64,000 nucleotides of DNA, taken from the NCBI RefSeq assembly GCF_021532625.1, contig NZ_JAKGAR010000003.1:62001-126000 (forward strand), given 5' to 3'. A program made the position numbers and the translations under genes. Positions 1 through 64,000 of the stretch are shown here, in pieces. Under the pieces are notes generated by a model. That model ran no database searches, was not told where the DNA came from, and saw nothing but the letters and a program-made list of their open reading frames with translations. The DNA is from Octadecabacter algicola (lineage in GTDB: Bacteria > Pseudomonadota > Alphaproteobacteria > Rhodobacterales > Rhodobacteraceae). Numbering within the stretch: the stretch's first letter is position 1; each line of letters opens with the position of its first letter.

Positions 1-290
1 AGTACAACCTTTTGGGTCACATCGGATCAAATGCCAGTGGCGTGATCGTAGAACCCTACATGATTACACTCAGCGAAAAATCCGACGTCTTTCCTGCGTT
101 CCAGCACGGCGGGATCGAAACGATTTATATGCTCGAAGGCGAGGTCGATTACCGCCATGGGGATCAGATATACCCGCTTAAGCCAGGCGATACCCTGTTC
201 TTTGACGCCGACGCGCCCCACGGCCCCGAAGAGCTCGTGAAGCTACCGTCGCGCTATCTGTCGATCATCAGTTACCCTCAGAAGACCTAA
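1..290 (+). CDS. Cupin-domain protein, C-terminal part (probable XRE-cupin regulator)
   Basis: The reading frame is already open at the first complete codon, so the gene begins outside the window and about 95 C-terminal residues are visible. They form a small beta-barrel cupin: a glutamate/glycine-rich first motif around IYMLEGEVDYRHG and a second around LKPGDTLFFDADAPHGPE. This arrangement is typical of the C-terminal sensor domain of bacterial XRE-family regulators that carry an N-terminal helix-turn-helix, but the DNA-binding part is not in view, so a free-standing cupin is also possible. The stop overlaps the end of dmmC on the other strand by four bases (convergent). Lying next to methylated-amine genes, it could be a regulator for that cluster; this is inference from position only. 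Confidence 0.7.
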   Translation, partial: YNLLGHIGSNASGVIVEPYMITLSEKSDVFPAFQHGGIETIYMLEGEVDYRHGDQIYPLKPGDTLFFDADAPHGPEELVKLPSRYLSIISYPQKT

Positions 291-1354
291 GTTTTAAGCG
301 GCGGCTCTGTTTCTGGCTCGGGGAAAATACCGGGGCTCGTGGGCAACCCGTCATCGAACTTCGACAGGTAATCCAGCATCATCGGGCGGTTGTCGATAAA
401 GCCTTTGTAGGTCGCCAATTCATCAGGCAGATCGCGAATGACTCGATGCAAACGGCGCCCCCATTTCGGCATCGTCGTCAGGTCCTGAAAACTGCACAGA
501 TAACAGCGGATCGGAAATGCCAAAGCATTGGATCGCGGCAAGCGGAAAAAAGTCTGCAGTTCAACCCGTAGATGTTGTTTCGCGCCGATGTTTTCCGGTG
601 TCAACGTTGTCTTCTGGATGCCCCATTTGTGGTAGTTTTCCGGAGAGGTATCGAGTAGCGGGTTCACTGTCATCGTCCAGTTCAACCGACGCCCCGGTGA
701 CCCCTGCGGAATGTTGATGAGGTACTTCAACGCGCGTTTGAAAATCCCCATTTCGTTGGCTTTTGGCACAGGCGCATGCCATTCAAAAAAGTTCATTCCG
801 ATGTCAAAATCCAGCGACCAGTCAGCCTGCGTCGTGATCATGCCAGCGTCCATCCATAGGTTTTCTTCACGCTGATCCAGTAAGGCAAAGTCACCTTGTG
901 TCTGGCGCGTGATATATTCCATAGGGCCGTAAGGCAGCGTAGTGTCATCCAAAAAGGTAAAGGGATCATCAATGCCGAGAGGTTTATTCACCCAGCGCCA
1001 TTGATTGCCGTCGCGATGAAGTTCGAACAAGTCGGGGTAATCTTCGGATTTGGAAACCATGATCAGTTCGAGCAGATCCCACCCCGCCAAGGTCATATGC
1101 GGCAAGGATTGGCAGCGTAGAGGATCATCCGCCAAAACCTTGGCACGGTCCTGCATCTCTGACACATAGTGTTCATCCACATCGAACCGTTTTTCATAGA
1201 CAGACCCATCCGGCCCGCCCTGATGTTGTTCGGCATTCATTGAGTACATGTAGCTGTCTTCGTGGAACGGAAACGGGAACCGTTTGATCGCCCATTCGGA
1301 GTTATGGAATGAATAATCATCACGAAAGGTTTCGTTGTTGAACTGGATACTCAT
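287..1354 (-). CDS. dmmC: Dimethylamine monooxygenase heme-type oxygenase subunit (DUF3445)
   Basis: This 355-residue protein matches in length and composition the DUF3445 / heme-dependent oxidative N-demethylase family. In that family it is the catalytic subunit of the enzyme that oxidatively demethylates dimethylamine to methylamine and formaldehyde. It is cytoplasmic, with no signal peptide or membrane segment. The call rests on the family-like sequence (for example the tryptophan-rich stretch around GNQWRWVNKPLG) and strongly on context. It is the last gene of a four-gene minus-strand operon, and its ATG overlaps the stop of the reductase gene by four bases, which implies translational coupling. 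I cannot point to the heme ligand with certainty. The four genes appear in the order D-A-B-C, as reported for marine bacteria. Confidence 0.85.
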   Translation of the reverse strand: MSIQFNNETFRDDYSFHNSEWAIKRFPFPFHEDSYMYSMNAEQHQGGPDGSVYEKRFDVDEHYVSEMQDRAKVLADDPLRCQSLPHMTLAGWDLLELIMVSKSEDYPDLFELHRDGNQWRWVNKPLGIDDPFTFLDDTTLPYGPMEYITRQTQGDFALLDQREENLWMDAGMITTQADWSLDFDIGMNFFEWHAPVPKANEMGIFKRALKYLINIPQGSPGRRLNWTMTVNPLLDTSPENYHKWGIQKTTLTPENIGAKQHLRVELQTFFRLPRSNALAFPIRCYLCSFQDLTTMPKWGRRLHRVIRDLPDELATYKGFIDNRPMMLDYLSKFDDGLPTSPGIFPEPETEPPLKT

Positions 1355-2334
1355 CGGTCAATCTCCAACAATTCGCCGACAAAGCGGCTGACACAGGGCA
1401 TGATTTTCTTACCGCTGGCGTGTTCTTCTTCTTCAAGCCAGTGATCGCAGTGAATGAGTTCGCCCGCACCGCTAACGACATCGGTTTCGCACTGCCCACA
1501 CGCCCCGCCACGACACAGGAACGGCGCGTCCACGCCTTCGCGTTCCAGCGCTTCAAGCAGGCTCTCATGCTCGCCCACGGTGATCGTCTTGTCCGACTTG
1601 CACAGGCGGACCTCAAACGGGGCACCGGCGGCTGGGGCGAGGAATTCTTCGGAGTGAACGTTGCTGTCTGGCCAGCCAAGGCCGATCGCTGTGTCACGAA
1701 CACCGTCGATCAAACGCTCGGGTCCGCAGGCATAAGCCTGGGTGCCAAGGGGCTGCCCATCCAATACATCGGCAAGCGGAATGCGTTCATTCGCGCTGCT
1801 GTAATATACATGCACTTTGGTTGGAAACTTGGCCAAAAGGACATCCGCATATGCCGCGTTTTCCGGAGTGCGGGACGCGTAGTGCAGCTCCCAATTTCCG
1901 TTGGTCAATTCAAGTTGACCAATCATCGCCAGAAACGGTGTGATGCCGATACCGCCCGCAAAGAAGATGTGTTTCTTGGCGCGAAGATCGAGGCTAAACA
2001 AGTTCACCGGATTGGTGAGCGTCATCGCATCGCCCTGCTTAACCTGGCTGTGCATAAATACCGACCCGCCCCGCCCGTCATCTTCGCGACGTACCGAGAT
2101 TGCATAGGTCGAAAGATCGGCAGGATCGGACATAAGAGAATAGGGGTTCAGTCGCGTACGCGTTCCGTCTTGCATGGCGACAACAGTATGCGCGCCTCCC
2201 GAAAATGGTGGAAACTCCGTGCCATCCCTGCGGGTAAATTCGAAACGCGTCACAAATTCGGTTACAGGGACAACTGCACTGACCGTGACGTCGATTTGCG
2301 CGGGGCCAGACTTGGTCTTCTGCGGCGCGCTCAT
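1351..2334 (-). CDS. dmmB: Dimethylamine monooxygenase reductase subunit (PDR/VanB family)
   Basis: This is a 327-residue phthalate-dioxygenase-reductase-type electron-transfer protein. The N-terminal half is a flavin-binding barrel (RLNPYSL at about 61-67). A nucleotide-binding Rossmann domain follows, with GGIGITPF at about 127-134 and CGPERLI near 203. The C-terminus is a plant-type [2Fe-2S] ferredoxin domain with cysteines at 274, 279, 282 and 314 in the CxxxxCxxC...C pattern. It should pass electrons from NAD(P)H to the DmmC oxygenase. The start chosen is the ATG that overlaps the dmmA stop by four bases. A longer reading frame exists upstream but lies wholly within dmmA. Both junctions of this gene are four-base overlaps, so stoichiometric translation is likely. 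Confidence 0.88.
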   Translation of the reverse strand: MSAPQKTKSGPAQIDVTVSAVVPVTEFVTRFEFTRRDGTEFPPFSGGAHTVVAMQDGTRTRLNPYSLMSDPADLSTYAISVRREDDGRGGSVFMHSQVKQGDAMTLTNPVNLFSLDLRAKKHIFFAGGIGITPFLAMIGQLELTNGNWELHYASRTPENAAYADVLLAKFPTKVHVYYSSANERIPLADVLDGQPLGTQAYACGPERLIDGVRDTAIGLGWPDSNVHSEEFLAPAAGAPFEVRLCKSDKTITVGEHESLLEALEREGVDAPFLCRGGACGQCETDVVSGAGELIHCDHWLEEEEHASGKKIMPCVSRFVGELLEIDR

Positions 2335-2927
2335 TCGTAAATCCCCTTCTGGGCCGGTACATTGCCGGGGTCTTCTGCATCTACGCAGACGCCTTGATAA
2401 GCGGCTAATCGGCGGGAGTAATGATCCCGCACAAACAGGTTCAGCCCGCAATGGCTGCACACGAACGGGTCTGTTTCCACGTCTTCGGTAAACCCTTTGC
2501 AGTGCACACATTGCATCCGCCGCGCCGTTGATCCGCGGTGATCGGTTTGGATCGCAGCGGGTGGTACACCCGCCGAAGTCGCCTCGTTTGTGGCTTGCCC
2601 CATTAACCCTTCGGTTCCCGACAGGTAAACCTGAAGCCCCATTTTGGCATCGCTGAGGACACGTTTGATGCGCGGCAATGACGCGTCATAGCTCGGCCCT
2701 TCATAAAACTGCGCAGGTGCGAGCGCGCGAAGTTTGTCCGCGTAATCCGTGCCGCGGCTGATAAAAATGATATGCCCCGTTTCCATCAATTCCGGTGTGG
2801 CAACGTCGATAATTGCTTCGGCGCCATGTGCATCCGCAATAAACAAATGTGATGCGCCCGTTCTCGGTTCTAACGTCCCCCAAATGGGGCGGCTTCCAAT
2901 GCTAGGCGGGAATTCAAACTTCGACAT
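2331..2927 (-). CDS. dmmA: Dimethylamine monooxygenase subunit DmmA
   Basis: This 198-residue soluble protein has an N-terminal alpha/beta region of about 130 residues and a C-terminal zinc-ribbon-like segment. The ribbon has two cysteine pairs, C140/C143 and C157/C160, followed by a basic-aromatic tail (RDHYSRRLAAYQG). This two-part layout agrees with the DmmA subunit family of dimethylamine monooxygenase. Its exact role in the complex is not evident from sequence; the cysteine knuckle probably binds a metal. The gene begins 12 bases after the dmmD stop, behind a clear ribosome site (GGAGGGCG), and its stop overlaps the dmmB start. Without its neighbours it would be hard to name, so context carries much of the call. 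Confidence 0.8.
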   Translation of the reverse strand: MSKFEFPPSIGSRPIWGTLEPRTGASHLFIADAHGAEAIIDVATPELMETGHIIFISRGTDYADKLRALAPAQFYEGPSYDASLPRIKRVLSDAKMGLQVYLSGTEGLMGQATNEATSAGVPPAAIQTDHRGSTARRMQCVHCKGFTEDVETDPFVCSHCGLNLFVRDHYSRRLAAYQGVCVDAEDPGNVPAQKGIYE

Positions 2928-2939
2928 GCTGCGCCCTCC

Positions 2940-4088
2940 TTACCCTTTCGCTGTACGGATGGATTTATCCTGGTCGTAAAACGGCATATCTTCGGCCGTC
3001 GCAGCAAGTTCGGTTCCGTCCGGCTGAACAACTGTCAGTTTGGTACCTTTTATGGCGACGCTCGGGTCGAGCCGTGCAATCGCAACAGAATAGCCGTTCA
3101 ATTCGGAGGACAAACCATAGGTGATGACGCCGACGTCTTTACCGTCCGCCATCACGCGAGCGAACATCTCCATCTGATCCATGCTGTCAGACAGTTTCAC
3201 GCCGTAAATCTTGAAGCGTTCTTTACCCTTCGCCGCGTAGTGGTTCTCCGCTCCGATAAAGCCCTGCTTGTCAGGCGACACCGTAAAGTCGAGACCAAGC
3301 TCCCACAGCGTGTCGCCGCAGGTTTCGTTTTCGAACGGGAAAGTTTCAGAGTTATCGCCAGGGTAAAACAGCAGGTAGCTTTCGATCCGTAGCATATCCA
3401 GCGTTGAAAATTGCACGGGGCGCACGCCCATGTCTTTGCCCGCTTCCAGAATGCTGTCCCAGAGGTGTGTGGCATCCTTGGCGCGGCAGAAAATCTCGTA
3501 ACCGCGCTCTCCTGTATACCCCGTTCGGGAGATCATAACATCGCGACCATAAAGGCGTGTCTGCATCAGACCGAAATAAGCAAGGTCGCGGATTGCTGGG
3601 ATTTCCTGTGCCAGAAGATCAACCGAGACCGGTCCTTGTAGGGACATATCGTGCAAATCGTCGTCAAACAGGATTTCGCAGTTCTTACCTGCAGCGACAG
3701 AGGCCAACTGTTCCATTCCCGTACCGGTTCCATGCACCACCAGCCATGAATTCACGGCGATATGGTAGATGATACAATCATCGATGAACTTGCCCTCAGC
3801 ATTCAGGATTGAGGCATAGGTCGACCGGCCAGGCGCGATTTTCTCAACGTTGCGGGTTGTGACGCGGTCGATGACATAAGCCGCATCGGCGCCGACCACA
3901 TGGACCTTCTTGAGGCCTGATACATCCATAAGACCCGCTTTTGTGCGGACCGCTTCGTAATCTGCTTTGGCGCGTTCTGGCGTGTCATCATAGAACCAAG
4001 CGGTTCCCATGCCGTTCCAGTCTTCCAACTCACCGCCAATTTCTGCGTGCCGATGTGCAAGCGCTGATGCTCTCCAAAGAATGGCCAT
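2940..4088 (-). CDS. dmmD: GcvT-family tetrahydrofolate-dependent aminomethyltransferase, DmmD
   Basis: This 382-residue GcvT-like protein shows family landmarks: LMDVSGLKKVHVVGADA near the N-terminus, ISRTGYTGERGYEIFC in the middle, and STLDMLRIESYLLFYP. GcvT proteins bind tetrahydrofolate and receive a one-carbon unit. As the first gene of dmmDABC it probably captures the formaldehyde released by dimethylamine oxidation as methylene-tetrahydrofolate. That job is inferred; a canonical glycine-cleavage T protein is less likely because gcvH and gcvP are absent. The start at MAILWRAS is preceded by AGGGGAATCAAA, a good ribosome site; an in-frame ATG 29 codons upstream lacks one. A second GcvT-like domain occurs in tdm (15.5-17.9 kb), so the locus carries two folate-coupled demethylation steps. 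Confidence 0.82.
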   Translation of the reverse strand: MAILWRASALAHRHAEIGGELEDWNGMGTAWFYDDTPERAKADYEAVRTKAGLMDVSGLKKVHVVGADAAYVIDRVTTRNVEKIAPGRSTYASILNAEGKFIDDCIIYHIAVNSWLVVHGTGTGMEQLASVAAGKNCEILFDDDLHDMSLQGPVSVDLLAQEIPAIRDLAYFGLMQTRLYGRDVMISRTGYTGERGYEIFCRAKDATHLWDSILEAGKDMGVRPVQFSTLDMLRIESYLLFYPGDNSETFPFENETCGDTLWELGLDFTVSPDKQGFIGAENHYAAKGKERFKIYGVKLSDSMDQMEMFARVMADGKDVGVITYGLSSELNGYSVAIARLDPSVAIKGTKLTVVQPDGTELAATAEDMPFYDQDKSIRTAKG

Positions 4089-4193
4089 TTTGATTCCCCT
4101 ACCGGTGTTAATCGTATTGTTTTGCTTGCGTAGATTGAGACTCAGGCGGATCGCAAAAGCAAGACTGACATTCAATAAAGTTTCCTAACAGGC

Positions 4194-4219
4194 AAAAGGG
4201 GCCCGCATAACAGGCCCCT
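4194..4219 (-). terminator. Rho-independent terminator-like stem-loop after the amt transcript
   Basis: AGGGGCC and GGCCCCT form a 7-bp GC-rich stem with a nine-base loop. Read on the minus strand it is followed by TTTTGCC. It lies between the small membrane protein gene (stop at 4240) and dmmD, so it would end or attenuate the ammonium-transporter transcript before the dmm operon. A T-rich stretch on the other side makes it possibly bidirectional. Confidence 0.6.
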
Positions 4220-4239
4220 CTGCATCATTTTTCAGCGTC

Positions 4240-4428
4240 TTATTTAGACTTGCCGTATTTTCTGTATTTGCTGTAACTCTTGGCCTCGGCCTTTTGGCCA
4301 ATCACCAATGCGCCAATGCACAGAACAATCGAAATTACGCTGAAGATTCCGGGCAATGCGCTGCCGTATCCCATGAAAATCGGGCCGGACACACCTTCCC
4401 AAGTCGCTGGTTCAAATGGAAATCCCAT
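4240..4428 (-). CDS. Small single-span membrane protein downstream of amtB
   Basis: This 62-residue protein has a short N-terminal segment (MGFPFEPATWEG), one hydrophobic helix of about 22 residues (GIFSVISIVLCIGALVIG) and a very basic tail rich in lysine, serine and tyrosine (KSYSKYRKYGKSK). By the positive-inside rule the tail is cytoplasmic. It starts 18 bases after the amtB stop with a good ribosome site (AAGGAGTAA), so the two are co-transcribed and probably co-translated at similar levels. I do not recognise a characterised family. Coupling to an ammonium channel suggests an accessory or regulatory subunit of the transporter, but that is inference from position. The clean ribosome site and the terminator just behind the stop argue that it is a real gene. 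Confidence 0.7.
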   Translation of the reverse strand: MGFPFEPATWEGVSGPIFMGYGSALPGIFSVISIVLCIGALVIGQKAEAKSYSKYRKYGKSK

Positions 4429-4446
4429 AGTCGTTACTCCTTCTAA

Positions 4447-5838
4447 TTAAGCTTTTGTTGCACTTGGGGCAGAGATTGAAATGCCCTCTGGGTAGGCTTG
4501 TGCTGGGACCTTAACGGTATCGAGACCCGCAAGTTCAGCAGCGGCAGGGACACGTAGCATGCCGAACATCTTCAATACGAAGGATGTACCGTAGCCGGTG
4601 CCAAGGCCAAGCGCGATGAACACAACGGAACCAACAAGCTGCCCCATCAGGCTGATCGTTGGTGCGTCTTCACCACCCAAAGCTGGATAGCCAGCCGCTG
4701 TAATACCAAGGACCAACATACCGTAGATGCCGCATGTGCCGTGCACAGTTACAGCGCCAACCGCGTCATCAATGCCGAACTTCTCAAGGAAGGTTGCCGC
4801 AGGCTTAAGCAACAGACCCGCGCCGACGGCAATGATGAACGCCAGACCAGGCCAGTAGAAATCCAGACCGGACGCTGTGGAAATAATCCCAGCAAGTGCG
4901 CCAGACATCATCCAGAACGGATCTTTGGTGAAGACCCATGCGCCGATGATGCCGCCGCCGATTGCCATCAAAACGTTGAACGCCAACGCGCCAAGGTTTG
5001 TCGGCGTGCCATAGATTGTCGCGTAGTTGCCACCCCATGACCAAGCTTCGCCACCGACAACAACACAACCCATCAAAAAGCCCCAGAACCCGACGATGAT
5101 AATCATCAGACCTGTCGCCGTAAGCGGCATGTTGTGACCCGGAAGGTCGTTTGCAGTGCCATCTTCGTTGAATTTACCAAGACGTGGGCCAAGGTTGATC
5201 AAGACACCCAGCGCAAAGAAGGCCGCAACTGCGTGCACCAAGCCGGCGGCACCAAAGTCGTGTACTCCCCACTGAGTGACCAACCAGCCATCAGAGTGCC
5301 AAGCCCAAGCCGCAGCTAGCGTCCAGCTGAAGCCACCAAGAACGATTGCACAGATAACAAAGCCGACTGTCTGGATGCGTTCGATCACTGCACCAGACAT
5401 GATAGAAGCCGTCGTCGCCGCGAACAGGGCAAACGCACCCCAGAATACACCGTCGATCTGGTCTTCTGTGTTTGGCCCCATGTACGCGGCACTTTCACCC
5501 CATGGCCAAGCGATGGCGTTTGCATAGGCCGCGCCGGAAATACCATTTGCGCCTTCCGAAAGCGTTAGACCTGTTGGGAAGCCCCAGTAGACCCACCACC
5601 CAAAAAAGTAGAAAGCTGGAATGACGAACGCGAACGCGAGGATGTTTTTCACGCCGGATGACAATGCGTTCTTGGCTCGTGATGCGCCCATTTCGTAGGC
5701 CAAGAAACCAGCGTGAATGATGATCATCAGAGGAATGGTGAGGTAGTAGTAAAGCTCTGCGAACATCGTGTTCGTCAGATTGCCTTTCGTTTCTATGGCA
5801 GCGACTTGCGCTGCGAGTTCGGCGAGTTGTTCTTCCAC
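4447..5838 (-). CDS. amtB: Ammonium transporter (Amt/Mep family)
   Basis: This 463-residue polytopic protein has about eleven hydrophobic segments, as in Amt channels. Landmarks include YEMGASRAKN after the first helix, WGVHDFGAAGLVHAVAA (the conserved D-x-G-V-H region) and DDAVGAVTVHGTCGIYG (second pore histidine). It moves ammonium/ammonia across the inner membrane. The first 20 or so residues are charged and predicted non-membrane (EEQLAELAAQVAAIE), longer than in a minimal Amt. No glnK-type PII gene adjoins it, although amt is often paired with one. It is divergent from the mgsABC-gmaS operon, with a shared 211-bp intergenic region. It probably recaptures ammonium lost during methylated-amine breakdown or supplies GmaS-linked nitrogen assimilation. 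Transport of methylammonium itself is a known side activity of this family and would fit here. Confidence 0.88.
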   Translation of the reverse strand: MEEQLAELAAQVAAIETKGNLTNTMFAELYYYLTIPLMIIIHAGFLAYEMGASRAKNALSSGVKNILAFAFVIPAFYFFGWWVYWGFPTGLTLSEGANGISGAAYANAIAWPWGESAAYMGPNTEDQIDGVFWGAFALFAATTASIMSGAVIERIQTVGFVICAIVLGGFSWTLAAAWAWHSDGWLVTQWGVHDFGAAGLVHAVAAFFALGVLINLGPRLGKFNEDGTANDLPGHNMPLTATGLMIIIVGFWGFLMGCVVVGGEAWSWGGNYATIYGTPTNLGALAFNVLMAIGGGIIGAWVFTKDPFWMMSGALAGIISTASGLDFYWPGLAFIIAVGAGLLLKPAATFLEKFGIDDAVGAVTVHGTCGIYGMLVLGITAAGYPALGGEDAPTISLMGQLVGSVVFIALGLGTGYGTSFVLKMFGMLRVPAAAELAGLDTVKVPAQAYPEGISISAPSATKA

Positions 5839-5970
5839 GGTTTCGTTCCCTTGTCAGTTAATGTTGCTTTCGACCGACCTCTTGGAGTGTGGGTCGTTCC
5901 TAAAAATGAACCATGGTGATTTTCATCTGGCCAGAACTTTTTTGCCTGACGTGAAAATAAGTTTCCTGCT

Positions 5971-6014
5971 GTTGATCGTTCCGAATTGCGGTGTTAGCGT
6001 CAGATTCGATCAAC
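5971..6014. promoter_or_regulatory. Spaced inverted repeat in the amtB/mgsA divergent promoter region
   Basis: GTTGATCG (5971-5978) is matched by its exact reverse complement CGATCAAC (6007-6014), with centres 36 bases apart. It lies 36-79 bases before the mgsA start, inside the only spacer between the divergent amtB and mgs operons. Two half-sites at this spacing suit a dimeric or looping regulator. No regulator is assigned. Confidence 0.35.
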
Positions 6015-6049
6015 CTGCGATGTGCAGGGCAACAAATGAGGGTAGCTAA

Positions 6050-6976
6050 ATGTGTGGGATTGTCGGGTTATTCCTGAAAGACAAAACGCTTGAGCCGCAA
6101 TTGGGTTCGCTGTTGACAAAAATGCTCGTCACGATGACGGACCGCGGCCCAGACAGTGCAGGCATCGCAATTTATTCAAATGATTCAATGGATAAGTCTA
6201 AAATCGTGGTCCAATCAGACACGCCAGAAACAGACTTCGACGGTCTGGATAGCGCCTTGGGACAGGTAATCGGCGCGCCCGTTTCGATGAAAACCACAAG
6301 CACACACGCAGTTTTAAGTGTCCCGCACGGCGCAATTGAAAATGCCCGTGCGGCAATTTCTCAGGTCAATCCGGCGCTCCGGATCATGAGTCGCGGCGAC
6401 ACTTTGGAAATCTACAAAGAAGTCGGTCTGCCTAAAGATGTGGCGGCACGCTTTGAGATTGAGCAGATGTCGGGCAGTCATGGCATCGGTCACACTCGCA
6501 TGGCGACAGAATCAGCTGTGACCACGATGGGCGCCCATCCGTTCAACACTGGCGATGACCAGTGTCTTGTTCACAACGGTTCTCTTTCCAATCACGCCAG
6601 TCTGCGCCGCAAGCTGCGCCGCGAAGGAATTCACATCGAAACCGAGAACGACACGGAAGTGGGCGCGGCCTATCTGACTTGGCAAATGCAAAATGGCGCA
6701 ACCTTGGGCGAGGCCCTCGAAAGCAGCCTTGATGACCTAGACGGGTTCTTCACCTTTGTCGTTGGCACTAAGGACGGCTTTGGCGTCGTGCGCGACCCGA
6801 TTGCTTGTAAGCCCGCCGTCATGGCCGAAACCGATCAATACGTCGCCTTCGGGTCCGAATACCGCGCCTTGGTCGACCTTCCTGGAATTGAAGATGCCCG
6901 TGTTTGGGAACCAGAACCCGCAACCGTCTATTTCTGGAGCCACGCTGACCAGCCCACCAAAGAGAAAGCCGCTTAA
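6050..6976 (+). CDS. mgsA: N-methylglutamate synthase subunit A, class II glutamine amidotransferase
   Basis: This 308-residue Ntn-type glutaminase domain starts MCGIVGLF, so after methionine removal Cys2 becomes the catalytic N-terminal nucleophile. Supporting motifs are RGPDSAG, GIGHTRMATES and HNGSLSNHASLR, all typical of class II amidotransferases (GltB/PurF type). In the N-methylglutamate pathway this subunit acts with MgsB and MgsC, three pieces that together correspond to glutamate synthase large-subunit domains. They transfer methylamine onto a glutamate skeleton from gamma-glutamylmethylamide. The stop is followed directly by the mgsB start, so the operon is tight. The protein is longer than a bare glutaminase domain because of extra sequence at about 65-140 that I cannot assign. 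A GlxB-like naming is equivalent; the context with gmaS favours mgs. Confidence 0.87.
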   Translation: MCGIVGLFLKDKTLEPQLGSLLTKMLVTMTDRGPDSAGIAIYSNDSMDKSKIVVQSDTPETDFDGLDSALGQVIGAPVSMKTTSTHAVLSVPHGAIENARAAISQVNPALRIMSRGDTLEIYKEVGLPKDVAARFEIEQMSGSHGIGHTRMATESAVTTMGAHPFNTGDDQCLVHNGSLSNHASLRRKLRREGIHIETENDTEVGAAYLTWQMQNGATLGEALESSLDDLDGFFTFVVGTKDGFGVVRDPIACKPAVMAETDQYVAFGSEYRALVDLPGIEDARVWEPEPATVYFWSHADQPTKEKAA

Positions 6977-7654
6977 ATGCAAACACTAGATATGGCGGAC
7001 ATCGAGCTGCGTGAGATGAACGAAACGCTGCACGCACAAGCCGAAAACACCAACCAAACCTCATGGGAGATCGTAAACCCAAAGGGTGCCCATGCGATTG
7101 CCTGCGGGTTAGACGCCCCCATCGAAGTCACCGTCAAAGGGTCCACTGGTTACTACTGTGGCGGAATGAATAAGCAGGCGACGATCAATATCGAAGGCTC
7201 TGCTGGGCCGGGCGTCGCTGAAAACATGATGAGCGGCACAATTGTTATCGATGGTGACGCCAGTCAATACGCGGGGGCCACGGGCCACGGCGGTTTGTTG
7301 GTCATCAAAGGCAATGCGTCATCGCGCTGCGGGATTTCCATGAAGGGGATCGACATCGTGGTGCACGGCAATATCGGGCACATGTCTGCGTTTATGGCGC
7401 AAACGGGTAACCTTGTTGTTTGTGGTGACGCTGGCGATGCCTTGGGCGATAGCCTTTATGAAGCCCGCCTGTTTGTACGTGGTTCTGTCAAATCCCTCGG
7501 CGCGGATTGCATTGAAAAGGAAATGCGACCTGAACATTTGGCGATCCTTGCAGACCTTCTGGAACGTGCAGGGGCAGACGCCAAACCAGAAGAATTCAAA
7601 CGCTACGGTTCAGCGCGAGAACTTTACACCTTCAAGATCGACAATGCGTACTGA
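6977..7654 (+). CDS. mgsB: N-methylglutamate synthase subunit B (GltB C-terminal-type beta-helix)
   Basis: This 225-residue protein is made largely of short glycine-punctuated strands (for example INIEGSAGPGVAENMMSGT and VVHGNIGHMSAFMAQTG). That is the repeating pattern of the right-handed beta-helix found at the C-terminus of the glutamate synthase large subunit. As a stand-alone chain it is the structural B subunit of N-methylglutamate synthase, placed between the glutaminase (A) and the FMN-binding subunit (C). It starts immediately after the mgsA stop and ends nine bases before mgsC. No cofactor motif is visible, as expected. The related FwdC/formylmethanofuran-dehydrogenase fold is similar in sequence pattern, but the neighbours settle the assignment. 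Confidence 0.85.
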   Translation: MQTLDMADIELREMNETLHAQAENTNQTSWEIVNPKGAHAIACGLDAPIEVTVKGSTGYYCGGMNKQATINIEGSAGPGVAENMMSGTIVIDGDASQYAGATGHGGLLVIKGNASSRCGISMKGIDIVVHGNIGHMSAFMAQTGNLVVCGDAGDALGDSLYEARLFVRGSVKSLGADCIEKEMRPEHLAILADLLERAGADAKPEEFKRYGSARELYTFKIDNAY

Positions 7655-7663
7655 GGAAAAGCC

Positions 7664-9007
7664 ATGACAGATAAATCCAGCGGCGCACCTCTAACCGCGC
7701 CAATCCAATCCGCAACGTTCTCCAACCCTGTAAACGCCGAGATCCGCCGCGCTGCGGCGACTGGTATCTATGACATTCGCGGCGGTGGGGCGAAACGCAA
7801 ATTGCCCCATTTCGACGACCTGCTATTCCTTGGAGCCTCCATGTCGCGCTACCCGCTCGAGGGGTACCGCGAGAAGTGCGAAACGTCCGTGTCACTTGGC
7901 ACCCGTTTTGCCAAGAACCCGATTGAGTTGGATATCCCAGTTACCATCGCGGGCATGTCCTTTGGTGCCCTTTCCGGCCCTGCCAAAGAGGCCTTGGGCC
8001 GTGGTGCGAGCCTTGCGGGGACATCTACGACCACTGGTGACGGCGGCATGACCAATGAAGAACGCGGTCATTCCAACAAACTGGTCTATCAGTATTTGCC
8101 CTCGCGTTACGGGATGAATCCAGACGATCTGCGTCGCGCCGACGCGATTGAAATCGTTGTTGGTCAGGGCGCAAAACCGGGCGGCGGTGGCATGTTACTA
8201 GGCCAAAAAATAAGCGACCGCGTCGCAGAGATGCGCAACTTGCCCAAAGGCATCGATCAACGGTCCGCTTGTCGTCACCCGGACTGGACGGGCCCTGATG
8301 ATCTTGAAATCAAAATCCTAGAGCTTCGTGAAATCACAGGTTGGAAAGTTCCGATTTACATAAAAGTCGGCGGCGCGCGCCCTTATTTTGATACGACCCT
8401 TGCAGTCAAAGCGGGTGCCGATGTTGTCGTATTGGATGGTATGCAGGGCGGCACAGCTGCCACACAGGATGTGTTTATCGAAAACGTTGGCCAACCGATC
8501 TTGGCGTGTATTCGTGAATCCGTTCGCGCCTTACAAGACCTCGGAATGCACCGCGAGGTGCAGTTAATCGTGTCGGGCGGTATCCGCACCGGTGCGGACG
8601 TGGCCAAGGCCATGGCCATGGGTGCTGACGCAGTTGCCATCGGCACAGCTGCCCTCATCGCCCTCGGGGATAATGACCCGAAATGGGAGGCCGAGTACAA
8701 TGCACTTGGTACCACGGCCGGTGCTTATGACGATTGGCACGAGGGCAAAGACCCCGCAGGTATCACCACCCAAGACCCCGAATTGATGAAACGTTTTGAT
8801 CCCATCGAAGGCGGACGGCGTTTGAACAATTACCTCAAGGTGATGACGCTCGAAGCGCAAACCATCGCGCGCGCTTGCGGCAAAAACCATCTGCACAACC
8901 TCGAGCCCGAGGATCTTTGTGCGTTGACGATGGAAGCCGCCGCCATGGCCAAGATCCCGCTTGCTGGCACCGACTGGTACCCCGGCAAACCAGGCACATC
9001 TTTTTAA
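7664..9007 (+). CDS. mgsC: N-methylglutamate synthase subunit C (FMN-binding glutamate-synthase-like)
   Basis: This 447-residue protein resembles the FMN-binding synthase domain of GltB. The region GQGAKPGGGGMLLGQKIS is the characteristic glutamate-synthase signature. Later stretches (VVLDGMQGGTAATQDVF, VSGGIRTGADVAKAMAMG and MGADAVAIGTAAL) are the TIM-barrel phosphate/FMN-binding loops. A short cysteine region near the C-terminus could hold the Fe-S cluster seen in relatives, but I do not see a full three-cysteine signature, so the cluster is unproven here. The gene begins nine bases after mgsB and is followed 63 bases later by gmaS. It catalyses the synthase step that forms N-methylglutamate and glutamate. 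Alternative names in databases are glxD or glutamate synthase family protein. Confidence 0.87.
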   Translation: MTDKSSGAPLTAPIQSATFSNPVNAEIRRAAATGIYDIRGGGAKRKLPHFDDLLFLGASMSRYPLEGYREKCETSVSLGTRFAKNPIELDIPVTIAGMSFGALSGPAKEALGRGASLAGTSTTTGDGGMTNEERGHSNKLVYQYLPSRYGMNPDDLRRADAIEIVVGQGAKPGGGGMLLGQKISDRVAEMRNLPKGIDQRSACRHPDWTGPDDLEIKILELREITGWKVPIYIKVGGARPYFDTTLAVKAGADVVVLDGMQGGTAATQDVFIENVGQPILACIRESVRALQDLGMHREVQLIVSGGIRTGADVAKAMAMGADAVAIGTAALIALGDNDPKWEAEYNALGTTAGAYDDWHEGKDPAGITTQDPELMKRFDPIEGGRRLNNYLKVMTLEAQTIARACGKNHLHNLEPEDLCALTMEAAAMAKIPLAGTDWYPGKPGTSF

Positions 9008-9070
9008 CTGAAAACGAGGGCGCGGCCACGCAGTTCGCGCCCCATTCTTTGCTTCACAGGGAAATCCGCA

Positions 9071-10396
9071 ATGACCACAGATCTTGCCAAATTCGCAGCC
9101 GACAACGGCGTTAAATATTTCATGATCAGTTTCACCGACCTGTTTGGCGGCCAACGCGCCAAGCTTGTTCCTGCGCGCGCCATCGCGGACATGCAGGAAG
9201 ACGGGGCCGGTTTTGCGGGTTTCGCCACATGGTTGGACCTGACGCCAGCCCACCCAGATATGTTGGCGGTGCCCGATCCAGAGGCCGTAATCATCCTTCC
9301 ATGGAACCGCGAAATCGCGTGGGTACCAGCCGATTGCGTCATGGAAGGCCAACCCGTCGCGCAAGCTCCGCGCAACGTGCTACACCGTTTGATTGATGAA
9401 GCTGCCGAGGAAGGCATGCGCGTCAAAACGGGGATCGAAGCTGAATTCTTCTTGCTGACACCCGACGGTGAGCAGATCAGTGACCCCTACGACACGGCAG
9501 CCAAACCCTGTTACGATCAGCAGGCGTTCATGCGCCGCCTTGAGGTGATCCAAGAAATCAGCGACCACATGCTAGAGCTCGGCTGGAACCCCTATCAGAA
9601 CGACCACGAGGACGCGAACGGTCAGTGGGAAATGAACTGGGATTACGACGACGCGCTTGCCACGGCGGATAAGCACAGTTTCTTCAAGTTTATGGTTAAG
9701 ACCGTCGCGGAAAAATACGGCTACCGCGCCACGTTCATGCCCAAACCCGTTGAGGGCCTAACCGGCAACGGTTGCCACGCCCACATCTCGGTCTGGGATC
9801 TGGACGGCAAAACCAATGTCTTCGCGATGGAACCTAACGACAGTAGCCAGACAGCCGAACTCGGCCTGTCCGAGAAAGGCCGCACGTTCCTTGGCGGGAT
9901 CATGAAACACGCCAGCGCCTTGGCCGCCATCACCAACCCGACAGTCAACAGCTACAAACGCATCAACGCGCCGCGCACGACATCTGGTGCCACATGGGCC
10001 CCTAACACCGTTACATGGACAGGTAACAACCGCACTCACATGGTGCGTGTTCCCGGCCCGGGCCGTTTCGAATTGCGCTTACCAGACGGCGCCGTGAACC
10101 CATACTTGTTGCAGGCCGTTATCATTGCGGCGGGCCTGTCAGGTGTGCGTAACAAGGCCGACCCAGGCAAACGCCACGACATCGACATGTATGCCGAAGG
10201 CCACAAAGTGCGCGGTGCGCCAAAACTGCCCCTCAACATGTTGGACGCCTTGCGCGACTACGACAAAGACAAGGGCCTTAAGGAAGCCATGGGCGAAGAA
10301 TTCTCTGCCTCTTACCTCAAAATGAAGATGCAGGAATGGAACAGCTTCGTTGGGTTCTTCAGCCAATGGGAAAAGGACAACACATTAGATATTTGA
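9071..10396 (+). CDS. gmaS: Gamma-glutamylmethylamide synthetase (glutamine synthetase family)
   Basis: This 441-residue protein belongs to the glutamine synthetase type III/GlnT-like family. Landmarks are GIEAEFFLLT (metal-binding glutamate), NDHEDANGQWEMNW, GNGCHAHISVWD (the catalytic GxGxHxH-like loop) and RVPGPGRFELRLPDGAVNPY. In the N-methylglutamate pathway this enzyme uses ATP to couple methylamine to glutamate, giving gamma-glutamylmethylamide. The tight mgsABC-gmaS order is the main reason for choosing gmaS over ordinary glutamine synthetase. A good terminator follows the stop. The enzyme is the diagnostic marker of methylamine use in marine bacteria. No mgdABCD cluster follows here, so the downstream oxidation of N-methylglutamate must be encoded elsewhere or be missing. 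Confidence 0.9.
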   Translation: MTTDLAKFAADNGVKYFMISFTDLFGGQRAKLVPARAIADMQEDGAGFAGFATWLDLTPAHPDMLAVPDPEAVIILPWNREIAWVPADCVMEGQPVAQAPRNVLHRLIDEAAEEGMRVKTGIEAEFFLLTPDGEQISDPYDTAAKPCYDQQAFMRRLEVIQEISDHMLELGWNPYQNDHEDANGQWEMNWDYDDALATADKHSFFKFMVKTVAEKYGYRATFMPKPVEGLTGNGCHAHISVWDLDGKTNVFAMEPNDSSQTAELGLSEKGRTFLGGIMKHASALAAITNPTVNSYKRINAPRTTSGATWAPNTVTWTGNNRTHMVRVPGPGRFELRLPDGAVNPYLLQAVIIAAGLSGVRNKADPGKRHDIDMYAEGHKVRGAPKLPLNMLDALRDYDKDKGLKEAMGEEFSASYLKMKMQEWNSFVGFFSQWEKDNTLDI

Positions 10397-10420
10397 TTTG
10401 CTCAAAGTCTAATCAGATCA

Positions 10421-10451
10421 GGGCCGTGTTTCCCATTCGCGGCCCTTTTTT
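10421..10451 (+). terminator. Rho-independent terminator after gmaS
   Basis: GGGCCG and CGGCCC form a 6-bp GC stem with a 13-base loop, followed by TTTTTTG. It sits 24 bases past the gmaS stop and before eutB, so it separates the mgsABC-gmaS transcript from eutBC. Confidence 0.8.
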
Positions 10452-10487
10452 GTTGTCTGACTTGGTCTTGTATGGTCCCATTTCACT

Positions 10488-11861
10488 ATGAAATATTTTG
10501 CGGATATCGGCGGGCAACGCTTTAAATGGCCTTCCCTCAAACAACTTTTGGCTCATGCCACACCCGAACGCACTGGTGATCAGTTGGCGGGGCTTTGTGC
10601 CAGTGGACCCGTTGAGCGGCTCGCGGCACAGCGGTGTCTGGCAGATGTGCCACTGAAGGCGTTTCTGGATGATGTTTTGCAGGTTGAGGACGATGATGTC
10701 ACCGCCTTGATCATGGAACAGCAGGACGCCTCAGCCTTTTCGCCTATTGCTTCGCTTACCGTTGGAGCCTTTCGCGACTGGATGCTGACCCCAACGACAA
10801 CGGGCACGGATTTGACGGCGATCGCATGGGGTGTGACCCCTGAAATGGCCGCCGCCGTTAGTAAGATCATGCGCGCACAAGACCTGATCGCCGTTGCTGC
10901 CAAAATCGAAGTCGTGACCAAATTTCGTTCTACTATCGGGTTGCGCGGGCACTTGTCCACGCGCAACCAGCCTAACCACCCCGCCGATGACAGCCGTGGC
11001 ATCGCTCTCTCGGCAGTCGACGGGCTGTTGATGGGTACGGGCGACGCCGTAATCGGCGTGAACCCTGCCACGGATACCGTGCCCGATTATATTCGTATCT
11101 GCGAGGTGCTTGAGTTGATCCGAACACAGCTTGATATCCCGACGCAGCATTGCCTTCTTGGGCATGTCAGCACGGCAATCAAAGCAATGGAGCAAAACGC
11201 CCCTGTTGATTTGGTTTTTCAATCCGTCGCCGGATCAACCAAAGCCAACGCGGGTTTTGGCGTCACGCTGCCAATGTTGGACGAAGCTTACGATGCTGCG
11301 TACAACCTTGGTCGCGCCCCGGCAGGAAGCAATCTGATGTATTTCGAAACAGGGCAAGGCGCGGCACTGTCGGCAGATGCCCACCACGACATGGATCAAC
11401 AAACTATGGAAGTGCGCGCCTATGCTGTAGCGCGTCAATACAAGCCATTGCTGGTGAACACCGTGGTTGGGTTTATCGGACCGGAATACCTTGCGAATGG
11501 AAAACAGATCATTCGCGCCGCCTTGGAGGACCATTTTTGCGGCAAGTTGCTCGGCCTGCCGATGGGGGTGGATGTCTGCTACACTAACCATTCTTACGCC
11601 GATCAGGAAGACATGGACGTGTTGCTGACCGTGCTTTCCGCGGCTGGCGTTAGTTTTGTCATCACCGTCCCTGGATCGGACGATATCATGTTGAACTACC
11701 AAACTCTGTCACACCATGACGCCAATTATATCCGAACCACCTTGCAGCGACCTCCCGCGCCCGAATTCGCCGCTTGGATGGATCGTATGGGCATCGGGAC
11801 ACCTGATGTCAGAATCCCTTCAATCGAAAACGCCCTTGGCCAACTGCGGCTTCCCAACTGA
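10488..11861 (+). CDS. eutB: Ethanolamine ammonia-lyase large subunit
   Basis: This 457-residue protein is close in length to the family norm of about 453. Recognisable stretches include FRSTIGLRGHLSTRNQPNHP, YFETGQGAALSADAHHDMDQ and GLPMGVDVCYTNHSYADQED, which are typical EutB signatures. Together with EutC it binds adenosylcobalamin and splits ethanolamine into acetaldehyde and ammonia. No microcompartment shell genes, no EutA reactivase and no acetaldehyde dehydrogenase are adjacent, so this looks like a cytosolic nitrogen-scavenging version. Ethanolamine and methylated amines such as choline and TMAO derive from the same lipid pool, which explains the location. The eutC start overlaps the stop by one base. 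It follows the gmaS terminator, so it probably has its own promoter in the 36 bases before it, but none is obvious. Confidence 0.93.
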   Translation: MKYFADIGGQRFKWPSLKQLLAHATPERTGDQLAGLCASGPVERLAAQRCLADVPLKAFLDDVLQVEDDDVTALIMEQQDASAFSPIASLTVGAFRDWMLTPTTTGTDLTAIAWGVTPEMAAAVSKIMRAQDLIAVAAKIEVVTKFRSTIGLRGHLSTRNQPNHPADDSRGIALSAVDGLLMGTGDAVIGVNPATDTVPDYIRICEVLELIRTQLDIPTQHCLLGHVSTAIKAMEQNAPVDLVFQSVAGSTKANAGFGVTLPMLDEAYDAAYNLGRAPAGSNLMYFETGQGAALSADAHHDMDQQTMEVRAYAVARQYKPLLVNTVVGFIGPEYLANGKQIIRAALEDHFCGKLLGLPMGVDVCYTNHSYADQEDMDVLLTVLSAAGVSFVITVPGSDDIMLNYQTLSHHDANYIRTTLQRPPAPEFAAWMDRMGIGTPDVRIPSIENALGQLRLPN

Positions 11862-12610
11862 TGAATGATCCCCTTACCCCCCGCGGCGCAATTCGCGCCA
11901 TTACTCAAGCCCGCCTAAATTTTGGCCCGCCCCGTTTTGCTGCGGATACGGCGGCGTCATTGGACTTTGCCCTCGATCATGCGCGCGCCCGCGAGGCTGT
12001 TGAATCGGAACTGGATGTTGCGCGACTGACCGCTGGTCTTGATGCTTTGGGCTTGCCTCATGACATTGTCACCAGTTCAGCCGCCACCCGAGACGTATTC
12101 ATCACCCGCCCCGATCTGGGTCGCCTGTTGCCACAAGATCAGGCAGATGTACTGTCACGCCACGCTTCGCCCGATGTCGCTGTCGTCTTGGGCGATGGGC
12201 TTTCTGCCGTTGCGATTGCCTTAAATGGGGTAGCTTTCGTGACTGAGCTGCACAAAAAACTGTCCCAAGACGGACTAAACATTGGCCCAGTGATCCTAGC
12301 GCGGCAAGCGCGGGTCGCGTTGGGTGATGGCATCGCGTTGGCGCTAGCTGCCAAAACCGTTGTGATGATTGTTGGCGAACGCCCAGGACTATCGGCGGCA
12401 GACGGGTTGGGCGTTTACATCACCCAAAATCCGTCAGCACAAACACCAGACAGTGCACGCAATTGCATTTCGAATGTTCGTGCCGAAGGTTTGCCTATCC
12501 ACGACGCGGCACGCCAGACTTACGATTTAATCAAAGAGATGCGCGCGCTCGGTTGTAGCGGTGTTGCACTGAACCAAAGCCGTGCGACAAACGTTCTGAC
12601 GTCAGATTAA
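11861..12610 (+). CDS. eutC: Ethanolamine ammonia-lyase small subunit
   Basis: This 249-residue EutC protein has the hallmark stretches DHARAREAVESELD, TSSAATRDVFITRPDLGR, VGERPGLSAADGLGVY and NCISNVRAEGLP. The small subunit forms most of the lower part of the cobalamin-binding site and is required for activity. The ATG shares one base with the eutB stop codon (TGATG), so the two chains are translationally coupled. The N-terminal extension seen in enterobacterial EutC is shortened, as is common in alphaproteobacteria. The stop overlaps by four bases the stop of a membrane-protein gene on the opposite strand, so the two units converge without a spacer or terminator. Confidence 0.92.
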   Translation: MNDPLTPRGAIRAITQARLNFGPPRFAADTAASLDFALDHARAREAVESELDVARLTAGLDALGLPHDIVTSSAATRDVFITRPDLGRLLPQDQADVLSRHASPDVAVVLGDGLSAVAIALNGVAFVTELHKKLSQDGLNIGPVILARQARVALGDGIALALAAKTVVMIVGERPGLSAADGLGVYITQNPSAQTPDSARNCISNVRAEGLPIHDAARQTYDLIKEMRALGCSGVALNQSRATNVLTSD

Positions 12611-13014
12611 CGCAGCCACCCGCGTGCCCGCGCCGCCATCGAAATCCAAAATAAGATGCAGCCGACCAGAACCGAGATCCCTGTGCTTTGCAGGACTCCG
12701 ATGGACAAGCCCAATGTCATGACCATGTAAAACATAGTCACCAAAGCCCCCATCAACGAAAGCCCCAGCGCCTGAACGGCGGCCACCCGACGCAACAGCA
12801 GCAATATGCACCCAACAGCCCCGCCGTAGACCGCAACCGCAAAAACCGCTGACGCCCAGAATGGTCGCTGCGTGATAAACGAGCGCTGCGGCTCGGCCAG
12901 TTGAGCAACGAAGTCGGCGTTGTTCTGTGCGATGTAGCTGAGGCACCCCATCAAACTCCACACCAACCCCAAAGCGGCAATCGACCAATAACTAAAACTC
13001 GGCTTTTCCATCAT
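12607..13014 (-). CDS. Four-helix membrane protein of unknown function
   Basis: This 135-residue hydrophobic protein has about four transmembrane segments: residues about 8-27, 50-70, 78-102 and 107-126. A polar loop with NNADFVAQLAEPQRS lies between the first two. I do not recognise a named family. The start at MMEKPSFSYW was chosen because AAGGGACAG precedes it; a longer frame starting 54 codons upstream has no ribosome site and would run into the tmm promoter region. The gene is transcribed away from tmm, and the two share a 161-bp divergent spacer. It could be co-regulated with the methylamine genes, but nothing in the sequence proves a link. Confidence 0.65.
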   Translation of the reverse strand: MMEKPSFSYWSIAALGLVWSLMGCLSYIAQNNADFVAQLAEPQRSFITQRPFWASAVFAVAVYGGAVGCILLLLRRVAAVQALGLSLMGALVTMFYMVMTLGLSIGVLQSTGISVLVGCILFWISMAARARGWLR

Positions 13015-13118
13015 CTGTCCCTTGCTTAATGCGTCATCCCTACCGCAGCACAAAGGCGGATCAAAGCAAATATATGTCCCAATAGTGCTTAAGTTTTGTT
13101 CACTAGTAAGAATAATTA

Positions 13119-13147
13119 TTGACTTAGGGTAATCATCGCGGTGCAAT
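13119..13147 (+). promoter_or_regulatory. Candidate sigma-70-type promoter for tmm
   Basis: TTGACT (13119-13124), a 17-base spacer and TGCAAT (13142-13147) lie about 30-57 bases before the tmm ATG at 13176. The surrounding sequence is AT-rich (AAGAATAATTATTGAC). The -35 element is strong and the -10 element matches at four of six positions. Confidence 0.35.
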
Positions 13148-13175
13148 CCAGCAACCGCTATAAAAGGATTCCCCA

Positions 13176-14510
13176 ATGCCCAAACGTATCGCCATTCTCG
13201 GTGCTGGTCCCTCAGGCCTTGCCCAACTTCGTGCCTTTCAATCCGCTCAAGCTAAGGGAGAAGAAATCCCCGAGATCGTATGCTTTGAAAAGCAGTCTGA
13301 ATGGGGTGGGCTTTGGAATTACACTTGGCGTACGGGGCTCGATGAATACGGCGAACCGGTGCATGGCTCCATGTATCGCTATCTTTGGTCCAACGGACCA
13401 AAAGAAGGCTTGGAATTTGCGGATTATTCTTTCGAAGAACACTTCGGCAAACAGATCGCATCTTATCCACCCCGCGCTGTGCTGTTTGATTACATCCAAG
13501 GCCGTGTTCAAAAGGCCGGTGTGCGCGACCTGATCCGTTTTGAGACGGCCGTGCGTTGGGTGAAAAAGGACGGGGATATGTTTCAAGTTACCGTTTGCCA
13601 CCTTCCCGATGATCATACCTACACCGAAGAGTTCGATCATGTCATCGTTTGCACGGGGCACTTTAGCACCCCGAATGTTCCGCATTTCGACGGCTTTGAC
13701 AAATTCAAAGGCCGCGTGCTGCACGCCCATGATTTCCGCGATGCTATGGAGTTCAAAGATAAAGACATCCTGATCGTCGGGACCTCCTACTCCGCCGAGG
13801 ACATCGGTTCGCAGTGTTGGAAGTATGGCGCGAAATCCATAACCGTCAGTCACCGCACAGCCGCAATGGGATATGACTGGCCCGACAACTGGGCCGAAGT
13901 CCCCCTTCTGACCCACGTGGATGGCAACACCGCCTATTTCAAAGACGGCACTTCCAAAGATGTCGATGCGGTGATCCTGTGCACAGGTTACAAGCACCAC
14001 TTCCCGTTCCTACCCGACGAGCTAAAGCTCAAGACCGCAAACCGACTGGCGGCCGCAGACCTGTATAAAGGCGTGGTCTATGTGGACGAACCCGATCTGT
14101 TCTATGTCGGGATGCAGGACCAATGGTTCACATTCAACATGTTCGACGCGCAAGCGTGGTTCGTACGTGACGTGATCATGGGGCGTATCGCCTTGCCTGA
14201 CACGGCAGCGATGAAAGCTGATGTCGTCGACCGGATCGCGCGCGAAGATGCGGGCAAGGATGACTACGATGCGATCTGGTATCAGGGCGACTACATCAAG
14301 GAACTGATTTCAGAAACCGACTACCCCTCCTTTGACGTCGAAGGCGCCTGTAAGGCCTTCAAGGAATGGAAGGGGCACAAGAAGAAGAACATCATGACCT
14401 TCCGTGACAACGGCTACAAATCCGTCATCACCGGCACGATGGCGCCCAAGCACCATACGCCTTGGAAAGACGCGCTTGATGATAGCCTCGAGGTCTACCT
14501 GCAAAACTAA
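13176..14510 (+). CDS. tmm: Trimethylamine monooxygenase (flavin-containing monooxygenase)
   Basis: This 444-residue FMO-family enzyme has an N-terminal FAD fingerprint ([15 protein letters not shown]), the FMO identifying motif ([11 protein letters not shown], fitting FxGxxxHxxxY/F) and an NADPH site ([12 protein letters not shown]). The segment [19 protein letters not shown] and the stretch after it are characteristic of the bacterial Tmm subgroup, which oxidises trimethylamine to trimethylamine N-oxide with NADPH and O2. Length fits the family. The neighbours purU and tdm support the TMA-to-TMAO role. The ATG follows AAAAGGATTCCCC, an adequate ribosome site. Bacterial FMOs of this group also oxidise other amines and sulfides such as dimethyl sulfide, so activity beyond TMA is plausible. 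Confidence 0.92.
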
Positions 14511-14538
14511 TCCAAACTTCACAAACCCCATCAGCCGA

Positions 14539-14561
14539 ACCGCCCCCCAATCGGGGGCGGT
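14539..14561 (+). terminator. GC-rich stem-loop between tmm and purU
   Basis: ACCGCCCCC and GGGGGCGGT pair perfectly over nine bases with a five-base loop. No T-tract follows, so it may be a transcript-stabilising or pausing hairpin rather than a full terminator. It lies 29 bases past the tmm stop and 58 bases before purU. Confidence 0.5.
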
Positions 14562-14618
14562 CTGTGACCTTGGACACTCCAGTTACCATTTTATCACCAC
14601 TCGAACAGGACCACTTCA

Positions 14619-15503
14619 ATGAGTAAATACGCCCTCACCGTAACATGCCAATCCAAGCGCGGCATCGTTGCGGCCATCGCGAACTACCTTGCCGACAACA
14701 ACTGCAATATCACCGACAGCGCCCAGTTCGATGATAAGGAAACCGGCAACTTCTTTATGCGTGTCAGCTTTGATTGTGACGATAGCAAGGACCTCGTCGC
14801 GTTGACCGATGGCTTCACCAAGCCTGCCGAAGACTTTGGCATGGCCTACGAATTCCACGACGAAACCGTCAAAATGAAGGTCGTGATCATGGTTTCGCGG
14901 TTTGGTCACTGCCTGAACGATCTGTTGTATCGCTGGCGCATCGGCGCGTTGCCGATTGATATCGTTGCTGTGATTTCAAACCACATGGATTACCAAAAGG
15001 TCGTAGTAAACAACGATATCCCGTTCCACTGCATCAAGGTCACCAAAGAAAACAAGCCAGACGCCGAGGCCAAGATTATGTCGGTCGTCGAAGAATCCGG
15101 CGCGGAATTGATTGTACTGGCACGCTACATGCAAATCCTGTCCGATCAGATGTGCCAAAAGATGTCGGGCAAGATCATCAACATCCACCACTCGTTCTTA
15201 CCGAGCTTTAAGGGGGCGAACCCGTATAAGCAGGCGTTCCAACGTGGCGTGAAACTGATCGGGGCCACGTCCCATTATGTGACGGCTGACTTGGATGAAG
15301 GCCCGATTATCGAGCAAGACATTGTGCGCGTCACCCATGCGCAGTCACCAGAGGACTATGTGTCCCTAGGGCGTGATGTGGAAAGTCAGGCCCTATCCCG
15401 CGCCATCCATGCGCACATCCACCGTCGCGTTTTCCTGAACGGCAACAAAACCGTGGTCTTCCCAGCCTCACCAGGGTCGTTCGCCTCGGAACGGATGGGG
15501 TAA
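14619..15503 (+). CDS. purU: Formyltetrahydrofolate deformylase
   Basis: This 294-residue protein has an N-terminal ACT domain (residues about 5-80, starting YALTVTCQSKRGIVAAIANY) and a formyltransferase-fold catalytic domain. The catalytic Asn-His-Asp set is visible in IINIHHSFLPSFKG and in TADLDEGPI. It hydrolyses 10-formyl-tetrahydrofolate to formate and free tetrahydrofolate. Between tmm and tdm its role is to regenerate folate and release as formate the carbon loaded by Tdm and DmmD, rather than to feed purine synthesis. Formate can then be oxidised for energy. Roseobacters often keep folD, fhs or purU in these clusters; only purU is here. Strong terminator-like sequence lies just after the stop. 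Confidence 0.93.
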   Translation: MSKYALTVTCQSKRGIVAAIANYLADNNCNITDSAQFDDKETGNFFMRVSFDCDDSKDLVALTDGFTKPAEDFGMAYEFHDETVKMKVVIMVSRFGHCLNDLLYRWRIGALPIDIVAVISNHMDYQKVVVNNDIPFHCIKVTKENKPDAEAKIMSVVEESGAELIVLARYMQILSDQMCQKMSGKIINIHHSFLPSFKGANPYKQAFQRGVKLIGATSHYVTADLDEGPIIEQDIVRVTHAQSPEDYVSLGRDVESQALSRAIHAHIHRRVFLNGNKTVVFPASPGSFASERMG

Positions 15504-15513
15504 CCCGCCCAGC

Positions 15514-15546
15514 GCCCGCGACTAGCTTCGCGGGCGTTCTTTTTTT
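15514..15546 (+). terminator. Rho-independent terminator after purU
   Basis: CGCCCGCGA and TCGCGGGCG form a perfect nine-base stem with a six-base loop, followed by TTCTTTTTTT. It ends purU transcription. Its left arm ends at the last base of the convergent tdm gene, so the T-tract lies inside tdm coding sequence. Confidence 0.85.
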
Positions 15547-17891
15547 GGGTCAAAGGCCGCCAAGTCAGAGCGGATCACAGCAGGCAGACGTTTTTGGTGC
15601 CCATCGAGCTTGCCTATCTCAACTTCGGTCCCGGCATCCGCATGTGCCACGTCGATCCGCGCCATGGCAATATTTTTGCCAAGCAAGGGGGATCGGGTCG
15701 CTGAAGTGACTTCGCCAATCTGCGCACGACCAATATGGATGCAATCACCGTGGGCAACGTCAACTTCGCTCCCGATATCGAGACCGACAAGTTTGCGCAT
15801 TGGGTGATCTTTGCGCCGGATCAACGCACCACGGCCGATGAAGTCATCGGGTTTGGATTTCAGTGGCACAGTAAACCCAATGCCTGCTTCGAATGGGTCA
15901 GTCTGATCCGAGAAATCGTAATCCGCGAAAATCAGGCCAGCTTCAGTGCGCACCATGTCCAAAGCCTCGAGCCCCATAGGGCGCAACCCGTAATCTTGTC
16001 CTGCCTCCCAAATGGCGTCAAAGACTTCGGCGCAATGTTTGGGGTGGCACATGACTTCATAGCCCAACTCACCGGTGTAGCCTGTTCGCGAAATGACAAA
16101 CGGCGTACCTGTCTCATCGCGAAGGCGCGCAGGAGTGAAACGGAACCAAGCTAGCTGGTCGAACTCGGGATTATGGGGCGCCGTCCAAATTAGGTCTCGC
16201 AAAAGATCTCGTGACTTCGGCCCTTGCACGGCGACGTTATGCAACTGATCCGTAGAAGAGCGCACCAGCACCTTTAATCCTAGCTTTTCGGCCTGTTCTC
16301 GGATCCATTCGCCGCCATAATCGCTACCGCCAATCCAGCGGAAGTTGTCGCGCCCAAGGCGAAACACCGTGCCGTCATCAATCATGCCGCCATGTTCGTA
16401 ACACATCGCCGTATAGACAACCCCGCCCACGGGAAGCGTTTTCATATTGCGGGTAAAAACATATTGGCAAAGCGCTTCGGCGTCAGGGCCATTGATCTCA
16501 AACTTGCGCAAAGGCGATAAGTCCATAATCACAGCGTCTTGGCGGCAGGCGTGATACTCCGCGATCGGTCCGGCATCAGCAAAGCAATTCGGCAGCCAGT
16601 AGCCGTTGTACTCCACGAAATTACGGGTGTGTTTGGCAAAGCTGTCGTGAAATCCGGTTTGCTTGGTCATCTTGGGCTCCGCATCTGGTGTCGCGCGCAC
16701 AGCAATGGCGCGTTGAAATGTCTCTTTGCCGGAATAGGTCCGCACATGGATATCAGTGGGGTTCCAACCATTGGCGGGTGATGTGTCATCTGGGCAAGCG
16801 CTGGAAACGCAGACGATATCTGTGAGGGCGCGCAACAGCACGTAATCGCCAGGACGCGACCATGGTTCGTCGGAATACATCACGCCGTGATCATCGATCC
16901 CTGTGTTGAAAAAGAAATTGATGGCCATCCAACCAGCCCGCCCACCGATGCCGAATTCGGACAGCGCGCTATTAAAGTTGTCAGAGCAATTGATGTGCCC
17001 GGGATAGCCGATATCATCGTAGTACTTCGCCGAACACGCCAAGGCGAAGGCATCGTGACGACCACAGGTATCCTGCACAACCTCAACCAATGGCACCATG
17101 TCTTGATCGTAATATTTCGCGTGCAAACCCGGCATCGGATATGCATGACCCATCAACGTACGCGTCGTGGTCACGTCCAACGCGTGTTCGATGCCCTTGT
17201 CCAGCTTTCGAGCACTGAAGCATTCAAAGTCCGTGCACTGTCGCCCGTCCACATCCAGTATCTGGATGTAATCGCCCGCTTTCACGAAATAAGCCTCAGC
17301 CGTCTGGGTATGCACTCGAATGTCTTGTAACGGCTCCGCCAGCGGCGTGGGCAATTCGAAGCCGACGTTTTGTTTGATAACAGCACGCTTGATCATCACC
17401 GTCAGGGGAGTTGCCGTGTTCTGCGCTTCAATATCCATAATCCCGCCGGGGGCGACGACGATCACAGTTCCATCGCGCTGGGCAGTGAATACCGCTTCGG
17501 TTTTGGCGGGCGTAGTTGCCTCGAACAGATGAACTGCGCCTGCAACGCTGACGTCGATCTTGCGTGCGTCTAACCCCATGCGCATCCCGCGCAAGGACTG
17601 ATCGTCACTGTTGAGTAGCGCTTGCAATCCTACCGCAGGGCCCTGCCCCGTCGCCCCGATGACACTTGCATCGATCTTGCCCTTTGTGTCGCTGACCAAC
17701 AGTTCACAAGGCTGGCCGCCTTCATCATTGATGATCGTGATCTGATCACCGACAGACACAGCCACAAGCGCCGCACCGCCACCCTCAACCACGTAACGCT
17801 CCGTACCTATAGGCAACGAGAATATACGTGGTTCGTAAATGGTGCTCGGTTTTGGCGGTCCGGCGTTAACCTTGATATATTCGTCCCGCAT
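15522..17891 (-). CDS. tdm: Trimethylamine N-oxide demethylase (DUF1989-GcvT fusion)
   Basis: This is a 789-residue two-domain enzyme. The N-terminal half (about 1-400) is a DUF1989 region, with cysteines near DTCGRHD (276), NCSDN (302) and IVCVSSACPDD (361, 366) that could supply the metal site known in this family. The C-terminal half (about 415-789) is a GcvT-like tetrahydrofolate-binding domain, with DLSPLRKFEINGPDAE, ISRTGYTGELGYEVMC and ALDMVRTEAGLIFADYD. Tdm splits TMAO into dimethylamine and formaldehyde, and the second domain is thought to conjugate formaldehyde to folate. The start at MRDEYIKV was chosen because an upstream in-frame ATG (17954) would add 21 residues that look like AT-rich promoter sequence. 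It converges with purU and diverges from the DMT transporter gene. Confidence 0.92.
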   Translation of the reverse strand: MRDEYIKVNAGPPKPSTIYEPRIFSLPIGTERYVVEGGGAALVAVSVGDQITIINDEGGQPCELLVSDTKGKIDASVIGATGQGPAVGLQALLNSDDQSLRGMRMGLDARKIDVSVAGAVHLFEATTPAKTEAVFTAQRDGTVIVVAPGGIMDIEAQNTATPLTVMIKRAVIKQNVGFELPTPLAEPLQDIRVHTQTAEAYFVKAGDYIQILDVDGRQCTDFECFSARKLDKGIEHALDVTTTRTLMGHAYPMPGLHAKYYDQDMVPLVEVVQDTCGRHDAFALACSAKYYDDIGYPGHINCSDNFNSALSEFGIGGRAGWMAINFFFNTGIDDHGVMYSDEPWSRPGDYVLLRALTDIVCVSSACPDDTSPANGWNPTDIHVRTYSGKETFQRAIAVRATPDAEPKMTKQTGFHDSFAKHTRNFVEYNGYWLPNCFADAGPIAEYHACRQDAVIMDLSPLRKFEINGPDAEALCQYVFTRNMKTLPVGGVVYTAMCYEHGGMIDDGTVFRLGRDNFRWIGGSDYGGEWIREQAEKLGLKVLVRSSTDQLHNVAVQGPKSRDLLRDLIWTAPHNPEFDQLAWFRFTPARLRDETGTPFVISRTGYTGELGYEVMCHPKHCAEVFDAIWEAGQDYGLRPMGLEALDMVRTEAGLIFADYDFSDQTDPFEAGIGFTVPLKSKPDDFIGRGALIRRKDHPMRKLVGLDIGSEVDVAHGDCIHIGRAQIGEVTSATRSPLLGKNIAMARIDVAHADAGTEVEIGKLDGHQKRLPAVIRSDLAAFDPKKERPRS

Positions 17892-17905
17892 GAGCGCCTC
17901 GCGTG

Positions 17906-17954
17906 TTGCATGACTGGAATATTTATTTAACATGAAGAATATATTTGAATGCAA
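17906..17954. promoter_or_regulatory. Inverted repeat upstream of tdm
   Basis: TTGCAT (17906-17911) and ATGCAA (17949-17954) are exact inverted copies flanking an AT-rich core (GAATATTTATTTAACATGAAG and more). This lies 15-63 bases before the chosen tdm start, where a promoter or operator would be expected. The arms are only six bases, so chance is possible. Confidence 0.3.
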
Positions 17955-18052
17955 TACAGCGCAAACCTAAATGTCAGGAAACTCGTGGAAAACCTCACCC
18001 AACTTATGTTTGGCCCTGTCATATCGTGCCACCATCCGAAGGTTAGCTTCTA

Positions 18053-18895
18053 ATGTCCCTCTTTTTTGGGTTGATCGCAGCAGGGTGCTGGGGTCTTCAT
18101 GATTTTTGTGTGCGCTTCATTAGTCAAAACGCCCCCATAAGCGCCTGCCTATTTGCGGTCATGGTATTTGGTCTGTTATTTCAATCCGCGCTTCTCATAA
18201 TGACGGGAAACTATGCCAGCATACCCATAACAAGCGTGGTGCCATTACTACTTGCGGGGGTGTCTTTTGCTGTCGCCAATTGCGGGCTTTATGTTGCGTT
18301 TCAAAGGGGCCCAGTGTGGCTCGCTGCGCCATTGGTTGCGTGTTTCTCAGTCTTCTCGATCGGGATATCAGTGATCGCAGGCGCGCGCGTTTCATTGGGA
18401 CAATGGGGGGCAATCCTTGTGATCCTTACTGGGATCGCGATGGTCGCCGTCCTCGCGGATCGGGAGCACGCGCAAGAGAAAGATAGATTCTGGACTGTAG
18501 TGAGCGCATTGGTTGCGGCGGCGGCCTTTGCAATCACTTTCACGTTCGGTCACGCCGCAGCGGAACTCACCAACGGCTTAGTGACGGCCATGGGAACACG
18601 CGTCATCGCGATTGGCTTGCTAATTTGCGGTATCATCGCATTACGCCTGCCTCTTTGGCCAAAACGTGAAACGCTGAGTATCCTTGCAATTATGGGAGTT
18701 CTTGATGGTGTCGCCATCCTGTCGATCATGGCCGCTGCCGATTACCCTCACCCTGAATACGCAGCTGTCGCAACCGCAATTTATGGTTTACCGACGATCT
18801 GGCTCGCTTCAGTCTTCTTGAAAGAGCGCATAAACATTTATCAGTGGGCCGGCTGCCTGGTGGCATTCTGCGGTATTGGCTATCTGGCACAATGA
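18053..18895 (+). CDS. DMT-superfamily (EamA) transporter
   Basis: This 280-residue protein has ten hydrophobic segments in two repeated halves of five, the EamA pattern. The first half begins LFFGLIAAGCWGLHDFCVRF and the second half begins near WTVVSALVAAAAFAITFTFG. It should be an inner-membrane exporter or exchanger of a small metabolite; the substrate cannot be read from sequence. It is divergent from tdm with a 161-bp spacer, so co-regulation with TMAO breakdown is possible. The downstream neighbour lacI is convergent, which separates it from the sugar locus. The 156 bases between the two stops hold no recognisable terminator. An alternative assignment to amino-acid or nucleotide-sugar export is equally open. 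Confidence 0.8.
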   Translation: MSLFFGLIAAGCWGLHDFCVRFISQNAPISACLFAVMVFGLLFQSALLIMTGNYASIPITSVVPLLLAGVSFAVANCGLYVAFQRGPVWLAAPLVACFSVFSIGISVIAGARVSLGQWGAILVILTGIAMVAVLADREHAQEKDRFWTVVSALVAAAAFAITFTFGHAAAELTNGLVTAMGTRVIAIGLLICGIIALRLPLWPKRETLSILAIMGVLDGVAILSIMAAADYPHPEYAAVATAIYGLPTIWLASVFLKERINIYQWAGCLVAFCGIGYLAQ

Positions 18896-19051
18896 TCGAC
18901 CATTAGACGGTTCAGGCGCTACAACCCTTTCCGGTTACATCTTCTACGGGTCGACCGGGCTAAATCATGGTCGTGCAAGAACTCAGTCCCGGCCGACGCA
19001 TCACTTTTGCCATTCCAGCTTACCCCAAAGTAGACCACGAGATTTCATGCT

Positions 19052-20074
19052 TCATTCGGGCGGTGGCGCGGTGCTTTCTCGAACCACGAGGGATACCGGC
19101 AAGACAGCTGCGTGTTCGGCAGGTTCTTCGTTGGGTGTTAATATCCTTGTCATAAGAATTTCCGCAGCGGTTTGGCCAATCATCAACCGGTCTTGTCTGA
19201 TGGTTGTTAGAGGTGGGATGAACTGTTCTGCCAATTCAATATCGTCAAACCCCATGACCGAAACATCTTGCGGCACTTTAATTCCATGGCGCGATAGTTC
19301 CGCGATGAAACCCATCGCCAATTGGTCGGAGGCGCAAAACACAGCGGTAGGACGATCTTCTAATGCGATCCAAGTCTGCGCCGCCTTACACCCCGCCGCG
19401 AGCGAGAAGTCACCGGCGATGACCCACTCTGGCTTTAGCTCAAGGTTGAGGCGCGCCATTTCGGCGACAAGTGCATCCTTACGGGTGTGCATTAGAACGT
19501 TACCCTCAGGGCCCGTCACATGGCCAATCTTGGAATGACCCAGATCATGTAAGTGATTCACGGCTGCGCGTGTTCCATGGCGGTTTTCGCACCGAACAGA
19601 CGGGAAATCGGCACCTTCAACCCATTCACAGGCGAACAGGATGCGTTTGGCTTGCGGTGCATTCTCAAGCTTCTCCACCACTTCTGCGTCCAGCCCGCCA
19701 TCAAGAATAATCATGCCGTCGGCGCGGGCATCTTCGAGATAATCGACGAGCCGCTCTCCGCTATCGTGCACTTGTTCGGTGCTAGCAATCAGCATGGAAT
19801 ATCCCAGTCGCGAAAGGTTGCGAGAAATGCCTTCCAGGATCGTCGAAAAGAACGGGTTGGCCAAATCGGGAAGCAGCACCAACACCGAATGCGCCCGCTG
19901 CGTGCGAAGGTTTCGCGCGGCCCGATTGATACGATATCCGGTGGCCTTCACAGCCTCAGACACCCGCCGTCTAGTCGATTCGGATACAACATCAGGGTTC
20001 GACAACGTCCGGGACACCGTCGCGGTCGAAACTCTTGCAACTCGGGCAACGTCTTGAAGTGTCGAAGTTTTCAC
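19052..20074 (-). CDS. LacI-family transcriptional repressor
   Basis: This 340-residue protein has an N-terminal LacI helix-turn-helix and hinge (STLQDVARVARVSTATVSRT followed by LSNPDVVSESTRRRVSEAV) and a periplasmic-binding-like sensor domain (SVLVLLPDLANPFFSTILEG; VMGFDDIELAEQFIPPLTTI). The GTG start at 20074 puts the HTH at its usual position, four residues from the start. A longer ATG frame (to 20203) would add about 43 residues and run through both operators, so it is rejected. The regulator is divergent from the sugar ABC operon, and two copies of one palindrome lie in the spacer. It therefore most likely represses that operon and itself and is released by the imported sugar or a product of it. 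Confidence 0.92.
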   Translation of the reverse strand: MKTSTLQDVARVARVSTATVSRTLSNPDVVSESTRRRVSEAVKATGYRINRAARNLRTQRAHSVLVLLPDLANPFFSTILEGISRNLSRLGYSMLIASTEQVHDSGERLVDYLEDARADGMIILDGGLDAEVVEKLENAPQAKRILFACEWVEGADFPSVRCENRHGTRAAVNHLHDLGHSKIGHVTGPEGNVLMHTRKDALVAEMARLNLELKPEWVIAGDFSLAAGCKAAQTWIALEDRPTAVFCASDQLAMGFIAELSRHGIKVPQDVSVMGFDDIELAEQFIPPLTTIRQDRLMIGQTAAEILMTRILTPNEEPAEHAAVLPVSLVVRESTAPPPE

Positions 20075-20105
20075 AACTTTAAGGTCCTGCAATTTCTGCC
20101 TTTCG

Positions 20106-20119
20106 TGCAATCGATTACA
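20106..20119. promoter_or_regulatory. LacI-family operator, copy 1
   Basis: TGCAATCGATTACA is a near-palindromic 14-mer with central ATCGAT, as is typical of LacI-family operators. It lies upstream of the -35 element of the sugar operon and just before lacI itself, so it could block lacI transcription. It is the exact reverse complement of copy 2. Confidence 0.75.
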
Positions 20120-20126
20120 TATTTTC

Positions 20127-20156
20127 TTGACACAAACATCAACAGCGGATGAAAAT
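20127..20156 (+). promoter_or_regulatory. Promoter of the sugar ABC operon
   Basis: TTGACA (20127-20132) is a perfect -35 box. With an 18-base spacer, GAAAAT (20151-20156) serves as -10. Operator copy 1 ends eight bases before the -35 box and operator copy 2 begins at the last base of the -10 box, so a bound repressor would cover both ends of this promoter. Confidence 0.55.
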
Positions 20157-20169
20157 GTAATCGATTGCA
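20156..20169. promoter_or_regulatory. LacI-family operator, copy 2
   Basis: TGTAATCGATTGCA is the exact inverted copy of operator 1, with centres 50 bases apart. It overlaps the -10 end and the likely transcription start of the sugar operon, a classical repression position. Confidence 0.75.
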
Positions 20170-20235
20170 GAGTGAGGAGGTCACAACGCGGTCTAAAAAT
20201 CATTGGCGGGCAACCGCATTTTCTGGGAGGAAAAA

Positions 20236-21477
20236 ATGTCTAAAATTCTTAAGTCGGCTCTGCTGGGAACAGCACTTACCGCAGCAACAGCTACGTCTGT
20301 ATTGGCCGAAGGCGTTGAATTGGAAGTCACTCACTGGTGGACATCTGGCGGCGAAGCCGCAGCGGTCTCCAAATTCGCCGAAGCATGGAATGCGACGGGC
20401 AACACATGGATCGACGGCGCGATCGCCGGTTCTGGCGGCACGGCGCGCCCAATCATTATTTCCCGTATTCTCGGCGGTGACCCGATGGCAGCGACGCAGC
20501 TGAACCACGGCCGTCAAGCTGAAGAACTGATCGAAGCAGGTCTGCTTCTTGATCTCACAGACGTTGCTGAAGCCGGCGGTTGGGCTGACATCGTGAACCC
20601 GTCTTCCTTGTTGGACGCATGTACGCTGGACGGCAAAATCTACTGTGTTCCAGTGAACATCCACTCCGCGCAGTGGATTTGGTTGTCCCACGCAGCATAT
20701 GAAAACGCTGGTCTTGATGTGCCTACTGATTGGCACGAATTCGTGGCGTCCGCGCCTGCCCTAGAAGAAGCCGGTACTTTGCCTCTCGCCATGGGTCAGC
20801 AAGGTTGGCAGCAAAATATCGCATTCGGTGCGATCACGCTTGCGGTTGCAGGTCAGGATGCATGGGACGAGGTGAACATCAACAAAAACGCTGATGCGGC
20901 ACGCGGCCCTGAATACACAGCAGCGTTCGAAGCGGTTGCAGCAGCACGCGCTTTTGCGGCTGACTCCAATGTTCAAGATTGGAACCTTGCTACAAACATG
21001 GTCATCACCGGTGCTGCTGGTGCGCAGATCATGGGTGACTGGGCGCAAGGCGAGTTCGCCGTTGCTGAACAGGTTGAAGGCGAAGACTATTCCTGTCTTC
21101 CTGGGCTTGGATTGAACCCCGTTATCGATACGGGTGGTGATGCTTTCTACTTCCCAGTGAACGACGATCCTGAAATCACAGCAGCACAAAAAGAACTTGC
21201 CGCATTGTTGATCTCCCCAGAGGCGCAAGTTGCTTTCAACCTTGCTAAGGGGTCGTTGCCTGTGCGCGGTGACATCGACCTGTCTGCTGCGAACGGTTGC
21301 ATGCAGAAGGGCCTCGAAATCCTTGCAAATGGTGGCGTACTGCCATCTGGCGATATTTCCTTCTCTCAGGATACTACGCTTCAGATCGAAGATTTGATGG
21401 CACAGTTCTGGTCTAGTGATATGTCTGCTGCGGATGCGCAAGCAGCATACGCGCAACTGATCGAAGACGCAGACTAA
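20236..21477 (+). CDS. Sugar ABC transporter substrate-binding protein (glucose/mannose type)
   Basis: This 413-residue periplasmic binding protein has a signal peptide (MSKILKSALLGTALTAATAT, cleavage near VLAEG). The mature start VELEVTHWWTSGGEAAAV is characteristic of the glucose/mannose-binding GtsA-like branch of CUT1 transporters. Four cysteines in the mature protein (for example DACTLDGKIYC and ANGCMQKG) could form disulfides. The start is fixed by GGGAGGAAAAA and the signal peptide; an in-frame upstream start at 20203 has neither. It is the first gene of an eight-gene operon under LacI control. A stem-loop follows the gene, probably keeping its message in excess over the permeases. Actual ligand may be a glucose derivative such as an anhydro or glycosidic sugar, given the downstream enzymes. 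Confidence 0.9.
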   Translation: MSKILKSALLGTALTAATATSVLAEGVELEVTHWWTSGGEAAAVSKFAEAWNATGNTWIDGAIAGSGGTARPIIISRILGGDPMAATQLNHGRQAEELIEAGLLLDLTDVAEAGGWADIVNPSSLLDACTLDGKIYCVPVNIHSAQWIWLSHAAYENAGLDVPTDWHEFVASAPALEEAGTLPLAMGQQGWQQNIAFGAITLAVAGQDAWDEVNINKNADAARGPEYTAAFEAVAAARAFAADSNVQDWNLATNMVITGAAGAQIMGDWAQGEFAVAEQVEGEDYSCLPGLGLNPVIDTGGDAFYFPVNDDPEITAAQKELAALLISPEAQVAFNLAKGSLPVRGDIDLSAANGCMQKGLEILANGGVLPSGDISFSQDTTLQIEDLMAQFWSSDMSAADAQAAYAQLIEDAD

Positions 21478-21492
21478 GCGATCCGATGATCC

Positions 21493-21517
21493 GGTCCGGC
21501 GGCTTAGCTGCCGGACC
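21493..21517 (+). terminator. Intercistronic stem-loop after the sugar-binding-protein gene
   Basis: GGTCCGGC and GCCGGACC form an eight-base GC-rich stem, extendable inward by GGC/GCT partial pairs. No T-tract follows. It sits between the binding-protein and permease genes, a usual place for hairpins that protect upstream mRNA. Confidence 0.6.
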
Positions 21518-21553
21518 ACATCCACCCACATTTATTGATTTGGAGCCGACACG

Positions 21554-22471
21554 ATGACCGTGGCCTCGGACCCCCCTACCCATAGCCAAAAACGCCCCCG
21601 CCGATTGTTCAAGAACTGGATGGCAAAGCTGGCGTCCCTGCCGATGATCCTAACTGCGCTCGTCGTCTTTGTGGGCGGGACCGCTTGGACCGTCACGTAT
21701 TCTTTTACCGGCTCTCGAATGTTGCCGAAAACAAACTGGGTCGGCTTTGATCAGTACGAACGCCTTTGGAGCACGGACCGCTGGATCATTTCGATCAAAA
21801 ACCTCGCCATTTACGGTGGCTGCTCCATGATCCTAACTCTGCTGATCGGCTTCACCCTCGCGGCGTGCCTTGATCGTAAAATCCGGTTCGAAAGCGCCTT
21901 TCGCTCAATTTTCCTATACCCTTTCGCCCTGTCTTTCGTGGTCACAGGCCTAGCGTGGCAGTGGATCTTAAACCCAGATTTCGGCTTGCAAAGCGTCGTG
22001 CGAGACTGGGGTTGGACGTCGTTCAACTTTGACCCACTTAACAACCCTGACATCGTGATCTTTGGCCTCCTCATTGCCGGTATCTGGCAGGGGTCAGGTT
22101 TGATCATGTGCATCATGCTCGCTGGCTTGCGCGGCATCGATGAAGATATTTGGAAAGCCACTAAGGTCGACGGGATCAGCACGATCAAGACCTATGTTGT
22201 AGTAATCATCCCGATGATGCGGCCTGTGTTCATCACGGCGCTCGTCCTTATCGCGTCAGGCATCATCAAACTCTACGATCTGGTCGTAGCCCAAACCGGA
22301 GGCGGCCCTGGCTTGTCCTCAGAAGTCCCAGCGAAATACGTCATCGAATACATGTTCCGCGCTCAGAACTTGGGGCAAGGCTTTGCCGCTTCAACAATGA
22401 TGTTGTGCTCCGTTGTGATCATCCTGATCCCTTGGGCCTACCTCGAATTCGGAGGCCGGAAACGTGGCTGA
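21554..22471 (+). CDS. Sugar ABC transporter permease (MalF type)
   Basis: This 305-residue inner-membrane protein has six predicted transmembrane segments, starting near residue 30 (LPMILTALVVFVGGTAWTV). The EAA-like coupling loop is at GLRGIDEDIWKATKVDGIST, the contact point for the ATPase. It pairs with the next permease to form the membrane channel of the CUT1 importer. The N-terminus is short, without the large periplasmic loop of E. coli MalF. The start ATG has a ribosome site (TTGGAGCCGAC). The last eight bases overlap the start of the second permease gene, so the two are coupled. The operon position after the binding protein supports the call. Confidence 0.9.
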   Translation: MTVASDPPTHSQKRPRRLFKNWMAKLASLPMILTALVVFVGGTAWTVTYSFTGSRMLPKTNWVGFDQYERLWSTDRWIISIKNLAIYGGCSMILTLLIGFTLAACLDRKIRFESAFRSIFLYPFALSFVVTGLAWQWILNPDFGLQSVVRDWGWTSFNFDPLNNPDIVIFGLLIAGIWQGSGLIMCIMLAGLRGIDEDIWKATKVDGISTIKTYVVVIIPMMRPVFITALVLIASGIIKLYDLVVAQTGGGPGLSSEVPAKYVIEYMFRAQNLGQGFAASTMMLCSVVIILIPWAYLEFGGRKRG

Positions 22472-23369
22472 TATGACAACAAACACCGCCGCCGACCCGC
22501 GCGGACCAAAGCCAAAAAGAACCTTTTCCCGCGCCAATATATTTCTCTATGGCACGCTTATTGTGGTCTCCATGTACTACCTGTTGCCGCTCTATGTCAT
22601 GATCGTCACGTCCCTCAAGGGAATGCCGGAAATCCGCATGGGCAACGTATTCGGTCCTCCCGTGGAAGTTACGTTTGAGCCATGGGTGAAGGCATGGTCG
22701 GAGGCCTGCACTGGCATTAATTGTGATGGCTTGTCCCGTGGTTTTGGAAACTCGGTACGTATCCTGATCCCATCGATTGTCTTGTCCATCGCCATCGCAT
22801 CCATCAACGGTTACGCGCTAAGCAACTGGAAGTTCAAAGGCTCTGAAACTTTCTTTACGATCCTGATCATTGGCGCGTTCATTCCTTACCAGACCATGCT
22901 TTATCCCATCGTCATCATGCTCCGCGAAATCGGGCTGATGGGGTCAATTTGGGGATTGGTCCTTGTGCACACGGTATTCGGTATGCCGATCCTAACGCTG
23001 CTATTTCGCAATTACTTCGCGGCCATCCCTGAAGAGCTGTTCAAGGCCGCCCGCGTGGATGGTGCAGGCTTCTGGCAGATCTATTTCCAGATCATGGTGC
23101 CAATGGCGTTGCCGATCTTTGTCGTGGCGATCATCCTACAAGTCACCGGTATCTGGAACGATTTTCTGTTCGGCGTGATTTACACCAAACCAGCAACCTA
23201 TCCGATGACGGTCCAGCTAAATAACATCGTGAACTCGGTGCAAGGCGTCAAAGAATACAACGTCAATATGGCCGCGACCCTTCTCACGGGTCTGGTTCCT
23301 CTCGTCATCTATTTTGCCTCTGGCAAACTCTTTGTTCGCGGCATCGCCGCTGGCGCAGTCAAAGGCTGA
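22464..23369 (+). CDS. Sugar ABC transporter permease (MalG type)
   Basis: This 301-residue protein has six transmembrane segments, beginning with IFLYGTLIVVSMYYLLPLYV. The EAA coupling motif appears as AAIPEELFKAARVDGAGFWQ. A periplasmic loop after the first helix contains two cysteines (ACTGINCDG) that may form a disulfide; this loop is seen in glucose-type GtsC permeases. The gene starts inside the end of the first permease gene and is followed five bases later by the ATPase, so the whole transporter is made from one message. The substrate is inferred only from the binding protein and the catabolic genes downstream. Confidence 0.9.
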   Translation: MADMTTNTAADPRGPKPKRTFSRANIFLYGTLIVVSMYYLLPLYVMIVTSLKGMPEIRMGNVFGPPVEVTFEPWVKAWSEACTGINCDGLSRGFGNSVRILIPSIVLSIAIASINGYALSNWKFKGSETFFTILIIGAFIPYQTMLYPIVIMLREIGLMGSIWGLVLVHTVFGMPILTLLFRNYFAAIPEELFKAARVDGAGFWQIYFQIMVPMALPIFVVAIILQVTGIWNDFLFGVIYTKPATYPMTVQLNNIVNSVQGVKEYNVNMAATLLTGLVPLVIYFASGKLFVRGIAAGAVKG

Positions 23370-23374
23370 TCATC

Positions 23375-24454
23375 ATGGCAAACTCTGTAGAAATCAAAAA
23401 TCTGGACCTGAACTTCGGGGCCTTCAAAGTTCTCAAACAGCTCAACCTCGATATCGCCGAAGGCGAATTTCTCGTATTGCTCGGTTCGTCTGGATGCGGA
23501 AAATCCACGTTGTTGAATTGCATCGCAGGACTTTTGGACGTGTCTGACGGTCAGATATTTATCAAAGGCGAGAATGTCACTTGGGTCGAACCGTCCGAAC
23601 GCGGTATTGGCATGGTGTTCCAATCCTACGCGCTGTACCCGCAGATGACCGTACGAGGAAACCTGTCGTTCGGGCTCAAAAATGCGAAAGTGCCCAAGGC
23701 CGAGATCGCGAAACGTGTCGATCAGGCCGCCAAGGTTCTCCAAATCGAAGCCCTGCTAGATCGCAAACCTGGCGCGCTATCGGGTGGGCAACGCCAACGG
23801 GTTGCGATTGGCCGTGCCTTGGTGCGTGACGTAGATGTCTTCTTGTTTGATGAACCTCTTTCCAACCTCGACGCCAAACTGCGAACCGATTTGCGGGTTG
23901 AATTAAAACGCCTGCACCAACAGCTCAAGAACACCATGATCTACGTGACACACGATCAGGTCGAAGCGATGACGCTCGCCGATCGGATTTCAATCATGAA
24001 GAACGGTGTGATCGAACAACTTGATACGCCCGAAGTGATCTACGCAAAACCTTGCAACAAGTATGTCGCAGACTTCATCGGCTCCCCAGCCATGAACCTG
24101 TTTACCGGCCAGCTGGAAGGTACGACCTTCACCGCAGAGGGTTTCAGCATCGACGTGGGCGGTTATGAATTCGCGACGGAAACGCATAGCGACACCACAG
24201 CGTGGCTCGGCATTCGCCCCGAACATATCCTGACTGGCGACGCGGCACATACCGCAACCTACACTGGTACCGCTGAAATCGATATCGTCGAGCCGATGGG
24301 GTCTGACACGTTGGTCTGGGTCAATTTCGCTGGCCAATCTGTACGTGTGCGGACTGACGGCCAATCGGGCTTGAAATCTGGCGATGCACTAACAATCGGG
24401 TTCGATGCGGCACGGCTGCATCTGTTCGACATGACAACTGAGATCCGTCTCTAA
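23375..24454 (+). CDS. Sugar ABC transporter ATP-binding protein (UgpC/MalK type)
   Basis: This 359-residue ATPase has a Walker A GSSGCGKST near residue 38, Q-loop VFQSYALYPQMTV, signature LSGGQRQRVAIGRALV, Walker B VFLFDEPLSNLDAKLR and H-loop THDQVEAM. The last 120 or so residues are the OB-fold/TOBE regulatory region of MalK-like proteins (LGIRPEHI). It energises the CUT1 importer on the cytoplasmic side. The length and C-terminal domain fit the multi-purpose ATPase group, which can serve several importers; here it is locked into one operon. It starts five bases after the permease stop. No sign of truncation or a missing key residue. Confidence 0.93.
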   Translation: MANSVEIKNLDLNFGAFKVLKQLNLDIAEGEFLVLLGSSGCGKSTLLNCIAGLLDVSDGQIFIKGENVTWVEPSERGIGMVFQSYALYPQMTVRGNLSFGLKNAKVPKAEIAKRVDQAAKVLQIEALLDRKPGALSGGQRQRVAIGRALVRDVDVFLFDEPLSNLDAKLRTDLRVELKRLHQQLKNTMIYVTHDQVEAMTLADRISIMKNGVIEQLDTPEVIYAKPCNKYVADFIGSPAMNLFTGQLEGTTFTAEGFSIDVGGYEFATETHSDTTAWLGIRPEHILTGDAAHTATYTGTAEIDIVEPMGSDTLVWVNFAGQSVRVRTDGQSGLKSGDALTIGFDAARLHLFDMTTEIRL

Positions 24455-24471
24455 TTTTCGAAAGAAGACAC

Positions 24472-25236
24472 ATGACAATTGCACTCCAACTTTACTCCAT
24501 GCGTGATTGCGCCGATCAGATTGCACTGCTGTCGGACCTGCCTGCTATGGGAATCACAAACGTCGAAGGTTACGGCGGCGTTTACGGTGACCCTGCAGGT
24601 TACCGCGCGGCGATGGACGCCAACGGGATTTCCATGCCGTCCGGCCACATGGGGCTGGATGACATCGAGGCGAATTTCGATGCCACCATGGACATTATCA
24701 CGACTCTCGGCATCACGCGCGTCTTTGCGCCGTATCTTGATGAAAAGGACCGTCCTGACACGTCAGAAGGTTGGGCAGCATTGGGGCGACGTCTGAACGA
24801 TGCAGGACAGAAGTACGCCCAGCGCGGCATCGCTTTCGGCTGGCACAACCATGATTTCGAATTCGTGGCACTAGCGGACGGCGGCATACCGATGGACATC
24901 TTGCTCGAAGCAGCGCCCGATATTTCTTGGGAGGCTGATCTGGCTTGGGTTGTCCGCGGCGGCCGTGACCCTATTGAATACATCAACCGTTATGGCAATC
25001 GCCTGTCCGCCATCCACGTTAAAGACATCGCCGCCGAAGGCACCAATCTGGATGAGGACGGCTGGGCCGACCTTGGTACAGGCACGATGGATTGGGATGG
25101 CCTTTTGCAGGCCTGCCGCAACGCATCAAACGATCTAATTTACGCGCTGGAACATGACAAACCCAGCGATCCTGTCGGTTATGCAACCCGCTCAGCAGCT
25201 GCTTTCAAGACCCTGTGGGAGAACACGTATGACTAA
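24472..25236 (+). CDS. Sugar phosphate isomerase/epimerase-like TIM-barrel protein
   Basis: This 254-residue AP-endonuclease-2-type TIM barrel has metal-ligand-like stretches FGWHNHDFEF, WEADLAWVVRGG, LSAIHVKDIA and ALEHDKPSDP. These are the spacings that hold the Glu/Asp/His metal site in xylose-isomerase-like enzymes (IolE/IolI, Hyi, tagatose epimerase). Such proteins isomerise, dehydrate or eliminate sugar derivatives. It is the fifth gene of the LacI-controlled operon and is followed by an overlapping Gfo/Idh/MocA dehydrogenase. A second, longer TIM barrel occurs two genes on. In the levoglucosan pathway two such proteins open the anhydro ring and rehydrate it. The same logic could apply here, but substrate is unproven. 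Confidence 0.85.
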   Translation: MTIALQLYSMRDCADQIALLSDLPAMGITNVEGYGGVYGDPAGYRAAMDANGISMPSGHMGLDDIEANFDATMDIITTLGITRVFAPYLDEKDRPDTSEGWAALGRRLNDAGQKYAQRGIAFGWHNHDFEFVALADGGIPMDILLEAAPDISWEADLAWVVRGGRDPIEYINRYGNRLSAIHVKDIAAEGTNLDEDGWADLGTGTMDWDGLLQACRNASNDLIYALEHDKPSDPVGYATRSAAAFKTLWENTYD

Positions 25237-26350
25237 CTCACTTGGCGTGGGCATCATTGGATGTGGCAATATCTCAACGGCCTACTTGCAACTTGCCTCG
25301 ATTTTTAAAGGTTATGACATCGTCGCAGTTGCTGACATCAATATGGACAATGCAAATGCCCGTGCAGCTGAATTCGGTGTACGCGCAGAAACGGTCGATG
25401 GGCTGCTTGCAGCGGATGATGTTGATCTCATCATTAACCTCACAATTCCTGCGGCACATGTCGACGTATCCCGCGCCATCCTTCAGGCCGGCAAACATGT
25501 CTATTCCGAAAAACCCTTCGTCCTTACGTTGGCCGAGGCACAAGAACTCGGCGCCATTGCAAAGGCCAACAACCTTCGGATTGGGTCTGCCCCGGACACA
25601 TTCATGGGCGGCAGCCACCAACTGGCGCGCAATCTGATCGATGCGGGTGCCATCGGCAAAGTCACGTCAGGCGCAGCTGTTGTCATGTCTAGCGGCATGG
25701 AAGACTGGCATCCCAATCCCGATTTCTTCTTCCAAAAGGGCGGTGGCCCGATCCTTGATCTTGGCCCCTACTACATTTGCAATTTGGTGCAATTGCTCGG
25801 CCCCGTTCAAAAGGTCACAAGCTTTACGGGAATGGCCAGCGACACCCGCACGATCCAAAACGGCCCGCGCGACGGTGAAACCGTGCCTGTCGAAACCCCC
25901 ACCACGATCCATTCCGTTTTGTCGTTCGAAAACGGCGCGATTATCACGCTCTTGGCAAGCTGGGACGTTTGGGCAAGCAACCACCCGATCATGGAGCTTT
26001 ACGGTTCAGAGGGTACGATGAACCTGCCCGATCCAAACTTCTTTGGCGGCGAACTCACCGTGACAGATCGCAAAGGTCCACCCGTTGAAAAGTCGTGGGA
26101 CCACCCATTCAACGTTCCCAACTTTGAAGAAACCCAAGCAAACTACCGTGGCGCGGGTCTAGCTGATATGGCATTGGCGATCTCAGAGGGCCGACCTCAC
26201 CGCTGCAACGATGACTTCGCAACTCACGTGGTTGAGGTCATGACAGCGATTCTTGAGGCTGGCGACACCGGATTGGTCATGACGATGACAACCACCTGCA
26301 ATAGACCAGACGTGCTTGGCCCAGACGCGGCCCGCTCGCTGATGGCATGA
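25229..26350 (+). CDS. Gfo/Idh/MocA-family oxidoreductase, first of two
   Basis: This 373-residue NAD(P)-dependent dehydrogenase has a Rossmann motif VGIIGCGNISTAY at the N-terminus, the family EKP signature (YSEKPFVLTLAEAQ) at about residue 93 and a C-terminal substrate domain with GGGPILDLGPYY. It oxidises or reduces a sugar hydroxyl, often at C1 or C3. The start at 25229 was chosen because it overlaps the preceding TIM-barrel stop by eight bases. The longer upstream frame is out of frame with that gene but lies within it. Together with the second dehydrogenase (27.4 kb) it may form an oxidise-then-reduce pair. Length is normal for the family. Confidence 0.87.
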   Translation: MTNSLGVGIIGCGNISTAYLQLASIFKGYDIVAVADINMDNANARAAEFGVRAETVDGLLAADDVDLIINLTIPAAHVDVSRAILQAGKHVYSEKPFVLTLAEAQELGAIAKANNLRIGSAPDTFMGGSHQLARNLIDAGAIGKVTSGAAVVMSSGMEDWHPNPDFFFQKGGGPILDLGPYYICNLVQLLGPVQKVTSFTGMASDTRTIQNGPRDGETVPVETPTTIHSVLSFENGAIITLLASWDVWASNHPIMELYGSEGTMNLPDPNFFGGELTVTDRKGPPVEKSWDHPFNVPNFEETQANYRGAGLADMALAISEGRPHRCNDDFATHVVEVMTAILEAGDTGLVMTMTTTCNRPDVLGPDAARSLMA

Positions 26351-26371
26351 CCCCATAATACGGAGAGTAAG

Positions 26372-27427
26372 ATGACCAGTTCCATCAAAGGCCCCGCGCT
26401 GTTTCTCGCCCAGTTTCTAGGGGACGAAGCGCCATTCAATTCCCTTCCCGCGATCGTCGAATGGGCCGCGGGATTAGGATACAAAGGCGTACAAATTCCA
26501 TCGTGGGACGCGCGGGTTTTTGACTTGGACAAAGCCGCCTCGAGCAAAGTGTACTGCGATGAAATCATCGACACCTGCGCCCAACACGGCGTCACCATCA
26601 CCGAACTTTCCTGCCACCTGCAAAGCCAACTGGTTGCTGTGCATCCTGCGTATGACACCGCATTTGATGCCTTTGCACCCGAGCATTTGCACGGCAAACC
26701 AGAAGAACGTCAGGCATGGGCCGTGGATCAGGTCACCAAGGTAGCACAGGCATCAAAGAACCTTGGGCTGACGGGCGCGGTCGGTTTTTCTGGATCGCTG
26801 GCGTTCCCTTACCTTTATCCGTGGCCGCAACGCCCTGCTGGTTTGATTGAAGAGGCCTTTGATGAATTGGCGCGCCGATGGAAGCCTCTCTTGGATATTT
26901 ATGACGAAGCGGGCGTCGATTTCGGCTTTGAGATCCACCCCGGCGAAGACGTCTTTGACGGCACGACGTTCGAGCGGTTTCTCGATGCATTAGGCAATCA
27001 TCCACGTTGCAAAATCACCTACGATCCCAGCCATTTCTTGCTCCAGCAAATGGATTACCTCGCCTTTATAGACATCTACCACGATCGCATCAGCGCCTTT
27101 CACGTCAAAGATGCAGAGTTCAACCCTACAGGGCGCCAAGGGGTCTATTCCGGCTACGCCGATTGGACTGATCGCGCAGGGCGGTTCCGCTCGTTGGGTG
27201 ATGGGCAGGTCGATTTCAAAGGGATCTTCTCAAAGCTCACCCAATACGGATTTGACGGTTGGGCCGTATTGGAATGGGAATGCTGCTTAAAGCACCCAGA
27301 ACAAGGTGCAGCTGAGGGCGCACCTTTTATCGCCGATCAACTTATTCGAAGAACTGAACGCGCGTTTGACGATTTTGCCGGCGGGAAATCCGATCCGGAA
27401 GCTCTGCGCAAAATGATGGGGTTCTAG
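26372..27427 (+). CDS. Sugar isomerase/epimerase-like TIM-barrel protein, long form
   Basis: This 351-residue member of the xylose-isomerase-like TIM-barrel family is about 100 residues longer than the first one in the operon. Metal-site regions are FGFEIHPGEDVFDG, KITYDPSHFLLQQMDYL, ISAFHVKDAEFNPT and WAVLEWECCLKHPEQGAAEG. The extra length includes a C-terminal tail and the loop RQGVYSGYADWTDRAGRFR, seen in homologues that sit next to Gfo/Idh/MocA enzymes. It begins 21 bases after the first dehydrogenase and ends one base before the next gene. Likely a hydratase, eliminase or isomerase of a 3-keto sugar; the precise reaction cannot be stated. Confidence 0.83.
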   Translation: MTSSIKGPALFLAQFLGDEAPFNSLPAIVEWAAGLGYKGVQIPSWDARVFDLDKAASSKVYCDEIIDTCAQHGVTITELSCHLQSQLVAVHPAYDTAFDAFAPEHLHGKPEERQAWAVDQVTKVAQASKNLGLTGAVGFSGSLAFPYLYPWPQRPAGLIEEAFDELARRWKPLLDIYDEAGVDFGFEIHPGEDVFDGTTFERFLDALGNHPRCKITYDPSHFLLQQMDYLAFIDIYHDRISAFHVKDAEFNPTGRQGVYSGYADWTDRAGRFRSLGDGQVDFKGIFSKLTQYGFDGWAVLEWECCLKHPEQGAAEGAPFIADQLIRRTERAFDDFAGGKSDPEALRKMMGF

Positions 27428-27428
27428 A

Positions 27429-28547
27429 ATGGCACCACTAAAGCTTGGCATGGTCGGCGGCGGTAAGGGCGCCTTTATCGGCGGCGTTCACCGCATGGCG
27501 GCACGTCTGGACGGCCGTTTTGATCTGGTCGCAGGGGCGTTTTCCTCCGACTCCGCCCGCGCCCATGCCTCTGCCGCTGAACTCGGGATTGAGGCGGATC
27601 GTTCATACGCCGATTTCAACGAGATGGCGAAGGCTGAGGCTGCCCGACCAGACGGGATCGACGCCGTATCTATCGTCACCCCCAATCACCTGCACGGCCC
27701 CATCGCGGAAGCTTTTCTTACGCATGATATTTCTGTCATCTGCGACAAACCGATGACGGCAACACTCGCGCAGGCCGAACGCCTTAAGGCGGCTGCAGAA
27801 GCCTCCAGCGGACATTTTTTCCTCACCCATAACTACACAGGCTACCCGATGATCCGGCAAGCGCGTCAGATGGTGGCTGAAGGCGCACTTGGCGAGTTAA
27901 GGATCGTTGAGGCGAACTACCTACAAGACTGGCTCAGCGATGCACCCGCCGAGGATAACAAGCAGGCCAAATGGCGCGCCGACCCGGCCCAGTCAGGCGG
28001 AGGAGCAATCGGTGACATAGGCACCCACGCTTACAACCTTGCTTGTTTTGTCACGGGAATGCGCGCGGCATCACTAAGCGCAACCCTAAGCTCCCATGTT
28101 TCTGGGCGGTTGGTGGACGATGATGCGCGGATCACCTTGCAGTTTGACGCAGGCGCACGCGGCCATATCTGGGCCAGCCAAGTCGCGATTGGTAACGAGA
28201 ACAACCTTACCTTGGCAGTCTATGGCAGTAAGGGTTCGCTGAGGTGGGCCCAAGAAAACCCGAACGTCCTTTGGTTTTCGGAAACCGGCAAAGCATCCCA
28301 AATGATAACCCGCGGGGGCGGTGCAGCGAACCATGCAGCAGCCAGTGCAACGCGGATTCCAGCCGGTCATCCAGAAGGCTATCTGGAAGCCTTCGCAACC
28401 CTCTATCGCGAAGCCGCGGATGTCATCAAATCATCTAGTACAACGGACACCACGATTGGTATCCAAGACGGTTTGGATGGTGTTCGTTTCGTAGATGCCT
28501 GCCAACGATCTTCACGCGATGGCGCGTCTGTGATCGACATAAAGTAG
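27429..28547 (+). CDS. Gfo/Idh/MocA-family oxidoreductase, second of two
   Basis: This 372-residue dehydrogenase has an unusual nucleotide-binding start, LGMVGGGKGAFIGGVHRMAA. This GGGKGAFIG variant marks a subgroup commonly found beside long TIM-barrel isomerases. The catalytic CDKPMTATLAQAERLK (DKP variant of EKP) and SGGGAIGDIGTHAYNLACF follow. It starts one base after the TIM-barrel gene and ends the operon; no clear terminator is seen in the 164 bases before the convergent frcA gene. As the last step it might reduce a 3-keto sugar to the free sugar or oxidise a glycoside at C3. Confidence 0.85.
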   Translation: MAPLKLGMVGGGKGAFIGGVHRMAARLDGRFDLVAGAFSSDSARAHASAAELGIEADRSYADFNEMAKAEAARPDGIDAVSIVTPNHLHGPIAEAFLTHDISVICDKPMTATLAQAERLKAAAEASSGHFFLTHNYTGYPMIRQARQMVAEGALGELRIVEANYLQDWLSDAPAEDNKQAKWRADPAQSGGGAIGDIGTHAYNLACFVTGMRAASLSATLSSHVSGRLVDDDARITLQFDAGARGHIWASQVAIGNENNLTLAVYGSKGSLRWAQENPNVLWFSETGKASQMITRGGGAANHAAASATRIPAGHPEGYLEAFATLYREAADVIKSSSTTDTTIGIQDGLDGVRFVDACQRSSRDGASVIDIK

Positions 28548-28711
28548 CCCATCGAAATCGTCGCCCCCAAGCGTCAAGCATTTCAGACCCAAACCGGATT
28601 CCCAGCGAGATGTGGAACAAGGGCCAGCATGCGGGCAGAGTGAGTTTTCGTTGCGCCCGCTCGAATGACCAGATTTGGAAAACGTATTAAGTGAACAAAG
28701 CTTACTCGAAG

Positions 28712-29506
28712 CTAGGTTGGCGCTTCCTTCGCCCCTGTCATAAACGCTACGGCGTCCGACATGGTGTAGTCTTTCGGATCGATTACACACAGCCGTTTGC
28801 CGAGGCGGTGAACGTGGATGCGATCTGCTACCTCGAACACGTGCGGCATGTTGTGGCTGATTAGGATGATCGGGATACCGCGTGAGCGGACATCAAGGAT
28901 CAGTTCCAATACACGGCGGGATTCCTTGACACCAAGGGCCGCTGTAGGTTCATCCAAGATAATGACTTTAGACCCGAATGCCGCAGCACGTGCGACCGCA
29001 ACACCCTGACGTTGACCACCCGATAGCGTTTCAACTGCTTGGTTGATGTTCTGGATTGTCATAAGGCCAAGTTCTGAAAGCTTGTCACGGGCGACCTGTT
29101 CCATCTTAGGTCGATCCAACTGCCGAAGCCATTTTCCGCGAAAGCCGGGTTTACGGATTTCGCGCCCCATGAACATGTTGTCGGCGATTGACAGAGCAGG
29201 CGACATGGCGAGGGTTTGGTAAACCGTTTCGATCCCCTCTTTTCGGGCATCAATGGGTGACGTGAAATTCACCTGCTGCCCCTCTAAGAACACTTCCCCT
29301 TCATCCGGGATCACAGCCCCGGAAACAGCTTTGATCAATGAAGACTTACCCGCACCGTTGTCCCCGATCACTGCCAAGATTTCACCGGGATAGAGATCAA
29401 AATCACAGTGATCGAGTGCTGTTACCTTGCCATAACGCTTAACCAATCCACGACCTTTGAGGATGGGCTCAATCGACCCGTTCGCGATATTTTCCATCAA
29501 TGTCAT
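28712..29506 (-). CDS. frcA: Sugar ABC transporter ATP-binding protein, single-cassette FrcA type
   Basis: This 264-residue ATPase has one nucleotide-binding domain: Walker A GDNGAGKSSLIKAVSG, signature LSGGQRQGVAVARAAAF, Walker B KVIILDEPTAALG and H-loop LISHNMPHV. Ribose-type transporters usually carry a double-length ATPase (RbsA, about 500 residues). The single cassette here is the feature of the Frc group, whose known substrates are fructose, mannose and ribose. The segment EGIETVYQTLAMSPALS is also typical of this group. The start overlaps the frcC stop by four bases, choosing MTLMENIANG. It is the last gene of the operon B-C-A. Substrate is by family only. Confidence 0.85.
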   Translation of the reverse strand: MTLMENIANGSIEPILKGRGLVKRYGKVTALDHCDFDLYPGEILAVIGDNGAGKSSLIKAVSGAVIPDEGEVFLEGQQVNFTSPIDARKEGIETVYQTLAMSPALSIADNMFMGREIRKPGFRGKWLRQLDRPKMEQVARDKLSELGLMTIQNINQAVETLSGGQRQGVAVARAAAFGSKVIILDEPTAALGVKESRRVLELILDVRSRGIPIILISHNMPHVFEVADRIHVHRLGKRLCVIDPKDYTMSDAVAFMTGAKEAPT

Positions 29507-30588
29507 GCTGAGACCTTTCTGATCCACTGATCTACTGCGACAGCACCAATGATGAGCGCGCCGATAAGAAGGAATGTCCACTGCGCGTCCGCGCCGGCAA
29601 GGCGAAGACCCAAGGTGAACACACCAACAATAAGAGCACCGAATAGCGGCCCCATGATTGACCCACGGCCACCGAACAACGAGATGCCGCCGATCACCAC
29701 GGCCGTAATGCTTTCGATATTCAGGAGTTGCCCTGATGTAGGGCTAACAGAACCGATCCGTCCAATCAGTGCCCATCCCGCAATGGCACAGATAAAACCT
29801 GTGACAGCATAGACCGAAATCAGGGTGCGCTTTACGTTTACACCTGAAAGCTGAGCAGCGTCTGGGTCATCGCCCACGGCGTAGATGTGTCGCCCCCACG
29901 CGGTATGTTTGAGGGCATAGGCAAGGAATGCAAAGATAAGGACCATCGCAACGACACCAAAGGTGAACGTCGCACCACCGCGTCCATCCGCATCTGTGCC
30001 TATTTTGAAGGTCGAACCAAGGAACTGAAGCAAGGGCGCGTTTTGTTCAATGTCTTGGCTGCGGATAGTTTCGTTGGCGGAATACAAGAAGTTTGCAGCC
30101 AGAACGATTTGCCACATACCGAGCGTTACGATGAAAGGTGGCAGCTTCATTACTGCAACCAACCACCCATTGATCGACCCAATGAGTGTCCCAAACGCAA
30201 GACCAAGGGCAACGGCGACTTCAACAGGAATACCATAACGGAATGTGAATTGGCCCATGATGACGCTGGACAGCACTGCAATCGCCCCAACGCTTAGGTC
30301 GATACCTGCGGTCAGGATCACAAGACTTTGGGCTGCGGCGACGATACCAACGATCTGCACCTGCTGAAGGATCAGCGTCAGCGCAAATGGGGAGAGGAAC
30401 CTCGATCCCAACAAGAGCGCGAATAAAATGATTGAGACCAAAAGAACGAACAACGGCACAAGTGCTGGGTTCACATGCAAGGCATGTTGCAACCTCGCCA
30501 GAAAGCCTTTGCGTTCCGTAAACGAAGCCACTGTGTCTGCTGCGGATGGTTTGATGGCGGCTTCAAAATCGTCGGCGTTGCCAGACAT
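29503..30588 (-). CDS. frcC: Sugar ABC transporter permease, FrcC type
   Basis: This 361-residue permease of the RbsC-like family has about ten hydrophobic segments after a 45-residue polar N-terminus. Landmarks are VILTAGIDLSVGAIAVLSSV (typical LSVG motif), INGWLVAVMKLPPFIVTLG, YAVGDDPDAAQLSGVNV and LFGGRGSIMGPLFGALIVGV. It forms the transmembrane channel with two copies of FrcA. The start at MSGNADDFE follows AGGGGATCGAGCA; a start 11 codons upstream has no ribosome site. A stem-loop separates it from frcB. Nothing is missing or unusual apart from the long N-terminal tail. Confidence 0.88.
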   Translation of the reverse strand: MSGNADDFEAAIKPSAADTVASFTERKGFLARLQHALHVNPALVPLFVLLVSIILFALLLGSRFLSPFALTLILQQVQIVGIVAAAQSLVILTAGIDLSVGAIAVLSSVIMGQFTFRYGIPVEVAVALGLAFGTLIGSINGWLVAVMKLPPFIVTLGMWQIVLAANFLYSANETIRSQDIEQNAPLLQFLGSTFKIGTDADGRGGATFTFGVVAMVLIFAFLAYALKHTAWGRHIYAVGDDPDAAQLSGVNVKRTLISVYAVTGFICAIAGWALIGRIGSVSPTSGQLLNIESITAVVIGGISLFGGRGSIMGPLFGALIVGVFTLGLRLAGADAQWTFLLIGALIIGAVAVDQWIRKVSA

Positions 30589-30649
30589 TGCTCGATCCCC
30601 TTGTCGTAAAATGGATATCATGCAGGATCATATCCCACTTTGGAAAATA

Positions 30650-30671
30650 GGGGCGGGAAAACACCCGCCCC
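30650..30671 (-). terminator. Intercistronic stem-loop between frcB and frcC
   Basis: GGGGCGGG and CCCGCCCC pair over eight bases with a six-base loop. On the minus strand the stem is followed by TATTTTCC. It would stabilise or partly terminate the frcB message so that binding protein exceeds permease. Confidence 0.7.
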
Positions 30672-30708
30672 TTGAGTTGCATCTACGATTAGATGCGGGA
30701 GGTTTGGG

Positions 30709-31728
30709 TTAGCCCCAGCAAAGCTCAGTGCCTTCGGCGACAGAAATGCTCTCAACACCGTCGGCTGGCTGATCAGTGACCAAGGCGACACCTGTGTCAA
30801 AGAAATCCTTGCCGGGGGTATTTTCGGGCAGCGTGCCATCAGCGGCATAAGCAGCAATCGCTTCGATGCCGAGGGACGCCATGCGCAGCGGGTACTGTTG
30901 TGATGTTGCGCCAATCACTCCGTCAGCGATGTTCTGAACACCTGGGCAGCCCCCATCGACGGATACGATCAACACGTCGTTTTCACGGCCGATGGACCGC
31001 AAAGCTTCGTAAGCACCCGCAGCAGCAGGTTCGTTGATTGTGTAGACTACGTTGATTTCAGGGTCGACAGCGAGGAGGTTTTCCATCGCAGTACGCCCGC
31101 CTTCTTCGTTGCCAGCGGTGACATCGTTGCCCACGATGCGCGCATCATCTTCGTCGCCCCACTTGTTGGGGTCGCCAAGATCAATACCGAAACCTTGCAG
31201 GAACCCTTGGTCACGCAGAACCCCGACAGTTGGCTGGGACACGGCAAGGTCAAGCATCGCAATACGTGCAGACGCTGCATCGTCGCCAAGCTGTGCAGCA
31301 GCCCACTGCCCGATCAATTCACCGGCTAAGAAGTTATCAGTTGCGAATGTCGCGTCCGCCGCATCAATAGGATCAAGTGGCGTATCAAGGGCGATGACCA
31401 AAAGACCTGCGTCGCGGGCTTGCGTCACGGCTCCAACGATTGATGATGTGTCAGACGCCGTCAGCAAGATACCGGACGCGCCGTCCAGAATGCATGTCTC
31501 GATCGCTGCAACCTGTGTTTCATGGTCACCATCTACTTGTCCCGCAAAGGAACGAAGCGTGATGCCAGCTTCAGCGGCGGCGGCTTCAGCGCCTTCGCGC
31601 ATCTTAACGAAGAACGGGTTGGTGTCGGTTTTGGTGATCAAACAAGCAGTAACAGCATGGCCGTCAGCCATAGCGGAACCAGCAGATGTAATAGCGGCAA
31701 GAGCAGTGCCGATGAGCAACTTTTTCAT
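30709..31728 (-). CDS. frcB: Sugar ABC transporter substrate-binding protein, FrcB type
   Basis: This 339-residue periplasmic protein has a signal peptide ([20 protein letters not shown], cleavage near ADGHA). It belongs to the ribose-binding-protein family (type I fold): [54 protein letters not shown] and [16 protein letters not shown]. The start was set by the signal peptide and by GGGAGGACACC just before it; the upstream frame is not coding. First gene of the frcBCA operon, divergent from the ROK regulator. The NEP motif in the hinge region is common in fructose-binding FrcB. Exact ligand remains open (fructose, mannose, ribose or a related sugar). Confidence 0.87.
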
Positions 31729-31835
31729 GGTGTCCTCCCAGACAATTGATAGGTCAGAGCCTCCACCCCGACGTTTACGCGACCGGCATCTTCCCCGTCG
31801 CTTGACCCTAAGTGACGTGATTCTCAATCGCCTGT

Positions 31836-31866
31836 CAATTAGTTAGTTAACTTTTCTTATTAATTG
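31836..31866. promoter_or_regulatory. AT-rich inverted repeats between frcB and the ROK gene
   Basis: CAATTA (31836-31841) and TAATTG (31861-31866) are inverted copies flanking the palindrome AGTTAACT (31845-31852). They lie in the only divergent spacer of the locus. AT-rich dyads of this kind suit ROK repressors, so this is a candidate operator. Confidence 0.4.
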
Positions 31867-31881
31867 GTTTACCTACTTTAT

Positions 31882-33099
31882 ATGGCTGCTATGATACAGC
31901 GCATGGACGACGGACTCATCAGATCAATCAGCACTGGCCTAAGTCAGAAGGGCGTTCGAGACCATAACGAACGGCTCTTGCTGTCTCTGCTGCAGCGAAA
32001 CGGCCCAATGCCAGGAAGCGATTTATCTAAGCTGGCGGCACTATCTCCACCGACAGTTTCAAGCATCCTTAGACGTCTCGAGGGTGAAGGAATTCTTGAA
32101 CGCGGTGACCCGGTGCGCGGCAAAGTCGGAAAGCCATCAATTCCGATGAGGTTAGCGTCGGATGGTGTGTTTTCGTTTGGCCTCAAGATCGGTCGCAGGT
32201 CCACCGATCTGGTACTGATCGACTTGAATGGCAGACTGCGTGAAGAACGTCAGTTGACCTACCCCGTTCCCGTTCCCGCCGACATTTTTCAATTCCTTGA
32301 AGACGGCGTCCGTAACATAATAGACAGCATGCCCTGCGATCACGCAGAGCGTATTTGTGGCATCGGGATCGCGGCCCCTTTCGAGATGTGGAACTGGCCT
32401 GACACGTCTGTAGACATGTCTGCTGCATTCGCGCCTTGGGAGGGCATCGATCTAAAGTCAGAGGCGCAATCGCGAACGAAACTTCCTGTGCATCTGCTAA
32501 ACGACGCGACTGCTGCATGTCAGGCCGAACACACTTACGGTCGCGGCAAAGAATTTCGAGACTATGCCTACTTCTTCATTGGAGCATTCATTGGTGGTGG
32601 AATTGTTCTAAACAATTCGGTCTTTGAGGGACGCCAAGGAAACGCAGGCGCACTTGGATCGCTGCCTAGCATAGGCTCCCACGGCGAAAGTATGCAGTTG
32701 GTAGATATGGCGTCGATCCACCAGTTGGAATTGCGCCTGCGTGAAGTTGACCTCGACCCACAACAGCTTTGGTCTGATCCCGATAGCTGGCACAACTTGT
32801 CACGCTATGTTGACCCATGGCTCGGACAAACAGCTCAAGAACTGGCAAAGGCCGCGCTGTCTACATGCTCGGTCATCGACTTCGAAGCGATCCTGATAGA
32901 CGGAGCCTTCCCCGCCAGCGTCCGTGATGACCTAGTAAGCCGTGTCCGCCGCTATGTCGTGACCCAAGACACTCGTGGCCTAATCCAACCTCGGATTGAA
33001 GGTGGTAGCATCGGTGGCAAAGCCCGTGCAATTGGTGCGGCTACGCGACCCATCGGAGCGCAATTTATGATGCAGGCAAGCGTTGGCATGACGGTTTGA
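31882..33099 (+). CDS. ROK-family transcriptional regulator
   Basis: This protein of about 405 residues has a MarR-like winged helix at the N-terminus (PMPGSDLSKLAALSPPTVSS then ILRRLEGEGILERGDP) and a ROK/hexokinase-fold body: FGLKIGRRSTDLVLIDLNG, GIGIAAPFEMWN, LNDATAACQAEHTYGRG and FFIGAFIGGGIVLN. The usual ROK zinc-binding cysteine cluster (CxCGxxGC) is not evident; a short GSIGGKARAIGAATRP closes the protein. The start is uncertain: a TTG at 31864, ATG at 31882 or ATG at 31903 all lack a clear ribosome site, and the HTH is intact in each case. It is divergent from frcBCA and likely senses the imported sugar. An epimerase gene follows. Confidence 0.85.
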   Translation: MAAMIQRMDDGLIRSISTGLSQKGVRDHNERLLLSLLQRNGPMPGSDLSKLAALSPPTVSSILRRLEGEGILERGDPVRGKVGKPSIPMRLASDGVFSFGLKIGRRSTDLVLIDLNGRLREERQLTYPVPVPADIFQFLEDGVRNIIDSMPCDHAERICGIGIAAPFEMWNWPDTSVDMSAAFAPWEGIDLKSEAQSRTKLPVHLLNDATAACQAEHTYGRGKEFRDYAYFFIGAFIGGGIVLNNSVFEGRQGNAGALGSLPSIGSHGESMQLVDMASIHQLELRLREVDLDPQQLWSDPDSWHNLSRYVDPWLGQTAQELAKAALSTCSVIDFEAILIDGAFPASVRDDLVSRVRRYVVTQDTRGLIQPRIEGGSIGGKARAIGAATRPIGAQFMMQASVGMTV

Positions 33100-33179
33100 T
33101 AAGTCGATCATGACGATAAAACGGCCATATATCAGGGCCCAATCAGAACAACACTTATAAGTCTAATTAGGAGGGTAAG

Positions 33180-34064
33180 ATGCGGGTTTTCTTTACAGGC
33201 GGCAGCGGCAAGGCGGGCAAATGGGCGATCAAGCACCTAATGGCGCAAGGCCATCATGTTGTGAATGTAGACCAAACTCCTTCCGGCCTCGACTGTCCGG
33301 AGTTGTTGATTGATCTGTGCGATGCGGGGCAAGTCATCGGAGCCATGTCCCAGTTCGTCGCATTCGAAGAACTCGACGCTGGCACCGGGGTTCCCACCTA
33401 CGATGCGGTTGTTCATTTTGCCGCCATCCCTCGCGTTATGATCGGTACAGATGGCGAGTGCTTTCGCCAGAACACCTTGACCACCTATAACGTGATCGAG
33501 GCCGCCGTGAAGATGGGCGTGCCCAAGGTGATTTTTGCAAGCTCTGAGACAACATACGCCATCTGCTTTGCGGACGGAGAGCTAAAACCGGATTTCGTTC
33601 CTATTGATGAAAGTCATCCAACCGTACCCCATGACAGCTATGCCATGTCGAAGGTCTGCAACGAAATGACGGCCCGTTCCTTTCAGGCGCGCACTGGCGC
33701 CGACGTCTACGGGTTGAGGATTAACAACGTGATTGAGCCGGACGAGTACATCGAGATGTTCCCAGCCTTCATAGAAGATCCAGCCCTTCGCCGCCGCAAT
33801 ATATTTGCCTATATTGATGCCCGTGATCTGGGGCATATGGTCGATTGCTGCCTTAAAACGGACGGTTTGGGCTACGAGGTGTTCAACGTCTCAAACGACG
33901 ATTCGTCGGTCAGCATCACTTCGGATCGGATCATCGAGCGGTTCTATCAGGGTGTCGAGGTCCGCGAGGAGATGGGCGACCATGATACTTTCTTTTCCAA
34001 TAGAAAAGCCAAGAAAATGGTGGGCTTTCAAGCAAAGCACTCATGGCGGGATGCTCTAGATTAG
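33180..34064 (+). CDS. NAD-dependent epimerase/dehydratase (extended SDR)
   Basis: This 294-residue extended short-chain dehydrogenase has an N-terminal nucleotide site VFFTGGSGKAGKWAIKHL (GxxGxxG form), VVHFAAIPRV and the catalytic YxxxK as YAMSK, with SSETTYAI supplying the serine. It acts on a sugar or sugar acid in the cytoplasm. Uronate dehydrogenases and several sugar epimerases share this scaffold, so the direction cannot be decided. A strong ribosome site (AGGAGGGTAAG) precedes the ATG, and a ten-base palindrome ACTTATAAGT (33153-33162) sits just before that, which may be an operator. It is 80 bases behind the ROK gene and probably processes the Frc-imported sugar. Confidence 0.82.
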   Translation: MRVFFTGGSGKAGKWAIKHLMAQGHHVVNVDQTPSGLDCPELLIDLCDAGQVIGAMSQFVAFEELDAGTGVPTYDAVVHFAAIPRVMIGTDGECFRQNTLTTYNVIEAAVKMGVPKVIFASSETTYAICFADGELKPDFVPIDESHPTVPHDSYAMSKVCNEMTARSFQARTGADVYGLRINNVIEPDEYIEMFPAFIEDPALRRRNIFAYIDARDLGHMVDCCLKTDGLGYEVFNVSNDDSSVSITSDRIIERFYQGVEVREEMGDHDTFFSNRKAKKMVGFQAKHSWRDALD

Positions 34065-34435
34065 TTCGTACCTGTCGGACCTTCTGTGGTACGATCATTG
34101 AGAGGCTGAATGACATCTCGAGCTCTGACGATTTTAACTTTGGGGCCCATACAAAATTTCTAACCACATGAGGATTCTACCCCCCATCAACAGCGGGTCA
34201 GTACACTCAGCAACCTTCTCGGCTTTTCACAGAAGCTAGAAGATCCGACCTAACGCAGCCAACCGAGCTTAGCAAAATTCATTAGGCCACCTTCCCGAAA
34301 GGTGCCGTTCGTTCGGGACGCAGCATTTGAGGCTGGCTGGATGTCAGCCATGCGGGACGAAGTGGTCATCGACTTTCAAAATCCGAATGGCTGCTTTAGT
34401 TCCGTGCAGAAATTAGGTAGCAGAGCGAGCGTCAC
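34065..34435. other. Intergenic stretch without a supported gene
   Basis: These 371 bases hold no frame with a ribosome site, conserved-looking protein or clean hairpin terminator. Short frames present here overlap in several phases and look like chance. It separates the sugar locus from an orphan membrane-protein gene. Confidence 0.6.
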
Positions 34436-34978
34436 ATGCCTCTTACCCCCTTTTTCTTGTTCTGCTTGGTACTCCTACCAATCTGGCTGCAAATACGCGG
34501 GCGCCCTCCGGCGGCATTGTTTGCAGTCACAGCTTTGATACACATTATGTTTGTGACGGCGGCGATGTTTCAAACCCATGCGCTAGCCGTAAATTTGCAC
34601 GGCCACGGACCGACGAGCCTCCAAGCGTTCTATACCCTCGGCCATATTCGCATCCCGGTCAATCTAGCGTTCACAATGATGATATTTGCTGGAATGACTT
34701 GGTTACAAAGTCGTTTTGACGTCATGCGTTTCTCGATGGCTACCAATGCGCTTTTTTGGGTCTTTCATCTAAGCACTCTTGTGAGCGGCACATATCTCGC
34801 CAATGTACTCTGGTGGCTTGTTCCTCCCCCCGACCACATAGTTTATTCTAACGTCTTGGAGTTGCTCTCGTCTATCAGTCCACTCGCAAGCTATTGTGCA
34901 TCCTACAGCGCCATTGCTCTTGTCGGCTTAGCAACCTTGTCTGTCTGCCAACTATTTTGGACGAAGTTTGCGCGCTAG
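34436..34978 (+). CDS. Hypothetical multi-span membrane protein
   Basis: This 180-residue hydrophobic protein has about five transmembrane segments: residues 4-18, 26-45, 68-88, 100-122 and 148-172. A histidine-containing loop (NLHGHGPTSLQAFYTLGHIR) lies between the second and third. I do not recognise a family. The start has only a weak ribosome site (GAGCGAG), but the frame is long for chance and its membrane pattern is coherent. It stands alone between the epimerase gene and the convergent hydrolase gene, with no operon partner. Function cannot be assigned. Confidence 0.5.
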   Translation: MPLTPFFLFCLVLLPIWLQIRGRPPAALFAVTALIHIMFVTAAMFQTHALAVNLHGHGPTSLQAFYTLGHIRIPVNLAFTMMIFAGMTWLQSRFDVMRFSMATNALFWVFHLSTLVSGTYLANVLWWLVPPPDHIVYSNVLELLSSISPLASYCASYSAIALVGLATLSVCQLFWTKFAR

Positions 34979-35103
34979 CGAAGCGGACGTTCGCGCCATC
35001 GCAGAAAAACTGCAAAGTAGGCTCTAATCCGCCGTTCGCCGCGTCACTGTAGGTTTGCGAGGATCCCATTGCCGCTTAAGGCCCAAAGCTGCCTTACGGC
35101 TAG

Positions 35104-36201
35104 TCATTCAGTTTCTGCGGAAGCAGCATGCAAAGCCGAATCTCCAGTATGCAAGTCGAGGTAGGAGTTTATCCGTTGGGCCAATTCATTGTGAAGCTCC
35201 CCTCGACTTCGGCCATCGGCATCCATGCACAACGGATCTAGCTCTCCCTCTTTCTCGAGGATTTCAGCTCCGCGCTCTTTGCACTCCGCGAGGAAACTAA
35301 AGTGCGTAGCATCGGGTATGAACAAATGCTCCGCGCTGGGCATACGGTCCGCTGCGTCCAATGCATGTACACCTTCCGGCACGCTTTCATTGGTCCCGAG
35401 ATTGATGACAAAGAGTGGGATATCTATGGTCGACAGGCTTTCATCTGTGATCGTGCTGATGATCCCAGGATCAACAACGACACCCGTTGTAACCCGTTCG
35501 TCCCTTAGTTCCTGCGCTGCGGGCGACAGGTCCAGCTGATGGAGATCGACCCCGAAGTGACTTAAAAACGCGCAGTCCGACATCCCGTGATCACTCTCGT
35601 CACAGAACCTCTGTAACCGGTCCGGATCGACCCGCGCACCTGACAAAGCCAAAGCTGTGTAACCTCCCGCCGAAAAGCCGACAACGCCAATGTTATCAAA
35701 GTCGACATAAGAAAACTCATCCTCATGACGGATCATGTGATCGAGAATGGCTGTGATATCCTGCGGACGCTCCCAGACCCGAACAGCCGCTTGCGCACTG
35801 GCATTGCCGCTGGTCGTGCCGGGATGGTTCGGGAGCACAACGACATACCCATTGTTCGCCAACTCTGACGCGATCCAACCGAACTGGCCGGCATTGCCCC
35901 CTGCCCCATGTGAGATGAGTACCAACGGGAATACCCCTTCACGTCGAGGTGCCCCGCGTCCGGCTTGGGTACCAAAGAAGACCCCGTTTCCGCCGACAGT
36001 GACAGCCTTCCCTCCGGGAAGAGCTGGGTACCAGATATCAAAGGACACGTTCGTGTCACGAACCGGGGCATAGGCTTCGCCTTTCGCGATACCAACAGGC
36101 CCGTCGTAGGCGGGGCGCAAAATCTCATAGCTCCCCCAACCCACCGCGGCCGCCACACAGAGAGCCGACGACACTTTTGTGAATTTGATGAATATAGACA
36201 T
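35104..36201 (-). CDS. Secreted or membrane-anchored alpha/beta hydrolase (PAF-acetylhydrolase-like)
   Basis: This 365-residue protein has an N-terminal hydrophobic signal or anchor (VSSALCVAAAVGWGSYEIL). The body has the oxyanion-hole region LISHGAGGNAGQFGWIASE and a nucleophile elbow GFSAGGYTALALSG (GxSxG). A candidate acid lies near FVINLGTNESVPEG, and a histidine in FIPDATHFSFL can complete the triad. The order resembles platelet-activating-factor acetylhydrolase and dienelactone-hydrolase-like secreted esterases. The N-terminus suggests action outside the cytoplasm. Start chosen at MSIFIKFTK because of AAAGGAGTGGAA before it. It stands upstream of nothing obvious; an NTF2-like gene lies 40 bases behind on the same strand. 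Substrate unknown. Confidence 0.82.
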   Translation of the reverse strand: MSIFIKFTKVSSALCVAAAVGWGSYEILRPAYDGPVGIAKGEAYAPVRDTNVSFDIWYPALPGGKAVTVGGNGVFFGTQAGRGAPRREGVFPLVLISHGAGGNAGQFGWIASELANNGYVVVLPNHPGTTSGNASAQAAVRVWERPQDITAILDHMIRHEDEFSYVDFDNIGVVGFSAGGYTALALSGARVDPDRLQRFCDESDHGMSDCAFLSHFGVDLHQLDLSPAAQELRDERVTTGVVVDPGIISTITDESLSTIDIPLFVINLGTNESVPEGVHALDAADRMPSAEHLFIPDATHFSFLAECKERGAEILEKEGELDPLCMDADGRSRGELHNELAQRINSYLDLHTGDSALHAASAETE

Positions 36202-36241
36202 TTCCACTCCTTTCACAGATTGGTTTCTACAACGCGATGGA

Positions 36242-36616
36242 TCACGATAGGATCTGTTCGAGATGCCAGATTTTAGAGACGATTTTCCAACCTGCGCTTC
36301 CCTTCACGAAGCCCAAGTGATCAACGAAAACGTTCTGATGTGCACGGATACGAATTTTCACGGTCGCGCTTAGCGGGGACAGAAAATCGATGAGTAAGAC
36401 TTCTGCCTCCAAATCTTGGCCAGCGCTTTGCGGCGATTTCCGTCCCGCGACATCCGCACGAAAACTGTCAATCGGTTCTACGAAAACCTCGCCATTATCT
36501 GCATCGAAAAGGCTGGATTGGGGATGAAAGACTTTATCCAGCTTCTCGACATTGCATTCGTGAATTGCCTCGAAATACGTTTCGATTGCGGTGTTTAGAG
36601 CGTCCAATTGTGTCAT
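36242..36616 (-). CDS. NTF2-like / SnoaL-type small protein
   Basis: This 124-residue protein has a cone-shaped alpha+beta NTF2-like pattern: an N-terminal helix pair (ALNTAIETYFEAIHECNVEK), a strand-rich core, and the C-terminal FVKGSAGWKIVSKIWHLEQ that is typical of the putative lumazine-binding subgroup. Such proteins are small enzymes or ligand-binding modules. The ATG has a ribosome site (GGAAGTCACA). It lies between the alpha/beta hydrolase and the VOC-family gene, all on the minus strand with spacings of 35-40 bases, so the three may be one operon. No catalytic residues can be fixed. Confidence 0.75.
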   Translation of the reverse strand: MTQLDALNTAIETYFEAIHECNVEKLDKVFHPQSSLFDADNGEVFVEPIDSFRADVAGRKSPQSAGQDLEAEVLLIDFLSPLSATVKIRIRAHQNVFVDHLGFVKGSAGWKIVSKIWHLEQILS

Positions 36617-36651
36617 TGTGACTTCCTTGTATAGTCGTTGTTAGTGTGTGC

Positions 36652-37032
36652 TTACTTCAAAGAATTGAAGCCGATCATGTTGCCTTCGGTATCCTGCGCC
36701 AACGTGATGTAACCGAACTCGCCAATGGAAAACTTTGGGCGGATCAGCTGCCCACCGGCCGCCTCGATACGCGATTGCTGCACGGCACAATCTTCAACGG
36801 AAAAGTAGATCTGCGTGCCACCCGGCCCGGGCTTTGCATAAGGGGCCTTGACCAAAGCGCCAGCCGCTCCGTAAGCCCCCATATTCGCAACAAAGCTCTT
36901 CATTTCGGTCTCGCCAGTCGGATCGTTCATGTCTTCAAGCTCAGCATCCAAGACCGTTTTATAAAACCCTTCGGCGCGTTCCATTTTGTCAACGTAGATG
37001 TCGAACCAACCAACTGCATTCATCTGTGTCAT
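36652..37032 (-). CDS. VOC-family (glyoxalase/bleomycin-resistance-like) protein
   Basis: This 126-residue protein has one vicinal-oxygen-chelate module: WFDIYVDKMERAEGFYKTVL at the start and YFSVEDCAVQQSRIEAAGGQ and LAQDTEGNMIGFNSL at the end. The final GNMIGF is the usual closing motif. The metal-ligand positions are not fully conserved in what I can read, so it may bind rather than convert a small molecule. It starts behind a moderate ribosome site and is the first gene of the possible three-gene minus-strand unit. The upstream neighbour is a LuxR-type regulator on the same strand. Confidence 0.82.
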   Translation of the reverse strand: MTQMNAVGWFDIYVDKMERAEGFYKTVLDAELEDMNDPTGETEMKSFVANMGAYGAAGALVKAPYAKPGPGGTQIYFSVEDCAVQQSRIEAAGGQLIRPKFSIGEFGYITLAQDTEGNMIGFNSLK

Positions 37033-37155
37033 GTCATTTCCTTTAGCTTTCGATGCGTCCCGCCTGTGCGGAATGGATCAAAGCTAAGCCGTGGCGACTC
37101 TTCGAGAAATCCCCGCAATTGAGGGGGGCTGTTGACAGCAAAAAAGGAAGGCTTG

Positions 37156-37857
37156 TTAGATCAAACCAAGCGTCGAGGCTTTAGAAACGGCTTGTGCAAG
37201 CGTGACGCAGTCCAATTTCATCCGCGCATCTTTCAGATAACCGCGCACGGTGTGATCCGACAGCTTGAGTATAATCGCGATTTCGGTATGAGCTTTACCC
37301 TTAGCTGTCCATTTTAGGCATTCGATCTCGCGCGGCGAAAGCTGGGGAAGCGTCTCACCGTCCACATATATCTCAGCCAAGGCCATGAGATGAATTTCAT
37401 GCGCCAAATGAATAAGACCATCTCGCATCTCTGCCAGATGTGGCTCCCAAATGTCGCCGCCTCTCGCATCATGTGCATTAAAAGACAGCACACTGCGGCG
37501 GCCAATGGCATCGACATGCCGGACGCTGAAACCCGTTTGGCCCAGACCATATTTGATGGTTTGATCCATCATCTCAACTTGAGCACCCTGAGGTACAATA
37601 GAGGACCAGCAGAAAGGGCCCGCGATCCGCTCCGCCATTTGTAAGACAGGATCAATCCGCACGTAGTCATTCAGTAAATAATGGCTCACCCATGCATCCG
37701 GGTAGTTGGTACGAACATAGGGCTTGTTCTGTGCATCCTCGCCTGAACGGAAGAGATGGAGGGTCACATAATCAACCTGATAGAAATCCGCTATCCGCTG
37801 AACTGCATCCTGAACGGTACACGATTTCAAGTCGACGTCTGTCACGCTTACCTGCAA
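37156..37857 (-). CDS. LuxR-family autoinducer-binding regulator without adjacent LuxI
   Basis: This 233-residue protein has an N-terminal autoinducer-binding domain and a C-terminal LuxR helix-turn-helix (LPQLSPREIECLKWTAKGKA followed by HTEIAIILKLSDHTVRGYLK). The residues invariant in acyl-homoserine-lactone receptors are present at near-TraR numbering: W56, Y60, D69, P70, W84 and a glycine at 109, plus E178 in the HTH. Thus it is likely still able to bind a signal. No luxI-type synthase gene occurs in the window, so it is a LuxR solo that may hear other cells or a distant synthase. It reads away from the DctB-like kinase gene and shares a 356-bp spacer with it. Confidence 0.9.
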   Translation of the reverse strand: MQVSVTDVDLKSCTVQDAVQRIADFYQVDYVTLHLFRSGEDAQNKPYVRTNYPDAWVSHYLLNDYVRIDPVLQMAERIAGPFCWSSIVPQGAQVEMMDQTIKYGLGQTGFSVRHVDAIGRRSVLSFNAHDARGGDIWEPHLAEMRDGLIHLAHEIHLMALAEIYVDGETLPQLSPREIECLKWTAKGKAHTEIAIILKLSDHTVRGYLKDARMKLDCVTLAQAVSKASTLGLI

Positions 37858-38213
37858 CTTTCCTAAATTCGGAGGTTTCAGCTCCGCATCTATGTTTGTC
37901 CGAAATATTGTGTGAATTAGGCTATCAAAGCCGTCACGCGCTGCAAAGTGAAATGAAATTTGGTTGCAGTTCCCAGCGTATCATAGAGGAACCGCAGCAT
38001 CAGACCGTTGCGCACCAATTTGCCTTACGCGGACGGCACATTGCTGTCTCTCGTCATCTCGACTTTGGCCAGTACGGCCTTGGGCTGACGTACCGAGAAA
38101 CGTATAATCCGTTCCTCAAAACGCTTTTACCGCTAAGATATGTAGTGGCTTTCAATTAGATTTATTGTGATGCATCACATAAAAGGGCCCCTACATTCAA
38201 AGAAGGTTTTTCT
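37858..38213. other. Divergent regulatory spacer between luxR-type and dctB-type genes
   Basis: These 356 bases carry no convincing gene on either strand; a 155-codon plus-strand frame here runs into the luxR gene in antisense and has no ribosome site. The spacer contains a perfect palindrome close to the kinase gene (entered separately) and AT-rich sequence suited to promoters. Confidence 0.6.
38166..38179. promoter_or_regulatory. Perfect 14-base palindrome upstream of the DctB-like gene
   Basis: TGTGATGCATCACA is identical to its reverse complement and ends 34 bases before the kinase ATG. It has TGTGA and TCACA half-sites but with only four bases between them, so it does not fit CRP (six-base spacing). 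A GntR-type, LuxR-type or other dimeric regulator is possible. Confidence 0.6.
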
Positions 38214-39935
38214 ATGTACGCCATTCGCGCCCTTGTTCCCGCCCTTGTTCTGGGCTTGGCTGCTGGGATCTATGGCGCCTCCTTCTCTTACTTTAAAGCG
38301 CAGGAAATTGAGAAAGCCGCAGCACGCCTAACGCTTTATCGCAGTACACTTGAGTCAGAGCTGCGTCACTTCTCGCATCTGCCGTTCTTATTGTCGCTCG
38401 ACCCCTTTGTGATCAGGGGCATATCTGATGCACAGATCGATGGGCTCGATTATAGATTGGCGCGCTACTCGCAGAGTGCCGGGCTTGATGCAGTGTTTCT
38501 AATGGACGCGGAAGGCCTAACCATAGCGGCATCCAACGCCCGATCAGACTCGAGCTTCAAAGGCCAAAACTACGCCTACCGCCCCTATTTTCAGGACGCC
38601 CAACAAGGTCAGTTGGGTGAGTTTTACGGAATTGGCGCCACGACAGGCATTCCCGGTTATTTTTATGCAATGGTTGTTCGATCTGCTGAGGCAGGACAGT
38701 CTGGAGTTATTGCGATCAAGATCGACCTGTCCCGTTTACAGGATGATTGGCTGGCTTCGGGAGAACGCATTATCCTAGCAAATGCTGATGGGGTCGTTCT
38801 TTTGGCGTCAGACCCGGCTTGGCGTTATAAAACGTTGGGGGAACTTTCTGATGACCAACGAGAGAGGATCTTGGCCTCTCGGCAGTTCGGTACTGAGTCC
38901 CTTGAGCCACTAGATTGGTCGCCTGATGAACCGTCTCGGACAGCGACTCTTGGCGGTGAAAACCTGAACTACCTCTCAACGACTGATTTACCAAACTCTT
39001 GGTCACTTCACTTCTTCACCCCCCATGATCAAGCGACCACGCGTGCGTGGCTGGTCACTGGGTTATTTCTTGCCTTTGTTCTGTTCGGCTTCACCGCCTT
39101 ACAGTTCGCTCGTTTTCGCCGTGTTCGCACCGCGCTTGATGTTTCCGAGCAGGAGGAGGCGCAGCTTCGATTGGCAAACGAACGTCTCGCCGTTGAAATC
39201 GATGAACGTCGTGCGGCGCAACGGACTTTGCAAAAGACACAGGCAGAATTGGAACGTGCGGGCCGGCTGGCGGCGCTTGGGCAATTGGCGTCCTCGGTGA
39301 CGCATGAGTTGGGCCAGCCCATTGCCGCCATGCGAAATCAACTCGCCGCTGCCGAAATGACGGAAGGAGCAACATCTTTGAATACAAAGATGCAGGGCCT
39401 CGCTGCGAGGATGGAAAACATCACACGGCAGCTAAAGTTCTTCTCGCGGAAAGGGCGTGATAGCTTCGAAACCTTCGACCTTCGAGATACCGTTCACAAC
39501 GCGTTGACGCTTTTGGAACCAAGCATTTTGGCACGCAAGGCCGAGGTCATTTTCGACGACGTCGCACAGGGCGAAATGACGCTGCACGCAAACAAATTGC
39601 GGATCGAGCAGGTCATCACAAACATTGTGCGAAATGCATTGGATGCGGTTGAAGGGCAGGATGTCCGTCGGGTTCTGATTACTTTGGGCCACACATCAAA
39701 CAGGATTTGGTTTGAAGTCGCTGATACTGGCCACGGCTTACAAGGGCAGACCCTCGAAGATTTGCGTGAACCCTTTGCGACAACACGCGAAAGTGGCGAA
39801 GGGATGGGATTGGGGCTAACGATTTCAGCAGGCATTGTCACTGACCACAACGGGACGATATCAGCCAAGGATGGTCCAGAAGGCGGGACGATCTTCCGAA
39901 TTGAACTGCCCCGTAACCAAGAGGATTCATCATGA
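38214..39935 (+). CDS. DctB-like sensor histidine kinase
   Basis: This 573-residue membrane kinase has a first transmembrane helix at residues 4-24, a periplasmic double-Cache-like sensor at about 30-270 (LDAVFLMDAEGLTIAASNAR; NYAYRPYFQDAQQGQLGEFY), a second helix at about 280-298 and a coiled coil at about 308-350. The H-box is ASSVTHELGQPIAAM with H364, the N-box is around N474 (NIVRNALDAVE), and G-boxes are ADTGHGLQG and GMGLGLTI. This order is that of DctB C4-dicarboxylate sensors. The stop overlaps the response-regulator start by four bases. It probably senses the TRAP substrate and phosphorylates D54 of the next protein. Ligand identity is open. Confidence 0.9.
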   Translation: MYAIRALVPALVLGLAAGIYGASFSYFKAQEIEKAAARLTLYRSTLESELRHFSHLPFLLSLDPFVIRGISDAQIDGLDYRLARYSQSAGLDAVFLMDAEGLTIAASNARSDSSFKGQNYAYRPYFQDAQQGQLGEFYGIGATTGIPGYFYAMVVRSAEAGQSGVIAIKIDLSRLQDDWLASGERIILANADGVVLLASDPAWRYKTLGELSDDQRERILASRQFGTESLEPLDWSPDEPSRTATLGGENLNYLSTTDLPNSWSLHFFTPHDQATTRAWLVTGLFLAFVLFGFTALQFARFRRVRTALDVSEQEEAQLRLANERLAVEIDERRAAQRTLQKTQAELERAGRLAALGQLASSVTHELGQPIAAMRNQLAAAEMTEGATSLNTKMQGLAARMENITRQLKFFSRKGRDSFETFDLRDTVHNALTLLEPSILARKAEVIFDDVAQGEMTLHANKLRIEQVITNIVRNALDAVEGQDVRRVLITLGHTSNRIWFEVADTGHGLQGQTLEDLREPFATTRESGEGMGLGLTISAGIVTDHNGTISAKDGPEGGTIFRIELPRNQEDSS

Positions 39936-41224
39936 CCCAGTATCGCGTCTTGATCATGGATGATGATCGGTTGATGAGAAATTCTCTTGTTGATCTGATC
40001 GAAGCCGCAGGTTGGACGGCCAAGGCCTTGTCGCGGGCGACAGATGCTGCGCGGTGGATCAGTCAGTTTCAACCTGATGTGATCCTATCTGATGTGCGGA
40101 TGCCTGAAATGACAGGACTTGAGATGCTCAAGACCTTGGAAGCCGCGCCGCCGATTGTTCTTATTTCCGCCCATGGTGACATCCCAACTGCCGTAGAGGC
40201 GATGAACCATGGGGCCTACGGTTTTATAGAAAAACCTTATGACCCAAAGCGTTTGTTACTCATCCTGTCTCACGCCGCGGAACAGCATCAAATGCGGAAA
40301 AGCAATTCGAGGCTAAAAGAGCGGCTTCGGCAACTGTCTGGAATTGATCGGGTTCTACTCGGCCAAACACCTGAAATGCACCGTTTGCGCGATACGATTG
40401 CGATGGTCGCAGGTGGGGATGCCTCAATCCTTGTGCAAGGTGAAACAGGCAGTGGGAAAGACCTCGTCGCACGCGCTGTTCATGATCTGTCTGCGCGGTG
40501 TGATGCGCCTTTCATTGCGATCAACGCGGCGCAGATGGATGCCGGTAACCTTCCCCATATTGCCCGTAGCGCGGCTGGTGGCACATTATTCCTTGATGAG
40601 ATTTGCGCTTGCCCGACGGATTTACAATCGGCGTTGCTGCGACTTGTAGAAGAAGGTGACGTTCTTGATCCGGGTGAAGGCACCCCAGAACGGGTTGATC
40701 TGCGGATCATCGCCGCTACGAATGAAGACCCTAACGCGGCGGTCGAACAGGGGCGGTTCCGGCAAGACTTACTATTCCGCTTGCGGGGCTTTTCGGTACT
40801 CCTACCATCCTTGCGCGCTCGGCCCGATGATATTGCATTGATGATGGTTCGGTTCTTGCAGGACTTTTCGGTGCTCTATGAAACGGCCACGCCCGAGCTT
40901 TCAGAAGCAGACATATCCGTGCTGATGTCACATGATTGGCCCGGAAATGTTCGAGAATTGCGCAGCATCGCAGAGCGTGCGGTTATGATGTCAAAGCAGG
41001 GCTTAGGGTCTGTACAAGAGGCGCTGTCGGGTGCCTCGCTGGATCCCGCAAGCCGCCCGGGTCTGCGCGAAGCTGTCGCGGCCTTTGAACGTCAAATGAT
41101 CAGCAAGGCCCTCAAAACCCATGCGGGACGAATGGACGAAACCGCAGACGCCCTTGGCATTGGACGCCGCACATTGAACGAAAAGATCGTGAAGCTTGGC
41201 CTCGATAAGGATGCTTTGCTTTAA
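39932..41224 (+). CDS. DctD-like response regulator lacking the GAFTGA loop
   Basis: This 430-residue protein has a receiver domain at 1-120 (acidic pocket D10-D12, phosphoacceptor D54, K101), an AAA+ domain at about 140-360 and a Fis-type HTH at about 385-425. Walker A is GETGSGKDL (170-178) and Walker B is GGTLFLDEI (216-224). Between PFIAIN (193-198) and Walker B there are only 17 residues, against about 36 in NtrC/DctD proteins. The ESELFGHEKGAFTGA loop that contacts sigma-54 is absent, so it probably does not work through sigma-54. A sigma-70-type activator such as the GAFTGA-less NtrC of Rhodobacter capsulatus is the closest known precedent. It likely controls the TRAP genes that follow. 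Confidence 0.9.
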   Translation: MTQYRVLIMDDDRLMRNSLVDLIEAAGWTAKALSRATDAARWISQFQPDVILSDVRMPEMTGLEMLKTLEAAPPIVLISAHGDIPTAVEAMNHGAYGFIEKPYDPKRLLLILSHAAEQHQMRKSNSRLKERLRQLSGIDRVLLGQTPEMHRLRDTIAMVAGGDASILVQGETGSGKDLVARAVHDLSARCDAPFIAINAAQMDAGNLPHIARSAAGGTLFLDEICACPTDLQSALLRLVEEGDVLDPGEGTPERVDLRIIAATNEDPNAAVEQGRFRQDLLFRLRGFSVLLPSLRARPDDIALMMVRFLQDFSVLYETATPELSEADISVLMSHDWPGNVRELRSIAERAVMMSKQGLGSVQEALSGASLDPASRPGLREAVAAFERQMISKALKTHAGRMDETADALGIGRRTLNEKIVKLGLDKDALL

Positions 41225-41243
41225 TAATAAGGGCTTAGATACC

Positions 41244-41261
41244 CCTGCGGAAATCCGCAGG
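41244..41261 (+). promoter_or_regulatory. Stem-loop / inverted repeat between the regulator and TRAP genes
   Basis: CCTGCGG and CCGCAGG are perfect inverted copies with a four-base AAAT spacer, 20 bases past the regulator stop and about 97 bases before the dctP-type start. No T-tract follows. It may be a binding site for the DctD-like regulator or a short terminator hairpin. Confidence 0.45.
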
Positions 41262-41357
41262 CAACCCACCAAAATCCGCGCGTTTTTCTTCATGAGTCCT
41301 CGGGGTGAATGTGGGCATAACTCCTCCCCACGATATTTTTTGGGAGGAAATCGAAAC

Positions 41358-42368
41358 ATGAAAAATTTCATGAACCGTGCAGCCATTGCTGCACTCGCGA
41401 CCGGTATTGCAACAACGGCAGTTGCCGAAGAATGGAACGTGTCCCTTTGGGGGTCGCCACGCGCTTTCACGGCGCACGTTGAAAAACTGGCTGAATTGGT
41501 CGCTGAAAAAACGGACGGCGAGTTCACGCTGAACATCAGCTATGGTGGTCTGTCCAACAACCGTGAAAACCTTGATGGTATCTCCATTGGGGCATTTGAA
41601 ATGGCACAGTTCTGCGCGGGTTACCACCGCGATAAGAACCCATCTATCACAGTTCTGGAATTGCCCTTCCTCGGCGTCGCTTCGCTTGAGCAAGAAGTCG
41701 AACTGTCCATGGCGGTCTATAGCCACCCTGCGACTGCGGCGGACCTTGGTCGTTGGAATGCGACACTACTGATGCCGTCTCCACTCCCACAGTACAACAT
41801 TGTTGGTGTCGGCGATGCGCCGTCAACATTGGCAGACTTTGAGGGTCTGAGCGTCCGTGCAACAGGCGGTATTGGTGCCGCAATGGAGGCCGTGGGCGCT
41901 GTCCCAACATCCATGTCCGCGACAGAGGTGCGTCAGGCGATGGACTCCGGCGTTGTGAAAGCGGTTAGCTTTGCTCCGCACGCACACATGTCATTCGGCA
42001 CAATCGAAAACGGCACATGGTGGACGACAAACCTGAATCCGGGAACCGTGAACTGCCCTGTTGTGGTGAACTCCGACGCGCTTGATGGTCTTAGCGATGA
42101 GCACCGCGATGCTTTGCTGGGCTCCGTTGACGAGGCATTGGATCACTACATCGCCAACTACAACGGCAACACAATGGAAGCTTGGGCGCCCGCTTTAGAA
42201 GAGCGCGGTATCACCCAAGTCACATTCGCTGGCGAGGAAATCGAAGCGTTCAAAGAAGCAGCGGCCGCACCGGCCGCCGCGGCTTGGATCGAGCAGAACA
42301 CAGCTGCTGGCCTACCTGCGCAAGAACTCTACGACCTTGTCACAGGCTTAATCGCTGACGCGAACTAA
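41358..42368 (+). CDS. dctP: TRAP transporter substrate-binding protein, DctP family
   Basis: This 336-residue periplasmic protein has a signal peptide (MKNFMNRAAIAALATGIATT, cleavage near AVAEE). The mature part follows the DctP pattern: LAELVAEKTDGEFTLNISYG, LELPFLGVASLEQEVELSMA and the arginine-containing FEGLSVRATGGIGAAMEAVG that binds the substrate carboxylate. The start is set by the signal peptide and TGGGAGGAAATC; a longer frame begins inside the regulator gene. It is the first gene of a P-Q-M unit and is followed by a strong hairpin. It should bind an organic acid or amino-acid-like compound; the neighbouring enzymes suggest a nitrogenous substrate. Confidence 0.9.
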   Translation: MKNFMNRAAIAALATGIATTAVAEEWNVSLWGSPRAFTAHVEKLAELVAEKTDGEFTLNISYGGLSNNRENLDGISIGAFEMAQFCAGYHRDKNPSITVLELPFLGVASLEQEVELSMAVYSHPATAADLGRWNATLLMPSPLPQYNIVGVGDAPSTLADFEGLSVRATGGIGAAMEAVGAVPTSMSATEVRQAMDSGVVKAVSFAPHAHMSFGTIENGTWWTTNLNPGTVNCPVVVNSDALDGLSDEHRDALLGSVDEALDHYIANYNGNTMEAWAPALEERGITQVTFAGEEIEAFKEAAAAPAAAAWIEQNTAAGLPAQELYDLVTGLIADAN

Positions 42369-42380
42369 GGTCTCCCTACG

Positions 42381-42410
42381 GGCCCTGCAGTATCAGCTGC
42401 AGGGCCTTTT
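42381..42410 (+). terminator. Stem-loop with T-tract after the TRAP binding-protein gene
   Basis: GGCCCTGCAG and CTGCAGGGCC form a perfect ten-base stem with a six-base loop, followed by TTTTGACG. It would partly terminate or protect the upstream message, so that binding protein exceeds the membrane subunits. Confidence 0.75.
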
Positions 42411-42439
42411 GACGTATCCAATCCGAAAACGAGGCCCAA

Positions 42440-43063
42440 ATGGCAACCGCATCCTTGGTGCTAAGCGACGACAGCGCGCTGAGCAAACTCGACCACAAAT
42501 TGCTGCGACTTGAACGTGGGCTGGCACTGGTAAGTGGGCTCGCGGTGTTTTCACTTATGCTGCTGGCAGTGTTTTCGGTTTCAGGCAGAAACGCAATGAA
42601 CGCTCCCTTACCAGGGTACGTTGATTGGATTGAACAAGCGATGCCATTGATTGCCTTTATGGGCATTTCGTTTGTGATGCGCGAAGGCGGACACATCCGC
42701 ATGGACATCGTTGTCGGCAAATTGCGCGGCCGCACTCTATATGTGGTCGAACTGATTACGACCCTAGCAGTGCTCCTTTTGATGGCGCTTCTGGTTTGGG
42801 GCACTTGGGCGCATTTCCAACGCAGTTTTGACTTTGCTGCCCCGATGTGGAGCCGCGACAGTTCAATGGATATCGCATTGCCGCTTTGGCCCGCCAAACT
42901 GTTGGCCCCCGTTGCGTTCAGCGTTTTGTGCCTGCGCCTTTGTTTACAAGTTTGGGCCTATGGGCGGGCGATCAAGACCGGTAAAGCGATTGCCGTCCCC
43001 CTTATTCCCGATGCTGCAACTCAGGCTCGTATGGAAGCCGATCAATTGAGCGAGACTGAATAA
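42440..43063 (+). CDS. dctQ: TRAP transporter small membrane subunit, DctQ family
   Basis: This 207-residue protein has four transmembrane helices, at residues about 28-50, 60-80, 95-117 and 150-172. The loop AMPLIAFMGISFVMREGGHI, including the conserved REGGHIRMD, is the DctQ signature. It helps assemble the TRAP importer with the large subunit. Its N-terminal 25 residues are polar, and its C-terminal tail of about 30 residues is cytoplasmic. The stop overlaps the large-subunit start (TAATGG), so translation is coupled. The protein begins 71 bases after the binding-protein gene, beyond the hairpin. Confidence 0.87.
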   Translation: MATASLVLSDDSALSKLDHKLLRLERGLALVSGLAVFSLMLLAVFSVSGRNAMNAPLPGYVDWIEQAMPLIAFMGISFVMREGGHIRMDIVVGKLRGRTLYVVELITTLAVLLLMALLVWGTWAHFQRSFDFAAPMWSRDSSMDIALPLWPAKLLAPVAFSVLCLRLCLQVWAYGRAIKTGKAIAVPLIPDAATQARMEADQLSETE

Positions 43064-44463
43064 TGGAACCTATCGAAATTGGACTATGGGTTTCCGGCGG
43101 TATGCTGGTGATGATTGTATTGGGCATGCGCGTTGCGTTTGCCGCGGGCCTTGCGGGCATGATTGGTTTGATCTGGATTTTTTGGGCCAAGAAGGACTAC
43201 GGGTTCGATGATTTTGGGTGGGCGTTAGGCGTCGCCGTTAAGACAGCGGGGCAAGTGCCTCATTCCAAAGTGTCAAGCCAAGCATTGTCGTTGATCCCCA
43301 CGTTCATTCTGATTGGTTATCTGGCCTACTACGCCGGTCTTACCAAAGCGCTGTTTGAGGCGGCTAAGCGCTGGATTGCTTGGGTCCCTGGTGGTTTAGC
43401 TGTCGCGACGGTCTTTGCCACAGCTGGCTTTGCAGCCGTATCGGGCGCGTCGGTTGCAACCTCAGCTGTTTTCGCCCGTATTGCGATCCCTGAGATGCTC
43501 AAAATTGGGTATAACAAACAGTTCGCCGCGGGTGTTGTTGCTGCAGCGGGCACACTTGCCTCGCTTATCCCCCCGTCTGCGATCCTCGTTATCTACGCGA
43601 TCATTGTCGAACAGGACGTCGGTAAACTGCTCCTCGCGGGCTTTATCCCCGGTGCGTTTTCGGCGTTGGTCTACGCAAGCCTGATTATCGGGATGGCTCT
43701 GACGATCAAGGATTTCGGCCCCGCGGTTAAAGGATACACTTGGCGCGAACGTTTCGCATCCTTGCCGCCTGCGTTGCCGATCGTATTCGTCGTGCTGATC
43801 ATCATCTTGTTCGTCTACAATCCGTTCGGTGGGGACGCATGGGGCACACCAACTGAGGGCGGTGCGATCGGTGCGTTCGTCGTGTTCTTGATGGCGCTTT
43901 ATCAAGGTATGCGTTGGCCGCAGCTCAGAGACGCATTGCTCGAGACAGCCAAGCTAAGCGTGATGATCTTCACGATCATCTGGGGCGTCCTGATCTACGT
44001 GCGCTTTCTTGGGTTTGCGGATCTTCCCAGCGCGTTCTCCGATTGGATCACCTCCCTGACAATGTCGCCCATGTTGATCTTAGTCTGTATTTTGCTGGCC
44101 TACGCGGTCCTCGGTATGTTTATGGATGCAATTGGTATGCTGCTGTTGACGTTGCCTGTCGTCTATCCCGCCGTCATGGCCTTGAACGGCGGCGATGCCG
44201 TCGCAGCAGCAGACAGCGCCTTTGGTATGTCAGGTCCAATGTGCGCGATTTGGTTCGGTATTTTGGTGGTTAAGATGGCAGAGTTCTGCTTAATTACCCC
44301 GCCCATTGGGCTGAATTGTTTTGTCGTAGCCGGTGTGCGTGATGATCTGTCAGTGCAAGACGTGTTCAAGGGGGTCATGCCGTTCTTCATTGCAGATGCA
44401 ATCACGATCGCGCTTCTTGTTTCATTCCCAATGATTGTTTTGTGGCTCCCGAGCCTCGTGTGA
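43063..44463 (+). CDS. dctM: TRAP transporter large membrane subunit, DctM family
   Basis: This 466-residue integral membrane protein has about twelve to thirteen hydrophobic segments. Motifs seen are LAYYAGLTKALFEAAKRWI, AGFAAVSGASVATSAVFA (family hairpin), AAGTLASLIPPSAILVIYA (a signature segment) and MDAIGMLLLTLPVVYPAV. It forms the sodium-coupled transport pathway of the TRAP system. Size is above the 425-residue average because of loops near residue 200-260. It starts at the last base of dctQ and is followed by a strong terminator, so the P-Q-M set forms one unit and the enzyme genes after it are probably a separate transcript. Confidence 0.9.
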   Translation: MEPIEIGLWVSGGMLVMIVLGMRVAFAAGLAGMIGLIWIFWAKKDYGFDDFGWALGVAVKTAGQVPHSKVSSQALSLIPTFILIGYLAYYAGLTKALFEAAKRWIAWVPGGLAVATVFATAGFAAVSGASVATSAVFARIAIPEMLKIGYNKQFAAGVVAAAGTLASLIPPSAILVIYAIIVEQDVGKLLLAGFIPGAFSALVYASLIIGMALTIKDFGPAVKGYTWRERFASLPPALPIVFVVLIIILFVYNPFGGDAWGTPTEGGAIGAFVVFLMALYQGMRWPQLRDALLETAKLSVMIFTIIWGVLIYVRFLGFADLPSAFSDWITSLTMSPMLILVCILLAYAVLGMFMDAIGMLLLTLPVVYPAVMALNGGDAVAAADSAFGMSGPMCAIWFGILVVKMAEFCLITPPIGLNCFVVAGVRDDLSVQDVFKGVMPFFIADAITIALLVSFPMIVLWLPSLV

Positions 44464-44468
44464 CCCTG

Positions 44469-44500
44469 ATCACGCCGAGTTAAGCACTCGGCGTGATTTT
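44469..44500 (+). terminator. Rho-independent terminator after the TRAP genes
   Basis: ATCACGCCGAG and CTCGGCGTGAT form a perfect 11-base stem with a seven-base loop, followed by TTTG. It lies just past the DctM stop and separates the transporter from the enzyme trio. Confidence 0.78.
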
Positions 44501-44598
44501 GTCTCGGATCAATCCTAACTAGACTTGCTGCATGATTTCGATCAGGTTTTCAGCGTTACGACACCAACTCATGACGTTAACACCCAAAGGTAAATCTC

Positions 44599-45648
44599 AT
44601 GCGCGACAACTTAGCCAATCCGCATTTTCAGACCGGACTGCTCGGTCTGAAACACATGCCAAAAGATAACGCATCGAATGTGTCCACGTTGTTGGCAAAA
44701 TGCCCAGCGCACAAAGCCACGCCCTTATTAAATATGCCGGATCTGGCCCGCCATATCGGCGTCGCGCAAGTACATGTAAAAGACGAAAGCGACCGCATGG
44801 GATTGGGAAGTTTCAAAGCTCTCGGTGCGGCCTACGCAATTGCCTGTAAAGCCGCCGAACATGTTGTCGAAGACCAATGGAACGTCGCATTGACAGACGA
44901 GGTTTTCATCACAGCAAGTGCTGGAAATCATGGTTTATCAGTGGCAGCGGGTGCGCGATTATTCGGTGCCACGGCGATAATCTATCTCGCTGAATCCGTG
45001 CCGGAAGCATTTGCAGACAGACTACGCGCGATCGGGGCAGATGTGGTCCGAGCCGGGGCTACCTATGAAGATAGTTTGGACGCCGCCCAAGCAAGCGCCG
45101 ATGCCGGGCAAGGCACGTTGCTATCGGACGGATCGTGGCCTGGATATACGCTCCTCCCGTCGCGGGTGATGGAAGGGTATTTGCAGCTCGCAGTTGAGGT
45201 CGCCGAGCAAATCGACGAGCCACCCTCTCACATCTTTTTGCAGGCGGGGGTTGGCGGCTTGGCCGCGGCGGTGGCGGCCTATGCAAGATGCGTTTGGGGA
45301 AATGGCCCCACAATTATCGTCGTGGAGCCAGACGCGGCACCTGCGCTGATCGAAAGCGTGCGTGCTGGCGCGATTTGCACGACAACGGGTCCTGTGTCCG
45401 ACATGGGCCGACTTGATTGCAAAACCCCTTCCATGATTGCACTGGCTGGTTTGACACGTGATGCGAATACATTTCTGACGATCACCGAGGAAGACGCAGC
45501 CCAAGCGGTGAGCGTTCTGGCGCAACATGGCCTGACGACAACCCCATCGGGCGGAGCAGGATTTGCGGCGGCATTGAATGGGTATGAGGGCATGGGCCCC
45601 GACGCGCGCGTATTAATTATCCTAAGCGAAGGTGCCGAGGATGTCTGA
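44599..45648 (+). CDS. Diaminopropionate ammonia-lyase-like PLP enzyme
   Basis: This 349-residue type-II-fold PLP enzyme has its catalytic lysine in GLGSFKALGAAYAI (K73) and the phosphate-adjacent SAGNHGLSVAAGARLFGA. The segment LSDGSWPGYTLLPSRVMEGY closely follows that of 2,3-diaminopropionate ammonia-lyase (DpaL), as does the final VLIILSEGAEDV. It is about 50 residues shorter than DpaL. This family removes ammonia from beta-substituted or beta-hydroxy alanines and related amino acids. The stop overlaps by eight bases the start of the M24 gene. The trio of genes behind a TRAP importer suggests an amino-acid-like nutrient. Threonine-dehydratase-like EutB proteins of ectoine pathways are an alternative relationship. 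Confidence 0.82.
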   Translation: MRDNLANPHFQTGLLGLKHMPKDNASNVSTLLAKCPAHKATPLLNMPDLARHIGVAQVHVKDESDRMGLGSFKALGAAYAIACKAAEHVVEDQWNVALTDEVFITASAGNHGLSVAAGARLFGATAIIYLAESVPEAFADRLRAIGADVVRAGATYEDSLDAAQASADAGQGTLLSDGSWPGYTLLPSRVMEGYLQLAVEVAEQIDEPPSHIFLQAGVGGLAAAVAAYARCVWGNGPTIIVVEPDAAPALIESVRAGAICTTTGPVSDMGRLDCKTPSMIALAGLTRDANTFLTITEEDAAQAVSVLAQHGLTTTPSGGAGFAAALNGYEGMGPDARVLIILSEGAEDV

Positions 45649-46804
45649 GGCCGCGCCTCTGTTCACTGTAGAGGAATATCGCGGGCGGGTCGCGCTTTTG
45701 CAAAGCGGAATGAAAGCCGCGCAGTTGGGTGGCCTGCTGTTGACCACACCCGCCGACGTTTTCTACGTCACTGGTTTCTTGACGCGGTTTTGGGAAAGCC
45801 CCGCGCGCCCTTGGTTCATTCTGATCCCCGCGAATGGTCGCCCGATCGCCATTATTCCATCTATCGGTGCTGCGTTGATGGGCCAAAGCTGGTTGCATGA
45901 CATTCGCACATGGGATGCGCCTGATCCGACAGATGATGGGGTTTCCTTGCTGGTCGATGCGATTTGCGAAACGATTCCAAACAATGGCGCGCTTGGAATC
46001 CCGATGGGCCTGGAAACAAATCTTCGTATGCCATTGGCGGATTTTGAGCGTGTCAAGCGCCGCATTGAGCCCCGTCGCGTCACGGATGCCACAGCAATCG
46101 TGCAACGCGTCCGCGAGATCAAATCCGAAGCCGAGATCGACAAGATCAAATCGACCTGTGAAATCGCAGATCGCGCGTTTGTCCGAGTGCCAGAATTTGC
46201 CTCGTCTGGCCGACCGCTTGATCAGATTTTTCGCGACTTCCAGATAGCACTGCTGCAAGAAGGCGCCGATTGGGTGAGCTACGTTGCGGGCGGCGCAGGG
46301 CAAGGCGGATATGGCGACGTGATTTCACCCGCCAATGCACAGCCGTTGGTCAAAGGTGATGTTTTGATGTTGGACACCGGGGCCGTGCGCGACGGCTATT
46401 TTTGTGACTTTGATCGTAATTATTCTGTTGGTCCGCCTTCTTCCGCCGTTCAACGTGCGCAGGAGGCATTGTTTGCAGCAACAAATCTGGCGCTTGAAAT
46501 GCTGCGCCCAGGTATGACCGCCGCGGACCTACACGCGCTTATGACAAATCACTTGCGCAACGCAGGTGTCGTGCCCGGCGGTGGTAGATTAGGGCACGGC
46601 CTGGGTATAACACTGACTGAGTGGCCCTCATTCACTGCGAAAGACACCACACCGCTTCGTGAGGGCATGGTGCTAACCTTGGAGCCCGGTGTCGAGGTTT
46701 CCGCCGGAAAGTTTCTTGTCCATGAGGAAAACGTCGTTTTGCGCGCAAGCGGGCCTGAGCTGCTTTCATCTCGGGCGCCACAAGAATTGCCTAGGTTAGA
46801 GTAA
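45641..46804 (+). CDS. M24-family (Xaa-Pro aminopeptidase/creatinase-like) hydrolase
   Basis: This 387-residue pita-bread protein has an N-terminal creatinase-like domain (about 1-150) and a catalytic M24 domain. All five metal-ligand positions are readable: D245 (VLMLDTGAV), D256 or D258 (CDFDRNY), H319 (LGHGLGI), E348 (TLEPGV) and E362 (VHEENV). A metal-dependent hydrolase is therefore expected. The start overlaps the PLP gene end; the next gene begins at its last base. In ectoine degradation the M24 protein opens a cyclic amide, but that enzyme lacks a normal metal site as I recall. The intact ligands here point to a dipeptide-like or creatine-like substrate instead, though neither is proven. 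Confidence 0.83.
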   Translation: MSEAAPLFTVEEYRGRVALLQSGMKAAQLGGLLLTTPADVFYVTGFLTRFWESPARPWFILIPANGRPIAIIPSIGAALMGQSWLHDIRTWDAPDPTDDGVSLLVDAICETIPNNGALGIPMGLETNLRMPLADFERVKRRIEPRRVTDATAIVQRVREIKSEAEIDKIKSTCEIADRAFVRVPEFASSGRPLDQIFRDFQIALLQEGADWVSYVAGGAGQGGYGDVISPANAQPLVKGDVLMLDTGAVRDGYFCDFDRNYSVGPPSSAVQRAQEALFAATNLALEMLRPGMTAADLHALMTNHLRNAGVVPGGGRLGHGLGITLTEWPSFTAKDTTPLREGMVLTLEPGVEVSAGKFLVHEENVVLRASGPELLSSRAPQELPRLE

Positions 46805-47568
46805 TGGACAAATTTCCCTACGACTTATCGGACATCAATGAACGGACCGCGGCACTCGGATTGATAGTTCTACAGGTCGATGAGACGATAGAACAAGACT
46901 TTCGCAGATTGTTGGTGGGATCAGAAATAGCGATTTATGTCAGCCGAATTCCCTCGGGATCTAACTTAACGCCCGAAACGATCGCACAAATGGGTCTCGA
47001 TTTGCCAAGAGCGGCTTCGCTTTTGCCACCCGCCGCGCGGTTCGATGCGATCGGTTACGCCTGCACATCTGGCACAACATTGATCGGAGCGGAGAAGGTC
47101 ACAAAGTTAGTTAAAAAACAGACTAACACGCGAGCCGTGACGAACCCGCTGAGCGCCGCAATCGCTGCGTTCACAGCACTCAATGTAAAGTCCGTTGCAA
47201 TCGTTTCGCCCTACATTGCGTCCGTTGCAACTCCAATTCAGATTGCCTTTGAAGATGCGGGGTTTAATGTTCCTGCAACCCTATCATTTGGCGAAGAAAT
47301 CGAAGCCAATGTTGCGCGAATTGATCCAGCGTCAATCCACGCCGCCGCGATGCAGATCGGCCGATCCCCGGAGGTCGAGGCAGTCTTTTTGTCGTGCACG
47401 AACCTACGCACCTTGGACATTATCGACGATCTGGAACAGAGTCTTGGTCGGCCCGTGGTGAGCAGCAATCAAGCACTGGCTTGGCACATGAGCCAGATTG
47501 GATCCGCGCCACTTTCACCGGATGCGCCGGGAATTCTCTGTCAGGGAAAAATATATAGCACTTACTAA
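46804..47568 (+). CDS. Asp/Glu racemase/maleate-isomerase-superfamily protein (Amdase type)
   Basis: This 254-residue protein belongs to the two-cysteine superfamily that includes Asp/Glu racemase, arylmalonate decarboxylase, maleate isomerase and EutA of ectoine loci. The catalytic cysteines are C87 in YACTSGTTLIG and C198 in SCTNLRTLDIIDDL, and SSNQALAWHM is a closing motif of the maleate-isomerase/EutA side. It could racemise an amino acid or isomerise or decarboxylate a diacid released by the other two enzymes. It starts at the last base of the M24 gene (TAATGG). No terminator is obvious in the 185 bases before the tRNA gene on the other strand. Confidence 0.82.
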   Translation: MDKFPYDLSDINERTAALGLIVLQVDETIEQDFRRLLVGSEIAIYVSRIPSGSNLTPETIAQMGLDLPRAASLLPPAARFDAIGYACTSGTTLIGAEKVTKLVKKQTNTRAVTNPLSAAIAAFTALNVKSVAIVSPYIASVATPIQIAFEDAGFNVPATLSFGEEIEANVARIDPASIHAAAMQIGRSPEVEAVFLSCTNLRTLDIIDDLEQSLGRPVVSSNQALAWHMSQIGSAPLSPDAPGILCQGKIYSTY

Positions 47569-47753
47569 CCCCTACCCTCGCAGAGAGCAGGTTTTAAAGG
47601 CAGGCGCGCTGAAGCGCTTTGCTCAAAACCAGTCTTGAAAGGGCAACCATGAAACACATCTTCTCAATCGATCAATAGCAAAGCTATTTGTCGAAAAAGG
47701 GACAAGCTCTGTCGCCAAGGGCAGAACTATGTATCGTTTCATAATTAGGGTAG

Positions 47754-47830
47754 TGGCGGACCGAGGAGGATTCGAACCCCCGACCCCCTGATTCGTAGTC
47801 AGGTACTCTATCCAGCTGAGCTATCGGTCC
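47754..47830 (-). tRNA. tRNA-Arg (anticodon ACG)
   Basis: The minus strand folds into a standard cloverleaf of 77 bases. The seven-base acceptor stem is GGACCGA with TCGGTCC, and the D arm is GCTC/GAGT. The anticodon arm is CCTGA-CTACGAA-TCAGG (anticodon ACG) and the T arm is GGGGG-TTCGAAT-CCTCC. A five-base variable loop is present and the terminal CCA is encoded in the DNA. It reads CGN arginine codons after A-to-I editing. It lies between the enzyme trio and the orphan histidine kinase. Confidence 0.96.
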
Positions 47831-47877
47831 ACTGAGCGGGGATGTAGCGACCCCTTGGGCTCAGCGCAAGAGGTAAA

Positions 47878-49278
47878 CTACGATATCTTTGGGGAAAGTG
47901 TCAGGTCGGATTTTGGAAGGCTTATTACAAAGCGTGTTCCACTCTCGTCTGTGCGCTCCAGATCCAACCGTCCACCATGGCCACGAATTAATTCAGCTGC
48001 AATCGCCAAGCCCAGGCCAGACCCGCCACGGGTGGTCCCACCCTGAAACGCTTCGAACAAATGCTCTTGAGCCTTCTTTGGGAGGCCCGGCCCTGTGTCG
48101 GTCACCGAGATCGACCAAACGCTGTCGTCCTCTGCGCCCGTAATAGAAACCTCGCCTGCTTTCCCGGTCGCAACGATCGCTTGCCTTGCGTTCCGTACGA
48201 GGTTGCCTAGAACTCGATAAATCTGTTCCTCATCAGCGCGCACAGTCATTCCTGTCGGGATGTCTTCACTGAAGGAAACATCGTTTTCTCCGCTGGCCAA
48301 GCGTTCACTTTCGATAACGTCATCCACGACGTCCGCCAAAGAAATGCGTGCCAAAGTCGGGGCTGGTTCATCGACGCGACCAAAGGCCAGCGTGGTTTCA
48401 CACAGGTTCACGGCGCGGGTAATTGAATTCACCAATTTCGGGGCCAGACGGTTCACGGTTGGATCATTTGAGCTTTCGATTCGATCCGTGAACAAAACCG
48501 CAGACGTCAGGATATTGCGCAGGTCGTGGCTAATCTTGCTCACGGCGCCGCCCAATTGCGCCAACCGTTCTTTTTGTTTGAGGGCCCCTGTGATCTGAGT
48601 CTGCATCATAGCCATCGCATCTTCGGCTTCGCGCAGCTCGGCAATGCTTGCCTTGGGCATAATTAAGTTGCGCGAGTCCTCAGGTGAGCGCGCATAGGCT
48701 TTCATGTGATCAACCACGCCCCGAATTGGTTTCACGATCAAACTTTGCACGGCGAAAAACAACAACCCTGCCACTACGATCGAGATGACCGCTGACAACA
48801 GCAAAATCCGAACTCCGTAGTCGATCAATGCCATGCGTAAGGGTTCGGTGGGGAGCGTAATCTCGATCAGTAGCCCACCATCCTGCACAGGGTTACCGAT
48901 CACACGAATAACCCGTTCTTCTGTATCTGTAAGCCGCAGCATCGTGTCGCGCACCAACATCCATGAAGACGGGTCGCGCATATCGAATGTCTTGTGAATA
49001 GGTGTCGGGATTGGTGACGACAGCGCCAACTGCCGCACCTCATCGCGCCGCAGCACGACGTTGTATACCCCAGCGTTTACCAGAAGCTCTTGCTCCAGCT
49101 CTTCGGAGATCATGTCCTCAGCCAGAAGCGTCAGTGATGCAATCTGCGCGCGTTCTAGCCGTTCAAGGAAATAGTCCTCTCTGAATCGCGCAACCGACGG
49201 CACAAAAATCAGCAGTTCGGCAATCAACACGAACACCGTGGTGAGTATCAAGAACCGCCCTGACAGGGTATTGAGCAT
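47878..49278 (-). CDS. Orphan HAMP-containing sensor histidine kinase
   Basis: This 466-residue kinase has two transmembrane helices (about 7-28 and 160-190), a periplasmic sensor of about 130 residues and a HAMP-like linker (VKPIRGVVDHMKAYARSPED). The H-box is AVSKISHDLRNILTSAVLF, the N-box is VLGNLVRNARQAIVATG, and the G-boxes are VTDTGPGLPKKA and GSGLGLAI. The start at MLNTLSGRF follows AAGGAACGGAATGCAGA. No response regulator adjoins it, so its partner is elsewhere. It is separated by 28 bases from the flavoprotein gene upstream on the same strand, so the two may be co-transcribed. The periplasmic signal is unknown. Confidence 0.85.
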   Translation of the reverse strand: MLNTLSGRFLILTTVFVLIAELLIFVPSVARFREDYFLERLERAQIASLTLLAEDMISEELEQELLVNAGVYNVVLRRDEVRQLALSSPIPTPIHKTFDMRDPSSWMLVRDTMLRLTDTEERVIRVIGNPVQDGGLLIEITLPTEPLRMALIDYGVRILLLSAVISIVVAGLLFFAVQSLIVKPIRGVVDHMKAYARSPEDSRNLIMPKASIAELREAEDAMAMMQTQITGALKQKERLAQLGGAVSKISHDLRNILTSAVLFTDRIESSNDPTVNRLAPKLVNSITRAVNLCETTLAFGRVDEPAPTLARISLADVVDDVIESERLASGENDVSFSEDIPTGMTVRADEEQIYRVLGNLVRNARQAIVATGKAGEVSITGAEDDSVWSISVTDTGPGLPKKAQEHLFEAFQGGTTRGGSGLGLAIAAELIRGHGGRLDLERTDESGTRFVISLPKSDLTLSPKIS

Positions 49279-49306
49279 TCTGCATTCCGTTCCTTGTTTT
49301 CGTACC

Positions 49307-50725
49307 CTAGGGCAACCAGCGCTGCACCAAACCAACAACACGTTTCACCGTGCTGCTTTCAAACAACCTAGGGCTAAAGTAAGCACCCGCCGCCCGTTTG
49401 TTAATCTCTGATACGGTTGGATATGGCAGAACCGTTCCTGCAATTGCAGACATTTTCATTTTGTTGGCAATTGCCATGGCCCACATGCTGATCAATTCCC
49501 CAGCCATTGCACCTGCAATTGACGCGCCGACAGGACGACCCTTAACGATCATAACCTTGATCAGGCCGGTTGTTTTACCTTCTGCGATCGCGCGGTCGTT
49601 CTCATGATATGGGAACCGAACAACCTCCAGCTTACTTCCGAACTTTTCTTGGGCCTGCGCTTCGGTCAGGCCAACTTGGGCCAGCTCAGGGTCCGTATAA
49701 GTCGCCCATGGAATGTGATCGGTGCGTTGCTTGCTCGGCAACCCAAACAGCATCGACTTAATCACGACGCCTGCGTGATACCCCGCTACATGAGTGAACT
49801 GTAGCCCACCGGCGACATCGCCCACAGCATAGACCTTTTTGTTGGTGACAGAACGCAGGTTCGCACCCACTTCAACACCACCACGGCCCCATTTGACATC
49901 GGCCTTATCCAGATCAAGGTTTTCGACATTCACCTTACGGCCAACTGCCATCAAAAGATGAGACCCCGTAAAGTCACCTTTTGGCGTATGAACGGTAATG
50001 GCACCGGTTGTACCGCTTACCTTATCTGCCTGCGCGCCTTCGATGATTTCGACGCCTTCAGCGCGAAGTTTATCGAGTACGACAGCAGCCATTTCAGGAT
50101 CATCCTTACCCATGGCCTTGGCGCCTTCGATGACGGTCACCTTGGACCCGAGCCGCAAATGCGCTTGTGCCATTTCCATGCCAATTGGGCCACCACCAAC
50201 AACGATGAGATGGTCAGGACGTTCGCGCAAATCGAAGATGTTTTCGTTGGTATAGACGTCAACACTGTCCAACCCCGGGATCGGCGGGACAAACGGGCCA
50301 GACCCAGTTGCGACGATAAACCGACGCGCTTCGATGACAGTGTCACCGGCTTGAACTTCGGTTGGGCTGATGAATTTGCCGTATTCGCGGATCACATTGA
50401 TCCCGAACCCTTCAAAACGTTCCTGACTGTCCACCGGAGCGATGGTTTCGATCACTTTGTGAACATGGTCTTTTGCTGCGGCATAATCCACATCAGGATC
50501 AACCGCTTTGACACCCAAATCACCGGTGTGCCCCATGGCGTAGGCTTGTTTACCTGCCGCGATGAGGGCCTTACTGGGAACACAACCAAAGTTCAGGCAA
50601 TCACCGCCCATTTTGTGACCCTCGAGAAGGACAACATCAGCGCCCATCTGGGATGCGCCGGCAGCGATGCTCAACCCACCAGAGCCAGCGCCAATAATGC
50701 AAACGTCAGTTTTAATACGGTTCAT
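49307..50725 (-). CDS. FAD-dependent dithiol-disulfide oxidoreductase (mercuric reductase/Lpd-like)
   Basis: This 472-residue pyridine-nucleotide disulfide reductase has an FAD motif CIIGAGSGGLSIAAGA, the redox-active pair GGDCLNFGCVPSKALIAAG, an NAD(P) motif VGGGPIGMEMAQAHL and the C-terminal dimer domain (ISMWAMAIANKMKMSAIAGT). It lacks the N-terminal heavy-metal domain and the C-terminal cysteine pair of true MerA. Dihydrolipoamide dehydrogenase has a closing HAHPT active-site motif, which I do not see. It is therefore a general thiol reductase of this family. The start overlaps the end of the TVP38-type gene by a few bases in the correct order (the TVP38 gene is upstream), so the pair is co-translated. 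This pairing is common in bacteria. Confidence 0.87.
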   Translation of the reverse strand: MNRIKTDVCIIGAGSGGLSIAAGASQMGADVVLLEGHKMGGDCLNFGCVPSKALIAAGKQAYAMGHTGDLGVKAVDPDVDYAAAKDHVHKVIETIAPVDSQERFEGFGINVIREYGKFISPTEVQAGDTVIEARRFIVATGSGPFVPPIPGLDSVDVYTNENIFDLRERPDHLIVVGGGPIGMEMAQAHLRLGSKVTVIEGAKAMGKDDPEMAAVVLDKLRAEGVEIIEGAQADKVSGTTGAITVHTPKGDFTGSHLLMAVGRKVNVENLDLDKADVKWGRGGVEVGANLRSVTNKKVYAVGDVAGGLQFTHVAGYHAGVVIKSMLFGLPSKQRTDHIPWATYTDPELAQVGLTEAQAQEKFGSKLEVVRFPYHENDRAIAEGKTTGLIKVMIVKGRPVGASIAGAMAGELISMWAMAIANKMKMSAIAGTVLPYPTVSEINKRAAGAYFSPRLFESSTVKRVVGLVQRWLP

Positions 50726-50727
50726 GG

Positions 50728-51462
50728 TTACAGACCTTTTTTGCCGCGCACGGCTTTGATGAGAATAGGAAGCGCCGCCAGAACACACAGGCCAAGGATT
50801 GGCAGCAAGATGTGGGGCTCGAAGATAATGCCAAGATTTGGCGTTTCACCCGCGGCAAAGACTTCACCCAGCCCAGCGCCCACAGATGTGTACACAACCG
50901 ACCCCGGAATGATCCCAACAAAAGTTGAGATTACAAAACGGCGCAGAGGAACTTCTAGGAAAGCAGGGATCAAATTGGCGAGGAAGAACGGGACTGCAGG
51001 TACCAAACGAATAAGGAACAACATGGACCACTGGTTTTCGTCGATCCCGTCTTTGATCTTCTTAACAACCCCTTCGGAACCTTCCAGCTTCGCACCCAAT
51101 TGTTTTCCGAATCCCCAACGTGCCGCAAGGAAAATTCCAGTCGCACCCAAAGTGGCTGCGATGACGTTGAACAAGAAACCTGGGAACGTCGCGAACAAGA
51201 AGCCCCCAGCGAGGGTCATGATCGTCGCCCCCGGTAAGGAAAACGCGACCACGACAGTATAAATGGCGATAAACGCGACGACCATCAGTAGATAGTTCGC
51301 GTCACGAAACGCCAGCAGGCTTTCTCTGTTCTCGGCTAGTGCGTCAAACGTCAGGTAGTCGCGCAGGAAATAAGCACCCAACACGGCGACCACACCAATT
51401 ACAATGATGGGTAAGCGTTTGAGAATCGGGTTCGGCTCAATGGGCTTTGGTGTTTCGGTCAT
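50728..51462 (-). CDS. TVP38/TMEM64 (DedA/VTT-domain) membrane protein
   Basis: This 244-residue inner-membrane protein has six or so hydrophobic segments and the VTT-domain signatures FSLPGATIMTLAGGFLF (family-typical Px[A/G]-like motif), GATGIFLAARWGFGKQLG and FFLANLIPAFLEVPLRRFV. Proteins of this family are lipid scramblases or transport-related; the bacterial role is mostly unknown. The start at MTETPKPIEP was chosen over a longer frame because the upstream 73 residues look like intergenic translation and the mature N-terminus fits. It is divergent from rpmH with a 300-bp spacer. Downstream is the flavoprotein gene, overlapping by a few bases. Confidence 0.85.
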   Translation of the reverse strand: MTETPKPIEPNPILKRLPIIVIGVVAVLGAYFLRDYLTFDALAENRESLLAFRDANYLLMVVAFIAIYTVVVAFSLPGATIMTLAGGFLFATFPGFLFNVIAATLGATGIFLAARWGFGKQLGAKLEGSEGVVKKIKDGIDENQWSMLFLIRLVPAVPFFLANLIPAFLEVPLRRFVISTFVGIIPGSVVYTSVGAGLGEVFAAGETPNLGIIFEPHILLPILGLCVLAALPILIKAVRGKKGL

Positions 51463-51666
51463 TTGTGTCACGTCTCTATTCCTATGGCTGCGTTGCCCTT
51501 TAGATGGACGACAAGCCGTGTTCCCGATACCCCTAGGAGGCATTGGTTCACGCGGCGTTGATGCCAAGTGACTATTTTCATGCTGTTTGTTGCAATTGTC
51601 GTGAAGACTGTAACATTTGGCAGTACTACTTTCTGACTTTGTTGCAGAAATTAGCCGTGTCGCGCG

Positions 51667-51695
51667 TTGACAGACCATCAAACCCCTCCTATTAG
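51667..51695 (+). promoter_or_regulatory. Sigma-70-type promoter of rpmH
   Basis: TTGACA (51667-51672), a 17-base spacer and TATTAG (51690-51695) lie 68-96 bases before the rpmH ATG. The -35 box is perfect. The rest of the 300-base spacer between the TVP38 gene and rpmH shows no gene. Confidence 0.65.
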
Positions 51696-51762
51696 CTGGG
51701 CTTCGAGATTTAACGGGGCTTGATTCCTAGCAATAGGCTCGCCCACAGACCGGAGAGACGCA

Positions 51763-51897
51763 ATGAAGCGTACATTTCAGCCATCCAACCGCGTTCGCAA
51801 GAACCGCCACGGTTTCCGCGCACGTATGGCCACCAAAGCTGGCCGTAACATCCTGAACGCACGTCGTGCGAAGGGCCGCAAGGAACTCAGCGCTTAA
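51763..51897 (+). CDS. rpmH: 50S ribosomal protein L34
   Basis: This 44-residue, very basic protein begins [20 protein letters not shown] and ends with RKELSA, an exact L34 pattern. It binds 23S rRNA in the large subunit. The ribosome site is CGGAGAGACG. It heads the conserved rpmH-rnpA-yidD block, and rnpA begins 19 bases later. No dnaA gene is nearby, as is normal in Rhodobacterales, so the origin need not be here. Confidence 0.98.
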
Positions 51898-51916
51898 TTG
51901 TGCTGAACGAAGTCAC

Positions 51917-52306
51917 ATGACTTCGCCTGTGGATACAAATGAAACCGCCACAGCCTCGTCTGCGGCGGTTTTTGCACGTCTTGAGGTTCTCAAGAAGCGG
52001 AGCGATTTCGTTGCCGCCTCTAAGGCTCGGTATCAGACCGCAACCGGCCTAACCGTACAAATGCGAAACCGGGGCGACGACGACCCAAAGGTGCGTGTCG
52101 GATTTACCTGTTCCAAAAAGGTCGGCAATGCCGTCGCGCGAAACCGCGCTAAACGCCGCCTGCGCGAGATTGCGCGGATTGATTTGCCTGCGCTTGCCAA
52201 ACCAGGCCACGACTATGTGCTGATCGGTAAGAAAGACGTAACCGCAAACCGCGATTTTGAAGCTTTGCGGTCCGATCTCGCAAAAGCACTCGGGAAACTG
52301 CGATGA
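51917..52306 (+). CDS. rnpA: Ribonuclease P protein component
   Basis: This 129-residue basic protein has the RNase P signature [20 protein letters not shown] followed by [20 protein letters not shown] and the closing [20 protein letters not shown]. It binds the P RNA and helps it cut 5' leaders from tRNA precursors. The start at MTSPVDTNE was chosen over an upstream frame that begins inside rpmH. There is an N-terminal extension of about 25 residues (rich in alanine, serine and threonine) before the fold starts. The yidD start overlaps the stop by four bases. Confidence 0.95.
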
Positions 52307-52539
52307 ATCGTCGAATGACCCCGCTCGCGTTTGTTCTTTCTTTACCGATCCGTCTTTACCGCCTTCTTTTCTCGCCGTGGGTTGGACATGGCTGCCGTTT
52401 TCACCCGACTTGTAGCGCCTACATCATGGAAGCTTTGCGCAAACACGGCGGGATCAAAGGAACTGCTTTGTCCGTTCGCCGCGTGGCCCGTTGCCACCCG
52501 TGGGGCGGATCTGGAATTGACAACGTTCCGGACGAGTGA
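52303..52539 (+). CDS. yidD: Membrane protein insertion efficiency factor YidD
   Basis: This 78-residue protein has the YidD core: a hydrophobic amphipathic start ([20 protein letters not shown]), the cysteine motif [20 protein letters not shown] and [18 protein letters not shown]. It helps YidC insert proteins into the inner membrane. The start overlaps the rnpA stop (ATGA). The usual next gene would be yidC or a close neighbour; here an AT-rich orphan ORF and ttcA intervene. Confidence 0.95.
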
Positions 52540-52751
52540 AAGTCCGCGTTGCAGGACAAAGCTGCCGTTCGCGCTTAGCTTCCCCATGGCTCCTTCTTGA
52601 CCAATGGCCGGAAACCTATCTATGCCTAGCCCACAAACAACAGGCCGCATCTTCAAACCAACCAGCTACGCCAAGTCAATTTCTATTTTAAGCTCTCTCT
52701 AGCTTCCAAAAACTTGCCAAAAGACAGTTATTGAACAAACTGGATTAGCCA

Positions 52752-53186
52752 ATGATCTTATCAAAAAAATCTGCAATAATTATTCTTTGCATAACTCTAG
52801 TGGTCAGAAATTTCAGCCAGCTTATCTGGGGAGTTTATCCAAACTACAGCTTGGAAATTTATGGGTTTTTATATGCCCTTCTCGGTGTGGGTTATCCCTC
52901 TTTTTTATACCTTGAAGCGGCGAAACTGCTAACCTCTTTGATCGCTGCGGCGTTGTTTTTTTGGTGGACAACGTGGGCATTTCGGAACTTTCGGTTACAC
53001 CGCCATACTGCGCTAGCTATAAAAGTTCTTGCCCTATTTACGATGATTTTTTTGCATGCGTACCTTTGGCTTTTTGTCGATTGCCAGTTCATTTCAAATC
53101 ATTCGCACGAAGAGTTTGAATGCATTTTGAAGGTTTTCGCACCTAGCCATCCTTCGCGATGGTTTCCAGTCTCTAACTTAGCCTAA
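52752..53186 (+). CDS. AT-rich orphan ORF, possible membrane protein
   Basis: This 144-residue frame has about three hydrophobic stretches (SAIIILCITLVV, YGFLYALLGVGYPSFLYL, VLALFTMIFLHAYLWLFV). Codon use differs clearly from its neighbours: many TTT, ATA, AAT and TTA codons against the GC-rich flanking genes. No ribosome site precedes the ATG. It sits in about 850 bases of visibly AT-rich DNA (52.54-53.39 kb) that separates yidD from ttcA. I do not recognise a family. It may be an acquired gene or a decaying one. Confidence 0.4.
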   Translation: MILSKKSAIIILCITLVVRNFSQLIWGVYPNYSLEIYGFLYALLGVGYPSFLYLEAAKLLTSLIAAALFFWWTTWAFRNFRLHRHTALAIKVLALFTMIFLHAYLWLFVDCQFISNHSHEEFECILKVFAPSHPSRWFPVSNLA

Positions 53187-53392
53187 GGTTTTTCGCACTC
53201 TCGCGATAGCGGTCATTCGCTGTAACACGGTACTTCGCAACTTTGGGCTCAAAGCGGACCTTTAAGAACGTTACCACAGATGGCCTAATTGACGGGCAGA
53301 GAAACAGCCGAAGCTAAATATGTATACATACGGAATGTGGACGAGCATATCGCCCACTTGTAGGTCGAACCTTGCGCCTGTAATTCAACATC

Positions 53393-54235
53393 ATGCTTGA
53401 TGATCCTGATGACATTCACCCGCTGTTTTATGGCGCTCCGAAAACGACCGAGTTCAAGAAGCTCCGAAAGCGGATCGTGCAAAACACACGCGAAGCGATT
53501 GAGACGTACGGAATGGTTCAAGAGGGGCCGCGTCCGAAATGGCTCGTCTGTTTGTCAGGCGGTAAGGACAGCTACACGTTGCTTGCCGTGCTCCATGAAT
53601 TGCAATGGCGCGGTTTGCTGCCTGTTGACTTGTTGGCGTGCAATCTCGACCAAGGCCAGCCGAATTTTCCAGCGACGGTGCTTCCTGCCTTCCTAGAAAA
53701 GATGGGCGTGCCTAATCGTATTGAATACCAAGACACCTATTCCATTGTCATGGATAAGATCCCCGCAGGCCGCACATTCTGCGCTTTGTGTTCTCGTTTG
53801 AGACGCGGAAACCTGTATCGCATCGCCCGCGAAGAAGGCTGTTCGGCTGTTGTTCTCGGCCATCATCGCGATGATATCCTTGAGACATTCATGATGAACA
53901 TGTTTCACGGGTCACGACTGGCGACGATGCCGCCCAAACTGGTGAACGAAGAAGGCGATTTGTTTCTTTATCGCCCACTTGCCCACGTCGCTGAAGTAGA
54001 CTGCGAAAAATTCGCAACGGCAATGGATTACCCGATCATTCCTTGCGATCTGTGTGGCTCTCAGGACGGGCTTCAACGACAGCAAGTGAAGGCCATGCTG
54101 GACCAATGGGAAACGAACTTCCCCGGACGCCGCAACATTATGTTCAAATCTCTGATGAATGCGCGACCCTCCCATCTTCTGGATCCAAAGCTGTTTGACT
54201 TCAAAGGATTAGAAATCAAACCAAGCGAGGATTGA
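53393..54235 (+). CDS. ttcA: tRNA 2-thiocytidine biosynthesis protein TtcA
   Basis: This 280-residue PP-loop enzyme has [10 protein letters not shown] (P-loop, about 55-64) and the Fe-S cysteines C130 and C133 ([12 protein letters not shown]), with a further pair at about C218 and C221 ([11 protein letters not shown]). The [11 protein letters not shown] stretch is family-typical. It thiolates cytidine 32 of some tRNAs. The ATG at 53393 gives the usual length with the N-terminal [11 protein letters not shown] extension. It stands between the AT-rich ORF and yidC. A tail of the protein (ending LEIKPSED) resembles other alphaproteobacterial TtcA. Confidence 0.93.
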
Positions 54236-54343
54236 TCAGGGCATCGAAAACACGGCGTGCGGTGAAGACGACCGCTGCATCTTTCCCAGCATTTATTAAA
54301 GAAAATAAGGCAAAACCGCTTGACCTTTGGGCGTTCGACCTAT

Positions 54344-54375
54344 TGAAACTGCCAGATATTTCAATGGCAGTTTCA
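54344..54375 (+). promoter_or_regulatory. Inverted repeat directly upstream of the yidC ribosome site
   Basis: TGAAACTGCCA and TGGCAGTTTCA are perfect 11-base inverted copies with a ten-base loop. The stem ends right where the ribosome site (GGCGG) begins, ten bases before the yidC ATG. In RNA it would form a hairpin next to the start site and could gate translation. Confidence 0.55.
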
Positions 54376-54385
54376 GGCGGTTTCA

Positions 54386-56167
54386 ATGGACGACCAGAAC
54401 AAGAATCTTATCCTCGCGACAGCACTTAGCTTACTCGTGATCTTGGTGTGGTTTGTTTTATTCCCGCCACCGGAGGCAGTTGATCCTGCGACACCAACAG
54501 AGGTTGTCACAACTGCCGAAGGCGAAATGCTAGGCGTCGACGCGGCCACGGATACCGCGCAAGTCGCTGCACCCATTGAGGAAAGCAGTCTTGCCGACAC
54601 ACTCGCAAATGCTGCGCGCGTGACCATCGACAGCCCAAGCCTGACAGGCTCACTTTCTCTCATTGGTGGTCGTATCGATGATCTGTCGTTGAAAAACTAC
54701 GACGAGACTTTGGACGACGGTTCCGAGTTGGTGCGCCTCCTTTCTCCTATCGGTGAAGAAGATCCGTACTACGCATTGCATGGCTGGGTTGCTTCGGTTG
54801 GTGCAACTGCTGATCAGGTGCCAAGCGCGACGACCGAATGGGCAATCGAATCCGGCGATTCGTTGTCCCCGGGTTCAGATGTCACATTGGCTTGGGACAA
54901 CGGCGCTGGCCTTGTCTTCCGCAAGACATACTCTGTCGATGAAAACTTCTTGTTCACAATCACTCAAGACGTTGAAAACTTCAGCGGTTCTGAAGTGGCT
55001 TTGCGTCCATACGGGATCGTAGCACGTCACGGAGAGCCAGAACAAATCGGTTTCTTTATCCAACACGAAGGCGTCGTTCGGATGTCCGACGATTCGATGG
55101 AAGAAATCAATTACGACGATATGCCAGACCTGACGACCGAAGAGGGCCGTATTGAGGTTGAGGAAAATGGCTGGATCGGCTTTTCAGACCAATACTGGAT
55201 GACGGCTCTTATCCCGACACCGGGTCAAGATTTCCGGTCTACCGCGAAATCTGGAAATGACATCTATCAGATCGAAACGATCTATCCGATGGTCACCGTT
55301 GCAGCAGGCGCTACTGTCGCCGCACAATCGCAGTTCTTTGCTGGCGCTCAAGAGTGGGAAGTCATTCGTGGGTATCAAAACGACCTTGGGATCGATCGCT
55401 TCCTAGACAGTATTGACTGGGGTTGGTTCTTCTTCCTGACTAAGCCAATTTTTGCTGTGCTGCATTGGTTGAACGGGTTCATTGGCAACATGGGTTGGTC
55501 GATCATTGCACTGACTTTCATGATCAAGGCGCTGTTGCTGCCGCTGGCATATAAATCCTATGTGTCTATGGCCAAAATGCGTGAACTTCAGCCGCAAATG
55601 GCCAAGCTGAAAGAAGACGCCGGCGATGACCGCGAGAAAATGCAAAAAGGTATGATGGCTCTCTACAAAGAGAACAAAGTAAATCCCGCATCTGGTTGCT
55701 TGCCCATCCTGATGCAAATTCCGATCTTCTTCTCCCTGTACAAAGTTATTTTCGTTACTATCGAACTGCGTCACGCACCGTGGATCGGCTGGGTCAAAGA
55801 TCTTAGCGCACCTGACACATCCAGCATCTTCAACTTGTTTGGCTTGTTCCCATGGGACGCACCGTCGCCGGATTCGTTCCTGTCACTCGTCTTTATCGGG
55901 ATCATGCCAATCGTCCTTGGTATCTCCATGTGGCTACAGCAAAAGCTGAATCCAGCCCCCACAGATGCGACGCAGAAAATGATCTTTGCGTGGATGCCAT
56001 GGGTCTTCATGTTCATGTTGGGCAGCTTTGCCAGCGGTCTTGTTCTTTACTGGATTGCCAACAACACGATCACGTTCATCCAGCAGTACGCGATCATGCG
56101 GAGCCAAGGTTTCAAACCTGACATCTTCGGCAACATTATGGGTCGAACCAACGCGGATCCGAAGTAA
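54386..56167 (+). CDS. yidC: Membrane protein insertase YidC
   Basis: This 593-residue Gram-negative YidC has an N-terminal anchor (NLILATALSLLVILVWFVLF), a periplasmic domain of about 300 residues (rich in beta strands, about 60-350) and the C-terminal Oxa1 core of five helices. Core landmarks are KPIFAVLHWLNGFIGNMGWS, MAKLKEDAGDDREKMQKGMM, PASGCLPILMQIPIFFSLYK and VLYWIANNTITFIQQY. It inserts membrane proteins with SecYEG. Its stop overlaps the MOSC gene start. A perfect stem-loop precedes its ribosome site. Full length and no damage. Confidence 0.97.
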   Translation: MDDQNKNLILATALSLLVILVWFVLFPPPEAVDPATPTEVVTTAEGEMLGVDAATDTAQVAAPIEESSLADTLANAARVTIDSPSLTGSLSLIGGRIDDLSLKNYDETLDDGSELVRLLSPIGEEDPYYALHGWVASVGATADQVPSATTEWAIESGDSLSPGSDVTLAWDNGAGLVFRKTYSVDENFLFTITQDVENFSGSEVALRPYGIVARHGEPEQIGFFIQHEGVVRMSDDSMEEINYDDMPDLTTEEGRIEVEENGWIGFSDQYWMTALIPTPGQDFRSTAKSGNDIYQIETIYPMVTVAAGATVAAQSQFFAGAQEWEVIRGYQNDLGIDRFLDSIDWGWFFFLTKPIFAVLHWLNGFIGNMGWSIIALTFMIKALLLPLAYKSYVSMAKMRELQPQMAKLKEDAGDDREKMQKGMMALYKENKVNPASGCLPILMQIPIFFSLYKVIFVTIELRHAPWIGWVKDLSAPDTSSIFNLFGLFPWDAPSPDSFLSLVFIGIMPIVLGISMWLQQKLNPAPTDATQKMIFAWMPWVFMFMLGSFASGLVLYWIANNTITFIQQYAIMRSQGFKPDIFGNIMGRTNADPK

Positions 56168-56910
56168 TGTGCACTGTCGCGGAACTCTGGCGACACCCGA
56201 TCAAAAGTCACGGCCGCGAAGCACTCGCGGCCGTTGCTTTGACAGAAGGTAAGTGTTTGCCGTGGGATCGCCATTGGGCCGTTACCCATGAAAAATCCAA
56301 GTTTGATGGAACCGAATGGGTCATGTGCCGGAACTTCATGATCGGCTCGATGACGCCTACGCTTGCGGCGCTTTGGGCAACGTTTGACGATGCGGCGCAA
56401 AAGATGACATTGCGCCATGCTGAGATGGGCGAACTGACCTTTGATCCCGAAACCGAGAGCGATGCGTTCCTTGCTTGGGCGGCCCCACTTTATCCCGAAG
56501 GCCGGCAACAGCCCCAGGCCCTTGTCAGTCTCTCAAACCGCGGCATGACGGATACAAACTATCCCACTGTTTCGATCATGAACCGAGCGAGCCACACCTC
56601 ATTCGAGACAGCGCATGGTGGACCAATTGAGCTGGAACGTTGGCGCGGAAACATTTGGCTCGATGGTGCAAAGGCTTGGGATGAATTGAGCTGGGTCGGC
56701 AAGACCATCCGGATCGGCAACGCAGAGCTTGAGATTCGCGATCCTATTAAGCGGTGCATGCACACTGCCGCAAACCCTGTGACTGGCGAGCGCGACGCCG
56801 ACACTCTCGGGACACTGAAATCCAGCTTTGGACACCAAGACTTTGGCGTCTATGCTGTTGTGACGAAATCCGGCCACGTCGCGCTTGGCGACCAAGCAGA
56901 GGTGCTTTGA
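56167..56910 (+). CDS. MOSC-domain protein
   Basis: This 247-residue protein has an N-terminal beta-barrel MOSC_N part (VAELWRHPIKSHGREALAAV) and a MOSC domain with a conserved cysteine in IKRCMHTAANPVTGERDADT. MOSC proteins carry activated sulfur for molybdenum cofactor or act in amine-N-oxide or amidoxime reduction. The substrate here is unknown. It starts at the last base of yidC, and yihA starts directly after its stop, so it is within a core operon. This order (yidC-MOSC-engB-argB) is a recurrent one in Rhodobacterales. Confidence 0.9.
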   Translation: MCTVAELWRHPIKSHGREALAAVALTEGKCLPWDRHWAVTHEKSKFDGTEWVMCRNFMIGSMTPTLAALWATFDDAAQKMTLRHAEMGELTFDPETESDAFLAWAAPLYPEGRQQPQALVSLSNRGMTDTNYPTVSIMNRASHTSFETAHGGPIELERWRGNIWLDGAKAWDELSWVGKTIRIGNAELEIRDPIKRCMHTAANPVTGERDADTLGTLKSSFGHQDFGVYAVVTKSGHVALGDQAEVL

Positions 56911-57561
56911 ATGCAACTACCATTTCCAGAAGCGGAAGAACCCGATGACGCGACACGTGAAGCGGGACGTATTCTTTTTGCCGGTGAGACCGAATTTGTA
57001 AAAGGCGTTGTCGCAATGGACGGCCTGCCTGACCCTGATCGCCCAGAGGTCTGCTTTGCAGGACGTTCCAACGTTGGCAAGTCAAGCCTGATCAACGCAT
57101 TGACTGGCCGTAAGGGCCTTGCTCGGGCTTCCAACACGCCAGGGCGGACGCAAGAAATCAACTACTTTACCGTTGGCGAAAGCTACTATCTCGTCGACCT
57201 TCCGGGGTATGGGTATGCAAATGCGCCTATTCCTGTCGTCGAAAAATGGCAGCGCTTGCTGAAGAATTACCTGCGTGGCCGCGTTACGTTGCGCCGCGCT
57301 TTTGTGCTGGTCGATGCCCGCCACGGGGTGAAACCTGTTGACGAAGAGATCATGGCGTTGCTCGCCAGTGCGGCGGTCACGTTCCAATGTGTGATGACCA
57401 AAACGGATAAGCTTAAGAAGGGCGAACTTGAAAAGGTTCTAGTACAAGTTCGAGAGAAACTGCAGAAATTCCCATCCGCCTTTCCAGAGATGGTTCTGAC
57501 ATCCTCAGAAAAGGGCGAAGGAATTGAAAAGTTGCGCGCAATCATCTCAGGGATAGACTGA
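56911..57561 (+). CDS. yihA: Ribosome biogenesis GTP-binding protein (YihA/YsxC/EngB)
   Basis: This 216-residue GTPase has P-loop [16 protein letters not shown] (51-66), switch [15 protein letters not shown] and [12 protein letters not shown] (the TKxD nucleotide motif), with [11 protein letters not shown] for base contact. It takes part in assembly of the large ribosomal subunit. The ATG immediately follows the MOSC stop. An extra N-terminal segment of about 20 acidic residues is present ([19 protein letters not shown]). Length and motifs are complete. Confidence 0.95.
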
Positions 57562-57587
57562 CGCCAATACAGGCCCCTAGGAAGAAC

Positions 57588-58454
57588 ATGAGAAAGCAAG
57601 ATATGAACCGCGATTGGATCGCCACTGCGTCCACACTTAGTGCAGCACTGCCGTATTTGCAGCGCTACAATGACGCCATTGTCGTCATCAAACTTGGTGG
57701 CAATGCGATGTCATCTGAAGAGGCAATGGAAGATTTCGCCCGCGATGTCGTCTTGATGCAGCAGGTTGGTGTGAACCCCGTGATCGTCCATGGTGGCGGG
57801 CCGATGATCAACGAAATGCTCGAGAAGCTCGAAATCAAGTCAGAATTCGTAAACGGCAAACGGGTGACCGATAAAGCGACTGTCGAAGTCGTTGAGATGG
57901 TCCTGTCTGGCCGTGTAAACAAGTGGATCGTTGGCGCAATCAACCGCCAAGGCGGGCGTGCTGTTGGTCTGTCTGGCAAGGATGCAAACTTGATCATCTG
58001 CGATCAGGATGCACCTGAGCTTGGTCTTGTGGGAACACCCGCCGAGATAGACACCGGCGTTCTGACGACCCTGTTTGATGCCAATACCATCCCTGTAATT
58101 GCGCCGCTCGGTGCGGGCCGCAATGGCGAAACCATGAATATCAACGGAGACACTGCGGCTGGCGCAATCGCTGCCGCCTTGACGGCGGACCGCCTACTGC
58201 TACTGACGGACGTTCCGGGTGTGATGGATGAAACTAAGACAGTTCTTACGGATTTGACTGTGGAGCAGGTGATCGAAATGACCGCCTCTGGCGTGATTGC
58301 TGGTGGTATGATCCCGAAAACGCAAACTTGTCTTGATGCCTTAGAAGGTGGCGTTCGTGCCGCCGTGATCCTTGATGGTAGGGCGCCGAATGCCTGCCTA
58401 CTGGAGCTGTTCACTGAGCACGGCGCCGGTTCCATCATTCGGGCGGCGAAGTGA
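57588..58454 (+). CDS. argB: Acetylglutamate kinase
   Basis: This 288-residue kinase has the phosphate-binding [20 protein letters not shown], the substrate loop [40 protein letters not shown] and the closing [20 protein letters not shown]. It catalyses the second step of arginine synthesis. The start at 57588 has AGGAAGAAC before it; an ATG five codons later is possible. The downstream ferredoxin-like gene begins with GTG at the last four bases of argB. No arginine-feedback extension is obvious beyond the N-terminal helix [19 protein letters not shown] that is associated with arginine-sensitive hexameric forms. Confidence 0.95.
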
Positions 58455-59062
58455 CGCTAGACGAGATCGCAGCGGCCGTCGCACCGCTGCGGCTTTCCCC
58501 GTTGGGGGGCTTTCATGAAGACGGACAAACGACGATCCTGCTCGGCCCTGCTGACGGGTTTTGGGACTACGTCACCGCACAGCCCGAGTTTTCTGGCGAT
58601 GATCCGCTGGATGCTTGGTCTAAGGTGGCCATTTCAAAAATCGCAGATCATCTGAATGCCGAAGCTATGTTCCCGTTTGGTGGTCCGCCATTTCACCCCT
58701 TTATCGCGTGGGCCATGAACAGTGGGGAAGCATGGCAGAGCCCTGTTGGGCTGCTCGTACACAAGGACGCTGGGCTGCTGGTGTCATATCGTGGGGCTTT
58801 GCGATTTGCAGATCGGATCACGCTCCCCGAGCCTTCTGTATCACCCTGTGACACCTGCACCGCGCGCCCTTGCCTAACGGCATGCCCAGTTTCGGCACTA
58901 GGCCCAGACACCTATGACGTGTCGAGTTGTAAGGCGCACATGGACACGGACGCAATATGCCGCGCGGCCTGCCGTGTTCGTATGAGTTGCCCGATCAGTC
59001 AATCCTACCCGCGCGACCCCGCACAAACTGCATTCCACATGGAGGCATTTCACCCGTCATGA
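58451..59062 (+). CDS. Ferredoxin-like 4Fe-4S protein
   Basis: This 203-residue protein has an N-terminal region of unknown fold (1-130) and a C-terminal cysteine-rich part: [20 protein letters not shown] (CxxC-x4-CxxxCP form), followed by [24 protein letters not shown]. At least seven cysteines could hold one or two iron-sulfur clusters. The gene uses GTG, overlapping the argB stop by four bases, and its own stop overlaps the sixA start. Similar genes commonly follow argB in Rhodobacterales, but their role is unknown to me. The epoxyqueuosine-reductase C-terminus has a related cysteine layout. Confidence 0.75.
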
Positions 59063-59553
59063 CCAAACGACTCATCCTTATGCGTCACGCGAAGTCCGGT
59101 TGGAATGATCCCCTGCTGAGTGACATCGAACGCCCTTTGAACGAACGCGGGCGAAAGAGCGCGACGGCACTAGGAGTTTGGTTGTCCGAGAGTGGATATC
59201 TACCCGATGAAGTGCTGTGTTCTTCCGCTACCCGCACAGCTGAAACGTTTCGTGGCTTGGGATTAGACACGCCTGTGACGTTCAGGCCAGAACTATACCT
59301 CGCGTCGCCAAGCATGCTGCTAAAGACGTTGAAACAAGCCACTGGAGACACTGTTCTGGTGCTTGCTCACAATCCCGGAATTGCAGAGTTCGCTGAGAGT
59401 ATTCTTAGTGCTCAGCCTGACCACCGCCGGTTCTTCGACTATCCGACAGGAGCAACCTTGGTGTGTGACCTGCCAATAGAAAAATGGGCCGACGCGGTTC
59501 CCCGCTCGGCCCATCCTGTTGATTTCGTCGTCCCGCGGGACCTGACAGATTAG
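59059..59553 (+). CDS. sixA: SixA-type phosphohistidine phosphatase
   Basis: This 164-residue histidine-phosphatase-fold protein has the RHG-like motif [14 protein letters not shown] at the N-terminus, with [11 protein letters not shown] and [18 protein letters not shown] as later active-site elements. In E. coli SixA acts on phosphohistidine of signalling proteins. The start at MTKRLILM overlaps the preceding stop by four bases; an upstream in-frame start would lie inside the ferredoxin-like gene. The stop overlaps by four bases the end of the convergent bztD. The family in alphaproteobacteria is not well characterised. Confidence 0.87.
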
Positions 59554-60341
59554 TGCCCCAAGATCTGGCTGAGGAACAATTTTGTACGGTCTGACTGCGG
59601 GTTGTTGAAGAACTCTTCAGGCTCGTTTTGCTCAACGATCTGACCGGCATCCATAAAGATAACACGGTTGGCGACCTGACGAGCAAAGCCCATCTCGTGG
59701 GTCACGCAGAGCATTGTCATGCCTTCCTCGGCCAGCTCGATCATTGTGTCGAGAACTTCTTTGATCATCTCAGGGTCAAGCGCCGATGTAGGTTCATCGA
59801 ACAACATGATGCGTGGTTTCATGCATAGCGAACGAGCAATCGCCACACGCTGCTGCTGACCACCAGACAACATACCTGGGTATTTGTCGGCTTGCTCAGG
59901 GATCTTCACCTTCTCAAGGAAGTGCATCGCGATCTCTTCAGCTTCCTTCTTAGGTGTCTTACGGACCCAGATTTGCGCCAGCGTACAGTTTTCCAAAATG
60001 GTCAGGTGTGGGAACAGGTTGAAGTGCTGAAAGCACATGCCAACTTCGGAACGGATCTTATCGATGTTCTTTAGGTCGGAGGACAACTCGGTTCCGTCCA
60101 CCATGATCGTCCCCGCCTGATGCTCTTCCAGACGGTTGATGCACCGGATCAGCGTCGATTTGCCGGACCCAGAAGGCCCCGCAATAACGATCCGCTCACC
60201 TTGGTTGACGGTCAGGTTGATGTCCCGCAGGACGTGGAATGTACCATACCACTTGTTCATATCAGTGATCTGGATAGCGACCTCGTCAGAGACCGTCATG
60301 GCATCGCGATTGATCGCGCGTTCTGTTGTTGTGTCAGACAT
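59550..60341 (-). CDS. bztD: Glutamate/glutamine/aspartate/asparagine ABC transporter ATP-binding protein BztD
   Basis: This 263-residue ATPase has Walker [20 protein letters not shown]-loop [18 protein letters not shown], signature [18 protein letters not shown], Walker [17 protein letters not shown] and H-loop [15 protein letters not shown]. This is the polar-amino-acid-transporter type (PAAT). With BztABC it imports glutamate, glutamine, aspartate and asparagine. It begins 11 bases after bztC. The N-terminal 20 residues ([18 protein letters not shown]) extend the family start. The stop overlaps sixA in the opposite direction. Confidence 0.92.
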
Positions 60342-60352
60342 TGAAGGTCTCC

Positions 60353-62707
60353 TTAACGGTGCTCACGTTGAAGCTTTTTCTCGAGGTGTAGGGAATAGCG
60401 GCCCATGCTGAAGCAGAAGATAAAGAACAGCAGACCGATAAAGATGAAGAGTTCCCAATAGATGCCGTTCCAAGCGGTATCCGCACGGATGGCGCCAGCA
60501 AGGCCAATCGGGTCAAACAAGCCAATAAAGAGAACCAGAGTGGTGTCTTTGAACAGACCGATAAAGGTGTTCACGATACCCGGAATGGAGATCTTCATCG
60601 CTTGTGGCAGAATGATAAGTTGCATCGACTGCCAATAACTCAGACCAAGACTGTCCGCGCCTTCATACTGTCCTGTCGGCAGCGCCGCGAGGCCACCGCG
60701 GATAACTTCCGCGATGTAGGCCGCTGCAAACAACGTCACCATGATGATCACGCGCAAGACGAGGTCGAAGTTCGTGCCTGGTGGCAAGAAGTAGTTCAAC
60801 AACAAGGATGCTGTGAATAGCCACACGATCAACGGTACTCCGCGGATGACCTCGATGAAGACAACGCAGATCTTGTTGACAATGAACAGGTGTGACTGGC
60901 GACCAAGTGCCAACAGAATGCCGAGCGGCAAGGACAAGACAATGCCCGCGATCCCGATGATCAGTGCCAGCATAAACCCACCGATATTACGGCTGTCGAT
61001 TGGCAACAAGCCAACACGACCCAATTCGCCATATGTATCGTTGACAGATGCAGAGACGCCTAGAACGTCGCTTCTTGCACTCAAGTACTCAGACAGCAGC
61101 CGCTCATCGGCGGAGGATGTTCCTTCAGGAAGCTGGTTAACTGCAATCAGGTTGCGCATGTTACGTGGCAATTCTGCTTTCAGATCAGCGACTCTGCTAC
61201 GCAGGCCAGGCAGTGATGCCTCGCGTGCCTCGAGCGTGCCCAATGAGTTCAGAAAGCTGTTACCTTCCGAAAGCTCAGTTTCCAGACGGAATTTGCTTTG
61301 GGAGATGACAGTTTGATCATCCCGCAACGCAGTCAGAAGTGACGTTTGATCCAACAAGCGCGCCTGAGGGTCCACGAGACTTTCTGCATTAGTTGCAATT
61401 ACTTTGTCATGAACCGTCTGAAGTGCCTCAATGTTGGCACCAAGAGCAGAAGCTGCGGTTTCAACATCTGCTTGAAGAGCCATCAGTTCGGCTTCTGGAG
61501 TTTCAGTAGAAACGTTCCCTGCACGAACGATAAGAGCTGCAATTGGGTCTTCCAAGCCAGCTTTGCTTACCATTGAGCTGACATCTTCTGCGATCGACGG
61601 GTCGGCTTGTGACGCGGAAGAGACCATAAGCTCTGAAGCATCCACCGTGTCATCTGCCAGATCGGACAGTGCGCCCGTCAGCAATGATTCAATGTCGCCT
61701 ACCAAATCTTCTGCTGTTTCGGCAGCGGCTTCCGCTTTCGCGATGTCGCCTTCTGATGCGCCGGATGCAGCAACAGGTGCCCCACCCCAATCTGCAAGAA
61801 TATCGGAGAGGTCCGAAATGCTTTCAGACGCGCCAACGATACGTTGAAGGGCAACCTCTTTGGCTTCAAACTGTTCCTCAATCCCGAACTCTTCGATCCG
61901 AATACCGGTCATTTCGATCAGGATTTCATTCTTCACTTCGACAGCTTCTGCGATCTCGGCCTGTTTTGCCTCAAGTAAAGCGTCTTCAGCAGCAACTTCA
62001 GCCGGGAGTGCGTCAGTTCGCGCGTTCAGTGTCGCTACGGTGTTCTCAAACCGGCTCGAGCCGACCATTTTATGCAGTCCATCGCTGATCGGGGACATCA
62101 ACATGCCCCACCAAATCAAAGCAGCGGCCAGTGCCCCAAGGTTTGCAACGATTGGACCCGCGAACTTGATCAGGATTTTATAAGCGATGACGGCGGCAAC
62201 AAATCCAAAGGCTGCAAAGATCGGCAACCAGAAAGAACCGCCCCAAACCAACCACGCCGCGAGGAATGGATAAGCAAGGGAGAACCACATCAACTGACCC
62301 GGCACCTTATCTGCAAACAAAATTGGCGCGAGGGCGACGAACAGTAATACAAACGCGAGGATCGGACGCCAGTAGAGTTCTGGCGGATAGAAGCCGAACA
62401 ATATCTGCAACCATCGGTCTTCGATAACAGCCCAACACGCGCCATCATGGCTACCCTTGTAAAAGGAAAATAGCACTTCGCGACACTCGGTCAAAGAACC
62501 GGCATTCCAAACACCGCCAAACGCCCATGGAAGAACCAATGACAGTACGGCGTAGATCACGTACAGCGACAGAACCGTCAAAAGGATGTTCAGCCAACCT
62601 GAGAACAGGTTCTGACGGATCCACTTGATTGCACCTGTTTCCTTCGCAGGAGGCGCCTTCTCAGGTAGCATTTCGGTACGGACAAAGCTGATTTCTGAAT
62701 TGCTCAT
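60353..62707 (-). CDS. bztC: Amino-acid ABC transporter permease BztC with a large inserted domain
   Basis: This 784-residue protein compares with about 430 for Rhodobacter BztC. N-terminal helices lie at about 40-62, 115-131, 140-158, 160-180 and 186-205 and include the family [20 protein letters not shown]. From about 205 to 560 there is a non-membrane segment rich in Ala, Glu, Asp, Ser and Leu with long heptad-like helices ([40 protein letters not shown]). The permease core follows with [20 protein letters not shown], the EAA-like loop [18 protein letters not shown] and [20 protein letters not shown]. The frame is continuous, with no stops or repeats that suggest a misassembly. It would place a large coiled-coil module on one face of the membrane. 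Confidence 0.93.
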
Positions 62708-62708
62708 A

Positions 62709-63941
62709 TCAACGCTCCTGCAACTGAGTGCGGTTGTTGTAGACGTTCATCACGCCTGAAATCACAAGGCTAAGGACAAGATAGAAGGCCGCCATAAGTA
62801 GAATACCTTCAAGCTCCCGGCCTGTTTGGTTGATCGTGATGCCGCCCAATGTTGACCGGACATCCATATAACCAACCGCAATCGCCAGTGACGAGTTTTT
62901 GGTCAGGTTCAAGAACTGTGAAATCAGTGGTGGAATGATAACCCGCATAGCCTGTGGCAGGATCACGAGGTTCATAGTGCGGCTAGGGCGCAAGCCCAAA
63001 GCGGCAGCTGCTTCTGACTGACCCTTGGAAATCGCAAGGATACCGGAACGGACAATCTCTGCGATGAATGCACCAGTATAAAGAGACAATGCCAACCAGA
63101 GGGCGATCAGAGAGTTTCGTAGGTGAACTCCATCTGTAAAGTTGAACCCTTTAAGGTAAGGAAACTGAAGTTGCGCGCCCATAAAGAATAGAACCAATCC
63201 AACTGGAATAACCAACAGCGCAAGCTGTTGATACCAAGTTGTCGGTCGGACACCTGTCGATTCCTGTATGTGATCGGCGCGGCGGCTAAGGAGGCGAATG
63301 CAAACGATGCTGGCAATTAAGACCGCTAGAATGAGCAGCCAGTTGAGGACAGCGAGGCCAAACAGCCCGTTCTCAAGAACAACCCCCGGCACATAGACAC
63401 CACGGTTTGTTACGGCAACGCTGTCGCCCAAGATCATGCTGGCGTCACCGCCAACTTTGAAATCACGCGGCTGCGACATGCCTTCTGTCATCAAAGCAAA
63501 AATCGCGATGATCCAAAGCAAAAGCGGCACGTTACGGAAGCCTTCAACATAGACCGCCATCATGCGGCTTACGATCCAGTTCTTTGAAAGGCGCAGAACC
63601 CCAACAACGACACCTAGGATGGTTGCAAGAATGCAGCCCAAGAACGCAATGAGAAGCGTATTAAGAATGCCGACAATCGCGGCGCGGCCATGGCTGGATT
63701 GCGAGGTGTACTCAATCAATCGCTGGTTGATGTCATAACCGGCAGGTTGCGACAGGAACCCAAAGTCAAAATCTTTACCCAAAGCAGAGAGGTTCTGAAT
63801 GGTGTTATTCACGAGCCAGAAAATGCCAAGCAGAACAAGGATCATCGCAATTACTTGAATGGTGATCGACCGGTACCGCGTGTCGTAAATAAGCTGGCTT
63901 AGCCGAAAGTTACCTTTCGGCGGATCAGTGAGCGTCGTCAT
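62709..63941 (-). CDS. bztB: Amino-acid ABC transporter permease BztB
   Basis: This 410-residue permease of the AapQ/BztB type has about eight hydrophobic segments. Landmarks are AAIVGILNTLLIAFLGCILA, the EAA-type loop KGQSEAAAALGLRPSRTMNL and NLTKNSSLAIAVGYMDVRST. The DYKxxxR-like start region (LIYDTRYRSITIQV) is typical. It forms the channel with BztC. ATG at 63941 follows GGGAGTTTGCGG; a TTG two codons upstream is less likely. It ends one base before the bztC start. The binding-protein gene bztA is expected just upstream, beyond the right edge of the window. Confidence 0.92.
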   Translation of the reverse strand: MTTLTDPPKGNFRLSQLIYDTRYRSITIQVIAMILVLLGIFWLVNNTIQNLSALGKDFDFGFLSQPAGYDINQRLIEYTSQSSHGRAAIVGILNTLLIAFLGCILATILGVVVGVLRLSKNWIVSRMMAVYVEGFRNVPLLLWIIAIFALMTEGMSQPRDFKVGGDASMILGDSVAVTNRGVYVPGVVLENGLFGLAVLNWLLILAVLIASIVCIRLLSRRADHIQESTGVRPTTWYQQLALLVIPVGLVLFFMGAQLQFPYLKGFNFTDGVHLRNSLIALWLALSLYTGAFIAEIVRSGILAISKGQSEAAAALGLRPSRTMNLVILPQAMRVIIPPLISQFLNLTKNSSLAIAVGYMDVRSTLGGITINQTGRELEGILLMAAFYLVLSLVISGVMNVYNNRTQLQER

Positions 63942-64000
63942 CCGCAAACTCCCTCGCCCCTGTTGGGCAAAATGTAAGACATCTACGGGTCGGTTGATCC

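Follow-up and report, generated by a model that had tools for sequence, protein, structure and literature searches.

A lyase, M24 hydrolase and EutA-like gene trio of Octadecabacter algicola, a candidate module for the catabolism of diaminopropionate derivatives

The trio and its genomic surroundings

Three overlapping genes for a PLP-dependent lyase (B, P0001), an M24 hydrolase (D, P0002) and a EutA-like protein (A, P0003) lie on the forward strand of the window, by which we mean the whole 64,000-nucleotide stretch of Octadecabacter algicola DNA that was analysed (Table 1). The ATG of D (45641) falls within the end of the lyase gene, giving an overlap of 8 bp, and D and A share 1 bp (TAATG, 46802-46806). 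These overlaps and the family matches (PF00291 for B, PF00557 and PF01321 for D, PF17645/PF01177 for A) agree with the initial annotation, which had placed an overlapping trio at this position and, upstream of it, a TRAP transporter with a two-component pair; both are indeed found there (38214..44463, + strand).

Table 1. Features of the trio locus, in positions of the window.
Feature	Position	Strand	Remarks
Histidine kinase and sigma54-type response regulator	38214..41224	+	kinase 38214-39935, regulator 39932-41224; adjoin the TRAP genes
TRAP importer	41358..44463	+	P 41358-42368, Q 42440-43063, M 43063-44463; status as a partner uncertain
Strong hairpin right after the TRAP large-subunit stop	44468..44498	+	possible terminator or attenuator between TRAP and trio
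B: PLP-dependent fold-II lyase, PF00291	44599..45648	+	placed as a sister clade of DAPAL (diaminopropionate ammonia-lyase)
D: M24 hydrolase	45641..46804	+	five metal ligands present; GFLTRFWESPARPWF signature in the N-terminal domain
A: EutA-like protein, Asp/Glu racemase - arylmalonate decarboxylase - maleate isomerase superfamily	46804..47568	+	invariant C87, C198

That the TRAP importer and the two-component pair are constant partners of the trio is not supported. The window TRAP is absent from the 11 close loci tested, in which the sequence upstream of B extends for only 0.8 kb in L213 and about 2.3 kb in L358-L360. In the loci read, this TRAP recurs in one other genus only, Cribrihabitans (L041 = L281), and neither a histidine kinase nor a response regulator is among the genes called in L041. 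Further, the hairpin between the TRAP stop and the lyase is a strong one (13 pairs, −24.5 kcal/mol, z −5.3). Its T run is short, and the hairpin is missing from the list of the terminator scan; possibly it acts as a terminator or attenuator. On these grounds we dropped the idea that the TRAP genes and the two-component pair are an invariable component of the system. No sigma54 promoter turned up before the TRAP and trio genes in four intervals searched with at most 3 mismatches allowed, and a sigma70 scan was uninformative (1 site, 6.6 expected). The window TRAP is close neither to UehABC (P 21%, M 25%) nor to a TRAP of Photobacterium (small subunit 23%, large subunit 27%, P without a match at E ≤ 1e-3).

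Relationships of the three proteins

The best curated model for B is the DAPAL model NF006058, whose cut-off of 276 bits it misses with 269.8 bits and a type I relative in another genome (G268) passes with 284.4 bits. The cut-offs of TIGR03528 (174.4 bits, cut-off 532.25) and of the EutB model TIGR02991 (51.2 bits, cut-off 413.35) are not reached, and models of serine/threonine dehydratases gave 88 bits at most. Since the tree agrees, under a long-branch warning that concerns YgeX and EutB versus type I, we regard B as a sister of DAPAL and not as an EutB. Best model and tree thus bear out the earlier assignment of the PLP enzyme to the DAPAL kind, yet it remains below the cut-off and differs at one active-site position. 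Its PLP lysine K73 and D177, the equivalent of DAPAL Asp189, are invariant in the aligned rows. In contrast, DAPAL Asp120, presumably a catalytic residue, corresponds to Ala108 in all type I rows of two alignments (20/20 and 23/23). Asp120 is a criterion to be used with caution, as a Vibrio DAPAL that exceeds the TIGR03528 cut-off (565.3 bits) likewise reads TAGNHG.

The M24 hydrolase had been described as retaining all five metal ligands, and the alignments confirm this: D245, D256, H319, E348 and E362 are invariant in 24 rows, the D-D-H-E-E pattern is found in 27 of 27 trio-type rows of the tree alignment versus none of 11 ectoine hydrolase rows, and 14 of 14 plasmid rows have the five ligands. 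D is thus predicted to be a metal-competent enzyme of the metal-dependent M24 branch. It scores 62.1 bits against the model of the ectoine hydrolase EutD/DoeA (TIGR02993), below the cut-off of 613, and forms a clade of its own outside the EutD clade, in a tree that, like that of A, also carries a long-branch warning. Creatinase (creatine amidinohydrolase), which shares the M24 fold with a Creatinase_N domain, belongs to a separate clade and reads N-A-H-E-H in the ligand columns (N-A-H-E-E in the one row of another alignment). Creatinase-like genes adjoin the PotABCD importer next to some trios.

The two cysteines of A are invariant in a 25-row alignment. Against the EutA model TIGR02990, A scores 165.6 bits and does not reach the cut-off of 318, which is a strict one, passed in only 2 of the 44 genomes searched. 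The trio-type rows form a clade of 25 (99/100), apart from five rows of EutA from eut clusters, with the exception of L180/L181. The only EutA-like protein encoded in the O. algicola genome is the one of the trio.

Gene order, lyase partners and the relation to ectoine utilisation

The genes stand in the order B-D-A in 46 of 60 family loci (the 42 best P0003 matches less the own genome and G133, and 20 hand-picked loci) and in 70 of 80 named loci, which are the best of at least 551 and so close relatives; L041/L281 and other pairs are genomes present in two samples. Only M24 and EutA-like genes were found in 8 and 9 of these loci, respectively, and 5 of the 60 lack D. The counts were obtained with tblastn, since the gene calls of our own script miss genes in some fetched loci. 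The three genes are therefore usual neighbours in the family samples, and their conserved order supports the earlier view of a joint catabolic unit. A, which we used alone as a proxy for the module, occurs at E ≤ 1e-40 in 192 of 394 sampled genomes of the family, about half, and the curated models used assign no substrate to this module. Many marine and soil bacteria share this widespread module, and relatives of it occur in rhizobia and Vibrionaceae.

Directly before members of the same M24 family, other genomes have DAPALs that score above the cut-off (477.6 bits in G036, 482.7 in G768, 446.7 in G499, 383.5 in G770 and 306.9 in G693), as does Sinorhizobium (459.1 bits); in Photobacterium, a DAPAL (510.5 bits) is part of the same cluster as the M24, and 9 of 14 annotated plasmid loci have a DAPAL-annotated gene near it. 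Type I lyases and DAPALs replace one another as the partner at least twice on the M24 tree, as expected if these lyases are interchangeable. The M24-DAPAL loci of other lineages often include a DoeB2-like M20 deacylase as well. Because curated DAPALs accompany the same M24 family elsewhere, the substrate of the trio probably belongs to the class of diamino-acid derivatives, as had been suggested. Some members of the M24 family lack a lyase of either kind: 23 of 41 M24 genes had none within 4 kb in a class sample of 40 of the 54 genomes with a match, and neither had 4 of 14 annotated plasmid loci, so M24 may have a wider role. Among the genes preceding M24 in 25 lyase-less loci we found no shared partner, and a function derived from these genes was dropped.

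Where an importer directly adjoins M24 in the loci read, it is of the EhuBCDA, BCCT, TRAP or amino-acid ABC kind. An EhuBCDA system is found in Bosea, where ehuA overlaps the M24 gene (EhuB 309.6 bits, cut-off 190.9; EhuC 256.1, cut-off 196.95; EhuA 406.5, cut-off 345.4), a BCCT in Vibrio and a TRAP in Photobacterium. At least 14 genomes of the same family encode a PotD-like protein no more than 10 kb from A. The importers next to M24, the DAPALs beside it in other loci and the scores of B (88 bits at most for serine/threonine dehydratases, 269.8 for DAPAL) make it improbable that the trio serves a general salvage of dipeptides and D-amino acids, with M24 as a prolidase-like dipeptidase, A as a racemase and B as an L-serine/threonine-type dehydratase. 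Salvage would fit the best matches of M24 among solved structures, which are dipeptidases and aminopeptidases (PepE, Xaa-Pro dipeptidase), and the SAGNHG motif of type I B, which we take to be known from serine/threonine dehydratases. It would also fit a D-amino acid dehydrogenase gene adjoining M24 in one plasmid locus and large ABC binding proteins, with no stated cargo, near three plasmid loci, which may include that one.

Ectoine and hydroxyectoine utilisation comprises ehuABCD or uehABC, eutABCDE, ssd and doeD/atf (PMC5924519, PMC3187862, PMC13188858); in the literature consulted, the role of EutA is a proposed one. The trio has a EutA-like protein, a PLP lyase, an M24 hydrolase and the same kinds of TRAP/ABC importers in common with this system, as well as Lrp/AsnC regulators beside many of its relatives. 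It differs in its M24, which forms a separate clade with all ligands, and in its lyase, which is DAPAL-like rather than an EutB. Searches of the window with tblastn (E ≤ 1e-5) gave no match to EutC, both kinds of EutE, DoeD, Ssd or a presumed EnuR, a query named only from its position in L201, nor did the whole window match either of two kinds of M20 deacylase; eutC, the deacetylase and the aminotransferase are thus missing from it, and EnuR may be, as the initial annotation had it. The scores below the cut-offs for EutD, EutA and EutB, the trees, in which the homologues fall outside the characterised ectoine clades, and these negative searches led us to reject a plain ectoine operon.

The claimed distinctness from ectoine loci stands for the separate clades and requires qualification for gene content. 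In genome-wide searches, which covered EutA-like proteins, M24, EutD, PotD and DAPAL, the own genome yielded, away from the trio, an ectoine-type hydrolase EutD (591.8 bits, cut-off 613); it also has an M20 deacylase with an ABC importer elsewhere, and such genes lie beside the trios of some relatives. The trio could be an alternative (hydroxy)ectoine branch that replaces EutABC and converts hydroxylated or wrong-handed 5-hydroxyectoine intermediates, its lyase acting on 3-hydroxy-2,4-diaminobutyrate, as trio A is the sole EutA-like protein alongside that EutD. The trio of L166 and L169 is followed by EutD and EutE (B-D-A-EutD-EutE). That of L087 and L097 is flanked by DoeD on one side, accompanied in L097 by a DUF1989 gene, and by PotABCD on the other; EutB, EutC, EutD and an M20 EutE-like protein are nearby, and a separate EutA is missing from the locus. 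Trio-type A also co-occurs with a second type of EutD (139 of 192 versus 68 of 202 genomes, in E-value bins of our choice and uncorrected for kinship). We nevertheless consider this branch unlikely: canonical EutD shows no association with trio-type A (18 of 192 versus 19 of 202 genomes), and three genomes (G340, G341, G244) hold eutABCD with a ueh-type importer besides a trio-type A elsewhere, so that both systems coexist. Further, gene maps of the best 80 named loci have EutB-, EutD- or DoeD-type genes at ≥54% identity only in L214, L246 and L263, on gene calls that miss some genes, and the lyase slot of other lineages is filled by DAPAL, not EutB.

A candidate route for diaminopropionate derivatives

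The reading we favour, with a probability of roughly 0.55, is that the trio represents type I of a module degrading a small 2,3-diamino acid derivative, either acylated or cyclic, with 2,3-diaminopropionate (DAP) as the likeliest parent compound. It draws on the conserved gene order, the protein families and active-site residues, the DAPALs found with the same M24 family in other lineages, and the ectoine-type importers and M20 deacylases near M24 in relatives. The metal-dependent M24 would hydrolyse an amide or amidine of the imported compound and an M20 deacylase, where present, would release the amino acid. The two-cysteine EutA-like enzyme would then invert the alpha carbon to give the enantiomer accepted by the lyase, which by beta-elimination would release ammonia and a 2-oxo acid, pyruvate in the case of DAP. 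Seven M20-type proteins from loci with this M24 family were scanned. Five of them reach 312-332 bits against DoeB2, the N-acetyl-diaminobutyrate deacetylase (cut-off 550); two of the five have DoeB2 as their top model and three a general amidohydrolase. The other two resemble a carbamoylase-family amidase and a DapE/ArgE-type deacylase. Against the DAP reading stand the score of B below the DAPAL cut-off and its Ala in place of Asp120, the occurrence of M24 without a lyase elsewhere, the loci with M24 and A alone, the two M20-type proteins of other kinds, a window without a match to either M20 kind searched for, and the role of EutA, which the literature gives as a proposal.

In the ygeWXY-hyuA uric acid cluster of E. 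coli, uric acid is converted through albizziin to DAP, with an M20 enzyme and a DAPAL (PMC12507026). This cluster and the trio have in common a hydrolase-fed DAPAL-type lyase, which probably closes the route by releasing a 2-oxo acid and ammonia. The trio has M24 and a EutA-like protein instead of YgeW, YgeY and HyuA, and the window lyase lacks Asp120 and lies just below the family cut-off. The E. coli route lends some credit to a carbamoylated or ureido DAP derivative, for example albizziin, or a cyclic ureide derived from plants or from the breakdown of purines as substrate, with M24 or M20 removing the carbamoyl group. So does the Sinorhizobium locus, where DAPAL and M24 are accompanied by a hydantoinase/carbamoylase-family amidase (TIGR01879, 401.8 bits, cut-off 204), along with two more rhizobial loci that have a gene annotated as Zn-dependent hydrolase in the place of the amidase, and a hydroxyisourate hydrolase near the Aliiroseovarius locus. 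Still, five of the seven M20-type partners fit DoeB2 or general amidohydrolases rather than carbamoylase models, and on inspection no purine-breakdown gene was recognised beside the window trio; we judge a ureido substrate to be quite unlikely.

Returning to the favoured DAP derivative, a doubtful further proposal is a pathway devoted to an ectoine-like compatible solute that contains 2,3-diaminopropionate where ectoine has 2,4-diaminobutyrate. M24 would be its ring hydrolase, the DoeB2-like M20 its deacylase and the DAPAL or type I lyase its last enzyme, with uptake through importers of the EhuABCD, BCCT, TRAP or PotABCD type. Searches of the open-access literature yielded no natural solute of this kind. 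If one is degraded, the module would point to an unrecognised nitrogen-rich compound of marine and plant-associated habitats and offer a direct way to find it, and the role of EutA would become easier to settle, as the same kind of protein would act in two pathways. Such a solute would be a natural counterpart of DHMICA, a five-ring synthetic analogue.

Organization and conservation of the trio

The three genes of the trio, encoding a PLP-dependent lyase (B), an M24 hydrolase (D) and a EutA-like protein (A), lie on the forward strand and overlap each other, as the initial annotation had claimed; the overlaps measure 8 bp (B/D) and 1 bp (D/A). On their 5' side are a histidine kinase, a sigma54-type response regulator and a TRAP importer.

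Features of the window (first four rows, window positions) and of related loci
Feature	Location	Strand	Remark
B, PLP-dependent lyase (P0001)	44599-45648	+	gene call
D, M24 hydrolase (P0002)	45641-46804	+	gene call
A, EutA-like protein (P0003)	46804-47568	+	gene call
tRNA-Arg (acg)	47754-47830	-	directly 3' of the trio
Second catabolic cluster, own genome (L290)	G000:C7:53500-73400		DUF1989, M20, EutD, PotABCD-type importer, hydantoinase A and B
Creatinase beside the same PotABCD-type importer	L095:3110-4327		1chm match (L095 only); similar genes in L304, L305, L308
DMSP lyase DddP, own genome (L007)	G000:C7:178523-179155		

D is present in 11 of the 19 genomes of its own genus (E ≤ 1e-80) and is 81-86% identical in the four nearest loci, three from Octadecabacter and one from Litoreibacter, among the best 80 of 551 named loci. 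Within the family, 245 of 394 genomes have a match to A, and 192 have one at E ≤ 1e-40. The same gene order, for which a search in other genomes had been proposed, recurs widely by tblastn: 46 of 60 loci fetched around family A hits have B-D-A on one strand (the others being 8 D-A without B, 5 without D and one with diaminopropionate ammonia-lyase, DAPAL, in the order DAPAL-D-A), as do 70 of the best 80 of 551 named loci (9 D-A only, 1 B-D only). Sampling the class by D gave 40 loci with 41 D genes, in which tblastn showed B of type I, the clade of the window lyase, in the order B-D-A five times and B-D once, DAPAL-D-A six times, DAPAL-D three times and a lyase on the opposite strand three times. 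Since 23 of the 41 D genes have neither lyase within 4 kb, D is more widely distributed than the trio.

Four genomes (L046, L063, L080, L091) carry, in differing orientations beside the trio or A, an M19 dipeptidase, a protein without Pfam match, a DUF3726 protein and an Ldh_2 dehydrogenase, the Pfam assignments being those of L046.

Relationship to the ectoine system

A plain ectoine identity of the trio was rejected, as its members score below the cut-offs of the EutB (51.2 bits, cut-off 413.35), EutD (62.1, cut-off 613) and EutA models (165.6, cut-off 318), and D and A form clades of their own. Trio D rows group together (99/97) with neither EutD nor creatinase among them and thus do not fall inside the ectoine clades; all 27 read D-D-H-E-E at the ligand positions, as does none of the 11 EutD rows, which confirms an M24 enzyme with all five metal ligands. 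For A the separation holds in part: a clade of 25 rows (99/100) unites trio proteins, together with one A-like sequence of G187 (L205), and excludes the five EutA sequences from eut clusters, but A from L180 and A from L181 also fall outside it. Three genomes (G340, G341, G244) have eutABCD with a ueh-type importer at one place and a trio-type A at another.

The main rival reading is that the trio acts on hydroxyectoine, because four trios (L166, L169, L087, L097) adjoin ectoine genes and the action of EutABC on hydroxylated intermediates is itself only proposed (PMC13188858, PMC5924519).

The lyase and a candidate 2,3-diamino acid pathway

The best curated model for B is DAPAL (269.8 bits, cut-off 276), and type I lyases form a single clade (100/99) adjoining the DAPALs, in agreement with the earlier description of the PLP enzyme as DAPAL-like. 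All 20 type I rows have SAGNHG where E. coli YgeX has TDGNHG. If Asp120 of DAPAL is catalytic, type I B would be short of one of two bases and might act on only one enantiomer, and the racemase-like A would then have a purpose. The Asp is also missing from a Vibrio DAPAL over the TIGR03528 cut-off, so its loss in type I B is compatible with 2,3-diaminopropionate (DAP) as substrate. A DAPAL that exceeds its cut-off directly precedes the same D family in five genomes of the class, and the partner switches at least twice on the D tree, counted over 44 type I and 11 DAPAL rows, with the 31 rows having neither left out.

Of 29 plasmid records with D, 16 loci were opened and 14 are annotated; the latter have a gene annotated as DAPAL near D in nine cases, a type I lyase in one and neither in four, and keep the D ligands in 14 of 14 rows. 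The loci comprise DAPAL, Lrp, a EutA-like protein (243.9 bits against the EutA model), M20, TRAP P-Q-M and D in Photobacterium TY1-4; Lrp, M20, DAPAL, D and A in Aliiroseovarius; and DAPAL, RidA, D, a BCCT transporter and M20 in Vibrio cortegadensis. In three rhizobial records D is accompanied by Lrp, DAPAL, an amino-acid ABC importer and a gene annotated as Zn-dependent hydrolase, the last of which in Sinorhizobium matches the hydantoinase/carbamoylase family; the Ensifer set is similar. Both Bosea and Pseudorhizobium have genes with the annotation ehuBCDA on the 5' side of D, and the three Bosea proteins scanned (EhuB, EhuC, EhuA) exceed their model cut-offs. Seven M20-type proteins were scanned. 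Five of them (L098, L180, L343, L342, L347) reach 312-332 bits for DoeB2, below its cut-off of 550; DoeB2 gives the highest score in L098 and L347, and a general amidohydrolase model does so in the remaining three, with a carboxypeptidase model close behind.

The recurring set of metal M24 enzyme, two-cysteine EutA-like protein and DAPAL-type lyase, together with a deacylase resembling DoeB2 and importers of the ectoine type, would fit an ectoine-like route in which a 2,3-diamino acid replaces 2,4-diaminobutyrate. A ring-degrading pathway of E. coli is reported to end in DAP and DAPAL (PMC12507026), and DHMICA, the five-ring ectoine analogue, is described as synthetic (PMC5924519, PMC6890836). 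In the open-access literature we found no paper joining DAPAL with ectoine hydrolase.

Importers and the second cluster

TRAP P, Q and M of the window are 62, 72 and 85% identical to their homologues in Cribrihabitans (L041, the same contig stretch as L281), where the importer also adjoins the trio with an M-to-B gap of 54 bp. None of 11 near loci, three from congeners and some with little upstream DNA, showed this importer, and in the window M and B are separated by a hairpin (-24.5 kcal/mol, z -5.3). The proposed role as importer of the trio is therefore plausible, but the TRAP system appears replaceable.

A PotD-like binding protein gene occurs within 10 kb of trio-type A, in several different orientations, in at least 14 genomes of the family. 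The same importer is part of the second cluster of the own genome (L290), where M20 is acetylornithine-deacetylase-like, EutD scores slightly below cut-off (591.8 bits) and the importer's binding protein has matches in 331 of 394 same-family genomes (E ≤ 1e-60). In other genomes a creatinase stands beside this PotABCD-type importer (one scanned; best PDB match 1chm, 8.6e-162), which suggests creatine uptake via a polyamine-like ABC system. Arginase-family ureohydrolases lie near PotABCD or trio genes in eight loci (L182, L183, L185, L292, L304, L305, L307, L095), and the one scanned (L185) is closest to agmatinase and guanidino-acid hydrolases; the cargo of the importer may be amidine- or guanidine-type acids.

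With counts that ignore kinship, the second type of EutD, the ectoine-type hydrolase of this own-genome cluster as distinct from the canonical one, occurs in 139 of 192 genomes with trio-type A against 68 of 202 others, whereas canonical EutD is not enriched (18 of 192 against 19 of 202). The own genome also encodes DddP (881.7 bits, cut-off 600).
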